From positions 1-64,000 of the forward strand of contig NZ_QTQI01000001.1 of NCBI RefSeq assembly GCF_003853705.1: DNA of 64,000 nucleotides, given 5' to 3'. Both the position numbers and the translations under genes were made by a program. The notes under the pieces are model-generated. The model saw only the letters and a list, made by a program, of their open reading frames with translations. It was not told the DNA's origin and did not search any database. How positions within the stretch are numbered: the first letter of the stretch is position 1; every line of letters begins with the position of its first letter. This DNA is from Burkholderia sp. Bp8992 (GTDB lineage: Bacteria; Pseudomonadota; Gammaproteobacteria; Burkholderiales; Burkholderiaceae). This document shows positions 1 to 64,000 of the stretch, piece after piece.

Positions 1-2190
1 GCCCCGAGGGTACTGTTGGTCGTGGTCAGGCTTGTCGACAGCGAGCTCACGCCGCTTTGTACCGTGCTGATACCGACCGCAGCCGACGTCGACAGACTCG
101 CCACGTTGCTGTTCGTGATGTTCAGGCCCGTCGACAACGAGCTGACGTTGCCGTTGGTCGCATTCAAGCTGGTCGACAGCGATCCGACGTCGGTCGACTC
201 CTGCGTCGACAGTGCACCGAGGGTGCTGTTGGTCGTGGTCAGGCTCGTCGACAGGGAACTCACGCCGCTTTGCGCCGTGCTGATGCCGGCCGCGGCCGAC
301 GTCGACAGACTTGCCACGTTGCTGTTCGTCGTATTCACGCTGGTTGACAGCGATCCCACGTCGGTCGATTCCTGAGTTGACAGCGCCCCGAGGGTGCTGT
401 TGGTCGTGTTCAGGCCAGTAGACAGGGAGCTCACGCCGCTTTGTGCGGTGCTGATACCGACCGCGGCCGAGGTCGACAGGCTTGCCACGTTGCTGTTGGT
501 CGTGGTCAGGCTTGTCGACAGGGAACTCACACCGCTTTGTGCGGTGCTGATACCGACCGCGGCCGAGGTCGACAGGCTCGCCACGTTGCTGTTCGTCGTA
601 TTCACGCTGGTCGACAACGAGCCCACGTCTGTCGACTCCTGAGTCGACAGCGCACCGACGGTGCTGTTAGTCGTGGCAAGGCCCGTCGACAGGGAGGTCA
701 CACCGCTTTGCGCCGTGCTGATACCGACCGCAGCCGAGGTCGACAGACTTGTCACGTTGCTGTTCGTGACGTTCAGACCCGTCGACAACGAGCTGACGTT
801 GCCGTTGGTCGTATTCAGGCTGGTCGACAATGAGCCCACGTCTGTCGACTCCTGCGTCGACAGCGCACCGAGGGTGCTGTTGGTGGTGTTCAGGCCCGTA
901 GACAGGGAGCTCACGCCGCTTTGCGCGGTGCTGATACCGGCCGCGGCCGACGTCGACAGACTCGCCACGTTGCTGTTGGTGGTATTCACGCTGGTCGACA
1001 GCGATCCGACGTCGGTCGATTCCTGGGTCGACAGTGCACCGAGGGTGCTGTTGGTCGTGGTCAGGCTCGTCGACAGGGAGCTCACGCCGCTTTGTGCGGT
1101 GCTGATGCCGGCCGCAGCCGAGGTCGACAGGCTTGCCACGTTACTGTTGGTGGTGTTCAGTCCCGTGGACAACGAGCTGACGTTGTCGTTGGTCGCATTC
1201 AAGCTGGTCGACAACGATCCGACATCAGTCGATTCCTGGGTCGACAGTGCCCCGAGGGTGCTGTTGGTCGTGTTCAGACCCGTCGACAGCGAGCTGACGC
1301 CGCTTTGCGCCGTGCTGATGCCGGCCGCGGCCGACGTCGACAGACTCGCCACGTTGCTGTTCGTGACGTTCAAGCCCGTCGACAACGAGCTGACGTTGCC
1401 GTTGGTCGTATTCAGGCTTGTCGACAGGGAGGTAACGCCGCTTTGTGCGGTGCTGATGCCGGCCGCAGCCGAGGTCGACAAGCTCGTCACGTTGCTGTTC
1501 GTGGCGCTCAGGCCCGTCGACAACGAACTGACGTTGCCGTTGGTCGCATTCAAGCCGGTCGACAACGAGCCCACATCGGTCGACTCCTGGGCCGACAGCG
1601 CTCCGAGGGTACTGTTGGTCGTGTTCAGACCCGTCGACAGCGAGCTGACGCCGCTTTGCGCCGTGCTGATGCCCGCCGCGGCCGACGTCGACAGACTTGT
1701 CACGTTGCTGTTGGTGGTGTTCAGGCCCGTCGACAACGAGGTCACACCGCTTTGTGCCGTGCTGATACCGGCCGCGGCCGAAGTCGACAGGCTTGTCACG
1801 TTGCTGTTCGTGGTGCTCAGGCCTGTCGACAACGAGGTCACGCCGCTTTGCGCCGTGCTGATCCCCGTCGAGGTCGAAGTCGACAGGCTGGTCAACTTTC
1901 CGTTCGTGGTGCTCAACCCCGTCGACAACGAGGTTACGCCGCTTTGTGCCGTGCTGATCCCCGCCGAGGCCGAAGTCGACAGGCTCGTCACGTTGCCGTT
2001 CGTCGTGCTCAACCCCGTCGACAGCGAGTTCACGCCGCTTTGCGCCGTACTGATCCCCGCCGCAGCCGAAGTCGACAAGCTCGTCACGTTACTGTTCGCC
2101 GTACTCAACCCCGTCGACAGCGAGTTCACTCCACTTTGCGCCGTGCTGATGCCGGTCGAAGCCGACGTCGACAAGCTGAAAAGCTGCGAG
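1..2190. repeat. Tandem repeat block encoding the adhesin stalk
   Basis: The block is built from diverged copies of units of about 42 bp (14 codons) arranged in larger repeats. One recurring landmark reads CGAGGGTGCTGTTGGT on the plus strand and appears near 5, 220, 387, 868, 1042 and 1254 with few changes. Such arrays can recombine and change stalk length between strains, and short-read assemblies often collapse them. Confidence 0.85.
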
Positions 2191-2885
2191 CCGTTAACCG
2201 CATCCGTTGACGTCGATGTCACGGTCCCGGCCGTAACATTGATGATCTTGCGCGTTGCCAGCGTACCGCTGCCAGCGCCCACGCTCACCACGTTACTCTG
2301 CCCCCCGTCGGTGCTACCGTAACCCAAAGCAACGCTGTTTGACCCAGTGGCCGTCACACTGCCGCCGATTGCCACCGAGTTTTGCCCAGCGCCGGTCGCA
2401 CCGTAGCCGATCGCGACGGTGTTGGACGCACTGACTCCAGCGCCGGCATTCACGCCCAACGCCACGTTTCCGTTTCCGGTCAAGTTCTGCCCGGCGCCTG
2501 CTCCAATGGCCGTGTTGTAGTCCCCCGCGAGACCGTTCCCCGAATTGGCCCCGACTGCCGTGTTGTAACCGGCGCTGACTACGCTACTGCCTTGTCCGCT
2601 GTGATATCCGTAGAACGTGCTGTTGCTCCCGCTTGCCCCAACGCCGTTGCTCACACCACTTCCACAAATGTTGCTGTTGCTGCCGTTCTGGCAGGTGCCG
2701 TCCGCCCACCCCACCTGCGACAAAGACATGCACGCACCGGCCACCAACGCCGCAGCCGCCGCCGCACGCACCCGCCGCACCGCCCGGGTTCGCCCGCCTG
2801 ACTTCCCCTGTCCGGCCACGCACTCCGCGACAGCAATCATCTGATTCAGCCGCTTGCTGAAAATGCACTTGTAAATCTTGTTCAT
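1..2885 (-). CDS. Trimeric autotransporter adhesin (YadA-like), N-terminal part
   Basis: This is a surface adhesin of the type V secretion class; the C-terminal membrane anchor lies outside the window. The reading frame is open from the ATG at 2885 to base 1 (about 961 codons). Residues 1-30 start MNKIYKCIFSKRLNQ, an extended signal peptide region, followed by a hydrophobic core and a probable cleavage site near residue 61 (GWA). A YadA-type head follows to about residue 200, with repeated SVAIG/TAIGA/VALG motifs. Near residues 205-235 a neck/stalk segment contains TDAVNGSQLF. The rest is stalk made of units of about 14 residues such as SLSTGLSTANSNV and GISTAQSGV. The start is supported by GGGGGA upstream. 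It sits 18 bases behind the TPR gene and probably shares its transcript. Family assignment is firm; ligand and full length are unknown. Confidence 0.93.
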   Translation of the reverse strand, partial: MNKIYKCIFSKRLNQMIAVAECVAGQGKSGGRTRAVRRVRAAAAAALVAGACMSLSQVGWADGTCQNGSNSNICGSGVSNGVGASGSNSTFYGYHSGQGSSVVSAGYNTAVGANSGNGLAGDYNTAIGAGAGQNLTGNGNVALGVNAGAGVSASNTVAIGYGATGAGQNSVAIGGSVTATGSNSVALGYGSTDGGQSNVVSVGAGSGTLATRKIINVTAGTVTSTSTDAVNGSQLFSLSTSASTGISTAQSGVNSLSTGLSTANSNVTSLSTSAAAGISTAQSGVNSLSTGLSTTNGNVTSLSTSASAGISTAQSGVTSLSTGLSTTNGKLTSLSTSTSTGISTAQSGVTSLSTGLSTTNSNVTSLSTSAAAGISTAQSGVTSLSTGLNTTNSNVTSLSTSAAAGISTAQSGVSSLSTGLNTTNSTLGALSAQESTDVGSLSTGLNATNGNVSSLSTGLSATNSNVTSLSTSAAAGISTAQSGVTSLSTSLNTTNGNVSSLSTGLNVTNSNVASLSTSAAAGISTAQSGVSSLSTGLNTTNSTLGALSTQESTDVGSLSTSLNATNDNVSSLSTGLNTTNSNVASLSTSAAAGISTAQSGVSSLSTSLTTTNSTLGALSTQESTDVGSLSTSVNTTNSNVASLSTSAAAGISTAQSGVSSLSTGLNTTNSTLGALSTQESTDVGSLSTSLNTTNGNVSSLSTGLNVTNSNVTSLSTSAAVGISTAQSGVTSLSTGLATTNSTVGALSTQESTDVGSLSTSVNTTNSNVASLSTSAAVGISTAQSGVSSLSTSLTTTNSNVASLSTSAAVGISTAQSGVSSLSTGLNTTNSTLGALSTQESTDVGSLSTSVNTTNSNVASLSTSAAAGISTAQSGVSSLSTSLTTTNSTLGALSTQESTDVGSLSTSLNATNGNVSSLSTGLNITNSNVASLSTSAAVGISTVQSGVSSLSTSLTTTNSTLG

Positions 2886-2903
2886 GTTGTCCCCCAGTTC
2901 TCA

Positions 2904-3602
2904 TCAGCGCCAGTTCGCGGAGAGCGCTTGCAGACAGGTTCCCCAGTCCGCGCGCGCTTCTTGCCTGTATGTCACGACATCGGGATACCAGGCGGTGTCG
3001 CCAAACCACCGCCAATCGGCATGCTTTTGCAAAAGCACATGTGTCTTCAGTCCAAGCGCACCCGCAAGATTGGCGCTCGACGTACACACCGACACGATTT
3101 CATCCAGACACTGCATTGCCGCTGCAGTCCGGCTGAAGTCGGTCAAGAAATGAGAAAGATCGGTAACGGGCAAATCGGGCACGCCGGCGAGAACTGCGCC
3201 ATGTTCGGCGGGCATCAGCGAATAGAAGTGCACACAGCCAATGACTTTCAGATGCGCAACGGCCAGGTCGTAGCGAATCTGCGGATCAAGAGGCGCGAGC
3301 GCGGCGGCCCGCGTGAACTCATCGAGCGCCTCGCGTGGTCGGCCACCTTGGTTCAATGCCACGCCCAGGAGCAGATGCAGGAAGCCACAGCCCTGATCGA
3401 CAGAGATGGCCTGCCTCGCGCACTCGGCACTTTGCTCGAAGTGCCCGTCATTCAAAAGTTGCAACGCTCGCTGCGACAGTGCCGCGGTGCGCGTTGACCG
3501 GCCGGGCTCGACTTCCGCTGTCGCACCAGAGGGAAGCGGCAATACGCCGGTGATGCACGCCAGCCTTGAAGGTGGCGAATGCAAGTCTTCTCTGCATTTC
3601 AT
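2904..3602 (-). CDS. TPR protein with a truncated glycosyltransferase tail
   Basis: The 232-residue product has about two tetratricopeptide repeats (roughly residues 40-115). It then jumps to a C-terminal segment reading LTDFSRTAAAM, DEIVSVCTSSANLAGALG and DWRWFGD, followed by WYPDVV. That segment matches the end of TPR-linked GT9/heptosyltransferase-like proteins, which normally have several hundred residues between the TPRs and this tail. The catalytic core therefore seems to be missing through an in-frame deletion. I chose the ATG at 3602 because GGGGGGA lies just upstream; an in-frame start at 3638 lacks this. The gene ends 18 bases before the adhesin start, so the two are likely co-transcribed. 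Intact relatives might glycosylate the adhesin, but this version is unlikely to be an active transferase. Confidence 0.7.
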   Translation of the reverse strand: MKCREDLHSPPSRLACITGVLPLPSGATAEVEPGRSTRTAALSQRALQLLNDGHFEQSAECARQAISVDQGCGFLHLLLGVALNQGGRPREALDEFTRAAALAPLDPQIRYDLAVAHLKVIGCVHFYSLMPAEHGAVLAGVPDLPVTDLSHFLTDFSRTAAAMQCLDEIVSVCTSSANLAGALGLKTHVLLQKHADWRWFGDTAWYPDVVTYRQEARADWGTCLQALSANWR

Positions 3603-4302
3603 ACGTCCCCCCGAACACGTCGTGAAGCGAGTTCTCACCGCGCGCGTGAGCGCGGCTCAATCAACGTGTGCGGAGGGGTGATACGAGAAGGCAGCCGCAA
3701 GGCAGCCATAGCGTACTTGGACATGATTTCCCCGATCTGCGTTTTGGTCGTTCGTTGCCTGCACTGGGCTCTACGGCCGTGCGGCTTGGATGTGTGCGAA
3801 ACACGTGAGCAAGGAGTGGACCAGCACGCGGTGGCTCAATGACCACGAGGCCGAGCGATCGACAGGCGATGTGAGACAACGTTCGGACCCCAGCGTTGTT
3901 TCAGTTCTGAAACGCCAGAAGGACGCACCGATTCGCCAAGTCCCGCGCGCAGCAAGGAAACACACGTACGGCGCGGCTTTGCGTCGACGGCAGGCATGGG
4001 ATTCCTGTGTACCCCGTTGCTGTGATTTATCTAGGAATGTTTCAATCGTGCAACCTGCGGCCGGGAACGATGCCGTGTGGGGTAATCGTCCTGTCCGGGC
4101 ATGTGTGTGACCCGCCCGGGGGAATTTTCGGACCGGTTGAAACCGAGAGAATGGCTTCCAATGGGGAAAAGGAAGTCATGAGGAAGAGCCGGTTGCCGAG
4201 GAACAGATGGTCGCCAGGAATGTGCTCGGCCCGATCCTCATCGGGCGGCTGGCGAGCGGCGCGCCGGCAAGTGTCGAAGCCGGCGCCGTATCGTGATTCC
4301 GC
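3603..4302. other. Intergenic region, no gene seen
   Basis: About 700 bp lie between the starts of the TPR/adhesin unit and the end of the efflux operon. The composition is somewhat less GC-rich than its surroundings. Open frames here have no Shine-Dalgarno sequence and no recognisable protein features. The adhesin operon promoter should lie here, but I could not pick a convincing one. Confidence 0.6.
4261..4286. terminator. Hairpin downstream of the efflux operon
   Basis: A perfect 8-bp stem (GCGCCGGC/GCCGGCGC) with a 10-base loop lies just past the stop codon of the outer membrane factor gene. There is no T-run, so it may be a processing or stability element rather than a classical terminator. 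Confidence 0.35.
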
Positions 4303-5739
4303 TCAGTTCTTCGCCACGGCCTCCACCTCCGGCCCGCCCGCCGCGTCATTCCGGCTCCACCCACCCCCAAGCGACCGATACAGCGCCACCGCCGCCAGCG
4401 CATGCTCGCGCTTGACCTGATTGAGCGAATCCGAATCCTGCAGATACACTTCCTGCGCCGACAGTACATCCAGAAAATCCGTCGCGCCGCCCTTGTAGAG
4501 CTGATTCGCCAACCCGAGCGCCTTGTCCGACGCGGAAAGTGCGCTACCCAGCTTCCGCGTCGCCTCATCGGAGCTGACGAGATTCGCGCGCGCGTCCTCG
4601 ACTTCCCGCAGCGCCTGCAGCATCGTCTGCCGCAACCCGAGTTCCGACTCGCGCATCCGGCTTTCGCTCTGCGAGATATCCGCCGTAATCCGCCCCGCAT
4701 TGAAGATCGGACTCGTCGCGCTCAACGCCGCGCTGAACAGGTTATCGGTCAACGTCGGCAAGCCGAGATACGACGCCGCCAGAATCCCGTCCGTCAGGTT
4801 CAACGAGAACTTCGGATACCGCTCGGCCCTCGCCACGCCCACTTGCGCCGCACGCCGCTCGACTTGAGCGTAGGCAGTCAGCACATCGGGCCGCCGCAGC
4901 AACGCCTGCGAAGGCAACGTCCCCGGCGCGCCGACCGGCGGTGCGGGAATCTCGCCAGCCTGCGCCAACACGAGCCGATCGACCGATTCCGGCGTGCGCC
5001 CCGAATACACGGCAATCAGATTGAGCTGATGCGAGATCTGCGCCTGCGTCGGCGGAATCCGTGCTTCGAGCGCATCGAGCTGGTTCTGCGCACGGGTCAC
5101 GTCGAGCTCAGTCGACAACCCGAACGCCTGCCGCTTGCGCGTGAGCTCGAGCGCATGCTGCCGGATCTTCACGTTGTCCTGCAGGATCTTCAATTCCTGC
5201 TGCGCCCAGCGCAGATCGACATACGCGGATGCCGCATCGGCCGCGAGCGCGAGCCGCATCGCATCTTCCGCATGCTTCTGTCCGACAAGCTCCGCCTGAG
5301 CGGCCAGCAGATCGAGCCGTTCACCGCCGAACACATCGGGCGACCAGCTGAGCGCGAGCCCGGCGCCAGCCTGCCGCACATAACCGAGCGGCGGCGGCGT
5401 GTTCTGCCGCGCGTCGGCCGCATGCGCGGTCGCGTCGAGTTCGGGCAGCAGCACCGCGCGCTTCTGGACGGTCAGCGCCTGCGCCTGCTTCACGCGTTCG
5501 GCGGCGGCCTGCAGATCGAGGTTGCCGTCGAGCACGGTCGCGATCAACTGGTCGAGCACGGGGTCGTGGAATTGCGCCCACCACGCGGCCGCGTCGATGC
5601 CCGCGCGCGGCACGTCGGTATCCCAGGCAGCAGGTGCGAGCGTTTGAACGGATTCGTTCAGCGCCGGATGCTGCGCGGGCTGCACCGCGCACCCGGCGGC
5701 GAATGCACTGACAGCCAGCGCGAGAAGTAGCTTTTTCAT
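4303..5739 (-). CDS. Outer membrane efflux lipoprotein (NodT/OprM family)
   Basis: This is the outer membrane channel subunit of a tripartite efflux pump, 478 residues long, normal for the family. Residues 1-17 are a lipoprotein signal peptide (MKKLLLALAVSAFAAGC), with lipidation expected on Cys17. Two outer membrane efflux (OEP) domains follow, with long helical segments such as ERVKQAQALTVQKRA. The start at 5739 is chosen because it begins the lipoprotein signal; the frame stays open further upstream without such a signal. It is the last gene of marR-emrA-emrB-OMF and starts 17 bases after the emrB-like gene ends, so the pump would span both membranes. The substrate is unknown. Confidence 0.92.
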   Translation of the reverse strand: MKKLLLALAVSAFAAGCAVQPAQHPALNESVQTLAPAAWDTDVPRAGIDAAAWWAQFHDPVLDQLIATVLDGNLDLQAAAERVKQAQALTVQKRAVLLPELDATAHAADARQNTPPPLGYVRQAGAGLALSWSPDVFGGERLDLLAAQAELVGQKHAEDAMRLALAADAASAYVDLRWAQQELKILQDNVKIRQHALELTRKRQAFGLSTELDVTRAQNQLDALEARIPPTQAQISHQLNLIAVYSGRTPESVDRLVLAQAGEIPAPPVGAPGTLPSQALLRRPDVLTAYAQVERRAAQVGVARAERYPKFSLNLTDGILAASYLGLPTLTDNLFSAALSATSPIFNAGRITADISQSESRMRESELGLRQTMLQALREVEDARANLVSSDEATRKLGSALSASDKALGLANQLYKGGATDFLDVLSAQEVYLQDSDSLNQVKREHALAAVALYRSLGGGWSRNDAAGGPEVEAVAKN

Positions 5740-5756
5740 GATGAAGGACCTTGACC

Positions 5757-7331
5757 TCAGTGCGCGTCCGGCGGCGGCGCGTTGAACGTAATGGGTTTGG
5801 AAAACACGACGGCAAGCAGCGCGACGACGAAGCACAGCGACAGCGCGTAATACGCGTCGGCATAAGTGAGCGTCAGCGCTTCGCGATAGATCAGCCGATG
5901 CAGGTTCGCGAGCCCGGCCTGCGCGGTATTCAGCGTGTTGCCGGCCACCGAGCCCCAGTAGGCGGCCTGGCGATCGAGCAGCGACGCGACCTGCGGTTCG
6001 CCGGCGCTCACGTGCTCGTTCAGCCGCAGGTAGTGGAAATTCAGCCGGTCGTTGAGCATCGTCGCGCTTACCGCGATGCCGATCGCCCCGCCGAGGTTGC
6101 GCATCAGGTTGAACAACCCGCTCGCCGATTTCAGCCGCGACTGCGGCAGCGAGCCGAGCGCCATCGTCACGATCGGCGGCACGCTGAATTGCTGGCCGAT
6201 GCCGCGCAGTGCCTGCGGCAGCAGCAGTTCGCGCCAGCCCCAGTCATGCGTGATCGGCGTGTACAGATAGCAGCCGAGGCCGAAGCAGATCAGCCCGAAC
6301 ACGAGCAGCGCACGCAGGCTGAAGTAGCGCGCGGCGAATGCATACGCACAGAGCGCGAGCAACTGGAACGCCCCGACCGACAGCAGCGCGATACCGATCT
6401 GCAGCGAGCTGAACGCCCGCACCTGCGCGAGAAACAGCGGCGTGAGGAACACGGTCACGAAGATCCCGATGCCGGTTACGAACGACAGCAGGCTGCCGAT
6501 CCCGAAGTTGCGCACGGCGAGGGCGCGCAGGTCGACGATCGGATCTTTCGCGGTCAGCGCATGCACGATGAACAGGAAGCCGCAGATGCCGGAGATCCAC
6601 GCGCAAATCACGATCGCATCGTCGCCGAACCAGTTCTTGCGCGGGCCTTCCTCGAGCACGTATTCGAGGCAGCCGAGGAAGCCCGACATCAGCACGATGC
6701 CGAGATAGTCGCCGCGCTTGATGAGGCTGAGGTCGGGCTCGTCGATATGCACGTAGCGCGGCACGAGCGCGGCCACCGCGATACCCGGCACGAGGTTCAG
6801 GTAGAACAGCCAGTGCCACGACCATTGGTCGGTGATCCAGCCGCCGATCACGGGGCCGATCGCCGGCGCGAGCGACGCGAGCGCGCCGATCGTCGTCGAC
6901 GCGATCAGCCGCTGCTTGCCGGGAAACAGCACGAACGCGGTAGTGAACACGGTCGGGATCATCGCGGCGCCGAGCGCGCCCTGCAGCCCGCGAAACAGGA
7001 TCATCGAGTTGATGTCCCACGCGAGCCCGCACAGCATGCTCGTGATCGTGAAGCCGACGGCCGATGCGACGAACAGCCAGCGCGTCGACATCACCTTCGA
7101 CAGCCAGCCCGACATCGGGATCACGATGATCTCGGCGATCAGGTAGGCCGTCTGCACCCACGACAGCTCGTCCTGGCTCGCGGACAGCCCGCCGCCGATG
7201 TCGCGCAGCGACGACGCGACGATCTGGATGTCGAGCGTCGCCATGAAGAAGCCGACGCACATCAGCGCGAACGCGAAGACGCGCTGCCGGGTCGGTTGCG
7301 ACGCGGGGTCGCCGGAAAACGCGGTGGTCAT
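5757..7331 (-). CDS. DHA2-family MFS multidrug exporter (EmrB/QacA type)
   Basis: This inner-membrane drug/proton antiporter has 524 residues and about 14 predicted membrane segments, as expected for DHA2 proteins. Visible motifs include TLDIQIVASSLRDIG in the first segment and GWLSKVMSTRW in the first cytoplasmic loop; GPVIGGWITDQWSWHW follows, as in EmrB. It lies 13 bases after the membrane fusion gene and 17 bases before the outer membrane factor gene, which supports an EmrAB-TolC-like complex. Export of toxic hydrophobic compounds is inferred from the family. Confidence 0.94.
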   Translation of the reverse strand: MTTAFSGDPASQPTRQRVFAFALMCVGFFMATLDIQIVASSLRDIGGGLSASQDELSWVQTAYLIAEIIVIPMSGWLSKVMSTRWLFVASAVGFTITSMLCGLAWDINSMILFRGLQGALGAAMIPTVFTTAFVLFPGKQRLIASTTIGALASLAPAIGPVIGGWITDQWSWHWLFYLNLVPGIAVAALVPRYVHIDEPDLSLIKRGDYLGIVLMSGFLGCLEYVLEEGPRKNWFGDDAIVICAWISGICGFLFIVHALTAKDPIVDLRALAVRNFGIGSLLSFVTGIGIFVTVFLTPLFLAQVRAFSSLQIGIALLSVGAFQLLALCAYAFAARYFSLRALLVFGLICFGLGCYLYTPITHDWGWRELLLPQALRGIGQQFSVPPIVTMALGSLPQSRLKSASGLFNLMRNLGGAIGIAVSATMLNDRLNFHYLRLNEHVSAGEPQVASLLDRQAAYWGSVAGNTLNTAQAGLANLHRLIYREALTLTYADAYYALSLCFVVALLAVVFSKPITFNAPPPDAH

Positions 7332-7344
7332 CGTCGGCTCCCGC

Positions 7345-8439
7345 TCAGTTCTTGTGATCGGTATGCACGGTCACGACCGCGGACAGGCCGGGGCGCAGCA
7401 CGTGCTCGATGCCGGGCTGCGGATCGAGGTGCACGCGCACGGGCACGCGCTGGACGATCTTCGTGAAGTTGCCGGTCGCGTTCTCGGGCGGCAGCACGCT
7501 GAAGGTCGCGCCGGTCGCGGGCGCCAGGCTGTCGACGCGACCGTGCAGTTTCGTGCTCGACGCATCGAGCGACACGTCGACGCGATCGCCCGCATGCATC
7601 TTGCGCAACTGGTCTTCCTTGAAGTTCGCATCGATCCACAGCCCGGAGGCCGGCACGACCGTCAGCAGCGGCACGCCGACGTTCGCGAGCATGCCGACGC
7701 GGCCCGTGCGGTTGCCGACGTAGCCGTCGACCGGCGAGCGGATCGTCGTGTATTCGACGTTGAGCGCCGCGACGCGCTGCGCGGCCAGCGCGGTGTTCAC
7801 GCGGGCCTGCGCATCGGCGAGCTGCGCGCCGAGCACGTCGAGTTGCCGCTTCGCTGCAAGCAGCGCGGCGTCGCTGCGTTCGACGGCCGCGCCGGCCTTC
7901 GAATAGTCGGCGTCCGCGCGCTCGACGATCTGGTTCGACACGGCGTCGGATTTGACGAGCTCGCGGTAGCGCACGCGGTCCGATGCGGCGCGCGTCAGTT
8001 CGGCCGACGATGCGTTCTTGTCCGCCGCATGCTGGCCGATCACCGCGAACTGCAGTTGCTGCTTCGCTTCGAGTTCGATCACGGCGGAGCGCGCGCTGTC
8101 GACTTCGGCGGTCGCCTGTGCGAGCTTCGCGTCGTAGTCGCGCGCATCGAGCTGCACGAGCACGTCGCCGGCCTTCACGCGCTGGTTGTCGGTCACGAGA
8201 ATCCTGTCGACGAAGCCGTTGACCTTCGGCGCGAGCACCGTCACGTCGCCGCCGACATACGCATCGTCGGTGCTCTCCTGGAAGCGCAGCACGAACAGCC
8301 AGTCGAGCATGGCCGCGGCCACGACGACGACGGTGACGCCTACCGCGATGCGCATCCACGGCACGCGCCGCAGCTGCTTCGCGGGCCGCTCGGTTGTGGC
8401 TGCTTCGCGTGACGAGGCAGCGTCTTGGGTCGTATCCAT
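7345..8439 (-). CDS. Membrane fusion protein of the efflux pump (EmrA/HlyD family)
   Basis: The 364-residue periplasmic adaptor links the MFS exporter to the outer membrane factor. A short cytoplasmic N-terminus is followed by one membrane segment near residues 30-51 (IAVGVTVVVVAAAMLDWLFV). A lipoyl/barrel-sandwich part (VLAPKVNGFVDRILVTDNQ), a central coiled-coil hairpin rich in Ala, Arg and Glu, and a beta-barrel part containing TIRSPVDGYVGNRT follow. The start is supported by AGGTGA. It is the first structural gene after the local MarR regulator, and a copy of the shared operator motif lies just upstream of its start. Confidence 0.93.
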   Translation of the reverse strand: MDTTQDAASSREAATTERPAKQLRRVPWMRIAVGVTVVVVAAAMLDWLFVLRFQESTDDAYVGGDVTVLAPKVNGFVDRILVTDNQRVKAGDVLVQLDARDYDAKLAQATAEVDSARSAVIELEAKQQLQFAVIGQHAADKNASSAELTRAASDRVRYRELVKSDAVSNQIVERADADYSKAGAAVERSDAALLAAKRQLDVLGAQLADAQARVNTALAAQRVAALNVEYTTIRSPVDGYVGNRTGRVGMLANVGVPLLTVVPASGLWIDANFKEDQLRKMHAGDRVDVSLDASSTKLHGRVDSLAPATGATFSVLPPENATGNFTKIVQRVPVRVHLDPQPGIEHVLRPGLSAVVTVHTDHKN

Positions 8440-8450
8440 CGATTCACCTA

Positions 8451-8464
8451 TGTATATGCACTTA
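8451..8464. promoter_or_regulatory. Candidate MarR operator upstream of emrA
   Basis: TGTATATGCACTTA resembles the two other sites at 8931 and 10002 (consensus TGYATRTGCACWTR). It lies 12-25 bases upstream of the membrane fusion gene start, between that gene and the MarR gene. Function is inferred from repetition and position only. Confidence 0.5.
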
Positions 8465-8503
8465 TCAAAACGATCGACGGCATCGCGTCGATCGGGGAAG
8501 GGG

Positions 8504-8935
8504 CTAGCGTTCCGGCAGGTTGTGCGTGATCCGGAACAGTTCGTCTCTGAGGCGGGCCGCCTGCGCAGGCCCGAAGCGCCGCTCGAACGCTTCCTGCGCG
8601 GCGAGCCATTGCACGTGCGCGTCGGCGACCTTCGTTTCGCCGTGCGCGGTCAGCGCGAACGTCTGGCCGCGGCACGGCGGTTCGGTCCGGCCCGTCACCA
8701 GCGCCGCGCCGACGAGCGGCTTGAGCGCGCGCAGCAGCGCGGTGCGTTCGATCACCAGCACGTTCGACAGCGTCGCCATCGTCAGGCCCGGCCGCTCGCG
8801 CAGCAGCGCGAGGATGCTGTACTGCGACGGCGTCACGCCCGCCTGCGACAGATAACGTTCGTAGAACTGCGAGATGCGGCGCGCGGCTTGCCGGACCGCA
8901 AAGCAATCGTCGTCGGTGAGGGTGATCTTGTGCAT
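8504..8935 (-). CDS. MarR-family repressor of the efflux operon
   Basis: This is a winged-helix regulator of 143 residues, normal for MarR proteins. The DNA-binding core reads VTPSQYSILALLRERPGL, then LSNVLVIERTALLRALKPL. I chose the ATG at 8935; a GTG two codons earlier (8941) is also possible, and a TAA stop lies just before it. No clear Shine-Dalgarno is present. A 12-base palindrome, CATGTGCACATG, overlaps the start codon and is part of the shared operator motif, so autoregulation is likely. The protein is clearly similar to the second MarR protein at 10029-10457. It heads the marR-emrAB-OMF operon, a layout typical of pumps induced by small aromatic ligands. Confidence 0.9.
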   Translation of the reverse strand: MHKITLTDDDCFAVRQAARRISQFYERYLSQAGVTPSQYSILALLRERPGLTMATLSNVLVIERTALLRALKPLVGAALVTGRTEPPCRGQTFALTAHGETKVADAHVQWLAAQEAFERRFGPAQAARLRDELFRITHNLPER

Positions 8936-8944
8936 GTGCACATG
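8931..8944. promoter_or_regulatory. Candidate MarR operator overlapping marR start
   Basis: TGCATGTGCACATG contains the perfect palindrome CATGTGCACATG (8933-8944) and covers the start codon of the MarR gene. It differs from the site at 10002 at only two of 14 positions. A repressor bound here would block its own transcription or translation start. Confidence 0.55.
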
Positions 8945-9016
8945 TTAGGGCGCAGGGCGCCGCGAAGCGATGGGCGGGGCAGGATCAGATTGGTGTCGTG
9001 GCTGTACCAATCGCCG

Positions 9017-9937
9017 TCAGGCGGCGGCCGGGACGATCCAGCCTTCGCGGTCGCAATAGGCGGCCGTGTAGTCGATGAACGCCTTGACCTTCGCGGGCAG
9101 CAGCAGGCGGTTCGCGTACGCGAGCTTGATCTCGACGGACGCGTCGACGAGGTCGGCGTCGGCCAGCAGCTGCACGAGCGCGCCCGACGCGAGTTCGGTC
9201 TCGACGAGCGTTTTCGGGACGACGCCGATGCCGAAGCCGTGCATCGCCATTTCGCGGTTGAAGACGGGACTGTTCGACGAGACGTCGAAGCGGAACGGCA
9301 CGGTCAGCAGGTCGCCGTCGACGCGGAACGTCAGCGCGGGCCGGCGTAGCGACGGCGACATCGGCACGAACAGATGATCGGCGAGATCGGCCGGCGTTTC
9401 GGGGCGCGCATGTTCGCGCAGGTAGGCCGGCGTCGCGACGATCACGACCGGAATGCGCTCGACCAGCCGCACGACGGTCGATTCGCTCGTCAGCATGTAC
9501 GGCACGACGATGCCGATGTCGTAGCCTTCGCCGACGAAATCGACCGGGCGCTCGGTCAGCGTGACGTCGAGGCGCACCTTCGGATGCGCGCTCTTGAAGC
9601 CGGCGATCAGCGGCACGAGCCGGTTCAGCGCTGCCGTCGTGTGCGCGACGAGGCGCAGCAGGCCTTCGGGCTCGCGCGTTTGCGTCTGGGCTTCGACTTC
9701 GAGCGCGTCGAGTTCGTCGAGCACGGCCGCGCAGCGTTCGTAGATGCGCTCGGCCGTTTCGGTCAGCGACACCTGGCGCGTGGTCCGGTGCAGCAACCGG
9801 CTGCCGAAGCGCGCCTCCAGGTCCGCGACCGCCCGCGACACGACCGGCCGCGCGAGGCCGTGCATGTCGGCGGCGCGCGTGAAGCTGCGCATCTCCACCA
9901 CCGACCGGAAGATCCGCAGCTTGTCGATGTAGTCCAT
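9017..9937 (-). CDS. LysR-family transcriptional regulator
   Basis: The 306-residue protein has a normal LysR layout. The N-terminal winged helix covers about residues 1-60 (FRSVVEMRSFTRAADMHGLARPVVSRAVADLEARFGS is split over the two helices) and a LysR substrate-binding domain follows. The start at 9937 has AAGGAGACGGAC upstream; the frame continues open for 34 codons without that signal. It is transcribed divergently from the MarR gene at 10029, and the shared operator motif lies between them. The likely target is a nearby promoter; the effector is unknown. Confidence 0.9.
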   Translation of the reverse strand: MDYIDKLRIFRSVVEMRSFTRAADMHGLARPVVSRAVADLEARFGSRLLHRTTRQVSLTETAERIYERCAAVLDELDALEVEAQTQTREPEGLLRLVAHTTAALNRLVPLIAGFKSAHPKVRLDVTLTERPVDFVGEGYDIGIVVPYMLTSESTVVRLVERIPVVIVATPAYLREHARPETPADLADHLFVPMSPSLRRPALTFRVDGDLLTVPFRFDVSSNSPVFNREMAMHGFGIGVVPKTLVETELASGALVQLLADADLVDASVEIKLAYANRLLLPAKVKAFIDYTAAYCDREGWIVPAAA

Positions 9938-10001
9938 GTCCGTCTCCTTGACGCGATGGCCGGCCGCGAGCCGTGTTACGGCGGAGTGTACATTGACTTT
10001 A

Positions 10002-10015
10002 TGCATATGCACATA
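10002..10015. promoter_or_regulatory. Candidate MarR operator between lysR and marR
   Basis: TGCATATGCACATA contains the palindrome TGCATATGCA (10002-10011). It is placed 14 bases before the second MarR gene start and about 65 bases from the divergent LysR start, so it could control both. Confidence 0.55.
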
Positions 10016-10028
10016 TAAATTGACGAAC

Positions 10029-10457
10029 ATGAACGACACCTCGATTGCCCAAGCGTGCCACTGCCTCGCGCTGCGTCAGGCGGCGCGCTTCGTCACGCAA
10101 CTGTATGAGCGGCATCTGGCCCCGGTCGGCGTCACGCCCGCGCAGTTCTCGATCATGGCGAATCTCACGCGCCAGCCCGGCCTCCTGATGAGCGAGCTTG
10201 CCGACATGCTCGTGATGGACCGCACGACCTTGCTGCGCGCGCTGAAGCCGCTGCAGCGCGATGGTTTCGTCGCGACGGCCGCGTCCGAGCACGATGCGCG
10301 CGCGCATGCGCTGCACCTGACGAAGCTCGGCGAGCGCACGTTCGCGCAGGCGAAGGTGGCGTGGCAGGCGGCGCAGGACGAATACGAGACGCAGTTCGGC
10401 AGCGATCGTGCGAAGGCGTTGCGCGGTGAGCTGTTCAGCCTGACCGCCGAACGCTAG
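10029..10457 (+). CDS. MarR-family regulator, paralogue of the efflux repressor
   Basis: The 142-residue winged-helix protein contains VTPAQFSIMANLTRQPGLLM and MLVMDRTTLLRALKPL, which align closely with the MarR at 8504-8935. The frame is open upstream to 9936, but the ATG at 10029 gives the normal family length and places the shared operator in the promoter region. It stands alone on its strand with the LysR gene divergent. The near-identical operator motifs suggest that the two MarR proteins cross-regulate or compete for sites; this is inference. Confidence 0.9.
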   Translation: MNDTSIAQACHCLALRQAARFVTQLYERHLAPVGVTPAQFSIMANLTRQPGLLMSELADMLVMDRTTLLRALKPLQRDGFVATAASEHDARAHALHLTKLGERTFAQAKVAWQAAQDEYETQFGSDRAKALRGELFSLTAER

Positions 10458-10523
10458 GCGAACTGGAGCGGAATTCGAGCCATTGGCCAGGTTGCAGGCC
10501 TTCGATGGCATGAATTGGTTTTC

Positions 10524-10557
10524 AAACTGTCCGGATCGACGATAATCTGGACAGTTT
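10524..10557. terminator. Inverted repeat between marR and the aconitase X genes
   Basis: AAACTGTCC (10524-10532) pairs perfectly with GGACAGTTT (10549-10557) around a 16-base loop, and the right arm runs into TTTTTA. It can serve as a rho-independent terminator for the MarR gene. The perfect symmetry about 75-105 bases upstream of the aconitase X start also allows an operator role. Confidence 0.5.
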
Positions 10558-10630
10558 TTACTTCCAGTTGTAGAGTCCTCTGACGGATTTCACGGGCCGG
10601 CGGCGCCGCCCGAGTCACGAGGAGCAACCG

Positions 10631-11878
10631 ATGCTGCAGTTGAGTGACCGCGATGACGCGATGTTGCGCGGGGATTTCGGCGATGGCGTCGCGCGCGCGA
10701 TGCGGATCGTCGCGCGTACGGCGCAGGTGATGTCCGCGCCGCACCTGATCGACATCACGTCGGCTCATATCGACGGCTGCTTGTATCACGGCCAGACGAG
10801 CCTCGACTTCGTCGAGTATTTCGTCGACACCGGCGCGCAGGTCGCGGTGCCGACCACCCTGAACGTCGGGTCGCTCGACCTGATCCATCCCGAGCTGTAC
10901 CACGGCGATCGCACGATCCAGCGCGATGCGCAGCGCCTGATGGACGCGCACCTGCAGCTCGGCTGCGAATCGAGCTTCACGTGCGCGCCGTATCAGCTGA
11001 AGAAACGTCCCGCGAAAGGCGAGCAGATCGCGTGGGCGGAATCGAATGCGATCGTGTTCGCGAACTCGGTGCTCGGCGCGCGTACGAGCCGGTATGGCGA
11101 CTTTCTCGACCTGGCCGCCGCGATCACCGGGCGCGCGCCGTATGCGGGGCTGCATGTCGAAGCGAACCGCGCCGCGCGGATCGTGTTCAACGCGCCGGAC
11201 TTCAGCCGCCTGGCATCGCGCGACATCTATTTCGCGGCGCTCGGCCTGCTGATCGGCAGGATCGCGGGCGCGGTCGTGCCGGCGATCGTCGGGCTGCCGG
11301 CGGACACCACCGAAGACGAACTCAAGGCGCTCGGCGCGGCGGCTGCATCGAGTGGCGCCGTTGCGCTGTTTCATGCGGTAGGCATCACACCGGAGGCGCC
11401 GACGCTCGACGCCGCGTTGCATGGAGGCGCGGCGCAACGCGCGGTCGACGTCGCGATGGCCGATCTCGACGAGATTCGCCGCACGCTGAACCACGGTGCG
11501 GCAGGCGACGCACTCGTCGCGGTAGCGCTCGGCACGCCGCATTTCTCGCTGGCCGAATTCCGCACGCTCGACACGTTGCTCGATGCATTCGACGGCAAGC
11601 CGGCCTGCGATTTCTACGTGAACACGAGCCGCTTCATCCTGTGGGAGCTGGAGGAGGCAGGCCTCGCCGGCAAGTTCGCCGCGCGCGGCATCCAGATCGT
11701 CGTCGATACCTGTACGTACATCACGCCGGTGATGAAGCAATTGTCGGGACTGGTGATGACCAATTCGGGAAAGTGGGCGTCGTATGCGCCCGCGAACATC
11801 GGCGTGACGGTCGCGTACGGCAGCATGCGCGAATGCGTGCGGTCGGCGTATGAAGGCAAGGTGCGATTCGATGACTGA
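10631..11878 (+). CDS. Aconitase X large subunit (AcnX type II)
   Basis: The 415-residue protein has the aconitase X catalytic domain: ITSAHIDGCLYHGQTSLDF near the N-terminus, then a TCAPYQ segment with a cluster-type cysteine and GEQIAWAESNA in the middle. The C-terminal part contains the DTCTYI cysteine and TNSGKWASYAPAN. Bacterial type II AcnX enzymes studied so far dehydrate cis-3-hydroxy-L-proline to pyrroline-2-carboxylate; archaeal two-subunit relatives act on phosphomevalonate. The gene overlaps the small subunit gene by 8 bases. No proline racemase, pyrroline reductase or amino acid transporter lies beside it, so the substrate is an inference from the family. Confidence 0.88.
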   Translation: MLQLSDRDDAMLRGDFGDGVARAMRIVARTAQVMSAPHLIDITSAHIDGCLYHGQTSLDFVEYFVDTGAQVAVPTTLNVGSLDLIHPELYHGDRTIQRDAQRLMDAHLQLGCESSFTCAPYQLKKRPAKGEQIAWAESNAIVFANSVLGARTSRYGDFLDLAAAITGRAPYAGLHVEANRAARIVFNAPDFSRLASRDIYFAALGLLIGRIAGAVVPAIVGLPADTTEDELKALGAAAASSGAVALFHAVGITPEAPTLDAALHGGAAQRAVDVAMADLDEIRRTLNHGAAGDALVAVALGTPHFSLAEFRTLDTLLDAFDGKPACDFYVNTSRFILWELEEAGLAGKFAARGIQIVVDTCTYITPVMKQLSGLVMTNSGKWASYAPANIGVTVAYGSMRECVRSAYEGKVRFDD

Positions 11879-12320
11879 AGCGACGGGCAGGCAATTGACG
11901 GGCGACACGCTCGTGCCGGGCAGCGCGTGCGCGCGCGCGTTCGTCCTCGACAAGCCGCTCAGCTTCTGGGGCGGCTACGACTCGGGCGCGGGCAGGATCG
12001 TCGATCGCGGGCATCCGCAGGCCGGCGCGAGTCTCGCCGGCAAGGTGATGGTGATGCCGCACGCGAAGGGCTCGAGTTCGAGCAGCAGCGTGCTCGCGGA
12101 AGCCGTGCGCAACGGCACGGGGCCGGTCGCGATCGTGCTGAAGGAGCGCGACCTGATCATCTCGATCGGCGCGATCGTGGCGGCCGAGCTGTATGCGATC
12201 GCGGTGCCGGTGGTGTGCGTGAGCGATGACGTGTACGACACGATCGTCGCCGCGACGGGGGACGTGCGGATCGAGGCGTGCGAGGGGGATGGCGGCGCGC
12301 GGATCTGCGTCGACCTCTGA
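11871..12320 (+). CDS. Aconitase X small (swivel) subunit
   Basis: The 149-residue protein is the DUF126 swivel domain partner of aconitase X. It contains LSFWGGYDSGAGRI, VMPHAKGSSSSSSVLAE and a hydrophobic C-terminal beta/alpha part (IVAAELYAIAVPVVCV). The ATG at 11871 lies inside the end of the large subunit gene, so the two are translationally coupled and expected to form one enzyme. An upstream in-frame start at 11850 is less likely. Confidence 0.88.
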   Translation: MTEATGRQLTGDTLVPGSACARAFVLDKPLSFWGGYDSGAGRIVDRGHPQAGASLAGKVMVMPHAKGSSSSSSVLAEAVRNGTGPVAIVLKERDLIISIGAIVAAELYAIAVPVVCVSDDVYDTIVAATGDVRIEACEGDGGARICVDL

Positions 12321-12341
12321 CGCGTCGTGCGCCGGATCGTC

Positions 12342-12944
12342 TCAGATGAAGCGAATGTGCGGCGTTGCTTCGGTCGAGAGCGACAGGGCGCGCCGGGCAG
12401 CATTCATCTCGCGCTTGCCGCCTGGCTGCCTGAGCCGCCGGATCTCGGGCCACAAGATCGCGCCGAACACCGTGCGCAGGATCGTGCTCAGCAGGAGGAG
12501 GGCGATCGTGGCGCCGCCGAACCATGTGGCTATTTCCAGCACGCTGTCCGTGCTGCGTTCCATCGCGGACACGAGGCAGGCGGTGGTGGCCATGGCGACC
12601 AGCATGCCGATCGTGACGACAACATCCATGCGGGCAGCCGCGACTTTCGCGGGGCGAACGAGATACACCGAGCCGTCGGTTGCGTTGCGGATAGCGTAGA
12701 TGGCGCGGCGATCACGACCTTGCGTGTAGGCGACGGTCAACCGGTCGCCCGCGACGATGAACACGCTTTGCGTGCTGTTCGTCCTGAGCGTGAGCGGTAC
12801 GTCGACCGTGTCGAGCTGGAGCGCAATTTCCTCGATGCTTTGCTTGGTCGTGCCGAGATTGTTGCTCCAGACCTCGGTACGGATCGTTGTCTGGCTGACC
12901 GACGTCACGCAGCCGGACACAATCTGCATGGTGTGATCGTTCAT
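12342..12944 (-). CDS. Membrane protein of unknown function (paralogue pair, second gene)
   Basis: The 200-residue product has a soluble N-terminal half (MNDHTMQIVSGCVTSVSQTT at its start) of predicted beta character. Two membrane segments follow, near residues 110-130 (VVVTIGMLVAMATTACLV) and 140-165 (TWFGGATIALLLLSTILR). The start overlaps the stop of the upstream gene as ATGA, so the two are coupled. Its N-terminus and topology resemble the upstream protein, suggesting an old tandem duplication. I recognise no family. Confidence 0.72.
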   Translation of the reverse strand: MNDHTMQIVSGCVTSVSQTTIRTEVWSNNLGTTKQSIEEIALQLDTVDVPLTLRTNSTQSVFIVAGDRLTVAYTQGRDRRAIYAIRNATDGSVYLVRPAKVAAARMDVVVTIGMLVAMATTACLVSAMERSTDSVLEIATWFGGATIALLLLSTILRTVFGAILWPEIRRLRQPGGKREMNAARRALSLSTEATPHIRFI

Positions 12945-13486
12945 CCGTTGCTCCGTTCGACTGTGAAGCCGGCCGGTTCGCCTTGCCACTTTTCCTGGGC
13001 TTCGCGCCGCTGGGGCCGGAAGGCCAGCTCGCAGAGGCCGGCGATCGCGAGCAGGGTGCCCAGCAGACTGATGATGCCCACGACCAAGGTCACCGCGCCG
13101 ACGAACGCCCAGCCCGATTTGAAGACGGCGCCGTCGATCAGCAGGCTCAGCATGAAGATGCATGACGCCCACGTGAGCAGCGACAGGTTGCTGCTCTTCT
13201 GCCCGAGCGCATCGTAAGGAGCGATTGCCAGATCGTTGCTCCTGATCCACGCGATCTGGTGCCGGCCGCGATCGTCGAAGGTGCACGCGCGCACGGTCAT
13301 CCCGGGCTTCAATCGACCGATCTGCTTGAATGCCTCTGCGTCGATATCGTCGGCGGCGATGAAGTAGCACGTGCCCTGCATCGTCAGGCGATAAAGCGGC
13401 ACCTTCTTGGTCTCGGACGCGACACGAATGAGGTTGGTGTCGATACGGTCGATCGTCGATTCGATCAGGGTGGTGTGATTGGGCAT
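12941..13486 (-). CDS. Membrane protein of unknown function (paralogue pair, first gene)
   Basis: The 181-residue product begins MPNHTTLIESTIDRIDTN and has a soluble beta-rich N-terminal part of about 95 residues containing LKPGMTVRACTF. Two hydrophobic segments follow, LLTWASCIFMLSLLIDGAVF and AFVGAVTLVVGIISLLGTLL. It shares start pattern and layout with the next gene, with which it overlaps by 4 bases. An OB-like or small beta-barrel sensor domain on a membrane anchor is possible but unproven. Confidence 0.72.
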   Translation of the reverse strand: MPNHTTLIESTIDRIDTNLIRVASETKKVPLYRLTMQGTCYFIAADDIDAEAFKQIGRLKPGMTVRACTFDDRGRHQIAWIRSNDLAIAPYDALGQKSSNLSLLTWASCIFMLSLLIDGAVFKSGWAFVGAVTLVVGIISLLGTLLAIAGLCELAFRPQRREAQEKWQGEPAGFTVERSNG

Positions 13487-13532
13487 GGGACGGGAGAGTA
13501 AGCCGGCCGGCGCCGCTTTGGCGTGGGATTGA

Positions 13533-16772
<3,240 letters not shown>

Positions 16773-16956
16773 CGGGCGGTCATTGCGAGGGTCGCTCGGA
16801 CGGTAGTCGCGTGGTGATGACCGGCTTGAGCGACGGTTCGCGGCTCGCCGCCGGATGCGCCGATTCACGCGTGCCGGACTGCAGCGGTTCGCAGCGCCAC
16901 CGCGCAACGTGGCGGCGCGAACCTCGCACATCGCGACCGCGTTCGACCGGCGCGGC

Positions 16957-17361
16957 TCAGGCCGCTTCGGCCCGCTCTTCCTCTTCCGCCTCGAGCATCG
17001 CCTTGACGATCAGGTAGACGGCCGGCAGGTCGTCGTCGTCGCGGCGCCAGTCGACCGGTTCCTCGACGTCCGCGGCGACCAGCCTGCTGTCGCGCAGCCG
17101 GATGAACGCGTCGACGACGGTCGGATCGTTGCGGTTCAGGAAACCGGCGTTCGAGAACGCCAGCTCTTCGACGTTCAGCAACGCCTGCCAGCTCATCGTG
17201 CGGACGGCCGCCGGATGGGTGCGGCGGCGCAGGCCCAGCGCCCGCTGCGCGGGGCCGCCGACGACACGCTGCAGATCGACGACCGCCCGCTGCGCGGCGC
17301 GCTCGAAGTGGACGGGATTGAAGCCGGGTTGCTCGGGATCGAATGCGGATGACTGGAACAT
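16957..17361 (-). CDS. Orphan protein under a predicted LexA-controlled promoter
   Basis: The 134-residue soluble protein has no family I recognise. It has a positively charged middle (LGLRRRTHPAAVR), an acidic C-terminus (EPVDWRRDDDDLPAVY, EAEEEERAEAA) and no signal peptide or membrane segment. The ATG at 17361 has GTGAGG upstream. About 60 bases before the start lies a near-consensus LexA box overlapping the -10 of a good sigma-70 promoter. By position it should be induced by DNA damage. It stands alone, convergent with fadH. Its molecular role is unknown; acidic small SOS proteins in other bacteria include division inhibitors and nuclease modulators, but nothing here identifies which. Confidence 0.8.
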   Translation of the reverse strand: MFQSSAFDPEQPGFNPVHFERAAQRAVVDLQRVVGGPAQRALGLRRRTHPAAVRTMSWQALLNVEELAFSNAGFLNRNDPTVVDAFIRLRDSRLVAADVEEPVDWRRDDDDLPAVYLIVKAMLEAEEEERAEAA

Positions 17362-17419
17362 GGTCGCCTCACTAAAGACCGTCTCGGGATGACGGAATTC
17401 GGGTCAAATGACGCAGAAA

Positions 17420-17439
17420 CACTGTAAATATATACAGTG
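17420..17439. promoter_or_regulatory. LexA (SOS) box
   Basis: CACTGTAAATATATACAGTG has the CTGT-N8-ACAG core with perfect outer arms (CACTGTA/TACAGTG) and an AT-only centre. This matches the SOS box recognised by LexA in beta- and gammaproteobacteria. It overlaps the -10 hexamer of the promoter for the orphan gene at 16957-17361. Confidence 0.85.
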
Positions 17440-17455
17440 ATTGGCGGACTTTCAA
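17427..17455 (-). promoter_or_regulatory. Sigma-70 promoter of the SOS orphan
   Basis: Reading on the minus strand, -35 TTGAAA (17455-17450) and -10 TATATT (17432-17427) are separated by 17 bases. The LexA box covers the -10, the usual geometry of a repressed SOS promoter. Transcription would start near 17420, leaving a leader of about 60 bases. Confidence 0.75.
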
Positions 17456-17463
17456 GCCCCCGA

Positions 17464-17478
17464 TGACAGTAAATGTCA
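17464..17478. repeat. Short inverted repeat
   Basis: TGACAGTAAATGTCA has perfect 5-base arms around GTAAA. It lies between the LysR gene end and the SOS promoter. It has no T-run and could be a binding site, but no partner is evident. Confidence 0.35.
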
Positions 17479-17498
17479 GCCGCGTCGCGACCGGCGTG

Positions 17499-18392
17499 TC
17501 AGACCGCCGCCGCGATCGTCTCCCGCAGCCACCGATGCGCCGGATCGCGATGCACGCGCTCGTGCCACAGCATGGACATTTCATAGCCGGGCACCTCGAC
17601 CGGTGCGTCCACCACGCGCAGCGCGGGCACGTCGCGCACCAGCCGCTCGGGCAGCATCGCGACGAGATCGGTGCTCGCGACGGCCGACATCACGAACAGG
17701 AAGTGCGGTACCGACAGCACGACACGCCGCGCGGCACCGACCTTCGCGAGCACTTCGTCCGTCACGCCGAAGAAGCCGCCGCCGTCGGGCGACACGATCA
17801 CGTGCTCGAGCGTGCCGAATTGCGCGAGCGTGGGGCGCCGCTTCAGCTTCGGGTGACCGGCGCGGCCGATCAGCACGTAGCGCTCGATGAACAGCGGCAG
17901 GCGCCGCATGCCCGGTGGCGACCCTTCGGTCGTATGAAAGGCCAGGTCGATGCCATTTCGTTCGGCATCCTGCTCGATGCGCGGCGGCACGAGTTCGACG
18001 ACGGCCAGCCGCGTGCCAGGCGCGGTCGAACGCAGCGTGCGCAGCGCGGGCAGCACGATCGTCGATTCGCCGTAGTCGGTCGCGGCCACGCGCCACGTGT
18101 TCGTCGCGGTGGCGGGATCGAACTGCGTGGCCGGAACCACCGCGCGCTCGACGGCTTCGAGCGCATCGCGCAACGGCTCGCGCAGCGCTTCCGCGCGCGC
18201 GGTCGGCCGCATTCCGCGCGGCCCGGGCAGCAGCAGCGGATCGCCGAACACGTCACGCAGTTTCTGCAGCTGCACGCTGACCGACGGCTGCGACATGTTC
18301 AGCTTCTCGGCCGCGCGCGTGACGTTGTGCTCGGCGAGCAGCACGTCCAGCGTGACGAGCAGGTTCAGATCGAGCCTTCTGAGATTATTCAT
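17499..18392 (-). CDS. LysR-family regulator (NodD-like)
   Basis: The 297-residue protein starts MNNLRRLDLNLLVTLDVLLA and has the HTH helices NVTRAAEKLNMSQPSVSVQL, followed by a LysR substrate-binding domain. The opening pattern is that of the NodD/NahR-like branch, which often responds to aromatic or quinone-like compounds. It is divergent from the quinone reductase gene, with 86 bases between their starts that include several T-N11-A-type sites, so it most likely controls that gene. Confidence 0.9.
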   Translation of the reverse strand: MNNLRRLDLNLLVTLDVLLAEHNVTRAAEKLNMSQPSVSVQLQKLRDVFGDPLLLPGPRGMRPTARAEALREPLRDALEAVERAVVPATQFDPATATNTWRVAATDYGESTIVLPALRTLRSTAPGTRLAVVELVPPRIEQDAERNGIDLAFHTTEGSPPGMRRLPLFIERYVLIGRAGHPKLKRRPTLAQFGTLEHVIVSPDGGGFFGVTDEVLAKVGAARRVVLSVPHFLFVMSAVASTDLVAMLPERLVRDVPALRVVDAPVEVPGYEMSMLWHERVHRDPAHRWLRETIAAAV

Positions 18393-18478
18393 GGCTATAC
18401 CTGGAATATCAGGAATTCATTTCAAATATACCGTCGGAGGCCGCATCCTGCAGTCATTCAATCCACGGAGTGACGAAG

Positions 18479-19258
18479 ATGAATGTGCTGATCGTGTATG
18501 CCCATCCCGAACCGCGTTCGCTGAACGGCGCGCTGCGCGATTTCGCCATCGCGCATCTCGAAGCGGCCGGCCACACGGTGCAGGTGAGCGACCTGTATGC
18601 GATGAACTGGAAGGCGGTGCTCGATGAGAACGACGTGACCGATCGCGCGCCCGACGCGCGGTTCGATCCGTCGCTCGATTCGAAGCGCGCGTTCGCGGCG
18701 GGTACGCAAAGCGAAGACATCGCGCGCGAGCAGGACAAGCTGAAGTGGGCCGACGCGGTGATCCTGCAGTTCCCGCTGTGGTGGTTCTCGATGCCCGCGA
18801 TCATGAAGGGCTGGTTCGAGCGCGTATATGCGTACGGCTTTGCGTACGGCGTCGGCGAGCATTCCGATACGCACTGGGGCGACCGCTACGGCGAAGGGAT
18901 GCTGGCCGGCAAGCGGGCGATGATCGTCGTCACGACGGGCGGGTGGGAGCCGCACTACAGCCTGCGCGGCATCAACGGGCCGATCGACGACTTGCTGTTC
19001 CCGATCCAGCACGGCGTGCTGTATTACCCGGGGTTCGACGTGCTGCCGCCGTTCGTGATCTACCGGACGGGCAAGATGAACGGCGCGCGCTTCGACGAAA
19101 CACGCGCGGCGCTCGGCCGGCGGCTCGACGATCTGTGGACCACGCCGCCGATTCCGTTCCGCCGGCAGAACACGGGTGACTACGAGATTCCGGCGCTGAC
19201 GCTGAAGGACGAGATCGCGCCGGGGAAGGTGGGGTTTGCGGCGCATCTGGCCGCATGA
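18479..19258 (+). CDS. NAD(P)H:quinone oxidoreductase, flavodoxin-like fold
   Basis: The 259-residue FAD/FMN-dependent reductase belongs to the NQO1/KefF family. It opens MNVLIVYAHPEPRSLNGAL, has the conserved QFPLWWFSMPAIMKGWFERV, and later TTGGWEPHYS with an active-site tyrosine. Such enzymes transfer two electrons to quinones and limit redox cycling. GGAG sits 9 bases before the ATG at 18479; a GTG three codons earlier is less likely. The divergent LysR gene is its probable regulator. Confidence 0.88.
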   Translation: MNVLIVYAHPEPRSLNGALRDFAIAHLEAAGHTVQVSDLYAMNWKAVLDENDVTDRAPDARFDPSLDSKRAFAAGTQSEDIAREQDKLKWADAVILQFPLWWFSMPAIMKGWFERVYAYGFAYGVGEHSDTHWGDRYGEGMLAGKRAMIVVTTGGWEPHYSLRGINGPIDDLLFPIQHGVLYYPGFDVLPPFVIYRTGKMNGARFDETRAALGRRLDDLWTTPPIPFRRQNTGDYEIPALTLKDEIAPGKVGFAAHLAA

Positions 19259-19398
19259 CGGTTGCCGTGTACGCCGATGCGCGGCGACACGGATGACCGT
19301 CGCCGAATGCAAAGCGGCACGGGCGGCCTGCGAGACATCGCCGGCCGCCCGTGTCGTGCTGTTCGCGGCCGCTGGTCACGGCCGCGCTTCATCGTTGC

Positions 19399-19689
19399 TC
19401 AGCGATCGTCTTCCCGCACCGACGACGGATGCCGGCACAGCGCCCGCACCTCCATCTCCATGTACGGAAACAGCGGCAGCTGGCTCAGCAGGTCATGCAG
19501 TTGCTGCACGCTCTCGACGTCGAAGATGCTGACGTTCGCATACTGCCCGGCGATTCGCCACAGATGGCGCCAGACGCCTTCGTTCATCAGTCGCTGGCAC
19601 ATCGCCTTTTCTTCCGCCTTCAGCGTGGCTGCCTTGACCGGATCCATGTCCGCCGGCAGGCGAACGGTCATTTCCACATGAAACAGCAT
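19399..19689 (-). CDS. catC: Muconolactone delta-isomerase
   Basis: The 96-residue protein matches CatC throughout: MLFHVEMTVRLPADMDP at the start, then KAMCQRLMNEGVWRHLWRIA, VSIFDVES and LPLFPYMEMEV. It isomerises muconolactone to beta-ketoadipate enol-lactone, the third step of the catechol ortho pathway. It is the last gene of catB-catA-catC and begins 43 bases after catA. The next enzyme, an enol-lactone hydrolase, is not in the window. Confidence 0.96.
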   Translation of the reverse strand: MLFHVEMTVRLPADMDPVKAATLKAEEKAMCQRLMNEGVWRHLWRIAGQYANVSIFDVESVQQLHDLLSQLPLFPYMEMEVRALCRHPSSVREDDR

Positions 19690-19732
19690 CCTGCACTCCT
19701 TGAGTTGTCGAGTCGTCGAACGGGAAGGGCGC

Positions 19733-20635
19733 TCAGGCCTGTGCGCGTGCCCGCTCGACTTCGCTGCCCGGCACGTCCTGCTTTTCCTTGATCAGCGAGA
19801 AATCGAAGTCGATCAGCGCGAACTGCCCGTCGACGCCATACGGCTTGCCTTCCGCGCCTTCCGCTTGCTTGACCGGCGGGATCAGCCCGTCGCGCGTCGC
19901 GAACGCGAAGTCGTCCCACAGATGCGGATCGCCGTCGATGTTGATCTGCGTCGTCAGCTTACGATAACCGTCCGCCGAAACGAAGAAGTGAATGTGCGCC
20001 GGACGATGGCCGTGGCGGCCGAGCTGGTCGAGCAGTTGCTCGGTCTTGCTGCCCGGCGGCACGCTGTAGCCGACCGGCAGCACGCTGCGGAAGCTGTAGC
20101 GGCCGTCGGCATCGGTGCGGATCGAGCGGCGCAGGTTGAACGCGGGCTGCGATTGGTCGAAATACGAATAGTTGCCCAGATGGTTCGCATGCCATACCTC
20201 GACGAGCGCGTTCGCGAGCGGCGCGCCGTCATGGCCGAGCACCCGGCCGCGCATGACCAGCGTCTGGCCCGGATCGGTGCCGTCGTCGAGACGCGCATGG
20301 CCGACCGATTCCGGCGCACCGGCCACGTACAGCGGCCCTTCGATCGTGCGCGGCGTGCCGCCCTGGATGCCGGCCTTCTCCTCGGCTTCGTCCATCCGCA
20401 CGTCGAGGAAGCGCTCGAGGCCGAGGCCCGCGGCGATCAGCCCGAATTCGCGGCCGGCTTCGTTCAGGTAGTTCAGCGCGGTCCAGAACTCGCTCGGCTG
20501 CACGTCGAAGTCCTCGATCGTGTAGCAGATGTCCTTCACGATCCGGTTGACGATCGCGCGCACGCGCGGGTTGCCGGGTTTCTCCGCGGCGTCGTCGAAG
20601 GTCTTCAGCAGTGCGTCGATGGCTTGCTTGTTCAT
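19733..20635 (-). CDS. catA: Catechol 1,2-dioxygenase
   Basis: This 300-residue intradiol dioxygenase opens catechol to cis,cis-muconate. The expected ferric-iron ligands are visible: Tyr156 in GNYSYFD, Tyr190 in LPVGYSVP, and His214 and His216 in PAHIHFF. An N-terminal helical dimer domain precedes the catalytic beta-sandwich. GGAGACACAG precedes the ATG at 20635. It sits in the catBAC operon, with catechol supplied by the anthranilate dioxygenase genes 3 kb away. Confidence 0.97.
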   Translation of the reverse strand: MNKQAIDALLKTFDDAAEKPGNPRVRAIVNRIVKDICYTIEDFDVQPSEFWTALNYLNEAGREFGLIAAGLGLERFLDVRMDEAEEKAGIQGGTPRTIEGPLYVAGAPESVGHARLDDGTDPGQTLVMRGRVLGHDGAPLANALVEVWHANHLGNYSYFDQSQPAFNLRRSIRTDADGRYSFRSVLPVGYSVPPGSKTEQLLDQLGRHGHRPAHIHFFVSADGYRKLTTQINIDGDPHLWDDFAFATRDGLIPPVKQAEGAEGKPYGVDGQFALIDFDFSLIKEKQDVPGSEVERARAQA

Positions 20636-20667
20636 CTGTGTCTCCGGTTTCGGTTGTCGTGTGGGGA

Positions 20668-21801
20668 TCAGCGGGCGTCGCGTCGCATCCGTTCGATGCG
20701 GGCCCAGTCGAAGGTGATGCCGAGGCCGGGCGTCGCCGGCAGATGCAGCTTGAAATCCTGGTAGCGCAGCGGCTCGACGAGGATTTCCTCGGTGAGCAGC
20801 AGCGGGCCGAACAGCTCGGTGCCCCATTTCAGCGAGTCGAACGTGCTGAACAGTTGCGCGGACGCCATCGTGCCGGCCGCGCCTTCGAGCATCGTGCCGC
20901 CGTACAGTTCGATGCCGGCCGCCGCCGCGATCGACGCGACGCTCGCCGCGCCCTGCAGGCCGCCCGACTGCGCGATCTTCACCGCGAACACGTCGGCCGC
21001 GCGGTCCTGCGCGAGCGCGAACGCATCGACGGGGCCGTGCAGCGCCTCGTCGGCCATGATCGGCACCTGCGCGAGCTGCGTGAGTCGCTTCAGCCCCGCG
21101 CGGTTGGTCGCGGCGATCGGCTGCTCGACGAGGCTCACGCCGGCTTCCGCGAACCGCGCACCGGCCCAGATCGCGTCGGTTTCGCTCCACGCCTGGTTCA
21201 CGTCGACGCGCACGTCGCCGCGCTCGCCGAGCGCGCGCTTGATCGCGACCACGTGGGCTACATCGTCGGCGACCGCGTTCGAGCCGATCTTCAGCTTGAA
21301 CGCGCGGTGGCGGCGCGCGTCGAGCATCGCTTCGGCTTCTGCGATGTCGCGCTGCGTGTCGCCGCTCGCGAGCGTCCACGCGACATCGACCGCATCGGTC
21401 CGGCGGCCGCCGAACAGTTCCGACAGCGGCACGCCCAGGCGCTGCGCCTGCGCGTCGAACAGCGCGGTTTCGAGCGCGCACTTCGCGAAACGGTTGCCCT
21501 GGAACAGCTTGCGCGCACGCGCCAGCGCGGCACCCGGACGCGTCGCGTCCATGCCTTGCAGCAGCGGCGCGAAGTAGGTGTCGATGTTGACCTTGATGCT
21601 TTCGGGGCTCTCCTCGCCATAGGCGAGGCCGCCGATGGTCGTCGCCTCGCCGACGCCTTCGATACCGTCCGTGCATCGAACACGAACCAGCACGAGGGTC
21701 TGGCAGTTCATCGTCGCGACCGACAATTTGTGGGGCCGGATCGTCGGAACGTCGACGAGCAGCGTGTCGATGCGTTCAATGGTGGCGGCAGTTGCTATCA
21801 T
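20668..21801 (-). CDS. catB: Muconate cycloisomerase
   Basis: The 377-residue enolase-superfamily enzyme lactonises cis,cis-muconate. It has TFKLKIG-like FKLKIGSNAVADDV with the catalytic lysines, metal ligands in VDVNQAW, VEQPI and MADEAL, and VKIAQSGGL. The ATG at 21801 is preceded by CAGGAGGAATCGC, a strong ribosome site; the frame runs 25 codons further upstream without one. It is the first gene of catBAC and divergent from catR, with a probable CatR site between them. Confidence 0.96.
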   Translation of the reverse strand: MIATAATIERIDTLLVDVPTIRPHKLSVATMNCQTLVLVRVRCTDGIEGVGEATTIGGLAYGEESPESIKVNIDTYFAPLLQGMDATRPGAALARARKLFQGNRFAKCALETALFDAQAQRLGVPLSELFGGRRTDAVDVAWTLASGDTQRDIAEAEAMLDARRHRAFKLKIGSNAVADDVAHVVAIKRALGERGDVRVDVNQAWSETDAIWAGARFAEAGVSLVEQPIAATNRAGLKRLTQLAQVPIMADEALHGPVDAFALAQDRAADVFAVKIAQSGGLQGAASVASIAAAAGIELYGGTMLEGAAGTMASAQLFSTFDSLKWGTELFGPLLLTEEILVEPLRYQDFKLHLPATPGLGITFDWARIERMRRDAR

Positions 21802-21874
21802 GCGATTCCTCCTGTTGGTGCACATGGTAGGAATTCCCGCCCCGCGTCGTCCAACACTCTTTTCGACTACTTCC

Positions 21875-21889
21875 ATACCTTTGAGGCAT
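21875..21889. promoter_or_regulatory. Probable CatR recognition site
   Basis: ATAC-N7-GCAT (ATACCTTTGAGGCAT) differs by one base from the ATAC-N7-GTAT element bound by CatR/ClcR/CbnR-type regulators. It lies in the catB-catR gap, 74-88 bases before the catB start and immediately before the catR start. This fits activation of catBAC and autorepression of catR. Confidence 0.65.
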
Positions 21890-21892
21890 GAA

Positions 21893-22783
21893 ATGGAATT
21901 GCGTCAGCTCCGCTACTTCATCGCCGTCGCCGAGGAAATGAACATCACGCGGGCGGCGGAGCGGCTGCACATGACGCAGCCGCCGTTGAGCCGCCAGCTT
22001 CAGGCGATCGAGGACGAGATCGGGTTGCCGCTGTTCGAGCGCGGCGCGCGGCCGCTGAAACTGACGGATGCGGGGCGCGTGTTCTATGCGCAGGCGAAGC
22101 GCCTCGTCGACCAGGCCGACGAGCTCGGCCCGCTGACGCGGCGGCTCGCGCAGCTGTCGGAGCGGATCGTGATCGGCTTCGTGCCGTCGACGCTGTACGG
22201 CGCGCTGCCGGACGTGATCCGCGCGTTTCGCGAGGCGCAGCCGGACGTCGAGCTGTCGCTGATCGAAATGTTCACGCTCGAGCAGCTCGGCGCGCTGAAG
22301 GGCGGGCGGATCGACGTGGGGTTCGGCCGCCTGCGCTTCGACGACGACCAGCTGGTGCGCGAGGCGCTGATCGAGGAAAAGCTGATCGCGGCGCTGCCGG
22401 TCGGGCATCCGCTCGCCGATCCGGACCGGCCGCTGACGCTCGCGGATCTCGCGAACGAGACGATGATCGTCTACCCGAGCACGCCGCGGCCGAGCTTCGC
22501 CGATCAGCAGCTGTCCGCGCTGCGCGACGGCGCGGTCGTGCCGGCGGCCGTTCACGAGGTGCGCGAGCTGCAGACGGCGCTCGGGCTCGTCGCCGCGCAG
22601 GTGGGCGTGTCGCTGGTGCCGGAGAGCGTGGAGGGCGTGCGCGTGCGGGGCGTCGTCTACCGGCGGCTGCCGGAGCCGGCCGCAACGTCGCCGATCATCA
22701 TGAGCCGCCGGCTGCACGGCGAAAGCGCGGCCACGGCGGCGTTCTGCGCGATTGCGCGGGAGATGATCGTACCGGCAGCCTGA
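21893..22783 (+). CDS. catR: LysR-family activator of the catechol genes
   Basis: The 296-residue protein is a CatR/BenM-like LysR regulator: MELRQLRYFIAVAEEMNITRAAERL, MTQPPLSRQLQAIEDEIG, then a substrate-binding domain with FVPSTLYGALPDVI. These proteins usually bind cis,cis-muconate and activate the cat genes. The start at 21893 matches the conserved family N-terminus. It is divergent from catB, and the probable binding site abuts its own start codon. Confidence 0.92.
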   Translation: MELRQLRYFIAVAEEMNITRAAERLHMTQPPLSRQLQAIEDEIGLPLFERGARPLKLTDAGRVFYAQAKRLVDQADELGPLTRRLAQLSERIVIGFVPSTLYGALPDVIRAFREAQPDVELSLIEMFTLEQLGALKGGRIDVGFGRLRFDDDQLVREALIEEKLIAALPVGHPLADPDRPLTLADLANETMIVYPSTPRPSFADQQLSALRDGAVVPAAVHEVRELQTALGLVAAQVGVSLVPESVEGVRVRGVVYRRLPEPAATSPIIMSRRLHGESAATAAFCAIAREMIVPAA

Positions 22784-22802
22784 ATTGCAACTAACGGCCT
22801 AT

Positions 22803-22821
22803 TTCGGCGTGCACCGCCGAA
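22803..22821. terminator. Hairpin between convergent catR and andR
   Basis: TTCGGCG and CGCCGAA form a perfect 7-bp stem around TGCAC in the gap where catR and the AraC gene converge. No T-run follows, so confidence as a terminator is low. Confidence 0.4.
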
Positions 22822-22888
22822 TTCGGAAAGGATGGTGCGACTAGATGGCCTTCCGGCTTCTGCCGCAGCCGGCTGGCAAGCCTGACGG

Positions 22889-23854
22889 TCAAGGCTGGCG
22901 CTGCGCGTCGAGCGTCTCCGACGGCGATTCACCGAATTTCTCCCGATACGCGATCGCGAACCGCCCGAGGTGCGTAAACCCGCAATCGAGCGCGACATCG
23001 GCGATCCGGCGGTCGGACGCCGCGCCGCGCAGCAGTTCGCGCGCATGGTCGAGCCGCGTCGCGCGCAGGTATTGCATCGGGCTCATCCCGCGGAACTGCA
23101 GGAACGCGTCGCGCAGCGTGCGTTCGGGCACGTTGGCGGCCTGGACGATATCGGCGAGCTGCAGCGGTTGCGCGTAGCACGCGTTCACGAACTCCTGCGC
23201 ACGCCGGACGAAGCCCGGCGCCGGGTCGCGGTGCGACGCGTGCGGCACGGACGGCGGATGGCCTTCGATCAGCAGGTCGATCAGCAGATGCTCGAGCTGC
23301 GACGCGACACGCGGGTTCGCGTTCGCGCGTTCGAGCAGCTCGGGCGACCGCGCGACGAGCATCAGCTGCTGGCGCCACGCGGAAAGCGCGGCGTCGCTGA
23401 CGTGCAGCACGGGGTCGAGCATCGCGCGCGGGTCGCCGGTCAGCGAACCGACGGTCGCCGCGTCGATGCGCAGCACGAATTGCTCGCAATCGGCCGACAG
23501 CACCGCATCGAAGCGCTCGCCGGGCGCGCACAGCACGCCGGTCTGGCCGTCGACGCCGAGCTGGCGCCCCATCGCGCGCACCTCGGCCTGGCCGGACAGG
23601 CAGAACATCAGCAGGTAATAGCCGTCGACCGCGTCGACCTGCACGCGCATCGCGTCGCCGAACGCGATCGTGCCGATTCCGAGCCCGCCCAGCTTGACGA
23701 AATCCATGTGCGACGCGCCGTGCACGCGGCCGTTCGGCAGCAGCGCATGCGGCTGCATCACGCGCGAGATGCGCTCGCGCGTCTCGTCGAGATCGCGGGA
23801 TTCGAACAGCCGGTGCGCGCGCAGCGCGAGCGGCTCGAACGACGTTGGGGACAT
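22889..23854 (-). CDS. andR: AraC/XylS-family activator of anthranilate catabolism
   Basis: The 321-residue protein has an AraC-binding-like N-domain ([20 protein letters not shown]) and a C-terminal HTH pair ([19 protein letters not shown] and [20 protein letters not shown]), ending in [13 protein letters not shown]. It is divergent from the anthranilate dioxygenase operon, the arrangement known for andR in Burkholderia. Anthranilate as the effector is inferred from that system. Two candidate half-sites sit in the shared 213-base promoter region. Confidence 0.86.
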
Positions 23855-23952
23855 GGGCCTCAGCCTTGGTATGGGCGACGTGCGCTTCGATCCGACGAAT
23901 GGGTCGCGATCGTGCGCCGGGTCGCGTGTGCCGTCATGCTAGCGCAGAAATC

Positions 23953-23997
23953 CGCCGAAAGTGGATATTGCGCCGCCGCAATCGCACTTTCCGGATA
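23953..23997 (+). promoter_or_regulatory. Candidate AndR direct-repeat sites
   Basis: Two copies of a XylS-like half-site occur 30 bases apart: CGCCGAAAGTGGATA (23953-23967) and CGCACTTTCCGGATA (23983-23997). Each fits the XylS-type pattern NGCN-N6-GGATA, the second more closely. They lie 71-115 bases upstream of andAc, with a possible -10 TATTAG near 24007. Confidence 0.45.
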
Positions 23998-24067
23998 GAC
24001 GGCGAATATTAGCTTTTCAAAAATCGGCTCCATGCATTCAACGCAACGGATCGACAAGGAGTCCGAC

Positions 24068-25339
24068 ATGGAGCAGACAGAATCGCCCGTCGTTTTCGCC
24101 GCGCGCGGCGACACATCCGACGTGACCTTTCCGCACGACGACGGTTCGCGCGTGCCGTACAAGGTGTTCAGCTCGCGTGCGGTCTACGATCGCGAGCAGG
24201 AGCGCATCTTCCGCGGGCCGACGTGGAACTTCGTCGCGCTCGAAGCCGAAATCCCGAAGGCCGGCGACTTCAAGAGCACGTTCGTCGGCGACACGCCGGT
24301 GGTCGTCACGCGCACCGAGGACGGCACGCTCTCCGCGTGGGTGAACCGCTGCGCGCACCGCGGCGCGCAGGTATGCCGCAAGTCGCGCGGCAACGCGAGC
24401 TCGCATACGTGCGTGTATCACCAGTGGAGCTTCGACAACTCGGGCAACCTGCTCGGCGTGCCGTTCCGGCGCGGCCAGAAGGGGATGACCGGGATGCCGG
24501 CCGACTTCGACCCGAAGCAGCACGGGCTGCGCAAGCTGCGCGTGGACAGCTATCGCGGGCTCGTGTTCGCGACCTTCAGCGACGAGGTCGCGCCGCTGCC
24601 AGAGTATCTCGGCGAGCAGATGCGCCCGTGGATCGACCGCATTTTCCACAAGCCGATCGAGTATCTCGGCTGCACGCGCCAGTATTCGAAGTCGAACTGG
24701 AAGCTGTACATGGAGAACGTGAAGGACCCGTATCACGCGAGCATGCTGCACCTGTTCCATACGACCTTCAACATCTTCCGCGTGGGGATGAAGGCACGCT
24801 CGATTCCGGATGCGAACCACGGGCTGCACAGCATCATCACGGTGACGAAGACGAACGACGACACGTCGGCCGCGTACAAGCAGCAGAACATCCGTTCGTT
24901 CGACGAGGGCTTTCACCTGGAGGACGAATCGATCCTCGATCTCGTGTCGGAATACGACGAGGACTGCACGAACCATATCCAGCCGATCTTCCCGCAGCTC
25001 GTGATCCAGCAGATCCACAACACGCTGGTCGCGCGCCAGATCCTGCCGAAGGGCCCCGACAACTTCGAGCTGATCTTCCACTTCTTCGGCTACGCGGGCG
25101 ACACGCCCGAGCTGCGCGCGCTGCGCATCAAGCAGGCGAACCTCGTCGGGCCGGCCGGCTACATCTCGATGGAAGACACGGAAGCGACCGAGCTCGTGCA
25201 GCGCGGCACGGTGCGCGATGCCGATGCGACGTCGGTGATCGAGATGTCGCGCGGCAATCCGGACCAGCAGGACACGGTGATCACCGAGAGCCTGATCCGC
25301 AAGTTCTGGGTCGGCTACCAGAAGCTGATGGGCTATTGA
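24068..25339 (+). CDS. andAc: Anthranilate 1,2-dioxygenase, large oxygenase subunit
   Basis: The 423-residue alpha subunit of a Rieske non-heme iron dioxygenase converts anthranilate to catechol, releasing ammonia and carbon dioxide. Rieske ligands Cys95, His97, Cys115 and His118 are visible (CAHRGAQVCRK, CVYHQW). The mononuclear iron site has His223 and His228 in DPYHASMLHLFH, with the bridging aspartate Asp220. The ATG at 24068 has AAGGAG upstream; an earlier in-frame ATG at 24032 lacks one. Gene order matches the three-component anthranilate system described in Burkholderia cepacia DBO1, which differs from the two-component antABC type. Confidence 0.95.
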   Translation: MEQTESPVVFAARGDTSDVTFPHDDGSRVPYKVFSSRAVYDREQERIFRGPTWNFVALEAEIPKAGDFKSTFVGDTPVVVTRTEDGTLSAWVNRCAHRGAQVCRKSRGNASSHTCVYHQWSFDNSGNLLGVPFRRGQKGMTGMPADFDPKQHGLRKLRVDSYRGLVFATFSDEVAPLPEYLGEQMRPWIDRIFHKPIEYLGCTRQYSKSNWKLYMENVKDPYHASMLHLFHTTFNIFRVGMKARSIPDANHGLHSIITVTKTNDDTSAAYKQQNIRSFDEGFHLEDESILDLVSEYDEDCTNHIQPIFPQLVIQQIHNTLVARQILPKGPDNFELIFHFFGYAGDTPELRALRIKQANLVGPAGYISMEDTEATELVQRGTVRDADATSVIEMSRGNPDQQDTVITESLIRKFWVGYQKLMGY

Positions 25340-25354
25340 GGCGGGAGCGAAAAA

Positions 25355-25831
25355 ATGACGGAAGACATGAAGACGTGGTTCGAGATTTACATGCTCCAGA
25401 ACCGCTACATCGGGCACCTCGACAACGACCGGCTCGAACACTGGCCGGAGATGTTCACCGAGGACTGCACGTACGAAATCGTGCCGAAGGAGAACGCCGA
25501 TCTCGGGCTGCCGGTCGGGATCGTCCACTGCACGAACCAGCGGATGCTGCGCGACCGCGTGGTGTCGCTGCGGCACGCGAACATCTATGAAGAGCACACG
25601 TACCGGCACATGACGTCGGGCCTGACGATCGTCGCCGAACGCGACGGCGAGTTCGACACCGAGAGCAACTACGTCGTCGTGCAGACGCGCAGCAACGGCG
25701 AGTCGAACGTGTACCAGGCCGGCAAGTACTACGACACGGTCGTGCGCACGCCCGACGGGCTGCGCTACAAGACCAAGCGCGTGATTTACGACACGTCGCG
25801 CGTGCAGACGCTGCTCGCGACGCCGATCTGA
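25355..25831 (+). CDS. andAd: Anthranilate 1,2-dioxygenase, small oxygenase subunit
   Basis: The 158-residue beta subunit has the ring-hydroxylating small-subunit fold: YIGHLDNDRLEHWPEMFTED near the N-terminus, RHANIYEEHTYRHM in the middle and a beta-rich C-terminal half. It is structural and builds the alpha-beta hexamer. It starts 15 bases after andAc, with GGCGGGAG as ribosome site. Confidence 0.94.
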   Translation: MTEDMKTWFEIYMLQNRYIGHLDNDRLEHWPEMFTEDCTYEIVPKENADLGLPVGIVHCTNQRMLRDRVVSLRHANIYEEHTYRHMTSGLTIVAERDGEFDTESNYVVVQTRSNGESNVYQAGKYYDTVVRTPDGLRYKTKRVIYDTSRVQTLLATPI

Positions 25832-25847
25832 CAGCCAGGGAACCGAC

Positions 25848-26174
25848 ATGACCGAAGCAACGCTGGCCGAGTGGCATCCGCTCGGCGCTTTCGACGAATT
25901 CTCCGAAGACGAACCGGCGGCGTGCGTCGCCGGCCAGAAGCCGATCGCCATATTCCGGATCGGCGACGAACTGTTCGCGATGCACGACCTCTGCACGCAC
26001 GGCCATGCACGGCTGTCCGAAGGCTATGTGGAAGACGGCTGCGTCGAATGCCCGCTGCACCAGGGGCTGATCGACATCCGCACCGGTGCACCGAAATGCG
26101 CACCGATCACCGAGCCGGTGCGGACCTATCCGATCCGGATCGTCGACGGGCAGGTGGAAGTCAATGTCGGCTGA
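25848..26174 (+). CDS. andAb: Anthranilate dioxygenase Rieske ferredoxin
   Basis: The 108-residue 2Fe-2S ferredoxin passes electrons from the reductase to the oxygenase. Cluster ligands are Cys49 and His51 (CTHGHARL) and Cys68 and His71 (CPLHQG), with 16 residues between the motifs. Its end overlaps the start of andAa by 11 bases. Confidence 0.94.
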   Translation: MTEATLAEWHPLGAFDEFSEDEPAACVAGQKPIAIFRIGDELFAMHDLCTHGHARLSEGYVEDGCVECPLHQGLIDIRTGAPKCAPITEPVRTYPIRIVDGQVEVNVG

Positions 26175-27384
26175 TCCGTTCGTGATCGTCGGCGCCGGCC
26201 ACGCGGCGCGGCGCACGGCCGAAGCGCTGCGCGAACGCGATGCGGCGGCGCGCATCGTGATGATCGGCGCGGAGCGCGAGCTGCCGTACGACCGCCCCGC
26301 GCTGTCGAAGGATGCGTTGCTGACGGACGGCGGCGAGCAGCGCGCGTTCATCCGCGATGCGGCGTGGTACGACGCGCAGCGCATCGAACTGCGGCTCGGC
26401 ACGCGCGTCGACGCGATCGAACGCGATGCGCAGCGCGTGCGGCTCGACGACGGCACGACGCTGCCCTACGCGCGGCTCGTGCTCGCGACGGGTTCGCGCG
26501 TGCGCACGTTCGGCGGGGTGATCGACGAAGGTGTCGTGCCGCACTACGTCCGCACGGTCGACGATGCGCGTGCGTTGCGTGCACGGCTTGCGCCGGGCCG
26601 CCGCGTGGCGGTGCTCGGCGGCGGTTTCATCGGGCTCGAGGTGGCGGCTGCCGCGCGCCAGCTCGGTTGCGACGTGACGGTGATCGATCCGGCGCCGCGC
26701 CTGTTGCAGCGTGCGTTGCCGGAAGTTGTCGGCACGTATGCGCGGCAGATGCACGACGCACGTGGTGTGGTCTTCCAGATGGCGACGCTGCCGCGTGCGA
26801 TCCGTCGCGCATCGGGCGGCGGCGCGGTCGTCGAGACCGATCGCGGCGACGTCGAGGCCGATATCGTCGTGGTCGGCATCGGCGTGGTGCCCAACGTCGA
26901 GCTGGCGCAGGCGGCCGGGCTCGACGTCGACAATGGCATTCGTGTCGACGCGGGCTGCCGCACGGCCGACGCCGCGATCTTCGCGGCGGGCGAGGTGACG
27001 ATGCACTTCAATCCGCTGCTCGGGCGTCACGTGCGGATCGAGTCGTGGCAGGTGGCGGAAAACCAGCCGGCCGTCGCGGCCGCGAACCTGCTCGGCGGCG
27101 ACGACGCCTATGCCGAGCTGCCGTGGCTGTGGTCCGATCAATACGACTGCAACCTGCAGATGCTCGGGCTGTTCGGCAACGAACGCACGATCGTCGTGCG
27201 CGGCGATCCGGCGAGCGGGCCGTTCACGGTGTTCGGGCTCGGCGACGACGGCAGGATCGTCGCGGTGGCCGCGGCGAACCTCGGGCGCGATATCGGCGCA
27301 TCGCGCCGGCTGATCGCGGCAGGGGCCGTACCCGATCCGGTGAAGCTGGCCGATCCGGCGGTGAATTTGAAGTCGTTCATGTAG
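26164..27384 (+). CDS. andAa: Anthranilate dioxygenase ferredoxin reductase
   Basis: The 406-residue FAD-dependent reductase takes electrons from NAD(P)H to the Rieske ferredoxin. It has an FAD site (FVIVGAGHAARRTAEAL), an NADH site (VAVLGGGFIGLEVAAAARQLG), a second FAD contact (AIFAAGEVT) and a C-terminal reductase domain. The start at 26164 overlaps andAb, so the two are coupled. It closes the andAcAdAbAa operon. Confidence 0.93.
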   Translation: MSADPFVIVGAGHAARRTAEALRERDAAARIVMIGAERELPYDRPALSKDALLTDGGEQRAFIRDAAWYDAQRIELRLGTRVDAIERDAQRVRLDDGTTLPYARLVLATGSRVRTFGGVIDEGVVPHYVRTVDDARALRARLAPGRRVAVLGGGFIGLEVAAAARQLGCDVTVIDPAPRLLQRALPEVVGTYARQMHDARGVVFQMATLPRAIRRASGGGAVVETDRGDVEADIVVVGIGVVPNVELAQAAGLDVDNGIRVDAGCRTADAAIFAAGEVTMHFNPLLGRHVRIESWQVAENQPAVAAANLLGGDDAYAELPWLWSDQYDCNLQMLGLFGNERTIVVRGDPASGPFTVFGLGDDGRIVAVAAANLGRDIGASRRLIAAGAVPDPVKLADPAVNLKSFM

Positions 27385-27481
27385 CGGCGGGCTGTGCGGC
27401 GCGCATGCGCCGCCAGCCGCGCGTTTGTCGGCTGCGGCGAAATCGGGGATATTAGCGGCATCGCCGATCCGCCGGTCCTCC

Positions 27482-28768
27482 ATGACGCCCGACAAAGCCC
27501 TCGAACTGAAACGCAGCAAGCGCCGCGCGCTGTGGCTGCTGCTGGCCGCCGTCGCGGTGTTCGTCACCACGATCCTGCTGCCGCGCGGCCCGTGGGTCGA
27601 CGGCGTCAAGGCCGTGGCCGAAGCCGCGATGATCGGCGCGCTCGCCGACTGGTTCGCGGTCGTCGCGCTGTTCCGCCGCGTGCCGATTCCGTTCGTGTCG
27701 CGCCATACCGAGATCATTCCGAAGAACAAGGACAAGATCGCCGACAACCTCGCGGTGTTCGTGCGCGAGAAATTCCTCGGCCCCGACGCGCTCGCCGCGC
27801 AGATCCGCCAGCACGATCCCGCGCGGAAGCTCGGCGCGTGGCTCGGCGAACCGGCGAACACCGACGCGCTCGGCAGCTACGTGACGAAGCTGATGAGCTT
27901 CGCGCTCGACATGACCGACGACGCGCGGATTCAATCGTTCGTGCACGACGCGTTCCGCGCGGTGATCGATCGGGTCGACCTGTCGCAGTCGGCCGGCGCG
28001 ATCCTCGACACGCTGACGAAGGACGGCCGCCACCAGGCGCTGCTCGACGACGCGATCGAACAGGTGGTCGACGTGCTCGACAAGGAGGAGAACCGCGAGG
28101 TGATCGCGGGCTTCATCGTCGAATGGCTGAAGACGCAGTACCCAAAGGTCGAGAAGATCATGCCGACGCAGTGGTTCGGCGAGAACGGCGCGCGGATGCT
28201 CGCGAGCGCGGTGAGCCGCGTGCTCGAAGGCGTGGCGGCCGACCCCGAGCACGAACTGCGGCAGCGCTTCGACCGAACGGTCGCGCGGCTGACCGAGCGG
28301 CTGAAGCACGATCCGGCGTTCATCGAGAAGGGCGAGGAGATCAAGCGCTATATCCGCGACGGCGACGCGTTCAACGAGTATGCGCGCGACCTGTGGGACC
28401 AGTTGCGCGCGTGGCTGAAAGCCGATCTCGCGCGCGCCGATTCGACGCTGCACCGGCAGGCCGCGACGCTCGGCGGCTGGCTCGGCGCGCGGTTGTCGGA
28501 GAGCCCCGCGCTGCGGGCATCGCTGAACGAGCACGTGGAGAAGGCCGTGCACGAGATGGCGCCGGATTTCGCCGATTTCCTGATGCGGCACATCCGCGAT
28601 ACGGTGCGCAACTGGGATGCGCGCGAGATGTCGCGGCAGATCGAGCTGAACATCGGCAAGGATCTGCAATACATCCGCATCAACGGCACGCTGGTGGGCG
28701 GGCTGATCGGGCTCGGGTTGTACCTGGTGTCGCTGGTGCCGCGCTGGGCGGCCGGGTGGCTGCATTGA
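27482..28768 (+). CDS. DUF445 membrane protein
   Basis: The 428-residue protein has a membrane segment near residues 16-32 (LWLLLAAVAVFVTTILL), the conserved AAMIGALADWFAVVALFR stretch, a long helical and charged middle, and a C-terminal membrane segment (LVGGLIGLGLYLVSLVP). This is the YjiN/DUF445 layout. The cellular role of the family is poorly known. The ATG at 27482 matches the family start. It follows andAa by 97 bases but is not evidently part of anthranilate metabolism. Confidence 0.88.
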   Translation: MTPDKALELKRSKRRALWLLLAAVAVFVTTILLPRGPWVDGVKAVAEAAMIGALADWFAVVALFRRVPIPFVSRHTEIIPKNKDKIADNLAVFVREKFLGPDALAAQIRQHDPARKLGAWLGEPANTDALGSYVTKLMSFALDMTDDARIQSFVHDAFRAVIDRVDLSQSAGAILDTLTKDGRHQALLDDAIEQVVDVLDKEENREVIAGFIVEWLKTQYPKVEKIMPTQWFGENGARMLASAVSRVLEGVAADPEHELRQRFDRTVARLTERLKHDPAFIEKGEEIKRYIRDGDAFNEYARDLWDQLRAWLKADLARADSTLHRQAATLGGWLGARLSESPALRASLNEHVEKAVHEMAPDFADFLMRHIRDTVRNWDAREMSRQIELNIGKDLQYIRINGTLVGGLIGLGLYLVSLVPRWAAGWLH

Positions 28769-28816
28769 CGCGGCCGGGCGCATTGCGGGCCGCGTGCGGC
28801 ACCGGCGGCGCACGCA

Positions 28817-29116
28817 TCACGCGTGCGCTTTCGAGCCGTGCAGTTGCAGGCCGAGCGCCTTGATGACTTTCAGGATCGTGCCGAAGCTCGGGTTGCCGTC
28901 GTGCGACAGTGCCTTGTACAGCCCTTCGCGCGACAGGCCGGCATCGCGTGCGACCTGCGACATGCCGCGTGCGCGGGCGATCACGCCGAGTGCGTGCGCG
29001 ATGAAGGCCGGATCGTCGCCGGCCTCCTGCAGGCAGGCCTCGAAGTAGTCGGCCATGTCGTCTTCGGTTTTCAGGTGTTCGGCCGAATCCCACGGCCGCG
29101 TGCTGATCTTGTCCAT
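28817..29116 (-). CDS. HTH antitoxin (HigA-like addiction module antidote)
   Basis: The 99-residue XRE-type protein has ALGVIARARGMSQVARDAGLSREGLYKAL as its helix-turn-helix. It belongs to the small antidote family whose operon partner is a RelE-like killer protein. It lies 3 bases after the toxin gene, in the toxin-first order typical of HigBA. It should neutralise the toxin and repress the operon. Confidence 0.88.
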   Translation of the reverse strand: MDKISTRPWDSAEHLKTEDDMADYFEACLQEAGDDPAFIAHALGVIARARGMSQVARDAGLSREGLYKALSHDGNPSFGTILKVIKALGLQLHGSKAHA

Positions 29117-29119
29117 CGA

Positions 29120-29458
29120 TCACTCCATGTCGAGGCGCGCGAGCATCGCGTGCGCGGCGCGTATGTCGGCCTGTTGCGTCGATTTATCGCCGCCGCAGAG
29201 CAGGATGACCCAGATCGGCCCGCGCCGGACGTAGTAGACGCGGTAGCCGGGGCCATGGTCGATCCGCATTTCGACGACCGGCGAGCCGGCGGACTTCCAG
29301 TCGCCCGGATTGCCCATCGACAGGCGGTCGATGCGGGCCTGGATGCGGCGCTTCGCGACGCGATCCTGCAGGCCGGCAAACCAGGCGTCGAAGACGTCGG
29401 TGGTTCGGATGCTGAACGTAGGCGCACTGTAGGGCATCGATTGCAGTATGTCAACCAT
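29120..29458 (-). CDS. RelE/HigB-type toxin
   Basis: The 112-residue product fits the RelE/ParE superfamily group of addiction-module killer proteins: DVFDAWFAGLQDRVAKRRIQ, IDRLSMGNPGDWKS, then VVEMRIDHGPGYRVYYV and ILLCGGDKSTQQADI. Members usually cleave mRNA on the ribosome. The start may be the ATG at 29458 or the one at 29437; neither has a clear Shine-Dalgarno. It is paired with the antitoxin at 28817-29116. The complete frame suggests an active module. Confidence 0.86.
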   Translation of the reverse strand: MVDILQSMPYSAPTFSIRTTDVFDAWFAGLQDRVAKRRIQARIDRLSMGNPGDWKSAGSPVVEMRIDHGPGYRVYYVRRGPIWVILLCGGDKSTQQADIRAAHAMLARLDME

Positions 29459-29804
29459 GGTTCACAGATGAGGTGGGCGGGTGGCAGGTCGATTCGTGGC
29501 TGCTACGGTAGGGCCGCCCGCTTCGTTTGTGTGCCGATTGGCCGTTCGGCCGAAGTCGAAATCCGTTGAATCCGTCTACAATCAAACACGTCCTTGCCGC
29601 TCGTGCGCGTTTGCCGCGCGCGGGCGGATCCGTTCGTTCTCCGGTGTTGCCGGGGGCGCCGCCGCGCATCGCAATCGCGTATTGCGCGGCGGGAAGTGCC
29701 GTGGTTTGTGTCCAGTAGGTAAGCGTCCGCGTGCCGTAGGCCGGCGCGCGTCATGAACGCCGCGTGTCCGTAGGCCGGGCCGGCGGCATAACCGAGAGTC
29801 CCCC
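29459..29804. other. Intergenic region with long ALS leader and direct repeats
   Basis: These 346 bp separate the divergent toxin and acetolactate synthase genes. A possible -10 (TACAAT, 29577-29582) would leave a leader of about 220 bases. CCGTAGGCCGG occurs twice, at 29734-29744 and 29768-29778. No known riboswitch was recognised. Confidence 0.5.
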
Positions 29805-31445
29805 ATGAAAGCATCGGATCTGTTCGTGAAGGCGCTGGAAGCCGAAGGCGTCGAGTACGTGTTCGGTATTCCCGGCGAAGAAAACCTCGATCTGCTCGAA
29901 TCGCTGCGGCGATCGAAGATCAAGCTCGTGCTGACCCGGCACGAGCAGGCGGCCGGGTTCATGGCCGCCACCTACGGCCGCCTGACGGGCCGCACCGGCG
30001 TGTGTCTCGCGACGCTCGGGCCCGGCGCGACGAACTTCGTCACGGCCGCCGCGTACGCGCAGCTCGGCGGCATGCCGATGCTGATGATTACCGGGCAGAA
30101 GCCCATCAAGTCCAGCAAGCAGGGCCACTTCCAGATCGTCGACGTGGTCGACATGATGCAGCCGCTCACGAAGTTCACGCGGCAGATCGTGTCGATCGGC
30201 AACATCCCGTCGGCCGTGCGCGAGGCGTTCCGGCGCGCGGAGGAGGAGCGCCCGGGCGCCGCGCACCTCGAGCTGCCGGAAGACATCGCGCACGAAGAGG
30301 GCGACGGCAAGCCGATCCCGCGCAGCTACAGCCGGCGGCCGGTGGCCGAGGAGAAGGCGGTCGCGCATGCGGTCGACGCGATCCAGGCCGCGCGCCATCC
30401 GCTGTTGATGATCGGCGCGGGCGGCAACCGCAAGACCACCTGCAAGATGCTGCTCGAATTCGTCGACAAGACGGGCATCCCGTTCTTCACGACGCAGATG
30501 GGCAAGGGCGTGATCGACGAGACGCATCCGCTGTGGCTCGGCAACGCGACGCTGTCCGACGGCGATTTCGTGCACCGCGCGATCGAGCATGCGGACTGCA
30601 TCATCAACGTCGGCCACGACGTGATCGAGAAGCCGCCGTTCTTCATGCGCACCGATGACAAGACCGTGATCCACGTGAACTTCCTCGGCGCGCAGGTCGA
30701 TCCCGTCTATTTCCCGCAGATCGAAGTCGTCGGCGACATCGCGAACGCGGTGTGGCAGATGAAGGAGGCCGTGTCGCCGCAGCCGCACTGGGATTTCGCG
30801 CGCTTCGCGATGATCAAGGAGCACTTCGACGCGCACCTGGAGAAGGGCCAGCACGACCCGCGTTTCCCGATGTATCCGGTGCGCATCGTCAACGACCTGT
30901 ACAACGCGATGCCGGTCGACGGCATCGTCTGTCTCGACAACGGGATGTACAAGATCTGGTTCGCACGCTACTGGCGCGCGCACGAACCGAACTCGCTGCT
31001 GCTCGACAACGCGCTCGCGTCGATGGGCGCGGGCCTGCCGTCGGCGATCGCGACGAAGATCGTGCATCCGCAGCGCAAGGTGATCGCCGTGTGCGGCGAC
31101 GGCGGCTTCATGATGAATTCGCAGGAGCTCGAAACGGCCGTGCGGCTGAAGCTCGACATCGTCGTGATGATCCTGCGCGACGACGCGTTCGGGATGATCC
31201 GCTGGAAGCAGGAGAACATGAATTTCCCCGATTACGCGATGACGCTGCAGAACCCCGATTTCGTCGCGTATGCGCAAAGCTACGGCGCGCACGGGCATCG
31301 CGTCGAATCGGCCGACGATCTGGAGCCGCTGCTGCGCGAGTGCTTCTCGTCGCCGGGCGTGCACGTGATCGACGTGCCGATCGATTATTCGGACAACGAG
31401 CGCGTGCTGAACCGCGAGATCAAGCGCCTGTCAGCACAGCTCTGA
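29805..31445 (+). CDS. Acetolactate synthase large-subunit-like TPP enzyme
   Basis: The 546-residue thiamine diphosphate enzyme resembles catabolic acetolactate synthase (AlsS). Its N-terminal Pyr domain contains FGIPGEENLDLL and the TRHEQAAGFMA glutamate; a central domain and a C-terminal PP domain with the TPP motif GDGGFMMNSQELE follow. No small regulatory subunit gene follows. Instead an aldehyde dehydrogenase starts 29 bases downstream, so the pair probably works in one pathway. The true substrate (two pyruvates, or another 2-oxo acid plus aldehyde) is not determined by the sequence. Confidence 0.85.
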   Translation: MKASDLFVKALEAEGVEYVFGIPGEENLDLLESLRRSKIKLVLTRHEQAAGFMAATYGRLTGRTGVCLATLGPGATNFVTAAAYAQLGGMPMLMITGQKPIKSSKQGHFQIVDVVDMMQPLTKFTRQIVSIGNIPSAVREAFRRAEEERPGAAHLELPEDIAHEEGDGKPIPRSYSRRPVAEEKAVAHAVDAIQAARHPLLMIGAGGNRKTTCKMLLEFVDKTGIPFFTTQMGKGVIDETHPLWLGNATLSDGDFVHRAIEHADCIINVGHDVIEKPPFFMRTDDKTVIHVNFLGAQVDPVYFPQIEVVGDIANAVWQMKEAVSPQPHWDFARFAMIKEHFDAHLEKGQHDPRFPMYPVRIVNDLYNAMPVDGIVCLDNGMYKIWFARYWRAHEPNSLLLDNALASMGAGLPSAIATKIVHPQRKVIAVCGDGGFMMNSQELETAVRLKLDIVVMILRDDAFGMIRWKQENMNFPDYAMTLQNPDFVAYAQSYGAHGHRVESADDLEPLLRECFSSPGVHVIDVPIDYSDNERVLNREIKRLSAQL

Positions 31446-31474
31446 ATTCCCCGTTCACAGGAAGGAGTCGTTCC

Positions 31475-32908
31475 ATGTTGAAGGAAACCTATCCGTACTA
31501 CCTCGCCAACGAAGCCGTCTACGCGAACACCGATCTGGAAGTGACGGACAAGTTCAGCGGCAAGGTCGCGACGCGCGTCGCGCTGGCCGATGCGAAGGCG
31601 ATCGATGCGGCCATTGCCGCGGCGGTCGACGCCGCGAAGCCGATGCGCGAGCTGCCGGCCTTCAGGCGACAGGCCGTGCTCGACCATTGCGTCGCGCGCT
31701 TTCGCGAGCGCTTCGACGAGCTGGCCGAGGCGTTGTGCATCGAGGCCGGCAAGCCGATCAACGATTCGAAGGGCGAAGTCACGCGGTTGATCGATACGTT
31801 CCGCGTGGCGTCCGAGGAATCCGTGCGCATCGACGGCGAGATCATCAACCTCGAGATTTCCGCGCGTGCGCAGGGCTATACGGGCTACACGAAGCGCGTG
31901 CCGGTCGGCCCGTGCTCGTTCATCTCGCCGTTCAACTTCCCGCTGAACCTCGCCGCGCACAAGGTCGCGCCCGCGCTCGCGGCCGGCTGCCCGTTCGTGC
32001 TGAAGCCCGCGAGCCGCACGCCGATCGGTGCGCTGATCATCGGCGAGGTGCTCGCGGAAACCGATCTGCCGAAGGGCGCGTTCTCGGTGCTGCCCGCGCA
32101 TCGCGACGGCGCCGATCTGTTCACGACCGACGAACGTTTCAAGCTGCTGTCGTTCACGGGTTCGCCGGCCGTCGGCTGGGCGCTGAAGGAGAAGGCCGGC
32201 AAGAAGAAAGTCGTGCTGGAACTCGGCGGCAACGCGGCCGCGATCGTCGATGCCGATCAGCGCGACCGGCTCGACTACGTGGTCGAGCGTCTCGCGTTCG
32301 GCGCGTACTACCAGTCGGGCCAGAGCTGTATCGGCGTGCAGCGGATCCTCGTGCATGCCGATCTTTACGACGCGCTGCGCGAGAAGCTGATCGCGAAGAC
32401 GCGCTCGCTGAAGATGGGCGATCCGAAGGATCCGTCGACGTTCGTCGGCCCGATGATCTCCGAATCGGAGTCGCGCCGGCTGTCGGGCTGGATGGACGCG
32501 GCCGTCGCGGCGGGTGCGAAGATCGTCGCGGGCGGTAAGGTCGACGGCGCGATGTTCGAGGCGACGCTGCTGGAAAACGTCGGGCACGAGCAGGACCTGT
32601 ACCGGAAGGAGGCGTTCGGCCCCGTCGCGATCCTCGAGAAGTTCGACCGCTTCGACGACGCGCTCGCACGCGTGAACGACAGCGACTTCGGGCTGCAGGC
32701 CGGCGTGTTCACCGATTCGCTCTCGCACGCGCAGCGCGCATGGGATGAACTGGATGTCGGCGGCGTCGTGATCAACGACGTGCCGTCGTTCCGCGTCGAC
32801 AACATGCCGTACGGCGGCGTGAAGGATTCGGGTCTCGGTCGCGAAGGGGTCCGCTACGCGATCGAGGACATGACCGAACCGCGGCTGATGGTCGTGCGGC
32901 GCCGGTAA
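31475..32908 (+). CDS. NAD(P)-dependent aldehyde dehydrogenase
   Basis: The 477-residue ALDH-superfamily enzyme has its catalytic residues in place: Asn154 (SPFNFPLNL), Glu249 (VVLELGGN) and Cys285 (GQSCIGVQ). The ATG at 31475 has GGAAGGAG upstream. It is the second gene of the acetolactate synthase-like pair and is followed by a strong terminator. It may oxidise an aldehyde made or used by the TPP enzyme; the substrate is unknown. Confidence 0.9.
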   Translation: MLKETYPYYLANEAVYANTDLEVTDKFSGKVATRVALADAKAIDAAIAAAVDAAKPMRELPAFRRQAVLDHCVARFRERFDELAEALCIEAGKPINDSKGEVTRLIDTFRVASEESVRIDGEIINLEISARAQGYTGYTKRVPVGPCSFISPFNFPLNLAAHKVAPALAAGCPFVLKPASRTPIGALIIGEVLAETDLPKGAFSVLPAHRDGADLFTTDERFKLLSFTGSPAVGWALKEKAGKKKVVLELGGNAAAIVDADQRDRLDYVVERLAFGAYYQSGQSCIGVQRILVHADLYDALREKLIAKTRSLKMGDPKDPSTFVGPMISESESRRLSGWMDAAVAAGAKIVAGGKVDGAMFEATLLENVGHEQDLYRKEAFGPVAILEKFDRFDDALARVNDSDFGLQAGVFTDSLSHAQRAWDELDVGGVVINDVPSFRVDNMPYGGVKDSGLGREGVRYAIEDMTEPRLMVVRRR

Positions 32909-32937
32909 CGCGCAGGCACGCGGCGCGGGTCCGCGAC

Positions 32938-32979
32938 GGCACGCAGGTGGGCGATCGGGCCGGCCTGCGTGCCGTTTTT
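32938..32979 (+). terminator. Rho-independent terminator after the aldehyde dehydrogenase
   Basis: GGCACGCAGG pairs with CCTGCGTGCC (10 bp) around a 16-base loop and is followed by GTTTTT. It ends the two-gene operon. Confidence 0.85.
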
Positions 32980-33142
32980 CATTGCGGTGCGCGCATCGGG
33001 CCGGCACGGCGCGCGCACCGCGCTTGGCAGCCAGCCCGGCGCGCGCTCGACTGCGGGCCTCGCCTCGTGATGTAATCGCGCCAAACTGCGGACCGCGGTA
33101 CGACGCCGGAACGCGCGAATTCATTCTTCACGAGGTCGATTC

Positions 33143-34726
33143 ATGTCCCCCGTCTCGGCATTCAAGCTGGTCCTGTTGTCATTCCTCGCGATCGTCGCGC
33201 TCGAATGCATCGCCAAGCGGCTGCGGCTGCCGCCCGCGGCCGCGCTGCTGATCGGCGGCATCGGCATCGCGTTCATTCCCGGCCTGCCGCCGATCAACCT
33301 CGATCCCGACCTGGTACTGCTGGTATTCCTGCCGCCGCTGCTGATGGACGGCGCGTACTTCTCCGTGTGGGAGGAGTTCAAGCGCAACGTCGGCGGCATC
33401 CTGATGCTCGCGATCGGCGCGGTCGTGTTCACGACGTTCGCGGTCGGCTTCGCCGTGCACTGGGTCGTGCCGGCGCTGCCGTGGGCCGCGTGCTTCGCGC
33501 TCGGCGCGATCGTGTCGCCGCCCGACGCGGTTGCCGCGAAAGCCGTGCTCGAACGCGTCGCGCTGCCGCGCCGGCTGATGGTGCTGCTCGAAGGCGAGAG
33601 CCTGCTGAACGACGCGGCCGGCCTCGTGCTGTTCCGCTTCGCGGTCGCGGCCGCGCTCACCGGTGCGTTCAGCCTCGAGCACGCGGTCGTGCGTTTCGCG
33701 GAACTCGGGCTCGGCGGCGTGGTGGTCGGCTTCGTGGTCGGCAGGCTCGTCGTGTGGTTCCTGAAGCTGCTCGACGACGACTATCTCGTGATCACGGTCG
33801 CGGTGATCACCGGCTGGATCGCGTACATCGCAGGCGAAATGGTCGAGGTGTCGGGCGTGATCGCGACGGTCACGGCCGGCATGATCGTCGGCTGGCATCA
33901 GCACGAGGTGTTCTCGGCTGCCGTGCGCACGCGCGGCACGGCGTTCTGGCAGGTCATCGTGTTCCTGCTCGAAGCGATGGTGTTCGTGCTGATCGGGCTG
34001 TCGCTGCGCGGCGCGATCCACCGGCTCGGCGGTTTCGAGCAGGTGCTCGCGACGATGGTGCCGCCGGTAGTCGCGGTGCTGGCGGCGGTGATCCTGTCGC
34101 GCTTCGTGTGGATCTACGCGGTCGAGGCGCTGAAGTGGCCGGTGCGCGGGTTCGCACGGCGCGGCGAAGCACCCGACTGGAAGGCCGCGACGATCATGAG
34201 CTGGGCCGGGATGCGCGGGGTCGTGACGCTGGCGATCGCGCTGTCGCTGCCCGAGGCGCTGCCCGGTCGCGACGTGATCCTGGTCGCGTCGTTCGCGGTG
34301 ATCCTCGTCACCGTGCTGCTGCAGGGCACGACGATCGGGCCGCTGATCCGGCTGCTGCGCGTGCCGCAGCGCGAGGAGCGCGCCGCGCACCATCTGACCG
34401 AGCCGCAGACGTGGGCGCATGTCGAGGCTGCCCAGCTCGCGGCGATCCAGCCGCTCGTGCGCGACGAGAACGGCGTCGTGATCCACCCGCGCCTGCTCGA
34501 GCAGTACACGTATCGGGCGGAGCTGACCGAACGCGCGAAGAACGAACCCGAATACCCGGCGGAAGTGCGCACCGCGCACTACGACGTCGTGCTGGCCGCG
34601 ATCCGGGCCGGGCGCGCGGAGCTGTTGCGCCTGCATCGGTCGGGGCGCATCCACGACGAGATGCTGCATACGCTCGAACGCGATCTCGACCTGCAGGAAG
34701 TGTCCGCGCAGCACGCGCGCGGGTAA
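33143..34726 (+). CDS. Monovalent cation/proton antiporter (CPA1, NhaP-like)
   Basis: The 527-residue protein has about 12 membrane segments and then a soluble C-terminal tail of about 120 residues. Family motifs include GAIVSPPDAVAAKAVLERV with the ion-binding aspartate and LEGESLLNDAAGLVLFRFA; WAGMRGVVTLAIALSLP follows. It exchanges sodium or potassium for protons at the inner membrane and helps with pH and salt balance. It stands alone between two terminators. Confidence 0.92.
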   Translation: MSPVSAFKLVLLSFLAIVALECIAKRLRLPPAAALLIGGIGIAFIPGLPPINLDPDLVLLVFLPPLLMDGAYFSVWEEFKRNVGGILMLAIGAVVFTTFAVGFAVHWVVPALPWAACFALGAIVSPPDAVAAKAVLERVALPRRLMVLLEGESLLNDAAGLVLFRFAVAAALTGAFSLEHAVVRFAELGLGGVVVGFVVGRLVVWFLKLLDDDYLVITVAVITGWIAYIAGEMVEVSGVIATVTAGMIVGWHQHEVFSAAVRTRGTAFWQVIVFLLEAMVFVLIGLSLRGAIHRLGGFEQVLATMVPPVVAVLAAVILSRFVWIYAVEALKWPVRGFARRGEAPDWKAATIMSWAGMRGVVTLAIALSLPEALPGRDVILVASFAVILVTVLLQGTTIGPLIRLLRVPQREERAAHHLTEPQTWAHVEAAQLAAIQPLVRDENGVVIHPRLLEQYTYRAELTERAKNEPEYPAEVRTAHYDVVLAAIRAGRAELLRLHRSGRIHDEMLHTLERDLDLQEVSAQHARG

Positions 34727-34779
34727 GCCGCCGCGACCCGCCATCGCACGGGCCGGCGTCCTGCCTGCGCCGCCGAACC

Positions 34780-34815
34780 GCGCGCCGGCCGATCCTGGCC
34801 GGCCGCGCGCTTTTT
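34780..34815 (+). terminator. Rho-independent terminator after the antiporter
   Basis: CCGGCC pairs with GGCCGG around GATCCT. The stem extends by GCGCG/CGCGC past a one-base bulge and ends in TTTTT. Confidence 0.8.
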
Positions 34816-35207
34816 GCACCTGTCTAACGGCCGATGTGGCGTATCGGCATCTGGCCCTCAATACGTCCGGCAAACAGCCTTGCAGCCCATGCAATCCTTA
34901 TGGGACCGGTCTCGCAAACGTTATCGTCTTTCGAATCCGGAAATGATCCGATTTATCTGATTCCGTCTCTTTCGGCATATTTGGCAAAACTAAACCGGAA
35001 GGAGATAGATGCTGTGTTCTAATTTCATTTAGAATCAGCCGGTTATCTTTATTGAGAGAAAGAATGCGGAGGTAATGCGGTCGCCAATGAAGAAGGAATC
35101 GGTGTCCGAAGCCCCGCAAGGCAGTGCCGACAGGCCAAATCGGCGGAATCAGGCGGGTTTTTCAACCGCCAAAATAAGATAGTGTCCAAGTCGGATAAAC
35201 AACTCCT
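34816..35207. other. AT-richer region upstream of the Wsp cluster
   Basis: About 390 bp of clearly lower GC content precede the Wsp genes. It holds two small ORFs with good ribosome sites: one of 7 codons at 35009-35032 (AAGGAG 5 bases before its ATG) and one of 35 codons at 35075-35182. The Wsp promoter is expected here; no clear sigma-70 or sigma-28 pair was found. Confidence 0.5.
35075..35182 (+). CDS. Possible small protein or leader ORF upstream of the Wsp cluster
   Basis: A 35-codon frame starts ATG at 35075 behind GGAGGTA and ends TAG at 35180-35182, 25 bases before the receiver-kinase gene. Its product (MRSPMKKESVSEAPQG at the start) is basic, polar and lacks membrane segments. Support is the ribosome site and position only. 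Confidence 0.3.
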   Translation: MRSPMKKESVSEAPQGSADRPNRRNQAGFSTAKIR

Positions 35208-36341
35208 ATGAAAGAATCGATTGGAGATTCGGCGTTTGAAACTGTATTTATGAAAGAATCGAGCAGTGATAATGCCTCGGATTGTCTCGAATCGGGGTTA
35301 TCGGTCCTCCTGGTCGACGATCAACCGTTCGTCGGCGAGGTGATCCGTCGCGCGCTGCGCAGCGAACACGACATCAACCTGCACGTGTGCACCGACGCGC
35401 ACCGGGCGATGGCGGTCGCGCGCGACGTGAAGCCGACGGTGATCCTGCAGGACCTCGTGATGCCGGAGATCGACGGCCTCGATCTCGTCCGCGCGTGGCG
35501 CGCGGACGCCGGCACCGCACGCGTGCCGATCATCGTGCTGTCCGCGAAGGAGGAGCCGATCGTCAAGCGCGAGGCGTTCATTGCCGGCGCGAACGACTAT
35601 CTGGTGAAGCTCCCCGACGCGATGGAGCTGACCGCGCGCATCCGCTATCACTCGAATTCGTACCTGATGTCCCGGCAGCGCGACGAGGCGCTCGATTTCC
35701 TGTCGCACGACATGCGTTCCCCGCAGACGTCGATCCTCGCGCTGCTCGACGTCTACCGCACCGAACACGGCGACATGCCGGCGATCATGGAGCGCATCGC
35801 CGGCCATGCGCGGCGCGCGCTTGCGCTCGCCGACGGTTTCATCCACCTGACCCGCGCGCAGTCCGAGCGCCGCGCGCACGAGGTCGTGAGTCTCAACGAG
35901 ATCGTGCTCGACGCCGTCGACCAGCTGTGGGAGAAGGCGGCCGGGCTCGGCTGCCGGGTCGTCGCGCACGTGCCCGACACCGAGTGCGTGACGATGGGCG
36001 ACCGCATGATGCTCACGCGCGCGGTCGCGAACCTGATCGACAACGGGCTGAAGTACGGCCCGGCCGGCACCGACGTGCACTGCACGCTGGGCAGCGAGGA
36101 CGGCGCCTGGCTGATCGGCGTCGAGGATACCGGCGCTGGCATCGCACCGGAGCAACGTACGGCCGCGACCGAGTCGTTCGTGCAGCTCGAATCCGCACAT
36201 GGCGCGGCGCGCGGCGGCTTCGGCCTCGGGCTCGCGTTCGTCCGCGCGACGGCGGCGCGGCACCGCGGCCGGATCCTGATGCGCAATACGGCGCGCGGCT
36301 TCATGGTCGCGCTTCGGCTGCCGGCGCAAGCGGAGCGGTGA
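35208..36341 (+). CDS. Receiver-histidine kinase hybrid of the Wsp cluster (WspHRR-like)
   Basis: The 377-residue cytosolic protein has a receiver domain at about residues 32-150 (acidic Asp37/Asp38, phospho-acceptor Asp82 in LQDLVMP, Ser112, Lys124). A HisKA domain with His167 (LSHDMRSP) and a HATPase domain with LIDNGLKYGP, DTGAGIA and GFGLGLAFV follow. It has no GGDEF domain. In Pseudomonas the Wsp output is WspR, a receiver-GGDEF cyclase; in B. cenocepacia a hybrid of this kind is reported at this place. ATGAAAGAATCGA occurs at both 35208 and 35250, so either ATG may be the start. Confidence 0.85.
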   Translation: MKESIGDSAFETVFMKESSSDNASDCLESGLSVLLVDDQPFVGEVIRRALRSEHDINLHVCTDAHRAMAVARDVKPTVILQDLVMPEIDGLDLVRAWRADAGTARVPIIVLSAKEEPIVKREAFIAGANDYLVKLPDAMELTARIRYHSNSYLMSRQRDEALDFLSHDMRSPQTSILALLDVYRTEHGDMPAIMERIAGHARRALALADGFIHLTRAQSERRAHEVVSLNEIVLDAVDQLWEKAAGLGCRVVAHVPDTECVTMGDRMMLTRAVANLIDNGLKYGPAGTDVHCTLGSEDGAWLIGVEDTGAGIAPEQRTAATESFVQLESAHGAARGGFGLGLAFVRATAARHRGRILMRNTARGFMVALRLPAQAER

Positions 36342-36464
36342 TGGTGCGGCGCGGCCTGCCGGCGCCGCGTCGTCCGCAGACCCCGATGCGCTCGCGGCGC
36401 GCCTTCCGGCGCGCAGGCGGGCGCGGATTTTTTCAACGCTGATTTTAGAAAGCCCATAACGAAC
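36342..36464. other. Short gap with GC-rich hairpin before wspA
   Basis: GCGCGC pairs with GCGCGC around CTTCCG near 36395-36412, and ATTTTTT follows about 13 bases later (near 36427-36434). It may weakly attenuate read-through from the receiver-kinase gene into wspA. Confidence 0.35.
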
Positions 36465-38141
36465 ATGGCCACCGTGACGCCCCGCGCGACCAATGAAAGC
36501 TTGCATCCGACGATCGGCGCCGCCCGGCTGACGCTCGGCAATCGCATCCTGCTCAGCTTCGGCGTGCTGTTCGTGCTGATGCTGGTGACAGCCGGCGTGT
36601 CGTACGAGCGACTGCGCGCGATCAATGCCGAAGCCGTCAGCATCGAGCGCGACTCGCTGCCCGGCGTCTACCTCGCGTCGTCGCTGCGCGCAGCGGTCAA
36701 CGAAACGTTCGTCATGCTGCAGCAGGCGACCTTCGTCGAGACCGATCCCGACGCCGCGCAGCGCGATCTCGCGAAGATCGCGGACGCGACGAAGCAGGTC
36801 GAGTCGCTGTCGGTCGACTACCAGGCGTCGATCTTCCGCGACGACGACCGCGCGCGGTTTGCGACGTTCCGCGGCGCATACGATCGCTACCTGCCGCTGT
36901 TGACCGACGCGGTACAGAAGCACCACGGCTCGCGCGACGAAGCGATCGCCGCCTACGCGAAGGTGTTGCCGGGGTGGACCGAGGTCGTGCAGGACGCGAA
37001 CATCATGGTCCAGGAGAACCGCAAGTTCGCCGACCAGTCCGCGAGGCTGATCCGCGAATCCGTGCAGGACACGGAAGTCGTGCTCGTCGGCGCGCTGACG
37101 ATCATGCTGCTGTCGGCGCTCGGGCTCGGCTACCTGCTGTACCGTTCGGTCACCGTACCGATGGCGCGGCTCGTCGAGGTGCACGACGTGATGCGCACCG
37201 GCAACCTCACGCGCCGCCTCGACCTGCGCCGCCGCGACGAATTCGGCACGCTCGAGACGGGCTTCAACCGGATGGCCGACGAGCTGACCGAACTCGTCGC
37301 GCGTGCGCAGCAGTCGTCGCTGCAGGTGACGACGTCGGTAGCCGAGATCGCGGCGACCTCGCGCGAGCAGCAGGCGACCGCGAACGAAACCGCGGCGACG
37401 ACGACCGAGATCGGCGCGACCTCGCGCGAGATCTTCGCGACGTCGCGCGACCTGCTGCGCACGATGAACGAGGTGGCCGGCGTGGCCGAGCAGTCGGCGA
37501 CGCTCGCGGGCGTGAGCCAGAGCGGGCTCACGCGGATGGGCGAGACGATGCGCAGCGTGATGGACGCGGCCGGCTCGGTGAACGCGAAGCTCGCGATTCT
37601 CAACGAGAAGGCGCTGAACATCAACCAGGTGGTCGCGACGATCACCAAGGTGGCCGACCAGACCAACCTGCTGTCGCTGAACGCGGCGATCGAGGCCGAG
37701 AAGGCCGGCGAGTACGGCCGCGGCTTCGCGGTCGTCGCGACCGAGATCCGCCGCCTGGCCGACCAGACGGCCGTCGCGACCTACGACATCGAGCAGACGG
37801 TGAAGGAAATCCAGTCGGCCGTGTCGGCGGGCGTGATGGGAATGGACAAGTTCTCCGAGGAAGTGCGCCGCGGGATGCTCGACGTGCAGCAGGTCGGCGG
37901 GCAGCTGTCGCAGATCATCGCCGAGGTGCAGACGCTCGCGCCGCGCTTCCAGATGGTCAACGAAGGCATGCAGACGCAGGCGAACGGCGCCGAGCAGATC
38001 ACGCAGGCGCTGTCGCAGCTGTCGGAGGCCGCGCAGCAGACGGCCGAGTCGCTGCGCCAGTCGTCGCAGGCGATCGACGACCTGACGCTGGTGGCGAACC
38101 AGTTGCGCACCAGCGTGTCGCGCTTCAAGGTCGACGCGTGA
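36465..38141 (+). CDS. wspA: Wsp methyl-accepting receptor
   Basis: The 558-residue chemoreceptor-like protein has membrane segments near residues 27-45 and 205-226 around a periplasmic four-helix sensor. A HAMP domain and a cytoplasmic MCP signalling hairpin follow, with the tip [20 protein letters not shown]. In Wsp systems this receptor senses surface contact or envelope stress and controls the kinase WspE. Its stop overlaps the wspB GTG start. Known WspA mutations shift biofilm phenotype in related bacteria. Confidence 0.9.
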
Positions 38142-38650
38142 CGCGCGCCGATCCGCAGAACGGCGCGCATGCGCTGTTCCTGATGTTCGAGCTCGACGGC
38201 GAGCGCTATGCGCTCGACGCGGCCGGCATCGACGAGGTGCTGCCGCTCGCGGACACGAAGGCCGTGCCCGGCGCACCCGACTGGATCGCCGGGCTGCTGA
38301 TGCGCGGCGGCCAGCCGGTGCCGGTGATCGACGTGCCGATGCTGGCGCTCGGCCGGCGCGCGCATGCGCTGCGCTCGACGCGGCTCGTGATGGTCCGCTA
38401 CCGCGCGGGCGACACGGGCGTCGAGCGCACGCTCGGCCTGATCGTCGAGCGTGCGACGCAGACCATGCGGATCGACCGCGCGGCGTTCCACGCAAGCGGC
38501 ATCTCGACCGCGCGCACGCGCTGGCTCGGGCACGTCGCGGATACGCCTGACGGCGTCGTGCAGCAGGTGTCGGTGTCCGACCTGATCGACGATGTCGCGC
38601 GCCAGTATCTGTTCGACGGCCTGACGGGCCACGGGGGGGAATTCGCATGA
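38138..38650 (+). CDS. wspB: CheW-like coupling protein WspB
   Basis: The 170-residue CheW-domain protein ([32 protein letters not shown]) links receptor to kinase. It starts at a GTG inside the wspA stop (GTGA), so translation is coupled. It ends overlapping wspC by 4 bases. Confidence 0.87.
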
Positions 38651-40047
38651 AAGCGTCCGAATCGCGATTTCGCGGCTGGCTGTTGCGCGAGACCGGCATC
38701 GACGCCGATTCGCTCGGCAACGATTTCCTGACGCGGGCGCTGACGGAACGCGTGCATACGCTGCAGGCGGACGGCGAGCGCATGCCGTCGGCGGCGCGGC
38801 CGCCCGTCACGCAGGAAGCGCTCGACGCGTACTGGCAGCAGCTGAACGCATCGGCCGACGAGCGGCGCGCGCTGATCGAGCTGTTCGTCGTGCCCGAGAC
38901 GTGGTTCTTCCGCGACCGCGAGGCGTTCGCGACGCTCGCGCGGCTCGCGACCGAGCGGCTTGCCGCGATGCCCGGCCGCGTGATCCGTGTGCTGAGCGCG
39001 CCGTGCTCGACGGGCGAGGAGCCGTATTCGGCGGCGATGGCGCTGCTCGACGCGGGGCTCGACCCGGCCAGCTTCGCGATCGATGCGATCGATCTCAGTG
39101 CGCGCGCGATCGAACAGGCGCGGCTCGGCTGTTACGGGCGCAACGCGTTTCGCGGGACGGCCACCGAGTTTCGGTCACGGTACTTCACGCCGGCGAGCGA
39201 CGGCTGGCTGCTCGACGAGCGCGTGCGCGCATGCGTGCAGTTCCGTCACGCGAACCTCGTCGAACCGGCCGCGGATACGGGTATCCGCTACGATTTCGTG
39301 TTCTGCCGCAACGTGCTGATCTACTTCGACCGCGACGCGCAGGATCGCGTGATCCGCTCGCTCGACGCGCTGCTCGTCGACGACGGCATGCTGTTCGTCG
39401 GGCCGGCCGAAACGGGCGTCGCGATGCGGCACGGGATGCGCTCGGCGCGCGTGCCGCTGGCGTTCGCGTTTCATCGCGAGCCGGCCGGCACGGCGATCGA
39501 CGCGGGCGCGGCCCGGTCGGCGACGCCGCTGTCGGCGGCGGCGCCGTACCGGTATGCGGAGCGCCTCACGGTCGCGCCGCTCGCGGCGACGCGCCCGGTG
39601 CTGGCCGTCGCGCCGCCGGCCTGGCGTGGCGACGCGGGGCAGCCGATCGCGGTGCCGCCGCCGGCCGTGAACACGGCCGCCTTCGACGCACGGGCCGACC
39701 TGCCGGTCGCGACGGCCGACGCGGCCGCGCCGGTTGCCGAAGGCCTCGCGCCGACGCTCGAGGATGCGCAGGCGCTCGCGAACGCGGGCGCATTCGACGA
39801 GGCCGAGCGCGTGCTCGCGCAGTTCTCGGCGCGCGTCGGGCCGCATGCCGATGCGTTCTACCTGAACGGATTGATCGCGGATGCGCGCGGGCGCGCCGCG
39901 GAAGCGGGCGACTTCTACCGGAAGGCGCTGTACCTGCGACCCACGCACCACGAAGCGCTGACCCATCTCGCGACGCTGCTCGACGTCGGCGGCGATCGTG
40001 CGGGGGCGCAATGGCTGCTCGAGCGCGCACGGCGCTCGGCCGGCTGA
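38647..40047 (+). CDS. wspC: CheR-type methyltransferase WspC with TPR tail
   Basis: The 466-residue protein has a CheR methyltransferase domain with the SAM site SAPCSTGEEPYSAAM and FCRNVLIYFD. A low-complexity Ala/Pro linker (about residues 280-370) and a C-terminal tetratricopeptide part (YLNGLIADARGRAAEAGDFY, ALYLRPTHHEAL) follow. It methylates glutamates on WspA and so raises kinase activity. The start overlaps the wspB stop as ATGA. Confidence 0.9.
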   Translation: MKASESRFRGWLLRETGIDADSLGNDFLTRALTERVHTLQADGERMPSAARPPVTQEALDAYWQQLNASADERRALIELFVVPETWFFRDREAFATLARLATERLAAMPGRVIRVLSAPCSTGEEPYSAAMALLDAGLDPASFAIDAIDLSARAIEQARLGCYGRNAFRGTATEFRSRYFTPASDGWLLDERVRACVQFRHANLVEPAADTGIRYDFVFCRNVLIYFDRDAQDRVIRSLDALLVDDGMLFVGPAETGVAMRHGMRSARVPLAFAFHREPAGTAIDAGAARSATPLSAAAPYRYAERLTVAPLAATRPVLAVAPPAWRGDAGQPIAVPPPAVNTAAFDARADLPVATADAAAPVAEGLAPTLEDAQALANAGAFDEAERVLAQFSARVGPHADAFYLNGLIADARGRAAEAGDFYRKALYLRPTHHEALTHLATLLDVGGDRAGAQWLLERARRSAG

Positions 40048-40093
40048 CACGAGGACGGGAACGGGACCGACACCGCGATGACCAGAGAAACTC

Positions 40094-40801
40094 ATGAACC
40101 GCGCCGCCGCTGCCATTGACGACACGACGATCGACGTCGACGATTGCTGGAACCGGATCGGCACGCGCGGCGACCGCTCGTGCGAGCGGCTGAACGACTG
40201 CCTGCGCTGCCTGAACTGCCCGGTCTACGCGTCTCACGCGGCGAAGCTGCTCGAGCGTCCGCTCGACGCCGCCGAGCGGGCCGACGCGACGCGCCGGATC
40301 GGTGCGTTCGGCGCCAAGCACGCGGGCGGCGACGACGGCGACACGCACCATGCGGCGCTGGCGTTCCGCGTGGCCGACGAATGGCTCGCGCTGCCGATCG
40401 GCGTGCTGCGCGAGATCGCCGGCACGCGCCCGATTCATTCGCTGCCGCATCGCCGCAATTCGGCCGTGCGCGGTGTGGTCAACATTCGCGGCACGCTGCG
40501 CATCGCGATCTCGATCGGCGCGTTGCTCGGGCTCGATGCAGGCAAGGGCGGCAACCGCGATGGCGACGGCCGTTTCACGCGGCTGCTGGTCGCTGCGCAC
40601 CAGGGCGAACCGGTCGTGTTCCCGGTCGACGAAGTCGAAGGCGTGCTGCGCTTCGGCGCATCCGACTGGGTGCCGGTGCCGGCGACCGTCGGGCGTGCGA
40701 GCGCCGGCCTGTCGCGCGGCGTGCTGTCGTGGCGCGGCAAGTCGGTGGGCCTGCTCGACGACGATCGGCTGTTCGACGCCGTGACACGGAGCATGCGATG
40801 A
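40094..40801 (+). CDS. wspD: CheW-like coupling protein WspD
   Basis: The 235-residue protein has an N-terminal extension with a small cysteine group (CWNRIGTRGDRSCERL, CLRCLNCPVY) and then a CheW domain (LPIGVLREIAGTRPIHSLPH). The cysteine-rich start is typical of WspD proteins. It begins 46 bases after wspC and overlaps wspE as ATGA. Confidence 0.88.
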   Translation: MNRAAAAIDDTTIDVDDCWNRIGTRGDRSCERLNDCLRCLNCPVYASHAAKLLERPLDAAERADATRRIGAFGAKHAGGDDGDTHHAALAFRVADEWLALPIGVLREIAGTRPIHSLPHRRNSAVRGVVNIRGTLRIAISIGALLGLDAGKGGNRDGDGRFTRLLVAAHQGEPVVFPVDEVEGVLRFGASDWVPVPATVGRASAGLSRGVLSWRGKSVGLLDDDRLFDAVTRSMR

Positions 40802-43107
40802 GCGGCGATGACGACCTGAGCCACCTGTCGCTGCTCGAGCTGTATCGCGAGGAGACGCGCACGCAGACCCAGGCGCTGTCCGAGCGGCTGCTCGCGCTCG
40901 AATCGGGCGAGCCCGACTCCGTCGCGCTCGAAGCCTGCATGCGCGCCGCGCATTCGCTGAAGGGCGCCGCGCGCATCGTCGGCGTGCCGCTCGGCGTCGA
41001 CATCGCGGGGCGGATGGAGGAGTGCTTCGTCGCCGCGCAGGCCGGCACGATTTCGCTGACGGCCACGCACGTCGACGTGCTGCTCGCCGGCGTCGATTTG
41101 CTGGTGCGCGTCGGCGATCCGCAGGCGCAGCCCGTCACGCCGACCGAGATCGACGTGTTCGCGGCCGCGCTGACGGGCGCTGACGGCGCACAGACGATGC
41201 AGGCGCCCGTCGCGATGCCGCCGCCGGCGCCGCCGTCGGTCATGCCGTATCGCGACCACGACGGCGCCGCGAACGAGCCGGTCGGCGCGAGCGCCGCGGT
41301 GCCGCCGCTCGCCGTGTCGGGCGCGGTGCCCGATCCGGCGCAGGCCGGCCGCGTGGCCGGTGCCGGCGCGATGCGCCGCGTGCGTGCCGATACGCTGAAC
41401 CGGCTGCTGAGCCTGTCGGGCGAATCGCTGGTCGAATCGCGCTGGCTCAAGCCGTTCGCCGAGTCGATGCTGCGCGTGAAGCGGGCGCAGCGCGACGCGG
41501 CCCGCTCGCTCGACCTGATGGTCGAACAGTTCGCCGATGAGCTCGACGCGGGCATGCTCGCGTCGATGAACGAAGTGCGGCACATGCTCAACGACCTGCA
41601 GCGCTCGCTGGCCGAGCGCATGGACGAATTCGACCGCTTCGAGCGGCGCAGCACGCATATCGCCGAGCAGCTGTACGACGAGGCGCTGCAGTGCCGGATG
41701 CGGCCGTTCGGCGACGCGACGCGCGCGTATCCGCGCATCGTCCGCGATCTCGCGCGCTCGCTCGGCAAGCAGGTGCGCTTCTCGATCGTCGGCGAGGGCA
41801 CGCAGGTCGATCGCGACATCCTCGACCTGCTCGATGCGCCGCTCGGCCATCTGCTGCGCAACGCGATCGACCACGGCGTCGATTCGCCCGACGCGCGGCG
41901 CGCGCGCGGCAAGCCGGCCGAGGCCAGCGTGACGCTGGAGGCACGCCACAGCGCCGGCTCGCTGCTCGTCAGTGTGATCGACGACGGGCCGGGCGTCGAC
42001 ATGGACGCGCTGCGCGCGGCCGTCGTGCGCCAGCGCCTGACCGACGACGAGACCGCCGCGCGGCTGTCCGACCCCGAGCTGCTCGAATTCCTGCTGCTGC
42101 CGGGCTTCTCGATGCGCGATGCGGTGACCGACGTGTCGGGGCGCGGCGTCGGCCTCGACGCGGTGCAGGAGATGGTGCGCGGCGTGCGCGGTGCGGTGCG
42201 GATCTTCAACGAGCCGGGCGCGGGCATGCGCTTCGTGCTGCAGTTGCCGCTCACGCTGTCGGTGATCCGCAGCCTGCTCGTCGAAGTCGGCGGCGAGCCG
42301 TATGCGTTCCCGCTCGCGCACGTGCGCCGCACGCTCGAACTCGCGCACGCCGACATCGACGTGCTCGAAGGGCAGCCGCATTTTCCGTTCGACGGCCGGC
42401 GTGCGGGCCTGGTTGCCGCGCACCAGCTGCTCGACGCGGGCGAGCCCGACGCCGCGCGCACCAGCACGGCCGTCGTGGTCGTCGGCGCCGAGCCCGAGCT
42501 GTACGGCGTCGCGGTCGACCGCTTCCTCGGCGAGCGGATGCTCGTCGTGCAGCCGCTCGACAGCCGCCTGCACAAGATCCAGAACATCGCGGCCGGCGCG
42601 CTGCTCGAGAACGGCGACCCGGTACTGATCGTCGACGTCGAGGACCTGATCCGCTCGGTCGACAAGCTCGTGCGCGGCGGGCAGCTTGCGCGGCTCACGC
42701 GCGACCCGCAGCTCGCGCTCGCCGATCGTCGCCGCCGCGTGCTCGTCGTCGACGATTCGCTGACGGTGCGCGAGCTCGAACGCAAGCTGCTGGAAAAGCG
42801 CGGCTACGACGTGACCGTCGCGGTCGACGGGATGGACGGCTGGAACGCGGTGCGCAGCGACGTGTTCGATCTGGTCGTGACCGACGTCGACATGCCGCGC
42901 ATGGACGGCATCGAACTCGTCACGCTGATCAAGGGCGACCCGATGCTCAAGCGCGTGCCGGTGATGATCGTGTCGTACAAGGATCGCGACGAGGATCGCC
43001 GCCGCGGGCTCGATGCCGGCGCCGACTACTACCTCGCGAAAAGCAGCTTCCACGACGAGGCGCTGCTCGACGCCGTGCACGACCTGATCGGAGGCGCGCG
43101 CGGATGA
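40798..43107 (+). CDS. wspE: CheA-type histidine kinase with receiver, WspE
   Basis: The 769-residue hybrid kinase has an N-terminal Hpt domain with phospho-accepting His52 (AHSLKGAARI) and an Ala/Pro-rich linker. Dimerisation and HATPase domains (LLRNAIDHGVDSP, VSGRGVGLDAVQ), a CheW-like domain and a C-terminal receiver (VLVVDDSLTVRELE, VVTDVDMPRMDGIELV) follow. It phosphorylates WspF and the output regulator. The output partner in this cluster would be the receiver-kinase protein at 35208, which is inference. Stop and wspF start overlap as ATGA. Confidence 0.92.
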   Translation: MSGDDDLSHLSLLELYREETRTQTQALSERLLALESGEPDSVALEACMRAAHSLKGAARIVGVPLGVDIAGRMEECFVAAQAGTISLTATHVDVLLAGVDLLVRVGDPQAQPVTPTEIDVFAAALTGADGAQTMQAPVAMPPPAPPSVMPYRDHDGAANEPVGASAAVPPLAVSGAVPDPAQAGRVAGAGAMRRVRADTLNRLLSLSGESLVESRWLKPFAESMLRVKRAQRDAARSLDLMVEQFADELDAGMLASMNEVRHMLNDLQRSLAERMDEFDRFERRSTHIAEQLYDEALQCRMRPFGDATRAYPRIVRDLARSLGKQVRFSIVGEGTQVDRDILDLLDAPLGHLLRNAIDHGVDSPDARRARGKPAEASVTLEARHSAGSLLVSVIDDGPGVDMDALRAAVVRQRLTDDETAARLSDPELLEFLLLPGFSMRDAVTDVSGRGVGLDAVQEMVRGVRGAVRIFNEPGAGMRFVLQLPLTLSVIRSLLVEVGGEPYAFPLAHVRRTLELAHADIDVLEGQPHFPFDGRRAGLVAAHQLLDAGEPDAARTSTAVVVVGAEPELYGVAVDRFLGERMLVVQPLDSRLHKIQNIAAGALLENGDPVLIVDVEDLIRSVDKLVRGGQLARLTRDPQLALADRRRRVLVVDDSLTVRELERKLLEKRGYDVTVAVDGMDGWNAVRSDVFDLVVTDVDMPRMDGIELVTLIKGDPMLKRVPVMIVSYKDRDEDRRRGLDAGADYYLAKSSFHDEALLDAVHDLIGGARG

Positions 43108-44123
43108 ACATCGGCATCGTCAACGACCTGCCGCTGGCCGTGGAGGCGCTGCGCCGCGTGATCGCGCTGCGCGCGGACCACCGCGTGCTGTGGGTTGCGA
43201 CCGACGGCGACGAGGCGGTGGATTTCTGCGTCGCCCATCCGCCCGACGTCGTGCTGATGGATCTCGTGATGCCGAAGGTCGACGGCGTTGCCGCGACGCG
43301 CCGGATCATGGCGCGCGCGCCGTGCGCGATCCTGATCGTGACGGCGAGCGTCAGTGCGAACACGTCGTCGGTGTACGAGGCGATGGGGGCCGGCGCGCTC
43401 GATGCGGTCGACACGCCGACACTCGCGCTCGGGCTGTCGGCCGACGGGTCGCCGCAGGCGCTGCTCGCGAAGATCGACCAGATCGGCCGGCTGCTGGAAA
43501 GCCGGACGGCGGCGCTCGTCCCGCCGGGGCCGGCGCCCGCGCGCGGCCAGCCGACGCTCGTCGCGATCGGTGCGTCGGCGGGCGGGCCGACCGCGCTCAC
43601 CGCGCTGCTGCGCGCGCTGCCGGCCGATTTCCCGGCCGCGCTCGTGATCGTCCAGCACGTGGACCAGGCGTTTGCGTACGGAATGGCCGAGTGGCTCGAC
43701 GGCTATACGCGGCTGCCGGTGCGCGTCGCGCGGCAGGGCAGTGTGCCGCAGGCCGGCGAGGTGCTGCTCGCGGCGACCAACGACCACCTTTACCTGTCGC
43801 CGCGCGGCGTGCTCGGCTATACGCGGCATCCGGTCGAGACGCCGTACCGGCCGTCGATCGACGTGTTCTTCAACAGCGTCGCGGACGGCTGGCAGGGCGA
43901 CGCGCTCGGTGTGCTGCTGACGGGCATGGGGCGCGATGGTGCGCTCGGGCTGAAGGCGATGCGCGCGAAGGGCTGCTACACGATCGCGCAGGACGAGGCG
44001 ACCAGCGCCGTCTACGGGATGCCGAAGGCGGCCGCGGCGATCGGCGCGGCGTCGGCGATCCTGCCGCTCGAGCGGATCGCGCCGCAACTGGTTTCGCGCA
44101 TCACGCGCCCGCTGCGCGACTGA
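43104..44123 (+). CDS. wspF: CheB-type methylesterase WspF
   Basis: The 339-residue protein has a receiver domain (acceptor Asp53 in LMDLVMPKVDG) and a methylesterase domain with serine in IGASAGGPTAL, histidine in VQHVDQ and aspartate in TGMGRDGALGL. It demethylates WspA and lowers signalling; its loss gives wrinkly or small-colony biofilm variants in relatives. It is the last gene of the cluster. No wspR gene follows, and the fluoride riboswitch unit begins within 20 bases. Confidence 0.92.
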   Translation: MNIGIVNDLPLAVEALRRVIALRADHRVLWVATDGDEAVDFCVAHPPDVVLMDLVMPKVDGVAATRRIMARAPCAILIVTASVSANTSSVYEAMGAGALDAVDTPTLALGLSADGSPQALLAKIDQIGRLLESRTAALVPPGPAPARGQPTLVAIGASAGGPTALTALLRALPADFPAALVIVQHVDQAFAYGMAEWLDGYTRLPVRVARQGSVPQAGEVLLAATNDHLYLSPRGVLGYTRHPVETPYRPSIDVFFNSVADGWQGDALGVLLTGMGRDGALGLKAMRAKGCYTIAQDEATSAVYGMPKAAAAIGAASAILPLERIAPQLVSRITRPLRD

Positions 44124-44141
44124 CGGCGCGCCGCGGTTGCG

Positions 44142-44171
44142 TTGCCGGCGAGGTACGGCGTCGCTTACAAT
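44142..44171 (+). promoter_or_regulatory. Promoter of the fluoride riboswitch unit
   Basis: -35 TTGCCG (44142-44147) and -10 TACAAT (44166-44171) are 18 bases apart. Transcription would begin near 44178, a few bases before the riboswitch. Confidence 0.6.
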
Positions 44172-44179
44172 GGCGGCCT

Positions 44180-44272
44180 GCGGAGATGGCATGCCTCCCT
44201 GCGGTCGTTCCCGGCGCGTTGCGCGCGGTGCGGCCCTCAACCGCCGGTTTGCCCGGCTGATGATGCCTGCGT
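44180..44272 (+). ncRNA. Fluoride riboswitch (crcB motif)
   Basis: The crcB RNA landmarks occur in order: GGAGATGGCATGCCTCC (44182-44198), AACCGCC (44239-44245) and CTGATGATGCCT (44257-44268). The GGCAT in the first loop (44188-44192) can pair with ATGCC (44263-44267), the pseudoknot of this class. Binding of fluoride with magnesium turns on the downstream gene. The location directly ahead of a CLC transporter is a typical genomic setting. Confidence 0.9.
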
Positions 44273-44274
44273 GT

Positions 44275-44290
44275 TCCTGGGTCGTCAGGA
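44275..44290 (+). promoter_or_regulatory. Hairpin overlapping a strong Shine-Dalgarno sequence
   Basis: TCCTG (44275-44279) pairs with CAGGA (44286-44290) and covers part of AGGAGG (44287-44292). This could be part of the riboswitch expression platform. The AGGAGG best serves an ATG at 44306, which is out of frame with the transporter. Confidence 0.4.
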
Positions 44291-44355
44291 GGTCGCAGGC
44301 CGTCGATGCGGTATTCTGCCGCCCAGGTTTGGATGTTCCGTCGAATCTGGAAATC

Positions 44356-45597
44356 ATGTTTTTCACGACTTCTGCCGATCTTCTCGCGACCGTGCGCTAC
44401 GTGTGCCGCTGGCTCGCGCTCTCAGCCCTGCTCGGCGCGCTCGCCGGCACGGCGTCCGCGCTGTTCCTGATCGCGCTCGACTGGGCGACCGGCACGCGCA
44501 TCGCGCATCCGTGGCTGCTGTGGGGGCTGCCGGCCGCCGGTTTTGCCACCGGCTGGATCTATCACCGTTTCGGCCAGTCGGTCGCGCGCGGCAACAACCT
44601 GCTGATCGACGAGATCCACGACCCGAAGGCGCTCGTGCCGAAGCGGATGGCGCCGCTCGTGCTCGTCGCGACCGTCGTCACGCACCTGTTCGGCGGCTCG
44701 GCCGGCCGCGAGGGCACGGCCGTGCAGATGGGCGGTGCGCTGGCCGATCGCATCACGCACGTGTTCCGCCTCGATCGCGAGCATCGCCGCGTGCTGCTGA
44801 TGGGCGGCATCGCGGCCGGTTTCGCGTCGGTGTTCGGCACGCCGCTCGCGGGCGCCGTGTTCGGGCTCGAGGTGCTCGCGATCGGGCGCGTGCGGTACGA
44901 CGCGCTGCTGACCTGCGTCGCGTCGGCGATCGTCGCGGACGTCGTGTGCCGCGCGTGGGGCGTGCATCACACGGCCTATGCGATTCCGCTCGTGCCGGCC
45001 GTGTCGTCGACGGGGCTGGCCGTGACGATCGTCGCGGGCGTCGCGTTCGGCGTCGTCGGGCGGCTGTTCGCGTTCGCGACGCATGCGCTGACCGCATGGT
45101 TCCGGCGCGTCGTCCGCCATGCGCCGCTACAGCCGGTGCTCGGCGGCCTGCTCGTCGCGGCGGCCGCCACCGTGCTGAACGTGCCGCAGTATCTCGGCCT
45201 CGGCATCCCGACGATCGAAGCCGCGTTTCACGGCCCGCTGCCGCTGTACGATTTCGCGGGCAAGTTCGCGTTCACGGTCGTCACGCTCGCGTCGGGGTTC
45301 AAGGGCGGCGAAGTGACGCCGCTGTTCTACATCGGCGCGACGCTCGGCAACGCGCTTGGCCAGGTGCTGGCGCTGCCGGTGCCGGTTCTCGCCGGGCTCG
45401 GGTTCGTCGCGGTGTTCGCGGGCGCGGCCAACACGCCGATCGCGTCGACGATCATGGCGATCGAACTGTTCGGCGCGGACATCGGCGTGTACGCGATCGT
45501 CGCGTGTGTCGTCGCTTATCTGTTTTCGGGGCACGCGGGGATTTACCGCGCGCAGCGCGTGGCGGTGGGGAAGGGGACGCAGGCCGAGGTGGAATGA
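44356..45597 (+). CDS. eriC: CLC-type fluoride/proton antiporter
   Basis: The 413-residue CLC-family membrane protein carries GSAGREGTAVQ (GREGT at 117-121). The usual chloride-type motif ends GREGP or GKEGP; the Thr form is typical of fluoride-exporting CLC(F) proteins. The first filter region reads RGNNLLIDEIHDP (about 78-90) instead of GSGIPE. A fluoride riboswitch lies directly upstream, which supports this role. The ATG at 44356 starts the protein after the RNA; longer in-frame readings would run through the riboswitch. The gene symbol follows general usage for this family and is tentative. Confidence 0.88.
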   Translation: MFFTTSADLLATVRYVCRWLALSALLGALAGTASALFLIALDWATGTRIAHPWLLWGLPAAGFATGWIYHRFGQSVARGNNLLIDEIHDPKALVPKRMAPLVLVATVVTHLFGGSAGREGTAVQMGGALADRITHVFRLDREHRRVLLMGGIAAGFASVFGTPLAGAVFGLEVLAIGRVRYDALLTCVASAIVADVVCRAWGVHHTAYAIPLVPAVSSTGLAVTIVAGVAFGVVGRLFAFATHALTAWFRRVVRHAPLQPVLGGLLVAAAATVLNVPQYLGLGIPTIEAAFHGPLPLYDFAGKFAFTVVTLASGFKGGEVTPLFYIGATLGNALGQVLALPVPVLAGLGFVAVFAGAANTPIASTIMAIELFGADIGVYAIVACVVAYLFSGHAGIYRAQRVAVGKGTQAEVE

Positions 45598-45677
45598 GGC
45601 GGGGGCGAACGTCCGTCCCCATCGGCCGAGCGGTGTTTCCGTTCACTGCATGCCGGACATCAACCGAGAGACATTCG

Positions 45678-46262
45678 ATGACGCTGGACGACTTTCTGAC
45701 CGAAGCGAAGCGCCTTGCCAGGCCATGCCGCCTCTACCGCTTCGCGGACGACGGCGAACCCGTCACCGGCTACTGGCATGGGGTCGACGACGGCGCGTTG
45801 TGTATCTCCGTCGAGCGCGACGGAACCTGGCTGAACGTGTACCTCGACGAAAACGGCACGGGCGGCCGCGCGGAGGCTTCCGCGCAACCCGTGCGCGCCG
45901 GCCGCCCGCTGTGCCGATCCGACGCGATGTCGCTTCCGCCGGTCGACGCGCTGTTCCGCTTCGGCTCCGCCGCGATCGGCGCGTACCTCGCTGCACACGG
46001 CTGGCAGCGCGACTGGGGATTCAACGGCAACTTCAAGGGCGCGGCCGCGCACGACTACGAGCGCGAGTGGATGGCGCAATGCCCGCTCTACACGGGCGGC
46101 GTGGTGGCCGTCGCGGGCGGGTGGAACATGCCATGGCCCGACGACGACTGGAATGAACTGACGGATCTCGAGTTCGTTCTCTGGACGTTCGAGGATTCGG
46201 AACCGTGGGTCGAGGTGTTTTTCGACGGCAGCCGGTACTCGGTGATCCAGCGGATCACCTAG
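45678..46262 (+). CDS. Conserved-looking protein of unknown function
   Basis: The 194-residue soluble protein begins MTLDDFLTEAKRLARPCRLY. It is rich in Trp and aromatic residues, for example GYWHGV, RDWGFNGNF and VEVFFDGSRYSVIQR. There is no signal peptide or membrane segment. The ATG at 45678 has GAGAG upstream. It follows the fluoride transporter by 80 bases and converges with riboflavin synthase, 18 bases from it. I recognise no family. Confidence 0.7.
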   Translation: MTLDDFLTEAKRLARPCRLYRFADDGEPVTGYWHGVDDGALCISVERDGTWLNVYLDENGTGGRAEASAQPVRAGRPLCRSDAMSLPPVDALFRFGSAAIGAYLAAHGWQRDWGFNGNFKGAAAHDYEREWMAQCPLYTGGVVAVAGGWNMPWPDDDWNELTDLEFVLWTFEDSEPWVEVFFDGSRYSVIQRIT

Positions 46263-46280
46263 CACGCGGGTAATCGGCCT

Positions 46281-46994
46281 TTACTGCTTCGGCAGCCGCG
46301 CGACATTGCGCGCCAGCAGTTCTTCGATATCGATGCCTTTTTCCGCCAGCAGCGCGGTGACGACGCCGTTCAATTCGCCGAGCGTTTCCTTGACCGATTC
46401 GCGGATCGTATCGACGACGACCTGGGTGCTGCGCTCGATCTCGATGTTGACCTTGTCGTTGACGCCCTTTGCATCGAACGTGGTCGCGCGGCGCGTTTCG
46501 GGAATCAGCCAGACGTCGAACCAGCCTTCGTCGCGATTGACGTCCGATACGGTGAGGCTGCAGCCGTTGATCGCGATGTAGCCTTTCGCGAACACATAGC
46601 GCTTGAACTCGGCAGGCACGCCGATGCGGATCATCCGGTTGTGCTCGGACGATGCGATGTGCAGGATGGTCCCCGGGAAATCGACGTGACCGGACAGCGG
46701 ATGCCCGCCGATCTCCGCGCCGTCCTTCGCGGCCCGCTCGACGTTGACCCGCGCGCCGGTCGTGAGGTCGGCCAGCGTGGTGATCCGCAGGCTCGGCAAC
46801 ATGATGTCGAAGTCGATCAGCTCCGGCGAATGGATGGTCGTCACCGTCAGGCAGACGCCATCGACCGACACGCTGGCGCCGATCTCGATCTCGTCGGTGA
46901 AGCGCTCGGGGAATGCGATGCTGAACGTCCTCAGTTCGCCGTGATCCTTGATGGCGTTGATGGTGCCAACACCCTGAACAATGCCTGTAAACAT
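46281..46994 (-). CDS. ribE: Riboflavin synthase, alpha subunit
   Basis: The 237-residue enzyme makes riboflavin from two molecules of 6,7-dimethyl-8-ribityllumazine. Both lumazine-binding repeats are visible: MFTGIVQGVG with VSVDGVCLTV, and GGHPLSGHVDFPG with AINGCSLTV. The C-terminal tail is longer than in E. coli (about 25 extra residues). It stands alone, without other riboflavin genes and without a recognisable FMN riboswitch. Confidence 0.93.
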   Translation of the reverse strand: MFTGIVQGVGTINAIKDHGELRTFSIAFPERFTDEIEIGASVSVDGVCLTVTTIHSPELIDFDIMLPSLRITTLADLTTGARVNVERAAKDGAEIGGHPLSGHVDFPGTILHIASSEHNRMIRIGVPAEFKRYVFAKGYIAINGCSLTVSDVNRDEGWFDVWLIPETRRATTFDAKGVNDKVNIEIERSTQVVVDTIRESVKETLGELNGVVTALLAEKGIDIEELLARNVARLPKQ

Positions 46995-47098
46995 GGTCTG
47001 CCTTTCGTCGCGAATTGCCTGGCCGACATGATAAGTGATCCCGGCGGCGGACACTTGCGCGGCGCGCGGTTCGGCGCCGCCGTGCACGTGTCGCGAGC

Positions 47099-47124
47099 AA
47101 AAAAAGCCGTGCGCATGGCACGGC
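47099..47124 (-). terminator. Rho-independent terminator after the ABC exporter
   Basis: On the minus strand GCCGTGC pairs with GCACGGC (7 bp) around CATGC and is followed by seven T residues. It lies about 80 bases past the ABC exporter stop. Confidence 0.88.
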
Positions 47125-47205
47125 CTCGATCCAGAACCGATTGTCGCCGACATGGCCCGGGCGGCGCTGACCACGCCGCCCGGGCCGTGTCGCGACACGC
47201 TTGCG

Positions 47206-49068
47206 TCAAGCCTCCGCCGGCTCCCCCAGCGGCCCGGCTTCATCGTTTGCCACGCGCCGCGGCGTATCCGCGAGCCCCTTCGCGAGCTCCAGCGCCTGCC
47301 GCTCGAACAGCCGGCGGTAGATGCCGCCGTCGATGCGGATCAGCGCGTCGTGGTTGCCTTCCTCGATCACCTTGCCGCGATCGAGCACGAGCAGCCGGTC
47401 GAGCGCGCGCACGGTCGACAGCCGGTGCGCGACCACGAGCGTCGTGCGGCCGACCATCAGCCGCTCCATCGCCTGCTGGATCAGCAGCTCGCTTTCGCTG
47501 TCGAGGCTCGACGTCGCTTCGTCGAGAATCAGGATCGGCGCATCGGCGAGGAATGCGCGCGCGATCGCGACGCGCTGGCGCTCGCCGCCCGACAGCTTGA
47601 TCCCGCGTTCGCCGACGAGCGTGTCATAGCCGTCCGGCAGCGCGGCGATGAAGTCGTGCGCGCTGGCGAGACGCGCGGCGCGCTCGATGTCGGCGCGGCT
47701 TGCATCGGGGCGCGCATACGCGATGTTCTCGGCCAGCGTGCGGTGGAACAGCACGGGCTCTTGCTGCACGATCGCGATCTGGCTGCGCAGCGAATCCTGC
47801 CGCACGCGCGCGATGTCCTGGCCGTCGATCGTGATGCGGCCGCCCGACACGTCGTACAGGCGCTGGATCAGCTTGATGAACGTCGTCTTGCCCGATCCCG
47901 AATGGCCGACGAGGCCCACACGTTCGCCCGGCGCGATGCGCATCGAGAAGTCGTCGTACAGCGGCACCGGATGGTTGCCGTAGCGGAACGTCACGTGCTC
48001 GAAGCGGATCTCGCCTTGCCCGATGCGGATGGCCGGCGCGTCGGGGCGATCGTCGATGCCGAGCGGCTGGCGTTCGAGCGCGACGAGTTCCTCCATGTCG
48101 TTCACCGAGCGCTGCAGGTTGCGGATGTGCATGCCGACGTCGCGCAGGTAGCCCTGCAGCATGAAGAACATCGTCAGCGCGAACGCGATGTCGCCGACGC
48201 TCGCCTCGTCGTTCACCCACAGCCGCAGTGCGACGCCGATCATCGCGGCCTGCATCGCGACGAGCATCGCACCCTGCAGCCCGCCGTTGAACGTGCCGCG
48301 CACCCACGTGCGGCGCGTGCGCTGCCGCCACTTGCCGATCACGCGTGCGAGCCGCGCTTCCTCGCGCGTTTCCGCGCCGAATGCCTTGACCACGGCATTG
48401 CAGCTCACGGCGTCGGCGAGCGCGCCGCCCATGCGCGTATCCCACAGGTTGCCGAGCCGCGCGGCCGGCGCGACGATGCCAAGCGACACCGCGACCGTCA
48501 CCGAGATGTACAGCAGCGACCCCGCGCCGACGACGAGCCCCATCACGGGCCAGTGAGTGCCGAGCAGCACGGTGGCGCCGACCAGCATCGCGACCGACGG
48601 CAGCAGCGCGATCAGCACGGTGTCGTTCAGCAGGTCGAGCGCCCAGATGCCGCGCGTGATCTTGCGCACGGTCGAGCCCGCGAAGCTGTTCGCGTGCCAG
48701 TCGGTCGAGAAGCGCTGCACGCGGTGGAACGACGCGGCGGCGATCTCGCTCATCATCTTCAGCGTGAGCGTGATGATGTTCAGGTACACGCCCTGGCGCA
48801 GCACCGTCGCGCCGAGGCCGAGCGCGGCGAGCGTGCCGAACGCGACGAGGGCCGAATGCCACGCGGCGGCGCGGTCGGTCAGGCCGGTCGACAGCGCATC
48901 GACGAGGCGGCCGGCGAACAGCGGCGTGAGGACGTCCGCGAGCGCGGCGAGCAGCGCGAAGCCCGCGACCGTGGCGGTGCGCGCCGGCTGCTTGCGCCAG
49001 TAACGAAGGGTGAAGCCGAAGACGGCCTGGAATGCATGGCCGCCCAGATGGGCAGTTTTTCTGGTCAT
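47206..49068 (-). CDS. ABC exporter with fused membrane and ATPase domains (MsbA-like)
   Basis: The 620-residue half-transporter has six membrane segments in its N-terminal half, followed by an ATPase domain with Walker A GHSGSGKTT, signature LSGGERQR and Walker B ILILDEATSSLD. It would act as a homodimer exporting lipids, peptides or drugs. A sigma-70 promoter and a 16-codon leader ORF lie upstream, and a terminator follows. No accessory genes give the substrate. Confidence 0.92.
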   Translation of the reverse strand: MTRKTAHLGGHAFQAVFGFTLRYWRKQPARTATVAGFALLAALADVLTPLFAGRLVDALSTGLTDRAAAWHSALVAFGTLAALGLGATVLRQGVYLNIITLTLKMMSEIAAASFHRVQRFSTDWHANSFAGSTVRKITRGIWALDLLNDTVLIALLPSVAMLVGATVLLGTHWPVMGLVVGAGSLLYISVTVAVSLGIVAPAARLGNLWDTRMGGALADAVSCNAVVKAFGAETREEARLARVIGKWRQRTRRTWVRGTFNGGLQGAMLVAMQAAMIGVALRLWVNDEASVGDIAFALTMFFMLQGYLRDVGMHIRNLQRSVNDMEELVALERQPLGIDDRPDAPAIRIGQGEIRFEHVTFRYGNHPVPLYDDFSMRIAPGERVGLVGHSGSGKTTFIKLIQRLYDVSGGRITIDGQDIARVRQDSLRSQIAIVQQEPVLFHRTLAENIAYARPDASRADIERAARLASAHDFIAALPDGYDTLVGERGIKLSGGERQRVAIARAFLADAPILILDEATSSLDSESELLIQQAMERLMVGRTTLVVAHRLSTVRALDRLLVLDRGKVIEEGNHDALIRIDGGIYRRLFERQALELAKGLADTPRRVANDEAGPLGEPAEA

Positions 49069-49239
49069 TTATCGTTGCCCGGCGCATCGCGCGACGGGAC
49101 TTTCCGGTTCGGAGAACGTCGAAAACGCAACAGCCGGGCCGCGCGGAAATCGCGGGCGGAGCGCAAAACGGGCTGTCGGGAAAAGCGCGGCTGACGGGTT
49201 AGCGGAAAACTCGGGAGCCGGCGCGGACGGCGGGCTGGA

Positions 49240-49290
49240 TCAGCTGCGCCGTGGGACCACGTTCGAGAAGGTGGCTGGCATTCGGAACAT
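49240..49290 (-). CDS. Putative leader peptide upstream of the ABC exporter
   Basis: A 16-codon ORF (MFRMPATFSNVVPRRS) starts ATG at 49290 behind a near-perfect ribosome site, AGGAGGTG (49301-49294). It ends TGA at 49240, about 170 bases before the exporter start. It lies on the predicted exporter transcript. The exporter itself has a weak ribosome site by comparison. A translation-attenuation leader is possible; without comparative data this is a hypothesis. Confidence 0.45.
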   Translation of the reverse strand: MFRMPATFSNVVPRRS

Positions 49291-49342
49291 CTGCACCTCC
49301 TCTGAAGTGAACGTTGAAAGGACGCCGAAAAGACGTGAAAAG

Positions 49343-49372
49343 ATTCTATCAGCAGTGTACGGCGCGCTGCAA
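49343..49372 (-). promoter_or_regulatory. Sigma-70 promoter of the ABC exporter transcript
   Basis: On the minus strand -35 TTGCAG (49372-49367) and -10 TAGAAT (49348-49343) are separated by 18 bases. The start of transcription would be near 49336, leaving a leader of about 270 bases before the exporter. Confidence 0.55.
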
Positions 49373-49567
49373 CGTCTGACGAATGCGGCGTTGCGGCGTC
49401 GATACGGTTAGTATTCAGGGTTTCGGCCCTGCTTTCGCGGGCGTTCCGCGGCGCGGCAGCGCAGGGGCCGGCAGGGGCATCGATTACACTTCGGCGTCCA
49501 CGGCGCACCATGGTGCGGCCCCGCAGATTCACCCCGGATTCACCCCCGATACACACCTGAGGAAACG

Positions 49568-50449
49568 ATGAGCGACGTTCAGCAAGGCATCCTGGCTCCG
49601 ATCGACACGGCAGCCCGATACCTCACTTTCACGATTTCGAATGACGGCAACGTGGCAGCGGCGCTGGCCGCGCTGCGCGAGATCGTCGACGGACGCGACA
49701 CGGTCGTCGGGTTCGGACAGTCGCTGGCCGCACACCTCGGGCGTCCGGTGCCGGGCCTGACCGAGTTCCCGGCGTTCACGGTGAAGGACCGCACGCTGCC
49801 GGCCACGCCGACCGACGTGTGGGTCTGGCTGCGCGCCGACGACCGCGGCGAGATCGTGCTGCGTGCGCGGGCGATCGAACGCGCGCTCGCGCCAGCATTT
49901 GCACTGCAGGATGCCGTCGACGGGTTCCGCTACTCGAACGATCGCGACCTGTCCGGTTACGAGGACGGCACCGAGAACCCGGAAGGCGACGACGCGGTGG
50001 CCGCGGCGATCGTGACGGGGCAGGGCGCGGGGCTCGACGGTGCGAGCTTCGTCGCCGTGCAGCAGTGGCTGCACGACTTCGACCAGATGGAGCGCATTCC
50101 GTCGGGCGACATGGACAACATCGTCGGGCGCCGCCGTTCGGACAACGAGGAGCTCGACGACGCGCCCGAGTTCGCGCACGTGAAGCGCACCGCGCAGGAA
50201 AGCTTCGAGCCCGAGGCGTTCATGCTGCGCCGTTCGTCGCCGTGGTCGGACGCGCGCCGCGCGGGCCTCTACTTCGTCGCGTTCGGCTGCTCGTTCCGCG
50301 CATTCGACGTGCAGATGCGCCGGATGAGCGGCGCGGACGACGGGATCGTCGACGGCCTGTTCCGCTTCACGCGGCCGCTGACGGGCGCGTATTTCTGGTG
50401 CCCGCCGATGAAGGGCGGCAAGCTGGACCTGTCCGCGCTCGGACTGTAA
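49568..50449 (+). CDS. DyP-type heme peroxidase
   Basis: The 293-residue protein has the DyP signature GYEDGTENPEG (GxxDG, catalytic Asp) and an FEPEAFMLRRSSPW segment toward the proximal side, with the heme-binding histidine expected in the FAHVKRTAQ region. There is no Tat or Sec signal, so it is cytoplasmic or encapsulin-loaded; no encapsulin gene is nearby. It uses hydrogen peroxide to oxidise dyes and aromatic substrates. A strong terminator follows. Confidence 0.92.
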   Translation: MSDVQQGILAPIDTAARYLTFTISNDGNVAAALAALREIVDGRDTVVGFGQSLAAHLGRPVPGLTEFPAFTVKDRTLPATPTDVWVWLRADDRGEIVLRARAIERALAPAFALQDAVDGFRYSNDRDLSGYEDGTENPEGDDAVAAAIVTGQGAGLDGASFVAVQQWLHDFDQMERIPSGDMDNIVGRRRSDNEELDDAPEFAHVKRTAQESFEPEAFMLRRSSPWSDARRAGLYFVAFGCSFRAFDVQMRRMSGADDGIVDGLFRFTRPLTGAYFWCPPMKGGKLDLSALGL

Positions 50450-50469
50450 ACGCCAGGCGGCAACGACGA

Positions 50470-50507
50470 ACGGGCGGGTCGCGCATCGTGCGCGGCCCGC
50501 CCGTTTT
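50470..50507 (+). terminator. Strong terminator after the DyP peroxidase
   Basis: ACGGGCGGGTCGCGC pairs with GCGCGGCCCGCCCGT over 15 bp with one G-T pair, loop ATCGT, and TTTT at the end. Confidence 0.88.
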
Positions 50508-50553
50508 GCATGTCACGCGGCGATCGCATGCCGCGTGGCGCTTGCGGCCTGTA

Positions 50554-50955
50554 TCAGTTCAACGTCGTTTCGATCCGCGTGCCGCGCTTGATGAACTGCG
50601 TCACCGGCGTCTTCTCGCAGATTTCCGCGAGCCGCTGGCGTTGCGCATCGTCGAGCGGGCCGTCGAGCGTCACGACGCGGCGCACGTACTGCACGCCTTC
50701 GCGATCCGCATGCAGCTCGGTGCGCACGGCGATGCGCGTGGCCGGCCACGTCTTGCGCTGCATATACATGCGCAGCGTCGCGGCCGTGCATTGCGCGAGA
50801 CCGGCCAGCACGAACTCGTACGGCGCCGGCCCGCGATCCTGGCCGCCTTCGCGCGGCGCTTCGTCGCCGGTCAGCGCGTGCGTGCCGGCCTGCAGCTGGA
50901 CGACGTAGTCGGGTGCGTCCGCGTCGAGCACGGCGGCGGCATGGATGAGCGACAT
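50554..50955 (-). CDS. OsmC/Ohr-family protein
   Basis: The 133-residue protein has the two peroxidatic-type cysteines of the family, Cys56 (LAGLAQCTAATL) and Cys113 (AEICEKTPV). OsmC/Ohr enzymes reduce organic hydroperoxides. The ATG at 50955 has GGAGA upstream. A LysR gene lies 58 bases upstream on the same strand and may be co-transcribed. The neighbouring DyP peroxidase suggests an oxidative stress setting. Confidence 0.88.
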   Translation of the reverse strand: MSLIHAAAVLDADAPDYVVQLQAGTHALTGDEAPREGGQDRGPAPYEFVLAGLAQCTAATLRMYMQRKTWPATRIAVRTELHADREGVQYVRRVVTLDGPLDDAQRQRLAEICEKTPVTQFIKRGTRIETTLN

Positions 50956-51013
50956 GGCAAGTCTCCGGTAAGCGGGAAGTAGAAAGCGGGCGCCGCACGG
51001 CGGCGCGCAGCCG

Positions 51014-51961
51014 TCAGCATACCGTCCCGGCGTGCGGCGATGCGTCGGCGGCGCCGGCGCTGCTGCGCACGAGCGCGGCGATGCGTTCGCGTACCCACTG
51101 GTGCGCACGATCGGTGTCGCGCGATTCGTGCCAGTACGCGAGGAGCGGGAACGGCTTGAGCCGCAACGGCAGCGGCCGCACGTCGATCGGCAGCAGCGCG
51201 GCCATGCGCAGCGCATAGGTGTGCGGCAGCGTGACCAGCAGGTCGCCGGTCGCGGCGATCTGGCACGCGGCGAAATAGTGCTGGCAGGTGAGACGGATAT
51301 CGCGGAAGCGTCCGTCGTTGCCGAGCAGCACGTCGAGCGATTGCGGTTCGCCGAGCGACGACACCGCGATGTGCCGCGCCGCGAAATAGTCGCTGCGCCG
51401 CAGCGGCTCGCATGCCAGCGGATGATCGCGCCGCAGCGCGACGACGAGCGAATCGTCGAGCAGGTGCTCGGTCGCGATGCGGGGGCCCGTCTGCACGCGA
51501 CGATCGACGACGAGGTCGGTATTGCCCGACGCGAGTTCGCGCTCGATGTCGGGTACCGCGACACGGCGGCTCACGAGCCGCAGGCCCGGTGCTTCATCGG
51601 CGAATGCCGCGACGATCCGCGGCAGCGCAATCGATTCCAGCACGTCGCGAATGCCGACGGCGATGCTCAGGTCGAGCGTCGCGGGATCGAATGCCGACGG
51701 ATCGCGCACGGTGCGTTGCAGGCCCTTCAGGTGCAGTTGCACGTCCGCGATGATCGCGCGCGTGCGTTCGGTCGGCACGACGCGATTGCCCTGGCGCACG
51801 AACAGCGGATCGTCGAAATGCGCACGCAGCCGGTTGAGTGCATGCGTGACGGCCGGTTGCGTGAGATGCAGCGCGCGGGCGGCCGCGCCGATGCCGCCGT
51901 GCACGTAGACGGCGTCGAGCACGCGAAACAGGTTCAGGTCGAGACGATGATCGGCGGGCAC
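51014..51961 (-). CDS. LysR-family regulator
   Basis: The protein has about 315 residues, with LDLNLFRVLDAVYVHGGIGAAARALHL and TQPAVTHALNRLRAHFDDPLF as the HTH and a substrate-binding domain of the NodD/PcpR-like branch. The frame stays open upstream to 52198, so the start is uncertain; I chose the GTG at 51961 just before the conserved N-terminus, though it lacks a clear ribosome site. It probably regulates the OsmC-like gene that follows. Confidence 0.82.
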   Translation of the reverse strand: MPADHRLDLNLFRVLDAVYVHGGIGAAARALHLTQPAVTHALNRLRAHFDDPLFVRQGNRVVPTERTRAIIADVQLHLKGLQRTVRDPSAFDPATLDLSIAVGIRDVLESIALPRIVAAFADEAPGLRLVSRRVAVPDIERELASGNTDLVVDRRVQTGPRIATEHLLDDSLVVALRRDHPLACEPLRRSDYFAARHIAVSSLGEPQSLDVLLGNDGRFRDIRLTCQHYFAACQIAATGDLLVTLPHTYALRMAALLPIDVRPLPLRLKPFPLLAYWHESRDTDRAHQWVRERIAALVRSSAGAADASPHAGTVC

Positions 51962-52392
51962 GGAGCGCGGCTGGCGTGGTGAACGGTGGATCGATTCTAA
52001 AGGATGCACGGACAACGGATGCGCGGCGTGTCGTGCGTGCCGATCGAGTGCGTTCGATGCGTATCGATACCGTTCGAACCGGTACGTGAATGCAGCGTCA
52101 TCCGGTGCGCGGTGCATCACGGCGCGTGCATCGCCACGCAAGACGGCCGCAATGATCGACCGCATCGCACGCGTGATTCTGTGCCGGCATACCGGCAATG
52201 CGCGACAGCCTGTAGTAATCCGCCATCATGCTGTCCGCGTCGGCCATTTCGTGCCAAAGGCGCTACCCGTTCGGCTAAGATGCCGTCGCTTCATATTTCG
52301 GGATAGCCGTCCTGTCGCACGCATTCAAACCAAATATAAGCCTGACAGTTCGACGGTATTAGAAGAAGTCGAACAAGTCGGGGGCTTGGCCA
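51962..52392. other. Intergenic region between divergent regulators
   Basis: About 430 bp separate the LysR and GlxA-like regulator genes. Apart from an inverted repeat at 52348-52374 nothing was recognised; part of the region may belong to a longer LysR N-terminus. Confidence 0.5.
52348..52374. promoter_or_regulatory. Inverted repeat just upstream of the GlxA-like regulator
   Basis: GTTCGAC (52348-52354) and GTCGAAC (52368-52374) are perfect 7-base arms 13 bases apart. They end 18 bases before the regulator start. The position fits an autoregulatory site. Confidence 0.45.
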
Positions 52393-53511
52393 GTGAATGC
52401 AGCAGATGAGCGGTGGGTCGTTATCTATTTGAGTACGGGTTTTTCGTTGGCCCAGGCCGCGCGTCTCGGCGAGGCGTTCAACCTGGCGAATCGCCTGCAG
52501 CCGTACAGTGCGGATTACCAGCTGAAATACGTATCGGAAAGCGGGGGACTGTTGCAGTCGTCGTCCGGCGTGAGAATTGCGGCCGATCCGCTCGGTGACG
52601 AGCACGGTCGTCGCGCACTCGCGTTCTTTCATCTTCACGGCGACCGTGCGGCCGTCAACTGGGATGACGCGTTGCAGCGGCGCCTGACCGACATTCGCCG
52701 GCATGCGCGCTGGATCGTCGATGCGATGGACCTGCCCGCGCTCGCGGCCACGCAGCGGCCGTCGTCGGCGATCGACGTGCGGCCCGGCCGCGGCGGGCGC
52801 CGTGCCGCGACGACGGTCGAACTGCAGGCCGGCGAGACCGACGTGTTCGCGGCCGCGCTCGACATGTTCCGTGCCGATCTCGGCGACAGCGCCGCGCAGG
52901 AGATCGCCTGCAACATGATGCGGCCGGTCGAGCAGCGCTATGCACAGTCGATGTGGGCGTTTCGCGAACTGAGCGCGAGCCCGCCGATCCGGATGTCGGC
53001 ACAGCGGCTGCGCGCGCAGAGCGTGAACCGCATCTCGATCGCGAGCGCCGCGCAGGCCGCCGCGATGAGCGAGCGCAATTTCCTGCGGCGCTTCAAGAAG
53101 GAGATCGGCGTGACGCCGACCGAGTTCGTCCAGCACGTGCGGCTCGAGCGTGCGTGCCACATGCTGATCCATACGACGCTGCCGGCCGACAAGGTGGCAC
53201 GGCGTACCGGGTTCGGCAGCGGCGAGCGTCTCGCGAAGCTGTTTCGCCAGCGCCTGCTGATGTCGCCGACCGAATTTCGCGTCGCCGAGCGGGAGCGGAT
53301 ACTGAATTACGGCACCGTGCCGCGCGATGCGGACGACGCGTCCGGCGCCGCGTCGTGCGACAGCGAGGGGATGAGTTGCGACGCGTGCATCGACGCGCAC
53401 GAGAAAACGGGACGGATACCCGTAAAATCGGCCTGTCGCGATCTCGATTCCCGGTTTCCATGCCTTTCCTCCCCACTACCGCCACCGCCCCTTTCTGCCC
53501 GTCGGAAGTAA
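52393..53511 (+). CDS. GlxA-like AraC-family regulator
   Basis: The 372-residue protein has an N-terminal part of about 200 residues resembling a degenerate DJ-1/PfpI (GATase1-like) domain. An AraC HTH pair (ISIASAAQAAAMSERNFLRRF and ADKVARRTGFGSGERLAKLF) and an unusual C-terminal tail of about 75 residues with four cysteines follow. It starts at a GTG (52393). Its last 52 bases overlap the mntH start in another frame, so the mntH promoter must lie within this gene or mntH is co-transcribed. The ligand is unknown. Confidence 0.8.
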   Translation: MNAADERWVVIYLSTGFSLAQAARLGEAFNLANRLQPYSADYQLKYVSESGGLLQSSSGVRIAADPLGDEHGRRALAFFHLHGDRAAVNWDDALQRRLTDIRRHARWIVDAMDLPALAATQRPSSAIDVRPGRGGRRAATTVELQAGETDVFAAALDMFRADLGDSAAQEIACNMMRPVEQRYAQSMWAFRELSASPPIRMSAQRLRAQSVNRISIASAAQAAAMSERNFLRRFKKEIGVTPTEFVQHVRLERACHMLIHTTLPADKVARRTGFGSGERLAKLFRQRLLMSPTEFRVAERERILNYGTVPRDADDASGAASCDSEGMSCDACIDAHEKTGRIPVKSACRDLDSRFPCLSSPLPPPPLSARRK

Positions 53512-54776
53512 AGGGCAGCATCACGATCGACGCCGGCGCGCCGCGCTGGCAGAAGCTCAAGCGTTTCTTCGGCCCCGGCCTGCTCGTCGCGATCGGCTAC
53601 ATGGATCCCGGCAACTGGGCGACCGACATCCAGGCAGGCTCGCAGTTCGGCTATTCGCTGCTGTGGGTCGTCGCGTTCTCGAGCCTCGCGGCGATCTTCC
53701 TGCAGATGCTCGCGGCGCGGCTCGGCCTCGTTGCGGGCAAGGATCTCGCGCAGGCCAGCTATGACCGCTACGGCCGGTTCGGCCGCGTCGTGCAGTGGGT
53801 GACCGCCGAAGTGTCGATCATCGCGTGCGACATCGCGGAAGTCCTCGGCTGCGCGCTCGCGTTCAAGCTGCTGCTCGGCGTGCCGCTCGCGTGGGGGATC
53901 GTGCTGACCGCGCTCGACACGATGATCGTGCTCGGCCTGCAGGGCAAGGGCTTCCGGCAGATCGAGGCGATCGTGCTCGGGCTGATCGCGACGATGGCGT
54001 TCTGCTTCGTCGCGCAGGTCGCGATCACGCCGCCCGACTGGCATGCGGTGGTCGGCGGGCTCGTGCCGGGCGATCCGGGCCACGACCGCAAGGACGCGAT
54101 CGTGCTCGCGCTCGGCATCGTCGGCGCGACGATCATGCCGCACAACCTGTACCTGCATTCGTCGGTCGTGCAGACGCGGCGTGTCGTCGGCGGCGCGCGC
54201 GGGACGATCCGCGACACGCTCGCGCTCGTGCGCATCGATACGATCGTGTCGCTGTTCGTCGCGATGCTCGTCAACGCGGCGATCCTGATCGTGGCCGGCG
54301 CGGCGTTTCATGCGACCGGCCAGCACAACGTGACCGATATCGAGCAGGCCTACAAACTGATTACGCCGATCGCGGGCGGCGCGGCCGCGCTGCTGTTCGG
54401 CATCGCGCTGCTCGCGTCGGGGCAGAGCTCGACGCTGACCGGCACGATCGCCGGCCAGGTGATCATGGACGGCTTCCTGCATACGAAGATCCCGTGCTAT
54501 CAGCGCCGGCTGATCACGCGCGGCCTCGCGCTCGTGCCGGCGCTGATCGGCGTGCTGTGGCTCGGCGACGGCTCGGTCGGGCAACTGCTCGTATGGAGCC
54601 AGGTGCTGCTGAGCCTGCAGCTGCCGTTCGCGATGTGGCCGCTGATCCGCTCGGTCAGCGATCGCAACACGATGGGCGAGCACACGATCGGCCGCGGGAT
54701 GCAGGTCGCCGCGTGGGCGCTGTTCGTCGTCATCACCGGCACGAACCTGTTGTTGATTACCGGCGTCGCGGGCTGA
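53460..54776 (+). CDS. mntH: Nramp-family manganese/divalent metal transporter
   Basis: The 438-residue protein has 11 or more membrane segments and both Nramp metal-site motifs: MDPGNWATDIQAG in segment 1 and IMPHNLYLHSSVVQT in segment 6. It imports manganese or iron with protons. The ATG at 53460 gives the family N-terminus but lies inside the regulator gene. No MntR or Fur box was recognised; the weak repeat ACGGG-N7-CCCGT (53409-53425) is the only symmetry upstream. Confidence 0.92.
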   Translation: MPFLPTTATAPFCPSEVKGSITIDAGAPRWQKLKRFFGPGLLVAIGYMDPGNWATDIQAGSQFGYSLLWVVAFSSLAAIFLQMLAARLGLVAGKDLAQASYDRYGRFGRVVQWVTAEVSIIACDIAEVLGCALAFKLLLGVPLAWGIVLTALDTMIVLGLQGKGFRQIEAIVLGLIATMAFCFVAQVAITPPDWHAVVGGLVPGDPGHDRKDAIVLALGIVGATIMPHNLYLHSSVVQTRRVVGGARGTIRDTLALVRIDTIVSLFVAMLVNAAILIVAGAAFHATGQHNVTDIEQAYKLITPIAGGAAALLFGIALLASGQSSTLTGTIAGQVIMDGFLHTKIPCYQRRLITRGLALVPALIGVLWLGDGSVGQLLVWSQVLLSLQLPFAMWPLIRSVSDRNTMGEHTIGRGMQVAAWALFVVITGTNLLLITGVAG

Positions 54777-54857
54777 TACAGCCTGTCACAGGCTGACACA
54801 GCCGCGGTGCGCGCATGCGGTAAACTGCGGCCTTTCCATCGTTGTCCGAAGTCCGTT

Positions 54858-55448
54858 ATGTGGAGTGAAATCAGCAACCTCGGCGATGCCGCGCTGACCT
54901 TGCCGATCGCGCTGACGTGCGCGGCATGGCTGGCGTTGACCGACTGGCGCCTTGCCGTCCGCTGGGGCGTGCTGCTGGCTGCCGGCATGGGCCTCGTCGG
55001 CGCGACGAAGATCCTCTATGCCGGGTGCGGCATCGAGCTGCCGCAATTCGATTTCCGCGTGATCAGCGGCCATACGATGCTGTCGACGTCCGTGTGGACG
55101 GTCGCGCTGTCGATGCTGTGGCAGGCGTTCCGGCCCGGCAAGGCGCCCGGCATCGCGGCGGGGCTGGCCGTCGGCGCGGTCACGGCCGTCGCGCGCGTGT
55201 TCGACCACTCGCACACCCTGCCTGAAGTCGTCGTCGGCTGGATGCTCGGCGCGCTGGTCGCGCTGGTATTCCTGCGCGGCTACGACGGCGCGCGGCAGCG
55301 TGCGTTCTCGCCGCGGATCGCGGCGGTCTGCCTGCTGCTCGTGTCGGGCATCGCGTACGGGCACCGCGCACCGTTCCAGCAGATGATCGACACGCATTCG
55401 CCGCAGCTCTGCGCGTTCGTGCACGCGCCGTCGGGCGACGGATTCTGA
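54858..55448 (+). CDS. PAP2-family membrane phosphatase
   Basis: The 196-residue membrane protein has about five membrane segments. The PAP2 motifs are SGH (70-72, VISGHTMLS) and an R-x5-H-x3-E site (Arg113, His119, Glu123 in ARVFDHSHTLPEV). The last residue is usually Asp, and the first K-x6-RP motif is not evident. It may act on lipid or undecaprenyl phosphates. It follows mntH by 81 bases. Confidence 0.82.
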   Translation: MWSEISNLGDAALTLPIALTCAAWLALTDWRLAVRWGVLLAAGMGLVGATKILYAGCGIELPQFDFRVISGHTMLSTSVWTVALSMLWQAFRPGKAPGIAAGLAVGAVTAVARVFDHSHTLPEVVVGWMLGALVALVFLRGYDGARQRAFSPRIAAVCLLLVSGIAYGHRAPFQQMIDTHSPQLCAFVHAPSGDGF

Positions 55449-55875
55449 CGGTTGACCGTTTCCCGCCGGCGCGCGTCCGGCGGTTGCCTGATTTCTGATC
55501 CTGAACGCGTCCCGCGTCGCGGAACGCCCTCCTTGCCACTCCCCGAATCGACGAATCGGCCGATCCACCGGATCAGCCGCGCCCGCTCGTGCGTTCGCGC
55601 AGGTGCGGGAGGGTCATGAACGATGTCTATGACTGGGCATAACGAATATTCATTTCATCGATTGGCGGCATTCGCGTACGCTGGCTGACGTTCAACCGGG
55701 GCCAGCGGCCGGGATTGCGCGGCAGGCTTCACGGTCATCTCGATATACTCGGGGAAACCGTGCTGCGCGCCGTCACGACGACGCACGCTCGACCGGCCTG
55801 CGTTGGCCGGGGTACGCACGGAAAACCCGTCGCGGCAGCGTTCCGCGACGACGATTCATGACAGGAGCCAGTCAC
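55449..55875. other. Intergenic region, no gene supported
   Basis: About 427 bp precede the SDR gene. An 8-codon ORF at 55616-55642 has GGGAGGG before its ATG, and an AT-rich patch with AATATT lies near 55645. Neither is convincing as a functional element. Confidence 0.45.
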
Positions 55876-56664
55876 ATGACAGCCGTTTCATCGCGCCTCG
55901 CAGGCAAGTGCGCATACATCACGGGCGCCGCGGGCGGCCTCGGCCGTGCGATTGCGCGCCGGATGGTCGAGCAGGGCGCGCGCGTGTTCCTGACCGACAT
56001 CGCCGACGCGGCGGTGCTCGACGCCTTCGCACAGGAACTCAACGCCGGGCATGCCACGCCGGTCGCATTCGCCGCGACGCAGGACGTGCGCGACGAAGCG
56101 CGCTGGCAGGCGCTGCTCACGCAGGCGGTCGACGCGATGGGCGGGCTGTCGGTGCTCGTCAACAACGCGGGCGTGGGCTCGATCGGCTCGCCCGCGCAGA
56201 TCGAGCTGGACGAGTGGCGTCGCGTGATGGCGATCAACGTCGAGAGCATCGTGCTCGGCTGCAAGCATGCGCTGTCGTACCTGGCCGAGAGCCATCCCGC
56301 GTCGATCATCAACATCTCGTCGGTCGCCGCGTTCAAGGTCGAGCCGGATTTCACCGCGTACAACGCGTCGAAGGCGGCGGTCGCGTCGCTGACGAAGTCG
56401 GTCGCGATCGACTGCGCGCGCCGCGAGATCGACGTGCGCTGCAATTCGATTCACCCCGCGTTCATCCGCACGGGGATCGTCGAGCCGCTGTTCCAGTCGC
56501 TCGGCGAACGCGACGCGACGCGCAAGCTCGCGCGCGGCATTCCGCTGCGCCGGCTCGGCGAGCCGGACGACGTCGCGCACGCGGCCGTGTATCTCGCATC
56601 CGACGAGAGCCGCTTCGTGACGGCCGCCGAACTCGTGATCGACGGCGGCATGTGCGCGGTCTGA
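55876..56664 (+). CDS. Short-chain dehydrogenase/reductase
   Basis: The 262-residue classical SDR has the NAD(P) site [12 protein letters not shown], the NNAGVG motif, a serine in INISSVAAF and the YNASK catalytic pair (Tyr and Lys). The residue after the second beta strand is acidic (LTDIAD), favouring NAD. AGGAGCC precedes the ATG at 55876. It is followed 37 bases later by an MDR oxidoreductase. The substrate is unknown; bile-acid- or cyclohexanol-type alcohols are common for relatives. Confidence 0.9.
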
Positions 56665-56701
56665 TACGCATCCCGAACCACCACGACCGGAGGAGAACAT
56701 C

Positions 56702-57718
56702 GTGTCGACACCCGTGAACCGCCAACTGCTGCTTAAGACGCGCCCCGAAGGGCGCGTCGGCCGCGAACATTTTTCGCTCGTCGAGACGCCGGTGCCGGCG
56801 CTCGCGGACGGCGAGGTGCTCGTGCGCGTGCTGTATCTGTCGATGGACCCGACCAACCGCGTGTGGATGAGCGACGTGCCGCAGTACCTGCCGCCCGTCG
56901 CGATCGGCGAGGTGATGCGCGCGCTCGGCATCGGGCGCGTGGTCGCGTCGCGCCATGCGGGTTTCACGGAAGGCGATCTCGTGCAGGGGCTCGTCGGCTG
57001 GCAGGACTACGCGGTCGTGCCGGCCGAGCAGGCCGCGCAGCTCGTGAAGCTGCCCGCGCAGTCGGGCCTGCCGCTGCCGACGCTGCTCGGCGCGTGCGGG
57101 ATGAGCGGGCTGACCGCGTACTACGGGCTGACCGACATCGCGCCGGTGCAGCCGGGCGAGACGCTCGTCGTGTCGGCGGCGGCCGGGTCGGTCGGCTCGA
57201 TCGCCGGGCAGATCGGCAAGATCCACGGCGCGCGCGTGGTCGGCATCGCGGGCGGTGCGGACAAGTGCCGCTACCTGACCGAGACGCTCGGCTTCGACGC
57301 GGCCGTCGACTACAAGGCCGACGATTTCCGTCAGCAACTGAAGGCGGCGACGCCGGACGGCGTGCACGTGAACTTCGAGAACGTCGGCGGCGAGGTGATG
57401 CGCGCGGTGCTGTCGCGGATGGTGATCGGCGGGCGCGTCGCGCTGTGCGGCGTGATCTCGAACTACAACAGCGGCCGCGCGGCCGACGACGTCGGCGTGC
57501 TGATCTCGAAACGGCTGACGATGCGCGGCTTCCTGATCCTCGACTACCGCAAGAGCCGCGAAGCCGTGCAGACGCTTTCCGGCTGGCTGCGCGACGGCCG
57601 GCTCAAGGCCGAGGAGACTGTTGCAGAGGGTCTCGAGAACGCGCCGGACGTACTCAATCGGCTGTTCGACGGCGACCATCGCGGCAAGCTCGTGCTGCGC
57701 GTCGATCCCGACGCGTGA
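56702..57718 (+). CDS. Zinc-independent MDR NADP-dependent oxidoreductase
   Basis: The 338-residue protein belongs to the leukotriene B4 dehydrogenase/CurA-like group. It opens NRQLLLKTRPEGRVGREHF, has YLSMDPTNRVWM, and a nucleotide site AAAGSVGSIAGQIGK. No zinc ligands are seen. Such enzymes reduce alpha,beta-unsaturated ketones. It starts at a GTG behind GGAGGAGAACATC. It probably forms an operon with the SDR gene. Confidence 0.9.
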   Translation: MSTPVNRQLLLKTRPEGRVGREHFSLVETPVPALADGEVLVRVLYLSMDPTNRVWMSDVPQYLPPVAIGEVMRALGIGRVVASRHAGFTEGDLVQGLVGWQDYAVVPAEQAAQLVKLPAQSGLPLPTLLGACGMSGLTAYYGLTDIAPVQPGETLVVSAAAGSVGSIAGQIGKIHGARVVGIAGGADKCRYLTETLGFDAAVDYKADDFRQQLKAATPDGVHVNFENVGGEVMRAVLSRMVIGGRVALCGVISNYNSGRAADDVGVLISKRLTMRGFLILDYRKSREAVQTLSGWLRDGRLKAEETVAEGLENAPDVLNRLFDGDHRGKLVLRVDPDA

Positions 57719-57855
57719 CGGGCGTGCGATGCGGGACGCACCGTGTCGCAAGGGCGTGTCGACCGCATTGAGTACGATCAACCGGGCCACAGTTTAGGAC
57801 TTGTCCCATATATTGTTGCGGCCGCTCTCCCTAAAGTGATTGCCAGCAGACAGGC

Positions 57856-57886
57856 GGCGTGACCGACGCGTCACGCCGTCTTTTTT
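57856..57886 (+). terminator. Terminator directly upstream of the secreted-protein gene
   Basis: GGCGTGAC pairs with GTCACGCC (8 bp) around CGACGC and is followed by GTC and six T residues. It lies 138 bases after the MDR gene and only 27 bases before the next start codon, so it may terminate the oxidoreductase operon or attenuate the next gene. Confidence 0.8.
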
Positions 57887-57912
57887 CTGGTCACGCGAAC
57901 GGGAGAGGAAAC

Positions 57913-58431
57913 ATGCGAAACGACGCGAAGCGGGCGGTATCGACAACGGGCGCGGTGCGTGATCGAACGGTGTGGAGTACGGATGCCGTGCGGAGGATTG
58001 CACTTGGGCTCGGTGTCGCGCTGGCCATGTCGAATGCGGCGGCGAACGGGCAGGCCGGATCGGACGGCGTCGTGCATTTCACGGGCGCGCTCGTCGATCT
58101 CTACGACGTGACGTTCGATGCGCCGTCTGGCGCCTTCGTCGAAGGGCCGGGGATGACGCGCAGCGCGGTGGCGACACTGCGGTTCGATGCGCACGGCCGG
58201 CGCTTGGCCGGCGCCCATGTGACGCTGGCCGCGGCCAACGGCACGCCGCTCGAGCCGGATGCCGGTTCGGGCGTGCGCGCAACCTGGCGCGATGCCCGCG
58301 ACGATCGGAGCGTGCCGCTGGTATCGGGCCGTGCGTATCGCGTCGGCCCGTATGGCGGCGTGATGACGGTGGCGGCAGACGACGAAACGGGCGCCGTAGC
58401 GCCCGTCGTGATCGGAATCCGTCATCCGTGA
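57913..58431 (+). CDS. Small secreted protein of unknown function
   Basis: The 172-residue product has an N-terminal basic stretch and a hydrophobic signal core (IALGLGVALAMSNAAANG), with probable cleavage near residue 55. The mature part is beta-rich (VVHFTGALVDLYDVTF, VATLRFDAHGRRLAGAHVTL) and has no cysteine. It loosely resembles the start of fimbrial-type subunits, but the evidence is thin. GAGAGGAAAC precedes the ATG at 57913. The upstream region holds TTTAGG/CCTAAA arms and the palindrome GGACTTGTCC (57797-57806). Confidence 0.65.
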   Translation: MRNDAKRAVSTTGAVRDRTVWSTDAVRRIALGLGVALAMSNAAANGQAGSDGVVHFTGALVDLYDVTFDAPSGAFVEGPGMTRSAVATLRFDAHGRRLAGAHVTLAAANGTPLEPDAGSGVRATWRDARDDRSVPLVSGRAYRVGPYGGVMTVAADDETGAVAPVVIGIRHP

Positions 58432-58486
58432 CGGACGGTTTATTTATGCAGGTGTGCAGATCACTGCACGTCGGCCCTGCGGCGCG

Positions 58487-59539
58487 TCATTCACCCTGTT
58501 CCGAGCGTGCATAGATGTCCCAGCTCGCCATGAACAGCGCGGCGACGAGCGGCCCGATCACGAAGCCGTTGATGCCGAACAGCGCCATCCCGCCGAGCGT
58601 CGAGATCAGCACGACCCAGTCGGGCATCTTCGTGTCCTTGCCGACCAGGATCGGGCGCAGCAGGTTGTCGACGAGGCCGATCACGCCGACGCAGAACGCG
58701 ACGAGGATCACGCATTTCCACACCGCGCCGATCATCAGGAAGTAGAGCGCGGCCGGTACCCATACGAGGCTCGCGCCGATCGCGGGCAGCAGCGACAGGA
58801 ACGCCATCAGCGAGCCCCACAGCACGACGCCCTCGATCCCGAGGATCCAGAAGATCAGGCCGCCGAGCGCACCCTGCACGAGTGCGACCGCGATGTTGCC
58901 CTTCACGGTCGCGCGCACGACCGTCGTGAATTTTGCGAGCAGCAGGTTCTTGTGCTCTTCGTCGAGCGGGATTGCGCGGCGCACGCGGCGGCCGATCTCG
59001 CCGCCGTCGCGCAGCAGGAAGAACACCATGTACAGCATCACGCCGAAGCTCACGACGAACTGGAACGTGTTCTGGCCGATGCTGAGCGCCTGGGTGGCCG
59101 CGAACTGGCTGATCTGCGCGGCGCCGTCGGTCAGCTTCTTCTGGATGCCCGGGATGTTGGTCAGCCCGTATTTCTGCAGCAGGTTCTGGATCGACGTCGG
59201 CAGCGCGTGAATGATGTCGTGGAAGTACTGCGAATAATTCGGCTGGGCGTCCTTCAGTTCCTGGTACACGTACGCGATTTCCTGCACGAGCGTCGCCGCG
59301 ACGAACACGAGCGGCAGGATCACGATCAGGATGATCAGCGACATCGTCACGAGCGCGGCCAGGTTGCGCCGCTTGCCGAAGCGCGCGGCGAGCCAGCGCT
59401 GCACGGGCTGGAACAGGATCGCGAGAATGGTGCCCCAGAACACGGCGCCGGAGAACGGTGCCAGGATCCAGCAGAGCCCGACGGTGACCGCGGCCAGCAG
59501 GAAATAGAAGAATTTTTGGTGATCGTGTCCGCTTTCCAT
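58487..59539 (-). CDS. AI-2E/PerM-family permease
   Basis: The 350-residue membrane protein has about seven or eight segments. It opens FFYFLLAAVTVGLCWILAPF and has the conserved cytoplasmic-loop and C-terminal segments of YdiK/PerM proteins (FGINGFVIGPLVAALFMA). Members are linked to autoinducer-2 export or ion/proton antiport. It starts at 59539 as a single gene. The physiological substrate is unknown. Confidence 0.88.
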   Translation of the reverse strand: MESGHDHQKFFYFLLAAVTVGLCWILAPFSGAVFWGTILAILFQPVQRWLAARFGKRRNLAALVTMSLIILIVILPLVFVAATLVQEIAYVYQELKDAQPNYSQYFHDIIHALPTSIQNLLQKYGLTNIPGIQKKLTDGAAQISQFAATQALSIGQNTFQFVVSFGVMLYMVFFLLRDGGEIGRRVRRAIPLDEEHKNLLLAKFTTVVRATVKGNIAVALVQGALGGLIFWILGIEGVVLWGSLMAFLSLLPAIGASLVWVPAALYFLMIGAVWKCVILVAFCVGVIGLVDNLLRPILVGKDTKMPDWVVLISTLGGMALFGINGFVIGPLVAALFMASWDIYARSEQGE

Positions 59540-59775
59540 GGATGGCGTTCGCGCAGATTGTTGCTTCGTTTGATTGAATTGCGTTGCCCGGGGCGCGATC
59601 GGCTCGCGAACGTCACGGGTTCGCGGCGGAACGCGGCGTGGGGCGGCCCGAACGGGAGTATGCCCGCAAAGGCCCCGCCATCATAGCCGCTGCGTGTGGC
59701 CCATGCGAAAACGCCGCGGCGAAGGCCGCGGCGCTGCCGGGAAGCAGGTGCGGCGCGAGGCCGCGTGCCGCATCG

Positions 59776-60360
59776 TCAGATATTGAGCTTCGTGACCTTC
59801 GTGCCGTTCACCGACAGGTCGCCCATCAGGCCGGCGTTGGTCAGGACCAGCACCTCGACCGGTGCGGTGGCCGTGGTGGTGTCGACCGCGCCGTTCGCGC
59901 CGACCTTCACGACCGCGACCGATGCGTCGGCGCCGGCGGCCCAGCCTTCGGACTTGCGGAACGAGTCGAGCGCATCCTGCGTCATGAACAGGAACACGAT
60001 CGCCTTCGACTGCGCGCCGGCCTGCAGGCCGACCGACAGCGACGACGTGTTGTAGTAGCCGACGGTGCTGCCGCCGACGCGCAGTGCGCCGTTGCCGGAC
60101 TGGCCACCGACGATGAAGCCGGCCTGCAGCACGTTCGGGAACACGAGCGTGCCGCGCGATTTCGCGACGAGTTCACGCGAGCCCGGCACCGTCGAATAGA
60201 GGCGCGACAGCGTGGCGTTCACGCTGGCGTCGATTGATTGCCGCTTCGACGCACTGGCCGACGCGTTATCCGGCTTGTCGGGTGTGGTCGTGCAGCCGGC
60301 CAGCGCGAGGCTGCCGAGCATGACGGCGGCGGCGGCTTTCATGGCGAGGGATTTCTGCAT
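59776..60360 (-). CDS. SYLF-domain lipoprotein (BPSL1445-like)
   Basis: The 194-residue protein has a lipoprotein signal with lipobox LALAGC (Cys23), then a SYLF/Ysc84 domain (GTLVFPNVLQAGFIVGGQSG, VGYYNTSSLSVGLQAGAQSK). GAAGGAG precedes the ATG at 60360. The B. pseudomallei relative is a known surface antigen. It lies 64 bases after the DUF883 gene and may share its transcript. Confidence 0.9.
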   Translation of the reverse strand: MQKSLAMKAAAAVMLGSLALAGCTTTPDKPDNASASASKRQSIDASVNATLSRLYSTVPGSRELVAKSRGTLVFPNVLQAGFIVGGQSGNGALRVGGSTVGYYNTSSLSVGLQAGAQSKAIVFLFMTQDALDSFRKSEGWAAGADASVAVVKVGANGAVDTTTATAPVEVLVLTNAGLMGDLSVNGTKVTKLNI

Positions 60361-60424
60361 GGCGGTTCTCCTTCGTTGTCTGATTGAGGATGGACAGTGC
60401 GGGCAGCGGGGCGGCTGGGCGCGG

Positions 60425-60811
60425 TCAACGGCGGGAAAGGAGCAGGCCCGCAACGAACGCGAGACCGGCCACGACACCGGCGGTTTGCCACGGGTTGTCG
60501 TGCACGGCCTGCGACACGCGTTCGGCCGAATCGCGCAGCCGGGCGGCTGCGCTGCCCGACGCGTAGTCGAGCGCGCTGCGTGCTTCATCGAGCCTGGATT
60601 GCACACGCTTGCGCAGGGCGGCGATATCGCCGTCGCCATCGTTTTTCAGCAGGTCTTCGAGTTCGTCGACCAGCCCGCGCAGATCGTCGGTCACGTCGGC
60701 ATGCAGGTCGCGGGCGGCCGAGCGCGTCGTGCGTCCCACGCGCCGGCCGGTGCGACGGATGTCGGCCAGGCCGCGGTCCAGCTTGTGTTCGATCGAGTCG
60801 GTGAGCGCCAT
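60425..60811 (-). CDS. DUF883 (ElaB/YqjD-like) membrane-anchored protein
   Basis: The 128-residue protein is mostly one charged helix and ends in a short membrane segment (TAGVVAGLAFVAGLLLSRR) after the family motif HDNPWQTAG. GAAGGAGG precedes the ATG at 60811. Family members bind ribosomes or the inner membrane in stationary phase. Its neighbour is the SYLF lipoprotein. Confidence 0.88.
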   Translation of the reverse strand: MALTDSIEHKLDRGLADIRRTGRRVGRTTRSAARDLHADVTDDLRGLVDELEDLLKNDGDGDIAALRKRVQSRLDEARSALDYASGSAAARLRDSAERVSQAVHDNPWQTAGVVAGLAFVAGLLLSRR

Positions 60812-60961
60812 GATGTTTATCCTCCTTCGATTCAAGGCCAGTTTGAAGATAAGACGAATCCCAGCAACCAATGTGATTCGCACGATCCGAATGAGTTTCG
60901 AGACAATTTTTCAATTCGTTGGCAGGATCGCCGGGAAGCCCCGCCGTGCGGGGCCGCGCGA

Positions 60962-60984
60962 CAATTGAAAAAAATTCTCAATTG
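60962..60984. repeat. AT-rich inverted repeat
   Basis: CAATTGA and TCAATTG form 7-base arms around AAAAAAATTC-type sequence. It lies about 110 bases beyond the stop of the endonuclease-family gene and 150 bases before the DUF883 start. A weak terminator or promoter element is possible. Confidence 0.3.
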
Positions 60985-61096
60985 GGCGAAACGTGTGCAG
61001 CAGACAGCGATACGAAGTGAATGTCCGGTAAATATGGCGTCGCCCGGGGTGCCAGGTAAATAGTGCCATTGCAGGCGACAGGCTGATGCAAATGCA

Positions 61097-62944
61097 CTAA
61101 TCGACGGCGTACTGGCGAGCAGGGTTTGTGCCTGCGGCCGGCATCCGGGAGCGGTGCCCCAGTGCGAGGTCGACGACGACGGGATCGTGGTCCGACGAGC
61201 GATACGCATCGGGTGCGTAATAGGACGACCGGTGCGCGGCCGTTTTGTAATCGGGCACCGGTTGCAGTGCAATCGGTTCATCGGCGTTGATGTGCCAGAC
61301 GTGCACGGCCTTGACGCGCGCGGCCAGTGCCGGCGTCGCGAGCGCGTGATCGAGGCTGCCGGCCTCGCCGCGAAATACGTAGCTGTACGCAGTGTCGCCG
61401 GCGAAGCGGGGCACCAGGTTCGCATAGCCGCGCGCCTCCAGCGCGCGAACGGGATCTTCCTTCGCATAGCTGTTCAGGTCGCCGATCAGCAGCACGCCGT
61501 CTGCCGCGGCACCCGTCGGCGACGTGGCGAGCCAGTCGGCGATGCGCACGGCCGCCCGCGTGCGCGCCGCATTCCAGCAGCCCTGGCCGTCCGACTGGTC
61601 GCGATCGGCGCCGCTCGCATGCGGGCAGTTCTTCGACTTCAGGTGATTGACTGCGACCGTGAACGCCCGTGTGCCGCCTGCGCGCCGGAATGTCTGCGCG
61701 AGCGGCGGCCGGTGCCGGCCGCCCAACGTGACGGTGGCGGCACGCCCGGCCGGCTCGACCGTGCGGCTGTCGTACAGCAGCGCAACCGCGATCGCATCGC
61801 GGCCGAGCCGCGCGGTACCGGGATCGACCGCGCGCCAGCCGTCGCCGAGTTGCGTGGCGAGACGCCGGACGGCGCTCGTGTCGCCGTAGCCGTTGTTCGC
61901 GATTTCCATCAGCCCGATCACGTCGGCGTTCAGCGCGCGCAACGCCGCGACGATCTTCGCTTCCTGCCGCGCGAACGCGGCAGGCGTTTTTGCGCCGCGA
62001 TCGGCCGCGGCGCCGAATCCGCTGCCGCGGCCGTCGCCGTTGAAATAGTTGAATACGTTGAACGACACGACGCGCACGTCGGCATCCGGATGCCGGGCCG
62101 GTGCATCGCGACGCGGGTTCGCCGTGGCGTCGAACGCCGGCGCGGCGCCGGCGGCCGGTTGCAGCCGCCACGCACCGTAGCGCAGTTCGAGCACGCCTTC
62201 GACGCCGCGCACCGTGTAGCCCGCACGAAGCGTGTTGGCGGCGCTCAGTGCGGGCGACGGATAGCGGACGGCCGCGCGATCGCGGCGGTTCGAGCCGTCG
62301 TCGAGCACGATGCGGTTGCGCGCGTTGGCCGCCGCGAGCGCAGCGGCTTCGGCGGGCGGCGCGACCTGGGTCGGGATGCGCAGCCGGCCGTTGCTGAGCA
62401 CGACGCTGCCGTAGCGGCCGAGTTCGTGCGTGCCGCTGACCGTCAGCGTTTGCGGCAGGCGCACCAGCATGCCTTCGTGGGCGGCCAGCACGGCCGGCGT
62501 GGCGACCGGCAGCGTGAGCGTGGCGGGCGTGACCGCCTGCCCGCGTGCACAGACCGCGACGCCGCCCGTCAGCGTGAACTGCGTGCGGCCGTATCGATCG
62601 TCGATCCGGCCGGTGAGATGCACGAGATCGCCTGCATTCGCACGCGCGTTCGGCGCGTACACGAACAGGCCTTCCGGGACGCCCGGCTTGTGCGTGCGCT
62701 GCGCATCGGCCTGCTGGACGAAGAAGCCGCCGAGGCCGTCGGGCCCGCCGAACGTCGCGGTGACGACGGCCTCGATCGACGTCGTGTGCCCGGCCACCGG
62801 CGACGGGCCGTCGCCGCGGCGGAGATCGGCGATCGCCGAGGTCGCGCCGCCGCAGCCCGCGCTGACCGGCAGCGCGGCGATGGCCGGACGGACGGAGAGG
62901 GCGAGCGACAGCGCAATGGCAGGCAGTGGCAGCAGGCGTGACAT
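61097..62944 (-). CDS. Secreted endonuclease/exonuclease/phosphatase-family protein (ExeM/NucH-like)
   Basis: The 615-residue protein has a Sec signal peptide (LLPLPAIALSLALSVRPAIAA), then an OB-like nucleic-acid-binding part of about 200 residues. A C-terminal EEP nuclease domain follows with SFNVFNYF, GLMEIANNGYGD, VNHLKSKNCP, GDLNSYAKEDP and SSDHDPVVVDL. All metal and catalytic residues of the EEP fold appear present. Relatives degrade extracellular DNA and shape biofilms. The ATG at 62944 begins the signal peptide. Confidence 0.9.
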   Translation of the reverse strand: MSRLLPLPAIALSLALSVRPAIAALPVSAGCGGATSAIADLRRGDGPSPVAGHTTSIEAVVTATFGGPDGLGGFFVQQADAQRTHKPGVPEGLFVYAPNARANAGDLVHLTGRIDDRYGRTQFTLTGGVAVCARGQAVTPATLTLPVATPAVLAAHEGMLVRLPQTLTVSGTHELGRYGSVVLSNGRLRIPTQVAPPAEAAALAAANARNRIVLDDGSNRRDRAAVRYPSPALSAANTLRAGYTVRGVEGVLELRYGAWRLQPAAGAAPAFDATANPRRDAPARHPDADVRVVSFNVFNYFNGDGRGSGFGAAADRGAKTPAAFARQEAKIVAALRALNADVIGLMEIANNGYGDTSAVRRLATQLGDGWRAVDPGTARLGRDAIAVALLYDSRTVEPAGRAATVTLGGRHRPPLAQTFRRAGGTRAFTVAVNHLKSKNCPHASGADRDQSDGQGCWNAARTRAAVRIADWLATSPTGAAADGVLLIGDLNSYAKEDPVRALEARGYANLVPRFAGDTAYSYVFRGEAGSLDHALATPALAARVKAVHVWHINADEPIALQPVPDYKTAAHRSSYYAPDAYRSSDHDPVVVDLALGHRSRMPAAGTNPARQYAVD

Positions 62945-63151
62945 GGGACGGTCCACAGGAAGAAAATCCAACGGTTCGGCCCCACATCCTGAAGGCAAAA
63001 TGTCAGGAAGCGGCCGAATTGGCCGTCAGGCCAGTGCCGGTCGGCCAACGATGCCGGCAGGCCGCATCGCGGCTGTTACGCTTTCGCATCGGGCGTCGCT
63101 TGCCGATCGTGCACCGAACATTGCCGCGCCCCGTTCCCACAGGAGATGCCC

Positions 63152-63505
63152 ATGTCTTACATGCTGTTGATTGTCGAGCCGACCGAGCAGCGTGCCGAGC
63201 GCACGCTCGACGAAGGTCAGGCGCTGTACGCGCGGATGGTCGATTTCGCCGAGACGCTGAAGGCGCGCGGCGTGCTGCGCGGCGTCGAGTCGCTGGAGCG
63301 TTCCGAGCGCGGCACGCGCGTGCAGGTGCGCGACGGCGAGACGCGCCTGCTCGACGGCCCGTTCGCGGAGGCGAAGGAAATGGTCGGCGGCTTTTTCCTC
63401 GTCGACGTCGACACGCGCGAAGAGGCGATCGAGATCGCACGCCAGTGCCCGGCGGCGCAATGGTGCACGGTCGAGGTTCGCGCGGTCGGCCCGTGCTTCC
63501 TGTGA
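63152..63505 (+). CDS. YciI/DGPF-domain protein
   Basis: The 117-residue protein has the DGPF motif (LLDGPFAEAKEMVGGFFLVDV). AGGAG lies 6 bases before the ATG at 63152; an ATG at 63146 abuts the ribosome site. Such proteins are usually encoded beside ECF sigma factors of the ECF42 group. It is followed by a second protein of the same family. Confidence 0.88.
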   Translation: MSYMLLIVEPTEQRAERTLDEGQALYARMVDFAETLKARGVLRGVESLERSERGTRVQVRDGETRLLDGPFAEAKEMVGGFFLVDVDTREEAIEIARQCPAAQWCTVEVRAVGPCFL

Positions 63506-63630
63506 CGGCTGCGACTCGGTATTTACCCTGATCTGTCGCGGCGCGTGTCGATCCGGCCGTCTTTCGTCCGTCGTCCGGATAAGGCCCCGATGGACGGGCG
63601 CCTCCTTCCATCGACGACAAGGAGTAAACG

Positions 63631-64000
63631 ATGCGATTCATGATCATGATCCGGGCGAACGCCGTCAGCGAATCCGACGCGTTGCCGGACAACCGGCTGG
63701 TCGAAGCCATGACCGTCTATCACGAGGAACTGGCCAAGGCCGGCGTGCTGCTCGACGCGAACGGGCTGCGGCCGAGCGCGCGCGGCTGGCGCGTGCGCTA
63801 CACGGGCGGCAAGGGCACCGTGATCGACGGCCCGTTCGCCGAAACGAAGGAGCTGATCGCCGGCTATACGCTGATCCAGGTGCGGTCGCGCGACGAGGCG
63901 CTCGAATGGACGCGCCGGTTTCCCGCGCCGTTCGGTGCCGAGATGGATTGCGAGATCGAGGTGCGGCCGCTGTTCGAGCTCGACGATCTCACGCCGAGCG
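63631..64000 (+). CDS. YciI/DGPF-domain protein, cut by the window end
   Basis: At least 123 codons are visible from the ATG at 63631 (AAGGAG upstream), beginning MRFMIMIRANAVSESDA. The family motif reads VIDGPFAETKELIAGYTLIQV. It lies 125 bases after the first DGPF gene. The context predicts an ECF42-type sigma factor gene just beyond the window. Confidence 0.88.
   Translation, partial: MRFMIMIRANAVSESDALPDNRLVEAMTVYHEELAKAGVLLDANGLRPSARGWRVRYTGGKGTVIDGPFAETKELIAGYTLIQVRSRDEALEWTRRFPAPFGAEMDCEIEVRPLFELDDLTPS

Follow-up and report, generated by a model that had tools for sequence, protein, structure and literature searches.

Organization of the locus

The stretch of DNA analysed here, 64,000 nucleotides in length and referred to as the window, carries on its minus strand a gene (ORF 16957..17361, ATG at 17361) for a 134-residue protein that is assigned below to a subtype of the DUF2471 family. 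A ribosome-binding site, GAGG (17367..17370, minus), read from the sequence, is situated 5 nt 5' of the ATG. The upstream neighbour, a LysR-type regulator gene (17499..18392, minus), lies outside the unit. Behind the DUF2471 gene there is no close same-strand gene, and a convergent flavin oxidoreductase gene ends at 16772.

A predicted LexA-type operator occupies 17420..17439 (minus), ~60 nt from the end of the LysR-type gene. The 20-nt box at 17420-17439 is CACTGTAAATATATACAGTG, given on the gene strand as CACTGTATATATTTACAGTG. The initial annotation described it as a near-consensus box with symmetric flanks; the box stands, whereas its full symmetry does not, as the near-palindromic 20-mer differs from its own reverse complement by 2 mismatches. 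A promoter scan located the -35 hexamer TTGAAA (17450..17455, minus) and the -10 hexamer TATATT (17427..17432, minus), and TTGAAA-17-TATATT (17455..17427, minus) is the sole promoter-like site in 16700-17700, with a shuffle mean of 0.1. The -10 hexamer lies inside the box, which confirms the overlap annotated initially, and the box, the promoter and the ribosome site all share the minus strand, also as annotated. A weak terminator-like hairpin of 5 pairs (17395..17379) between the promoter and the start codon is probably due to chance, since the shuffle mean is 0.4.

The bare core CTGT-N8-ACAG occurs a single time in the window and is weak evidence alone, because 0.31 occurrences are expected by chance and at least one is present in 26 of 100 shuffles. 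When the whole 20-mer is searched with up to 3 mismatches, the window holds no second site and 0 of 100 shuffles contain one.

Conservation among close orthologues

A protein scan of genome contigs yielded 33 orthologous loci, all from Burkholderia and 73-99% identical, with the window as the 34th copy. The exact CTGT-N8-ACAG box is present 75-86 nt 5' of the ATG in 33/33 orthologues (34/34 including the window). The check proposed at the outset, whether the box is kept with the gene in close relatives, thus came out in its favour, with no orthologue of the window subtype lacking the box. Alignment of the 34 upstream regions reveals 15 of 16 invariant core columns versus 32 of 117 flank columns, and a mean column identity of 99% in the box versus 70% in the flanks. 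The -10 TATATT and the hexamer spacing of 17 are identical in all 34 copies; TTGAAA is found in 33 of them, the remaining one (L054) having TTGATA. Immediately 5' of the ATG, GTGAGGCGACC is present in 29 of the 33 orthologues.

The upstream flank contains the LysR gene at 31/33 orthologous loci, the copy at L050 being more than 1 kb further off, and the flank of L055 is interrupted by a contig end. The flavin oxidoreductase gene is located downstream at 32/33 loci. At L063 (B. guangdongensis) the nearest neighbours are different and the box is still kept. A close orthologue was observed in 32 of 37 same-genus genomes and the gene is missing from 5 of 37, so it is not universal in the genus.

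Family membership

The initial annotation placed the protein in no recognised family. This is contradicted by Pfam, which matches residues 24-129 to DUF2471 (PF10616) with an E-value of 1.9e-4 and 22 bits, against a cut-off of 25. The orthologues in G031 (25.5 bits) and G026 (25.1 bits) exceed the cut-off, those in G029 and G020 reach it only when neighbouring pieces are counted, and the remaining orthologues are below it. DUF2471 is the sole match in a Pfam search of the window protein up to E 10, with neither DinI (PF06183) nor SulA (PF03846) among the matches. In a 21-row alignment of diverse members, W58 and D98 are invariant and P113 is found in at least 90% of rows. The window protein shares these conserved W, D and P columns, and other members are also preceded by LexA boxes; by sequence comparison, it is a divergent DUF2471 member. 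It departs from DUF2471 in an extra basic loop and an acidic tail, and its gene stands alone, without a recombinase gene behind it. The basic middle and acidic tail noted initially are present in the protein, whereas the 21-row alignment identifies the former as an insertion found only in the window subtype and does not support the latter as a family feature. The calculated pI ranges from 4.3 to 6.8 among 19 listed members.

A canonical DUF2471 gene with a clear match is present in 65/65 Burkholderia genomes. DUF2471 was further found in at least 164 of the 299 genomes searched within the bacterial family (10 of 25 genera; 15 first-look candidates scored per genome), in at least 5 of 398 genomes of a phylum draw, 4 of them from the same bacterial family (11 candidates per genome), and in at least 6 of 399 genomes of an order draw, one being marginal (10 candidates per genome); with 10-15 candidates scored per genome in these draws, an absence is uncertain. 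The 14 control genomes gave no DUF2471 match.

LexA-type boxes across the family

Within 300 nt on the upstream side of the domain, 120/148 family loci carry the exact box, compared with 2/146 equal-sized downstream stretches, both of which belong to the other-genera set. Resolved by type, it is found at 34/34 loci of the window type, 29/30 and 30/30 canonical chromosome-2 loci in two genera (59/60), 5/5 loci of other genera, 18/18 exonuclease-linked loci, 3/9 of the small type, 1/14 on Burkholderia plasmids, 0/2 on imuABC-linked Paraburkholderia plasmids, and 0/6 on viral contigs, two of which (L197, L198) have no upstream sequence. The 28 loci without the exact box thus comprise 13 Burkholderia plasmid copies, 6 of the small type, 2 behind imuABC, 6 viral and 1 canonical. 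The 148-locus count omits L001-L030, which coincide almost completely with L031-L063, the additional window-type copy L157 (box present), and the wider, second and unrelated stretches (L169-L178, L181, L184-L186, L188-L196, and from L203 onward). L064-L123 represent the 30 top-scoring hits each from the genus and the family rather than a random draw, and many of the copies counted are close kin. The sole canonical exception, L092 (chromosome 2 of G034), carries a group II intron (1848-1924, minus; Rfam RF00029, 65 bits) that ends just upstream of the canonical DUF2471 gene, at the position of the LexA box in its relatives, and no box is left.

Four further plasmid copies have a box with one mismatch. 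Among the Burkholderia plasmid copies, a box with at most one mismatch precedes 0/6 of those behind intact imuABC versus 5/8 of the others (one-sided Fisher p 0.03), a pattern that is only suggestive because the copies are related and not independent. If transcripts reading through from the imuABC promoter conferred the SOS control, copies behind intact imuABC would be expected to lose their own box.

Conservation therefore strongly supports the SOS control proposed initially: the box accompanies 34/34 window-type copies, L063 included, and 120/148 family loci. On these sequence data we regard LexA control of the window gene as highly probable, and such control very likely extends to most of the DUF2471 family.

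Gene partners on chromosomes, plasmids and phages

On chromosome 2, the box, the DUF2471 gene and a same-strand tyrosine recombinase gene follow one another in 58/60 loci. At L169, the DUF2471-recombinase unit is separated by less than ~6 kb from a Rep3 initiator gene and adjoins a KfrA_N gene. Near the chromosome-2 Rep3 gene of some Burkholderia, in L169 (1710), L171 (12312) and L172 (1711), a palindrome akin to the box recurs, reading CTGT(A/G)CATGCATACAG or the complement of this; L170 lacks it. The palindrome also occurs near DUF2471 at L126 (214), L127 (1215) and L174 (214), in a genus with small genomes, though not at L180; a second LexA site and an origin element are the candidates for its identity.

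Of 23 plasmid records, 15 were fetched (H1, H3, H4, H11, H12, H14, H15 and H23 were left out) and 14 are of the recombinase type. The order H-NS, DUF2471, tyrosine recombinase is found on 14/14 of these Burkholderia plasmids. Intact imuA-imuB-dnaE2 lies directly upstream on 6 of the 14, each operon behind a perfect box, and dnaE2 or a remnant of it on 4 more. Both Paraburkholderia plasmids (2/2) present a perfect box, imuA-imuB-dnaE2, a 22-nt gap and DUF2471. We also note DndC-like and DrmC-like phospholipase D genes downstream of the DUF2471-recombinase unit at L161 (9651-12088), with similar genes on other Burkholderia plasmids, as well as an SMC-type ATPase gene downstream of the unit on several Burkholderia plasmids; these may constitute a defence or repair island.

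In the exonuclease-linked genus, a homologue of an RNase_T-domain protein with a weak GIY-YIG match is encoded downstream of DUF2471 at 18/18 loci, a partner that we take to be reminiscent of the SOS nuclease Cho. In genus g27 (L133, L134, L136, L137, L176), a conserved protein of ~89 residues is encoded close behind the small-type DUF2471, and L176 has a further copy of it that is preceded by a perfect box of its own. Four phage contigs extend upstream of DUF2471, and in each a short ORF precedes the gene; the single ORF tested (L201) is weakly Arc-like, and genes that we presume to be lysis-like are some kb away. The arrangement of short ORF and DUF2471 in these viral contigs (L199-L202, ~7560-8282), devoid of a LexA box, resembles a moron or a toxin-antitoxin pair.

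As several different DNA genes accompany the family, no one partner is singled out. For the action on DNA, division or repair that the initial annotation considered possible, these neighbours favour a setting in DNA damage tolerance or recombination, but neither an enzyme motif nor a known DNA-binding fold was found.

Relation of the window gene to the plasmid module

A 42-row tree groups the window type with the Burkholderia plasmid type at a support of 99/95, the bootstrap being unsettled and long branches, that of the window among them, being flagged. Both types have the box, or a decayed form of it, over the -10 hexamer, with a TTGAA-type -35 ahead. Given this grouping and the common layout of box and promoter, the solitary window gene probably represents a chromosomal relative of the plasmid module.

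Structural predictions and known small SOS proteins

The model of a phage member is all-helical with four helices (pLDDT 87, pTM 0.80), two of the five models being poor (57, 49). Structure prediction for the window protein, suggested in the initial annotation, gave a poor model (pLDDT 61) in which the order of helices is like that of the phage member. Comparison of the models with the PDB by sequence and structure found no meaningful match and no resemblance to DinI or a known protein. With only two invariant residues, DUF2471 is more likely to be a binding module than an enzyme.

DinI and plasmid ImpC are small, acidic, LexA-controlled proteins encoded by phages as well as by chromosomes and, next to mutagenesis polymerases, by plasmids; in enterobacteria they tune the RecA filament or the translesion mutasome. 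DUF2471 members are likewise small, acidic and for the most part LexA-boxed, and occur on chromosomes, polymerase-bearing plasmids and phages. In contrast, DinI has no sequence match to the window protein, and its fold is alpha/beta, whereas the phage DUF2471 member is predicted to be all-helical. SulA resembles DUF2471 as a small LexA-controlled protein, the control being predicted for DUF2471, with a possible checkpoint role in common, and differs in having no sequence match to the window protein. Searches of 65 Burkholderia genomes returned neither SulA nor DinI among the matches (65/65 for each), while both were detected in the E. coli control.

SOS regulon in related genomes and literature

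In the related genome G018, CTGT-N8-ACAG precedes lexA (two sites) and recA, and also genes that we take to be imuA and uvrA. Genome-wide, the bare motif is hardly enriched there, with 38 sites versus 31 reversed-control sites; 14 of the 38 regions were inspected. Perfect boxes at C1:1610456 and C2:1670493 (L231, L239) are followed by genes that presumably encode SOS-response-associated peptidases. Another candidate SOS gene, behind CTGTACATCCATACAG (box at C2 1521518; L238:1351-1998), encodes a 215-residue protein with no Pfam match.

The initial annotation proposed a new SOS function. The novelty holds in part, since passages of a 2012 comparative study report that two hypothetical genes of beta-proteobacteria were predicted to be LexA-regulated: hypA, whose homologues are confined to multi-chromosome beta-proteobacteria, and hypB, apparently restricted to Burkholderia (PMC3323433). 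The described distribution resembles that of canonical and window-type DUF2471; the passages give no protein family or gene partners (PMC3323433). To equate hypA and hypB with these two types is a guess that is about as apt to be wrong as right. It is weakened by a partial window-like match (38 residues, 66%) in a Paraburkholderia caribensis record and by the boxed gene of L238, which is a rival candidate for hypA or hypB. A plasmid imuA2B2C2 operon behind a CTGT-N8-ACAG box has been shown to be LexA-dependent in Ralstonia with a Cupriavidus plasmid (PMC4151985), and for B. cenocepacia, induction of the SOS response has been documented (PMC10944698). Our literature search found no mention of the word DUF2471.

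Proposed mechanism and alternatives

We propose that LexA bound to the operator would cover the -10 hexamer and block the promoter. Activated RecA would lead to LexA cleavage and a burst of a small, helical, acidic protein. Most DUF2471 members, whether on chromosomes, plasmids or phage contigs, would belong to the same response, and the window copy and the plasmid copies beside imuA-imuB-dnaE2 would descend from a common ancestor. The analysis documents the operator, the promoter, their conservation, the family, the gene partners and a helical model for a phage relative, and from these we infer LexA binding, induction and the target of the protein. It is reasonably likely that, with this mechanism as a whole, the window gene is an SOS gene of Burkholderia repressed by LexA and coding for a divergent DUF2471 member; that it truly belongs to the emergency repair response of bacteria, in a capacity yet to be explained, is very probable. 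By analogy with DinI and ImpC, the most economical mode of action would be that of a small, non-enzymatic partner tuning the RecA filament or the translesion mutasome, which we put forward as a tentative possibility.

It is highly improbable that chance or promoter constraint accounts for the box and that SOS control does not extend to the gene. The bare motif in 26/100 shuffled windows, the -10 hexamer, which alone would keep part of the box, and the 38 versus 31 sites in G018 are compatible with such an origin, but the invariance of 15/16 core columns in 34 copies versus 32/117 flank columns, and the family-wide association of 120/148 versus 2/146, argue against it. Given SOS control, the main rival to a modulator of RecA or translesion synthesis, in the ranking that we infer, is a SulA-like brake of division or growth for the SOS response of Burkholderiaceae, lacking sequence kinship to SulA. 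SOS division inhibitors are small and lineage-specific, and SulA was not found in any of the 65 Burkholderia genomes, all of which carry canonical DUF2471, boxed in 59/60 fetched canonical loci of two genera. The phage copies behind an Arc-like ORF, some kb from presumed lysis-like genes, would also suit a brake. Nevertheless, we consider it unlikely, as the copies adjoin repair and recombination genes rather than division genes, and up to four copies per genome would be odd for a lethal brake.

Two further proposals assign DUF2471 to one of its partners. The DUF2471-recombinase order holds at 58/60 chromosome-2 loci and on 14/14 Burkholderia plasmids even with an identity as low as 24-31% between the two recombinase types, and the L169 pair lies close (<~6 kb) to a Rep3 initiator gene, with a KfrA_N gene alongside. 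This is consistent with a factor that assists or controls the adjacent recombinase, which would resolve dimers of chromosome 2 or plasmids after SOS-induced recombination. Yet no recombinase is present in the fetched flanks of the window gene or of the 18 exonuclease-linked copies, nor at the Mycetohabitans or imuABC-linked Paraburkholderia copies, nor, by eye, in the phage contigs, and shared ancestry of plasmids and chromosome 2 could hold the pair together; such a role seems decidedly unlikely. On two Paraburkholderia plasmids DUF2471 follows dnaE2 after 22 nt, and on six from Burkholderia it comes after imuABC and H-NS, positions that suggest a dedicated subunit of the ImuA-ImuB-DnaE2 mutasome; this role is quite improbable as well, because imuABC was found in fetched flanks only at plasmid loci (among the loci tested, from L064 on). 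Modulation of RecA or the translesion machinery remains the mode that we favour.

The initial interpretation is, overall, partly supported. In a wider reading, which we consider doubtful though worth stating, DUF2471 would be the missing SOS effector family of Burkholderiaceae, with a helical fold for which no solved counterpart was found, doing the work of SulA or DinI by another route; it would be LexA-controlled on chromosomes and common to plasmid mutagenesis cassettes, phages and recombinase modules situated close to a replication gene of a secondary chromosome.

Implications

Proteins that had no name beyond a DUF number are linked here to the DNA-damage response of a bacterial family that matters both in the clinic and in the environment. 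In the 65 genomes of Burkholderia, the genus examined, neither SulA nor DinI, the customary small SOS brakes, was detected. With conserved operators and contrasting partners to work from, the question of function can be put directly to the test. As DUF2471 relatives ride plasmids with error-prone polymerases, their function would bear on damage-induced mutation, and it would also bear on multi-chromosome upkeep and plasmid biology.
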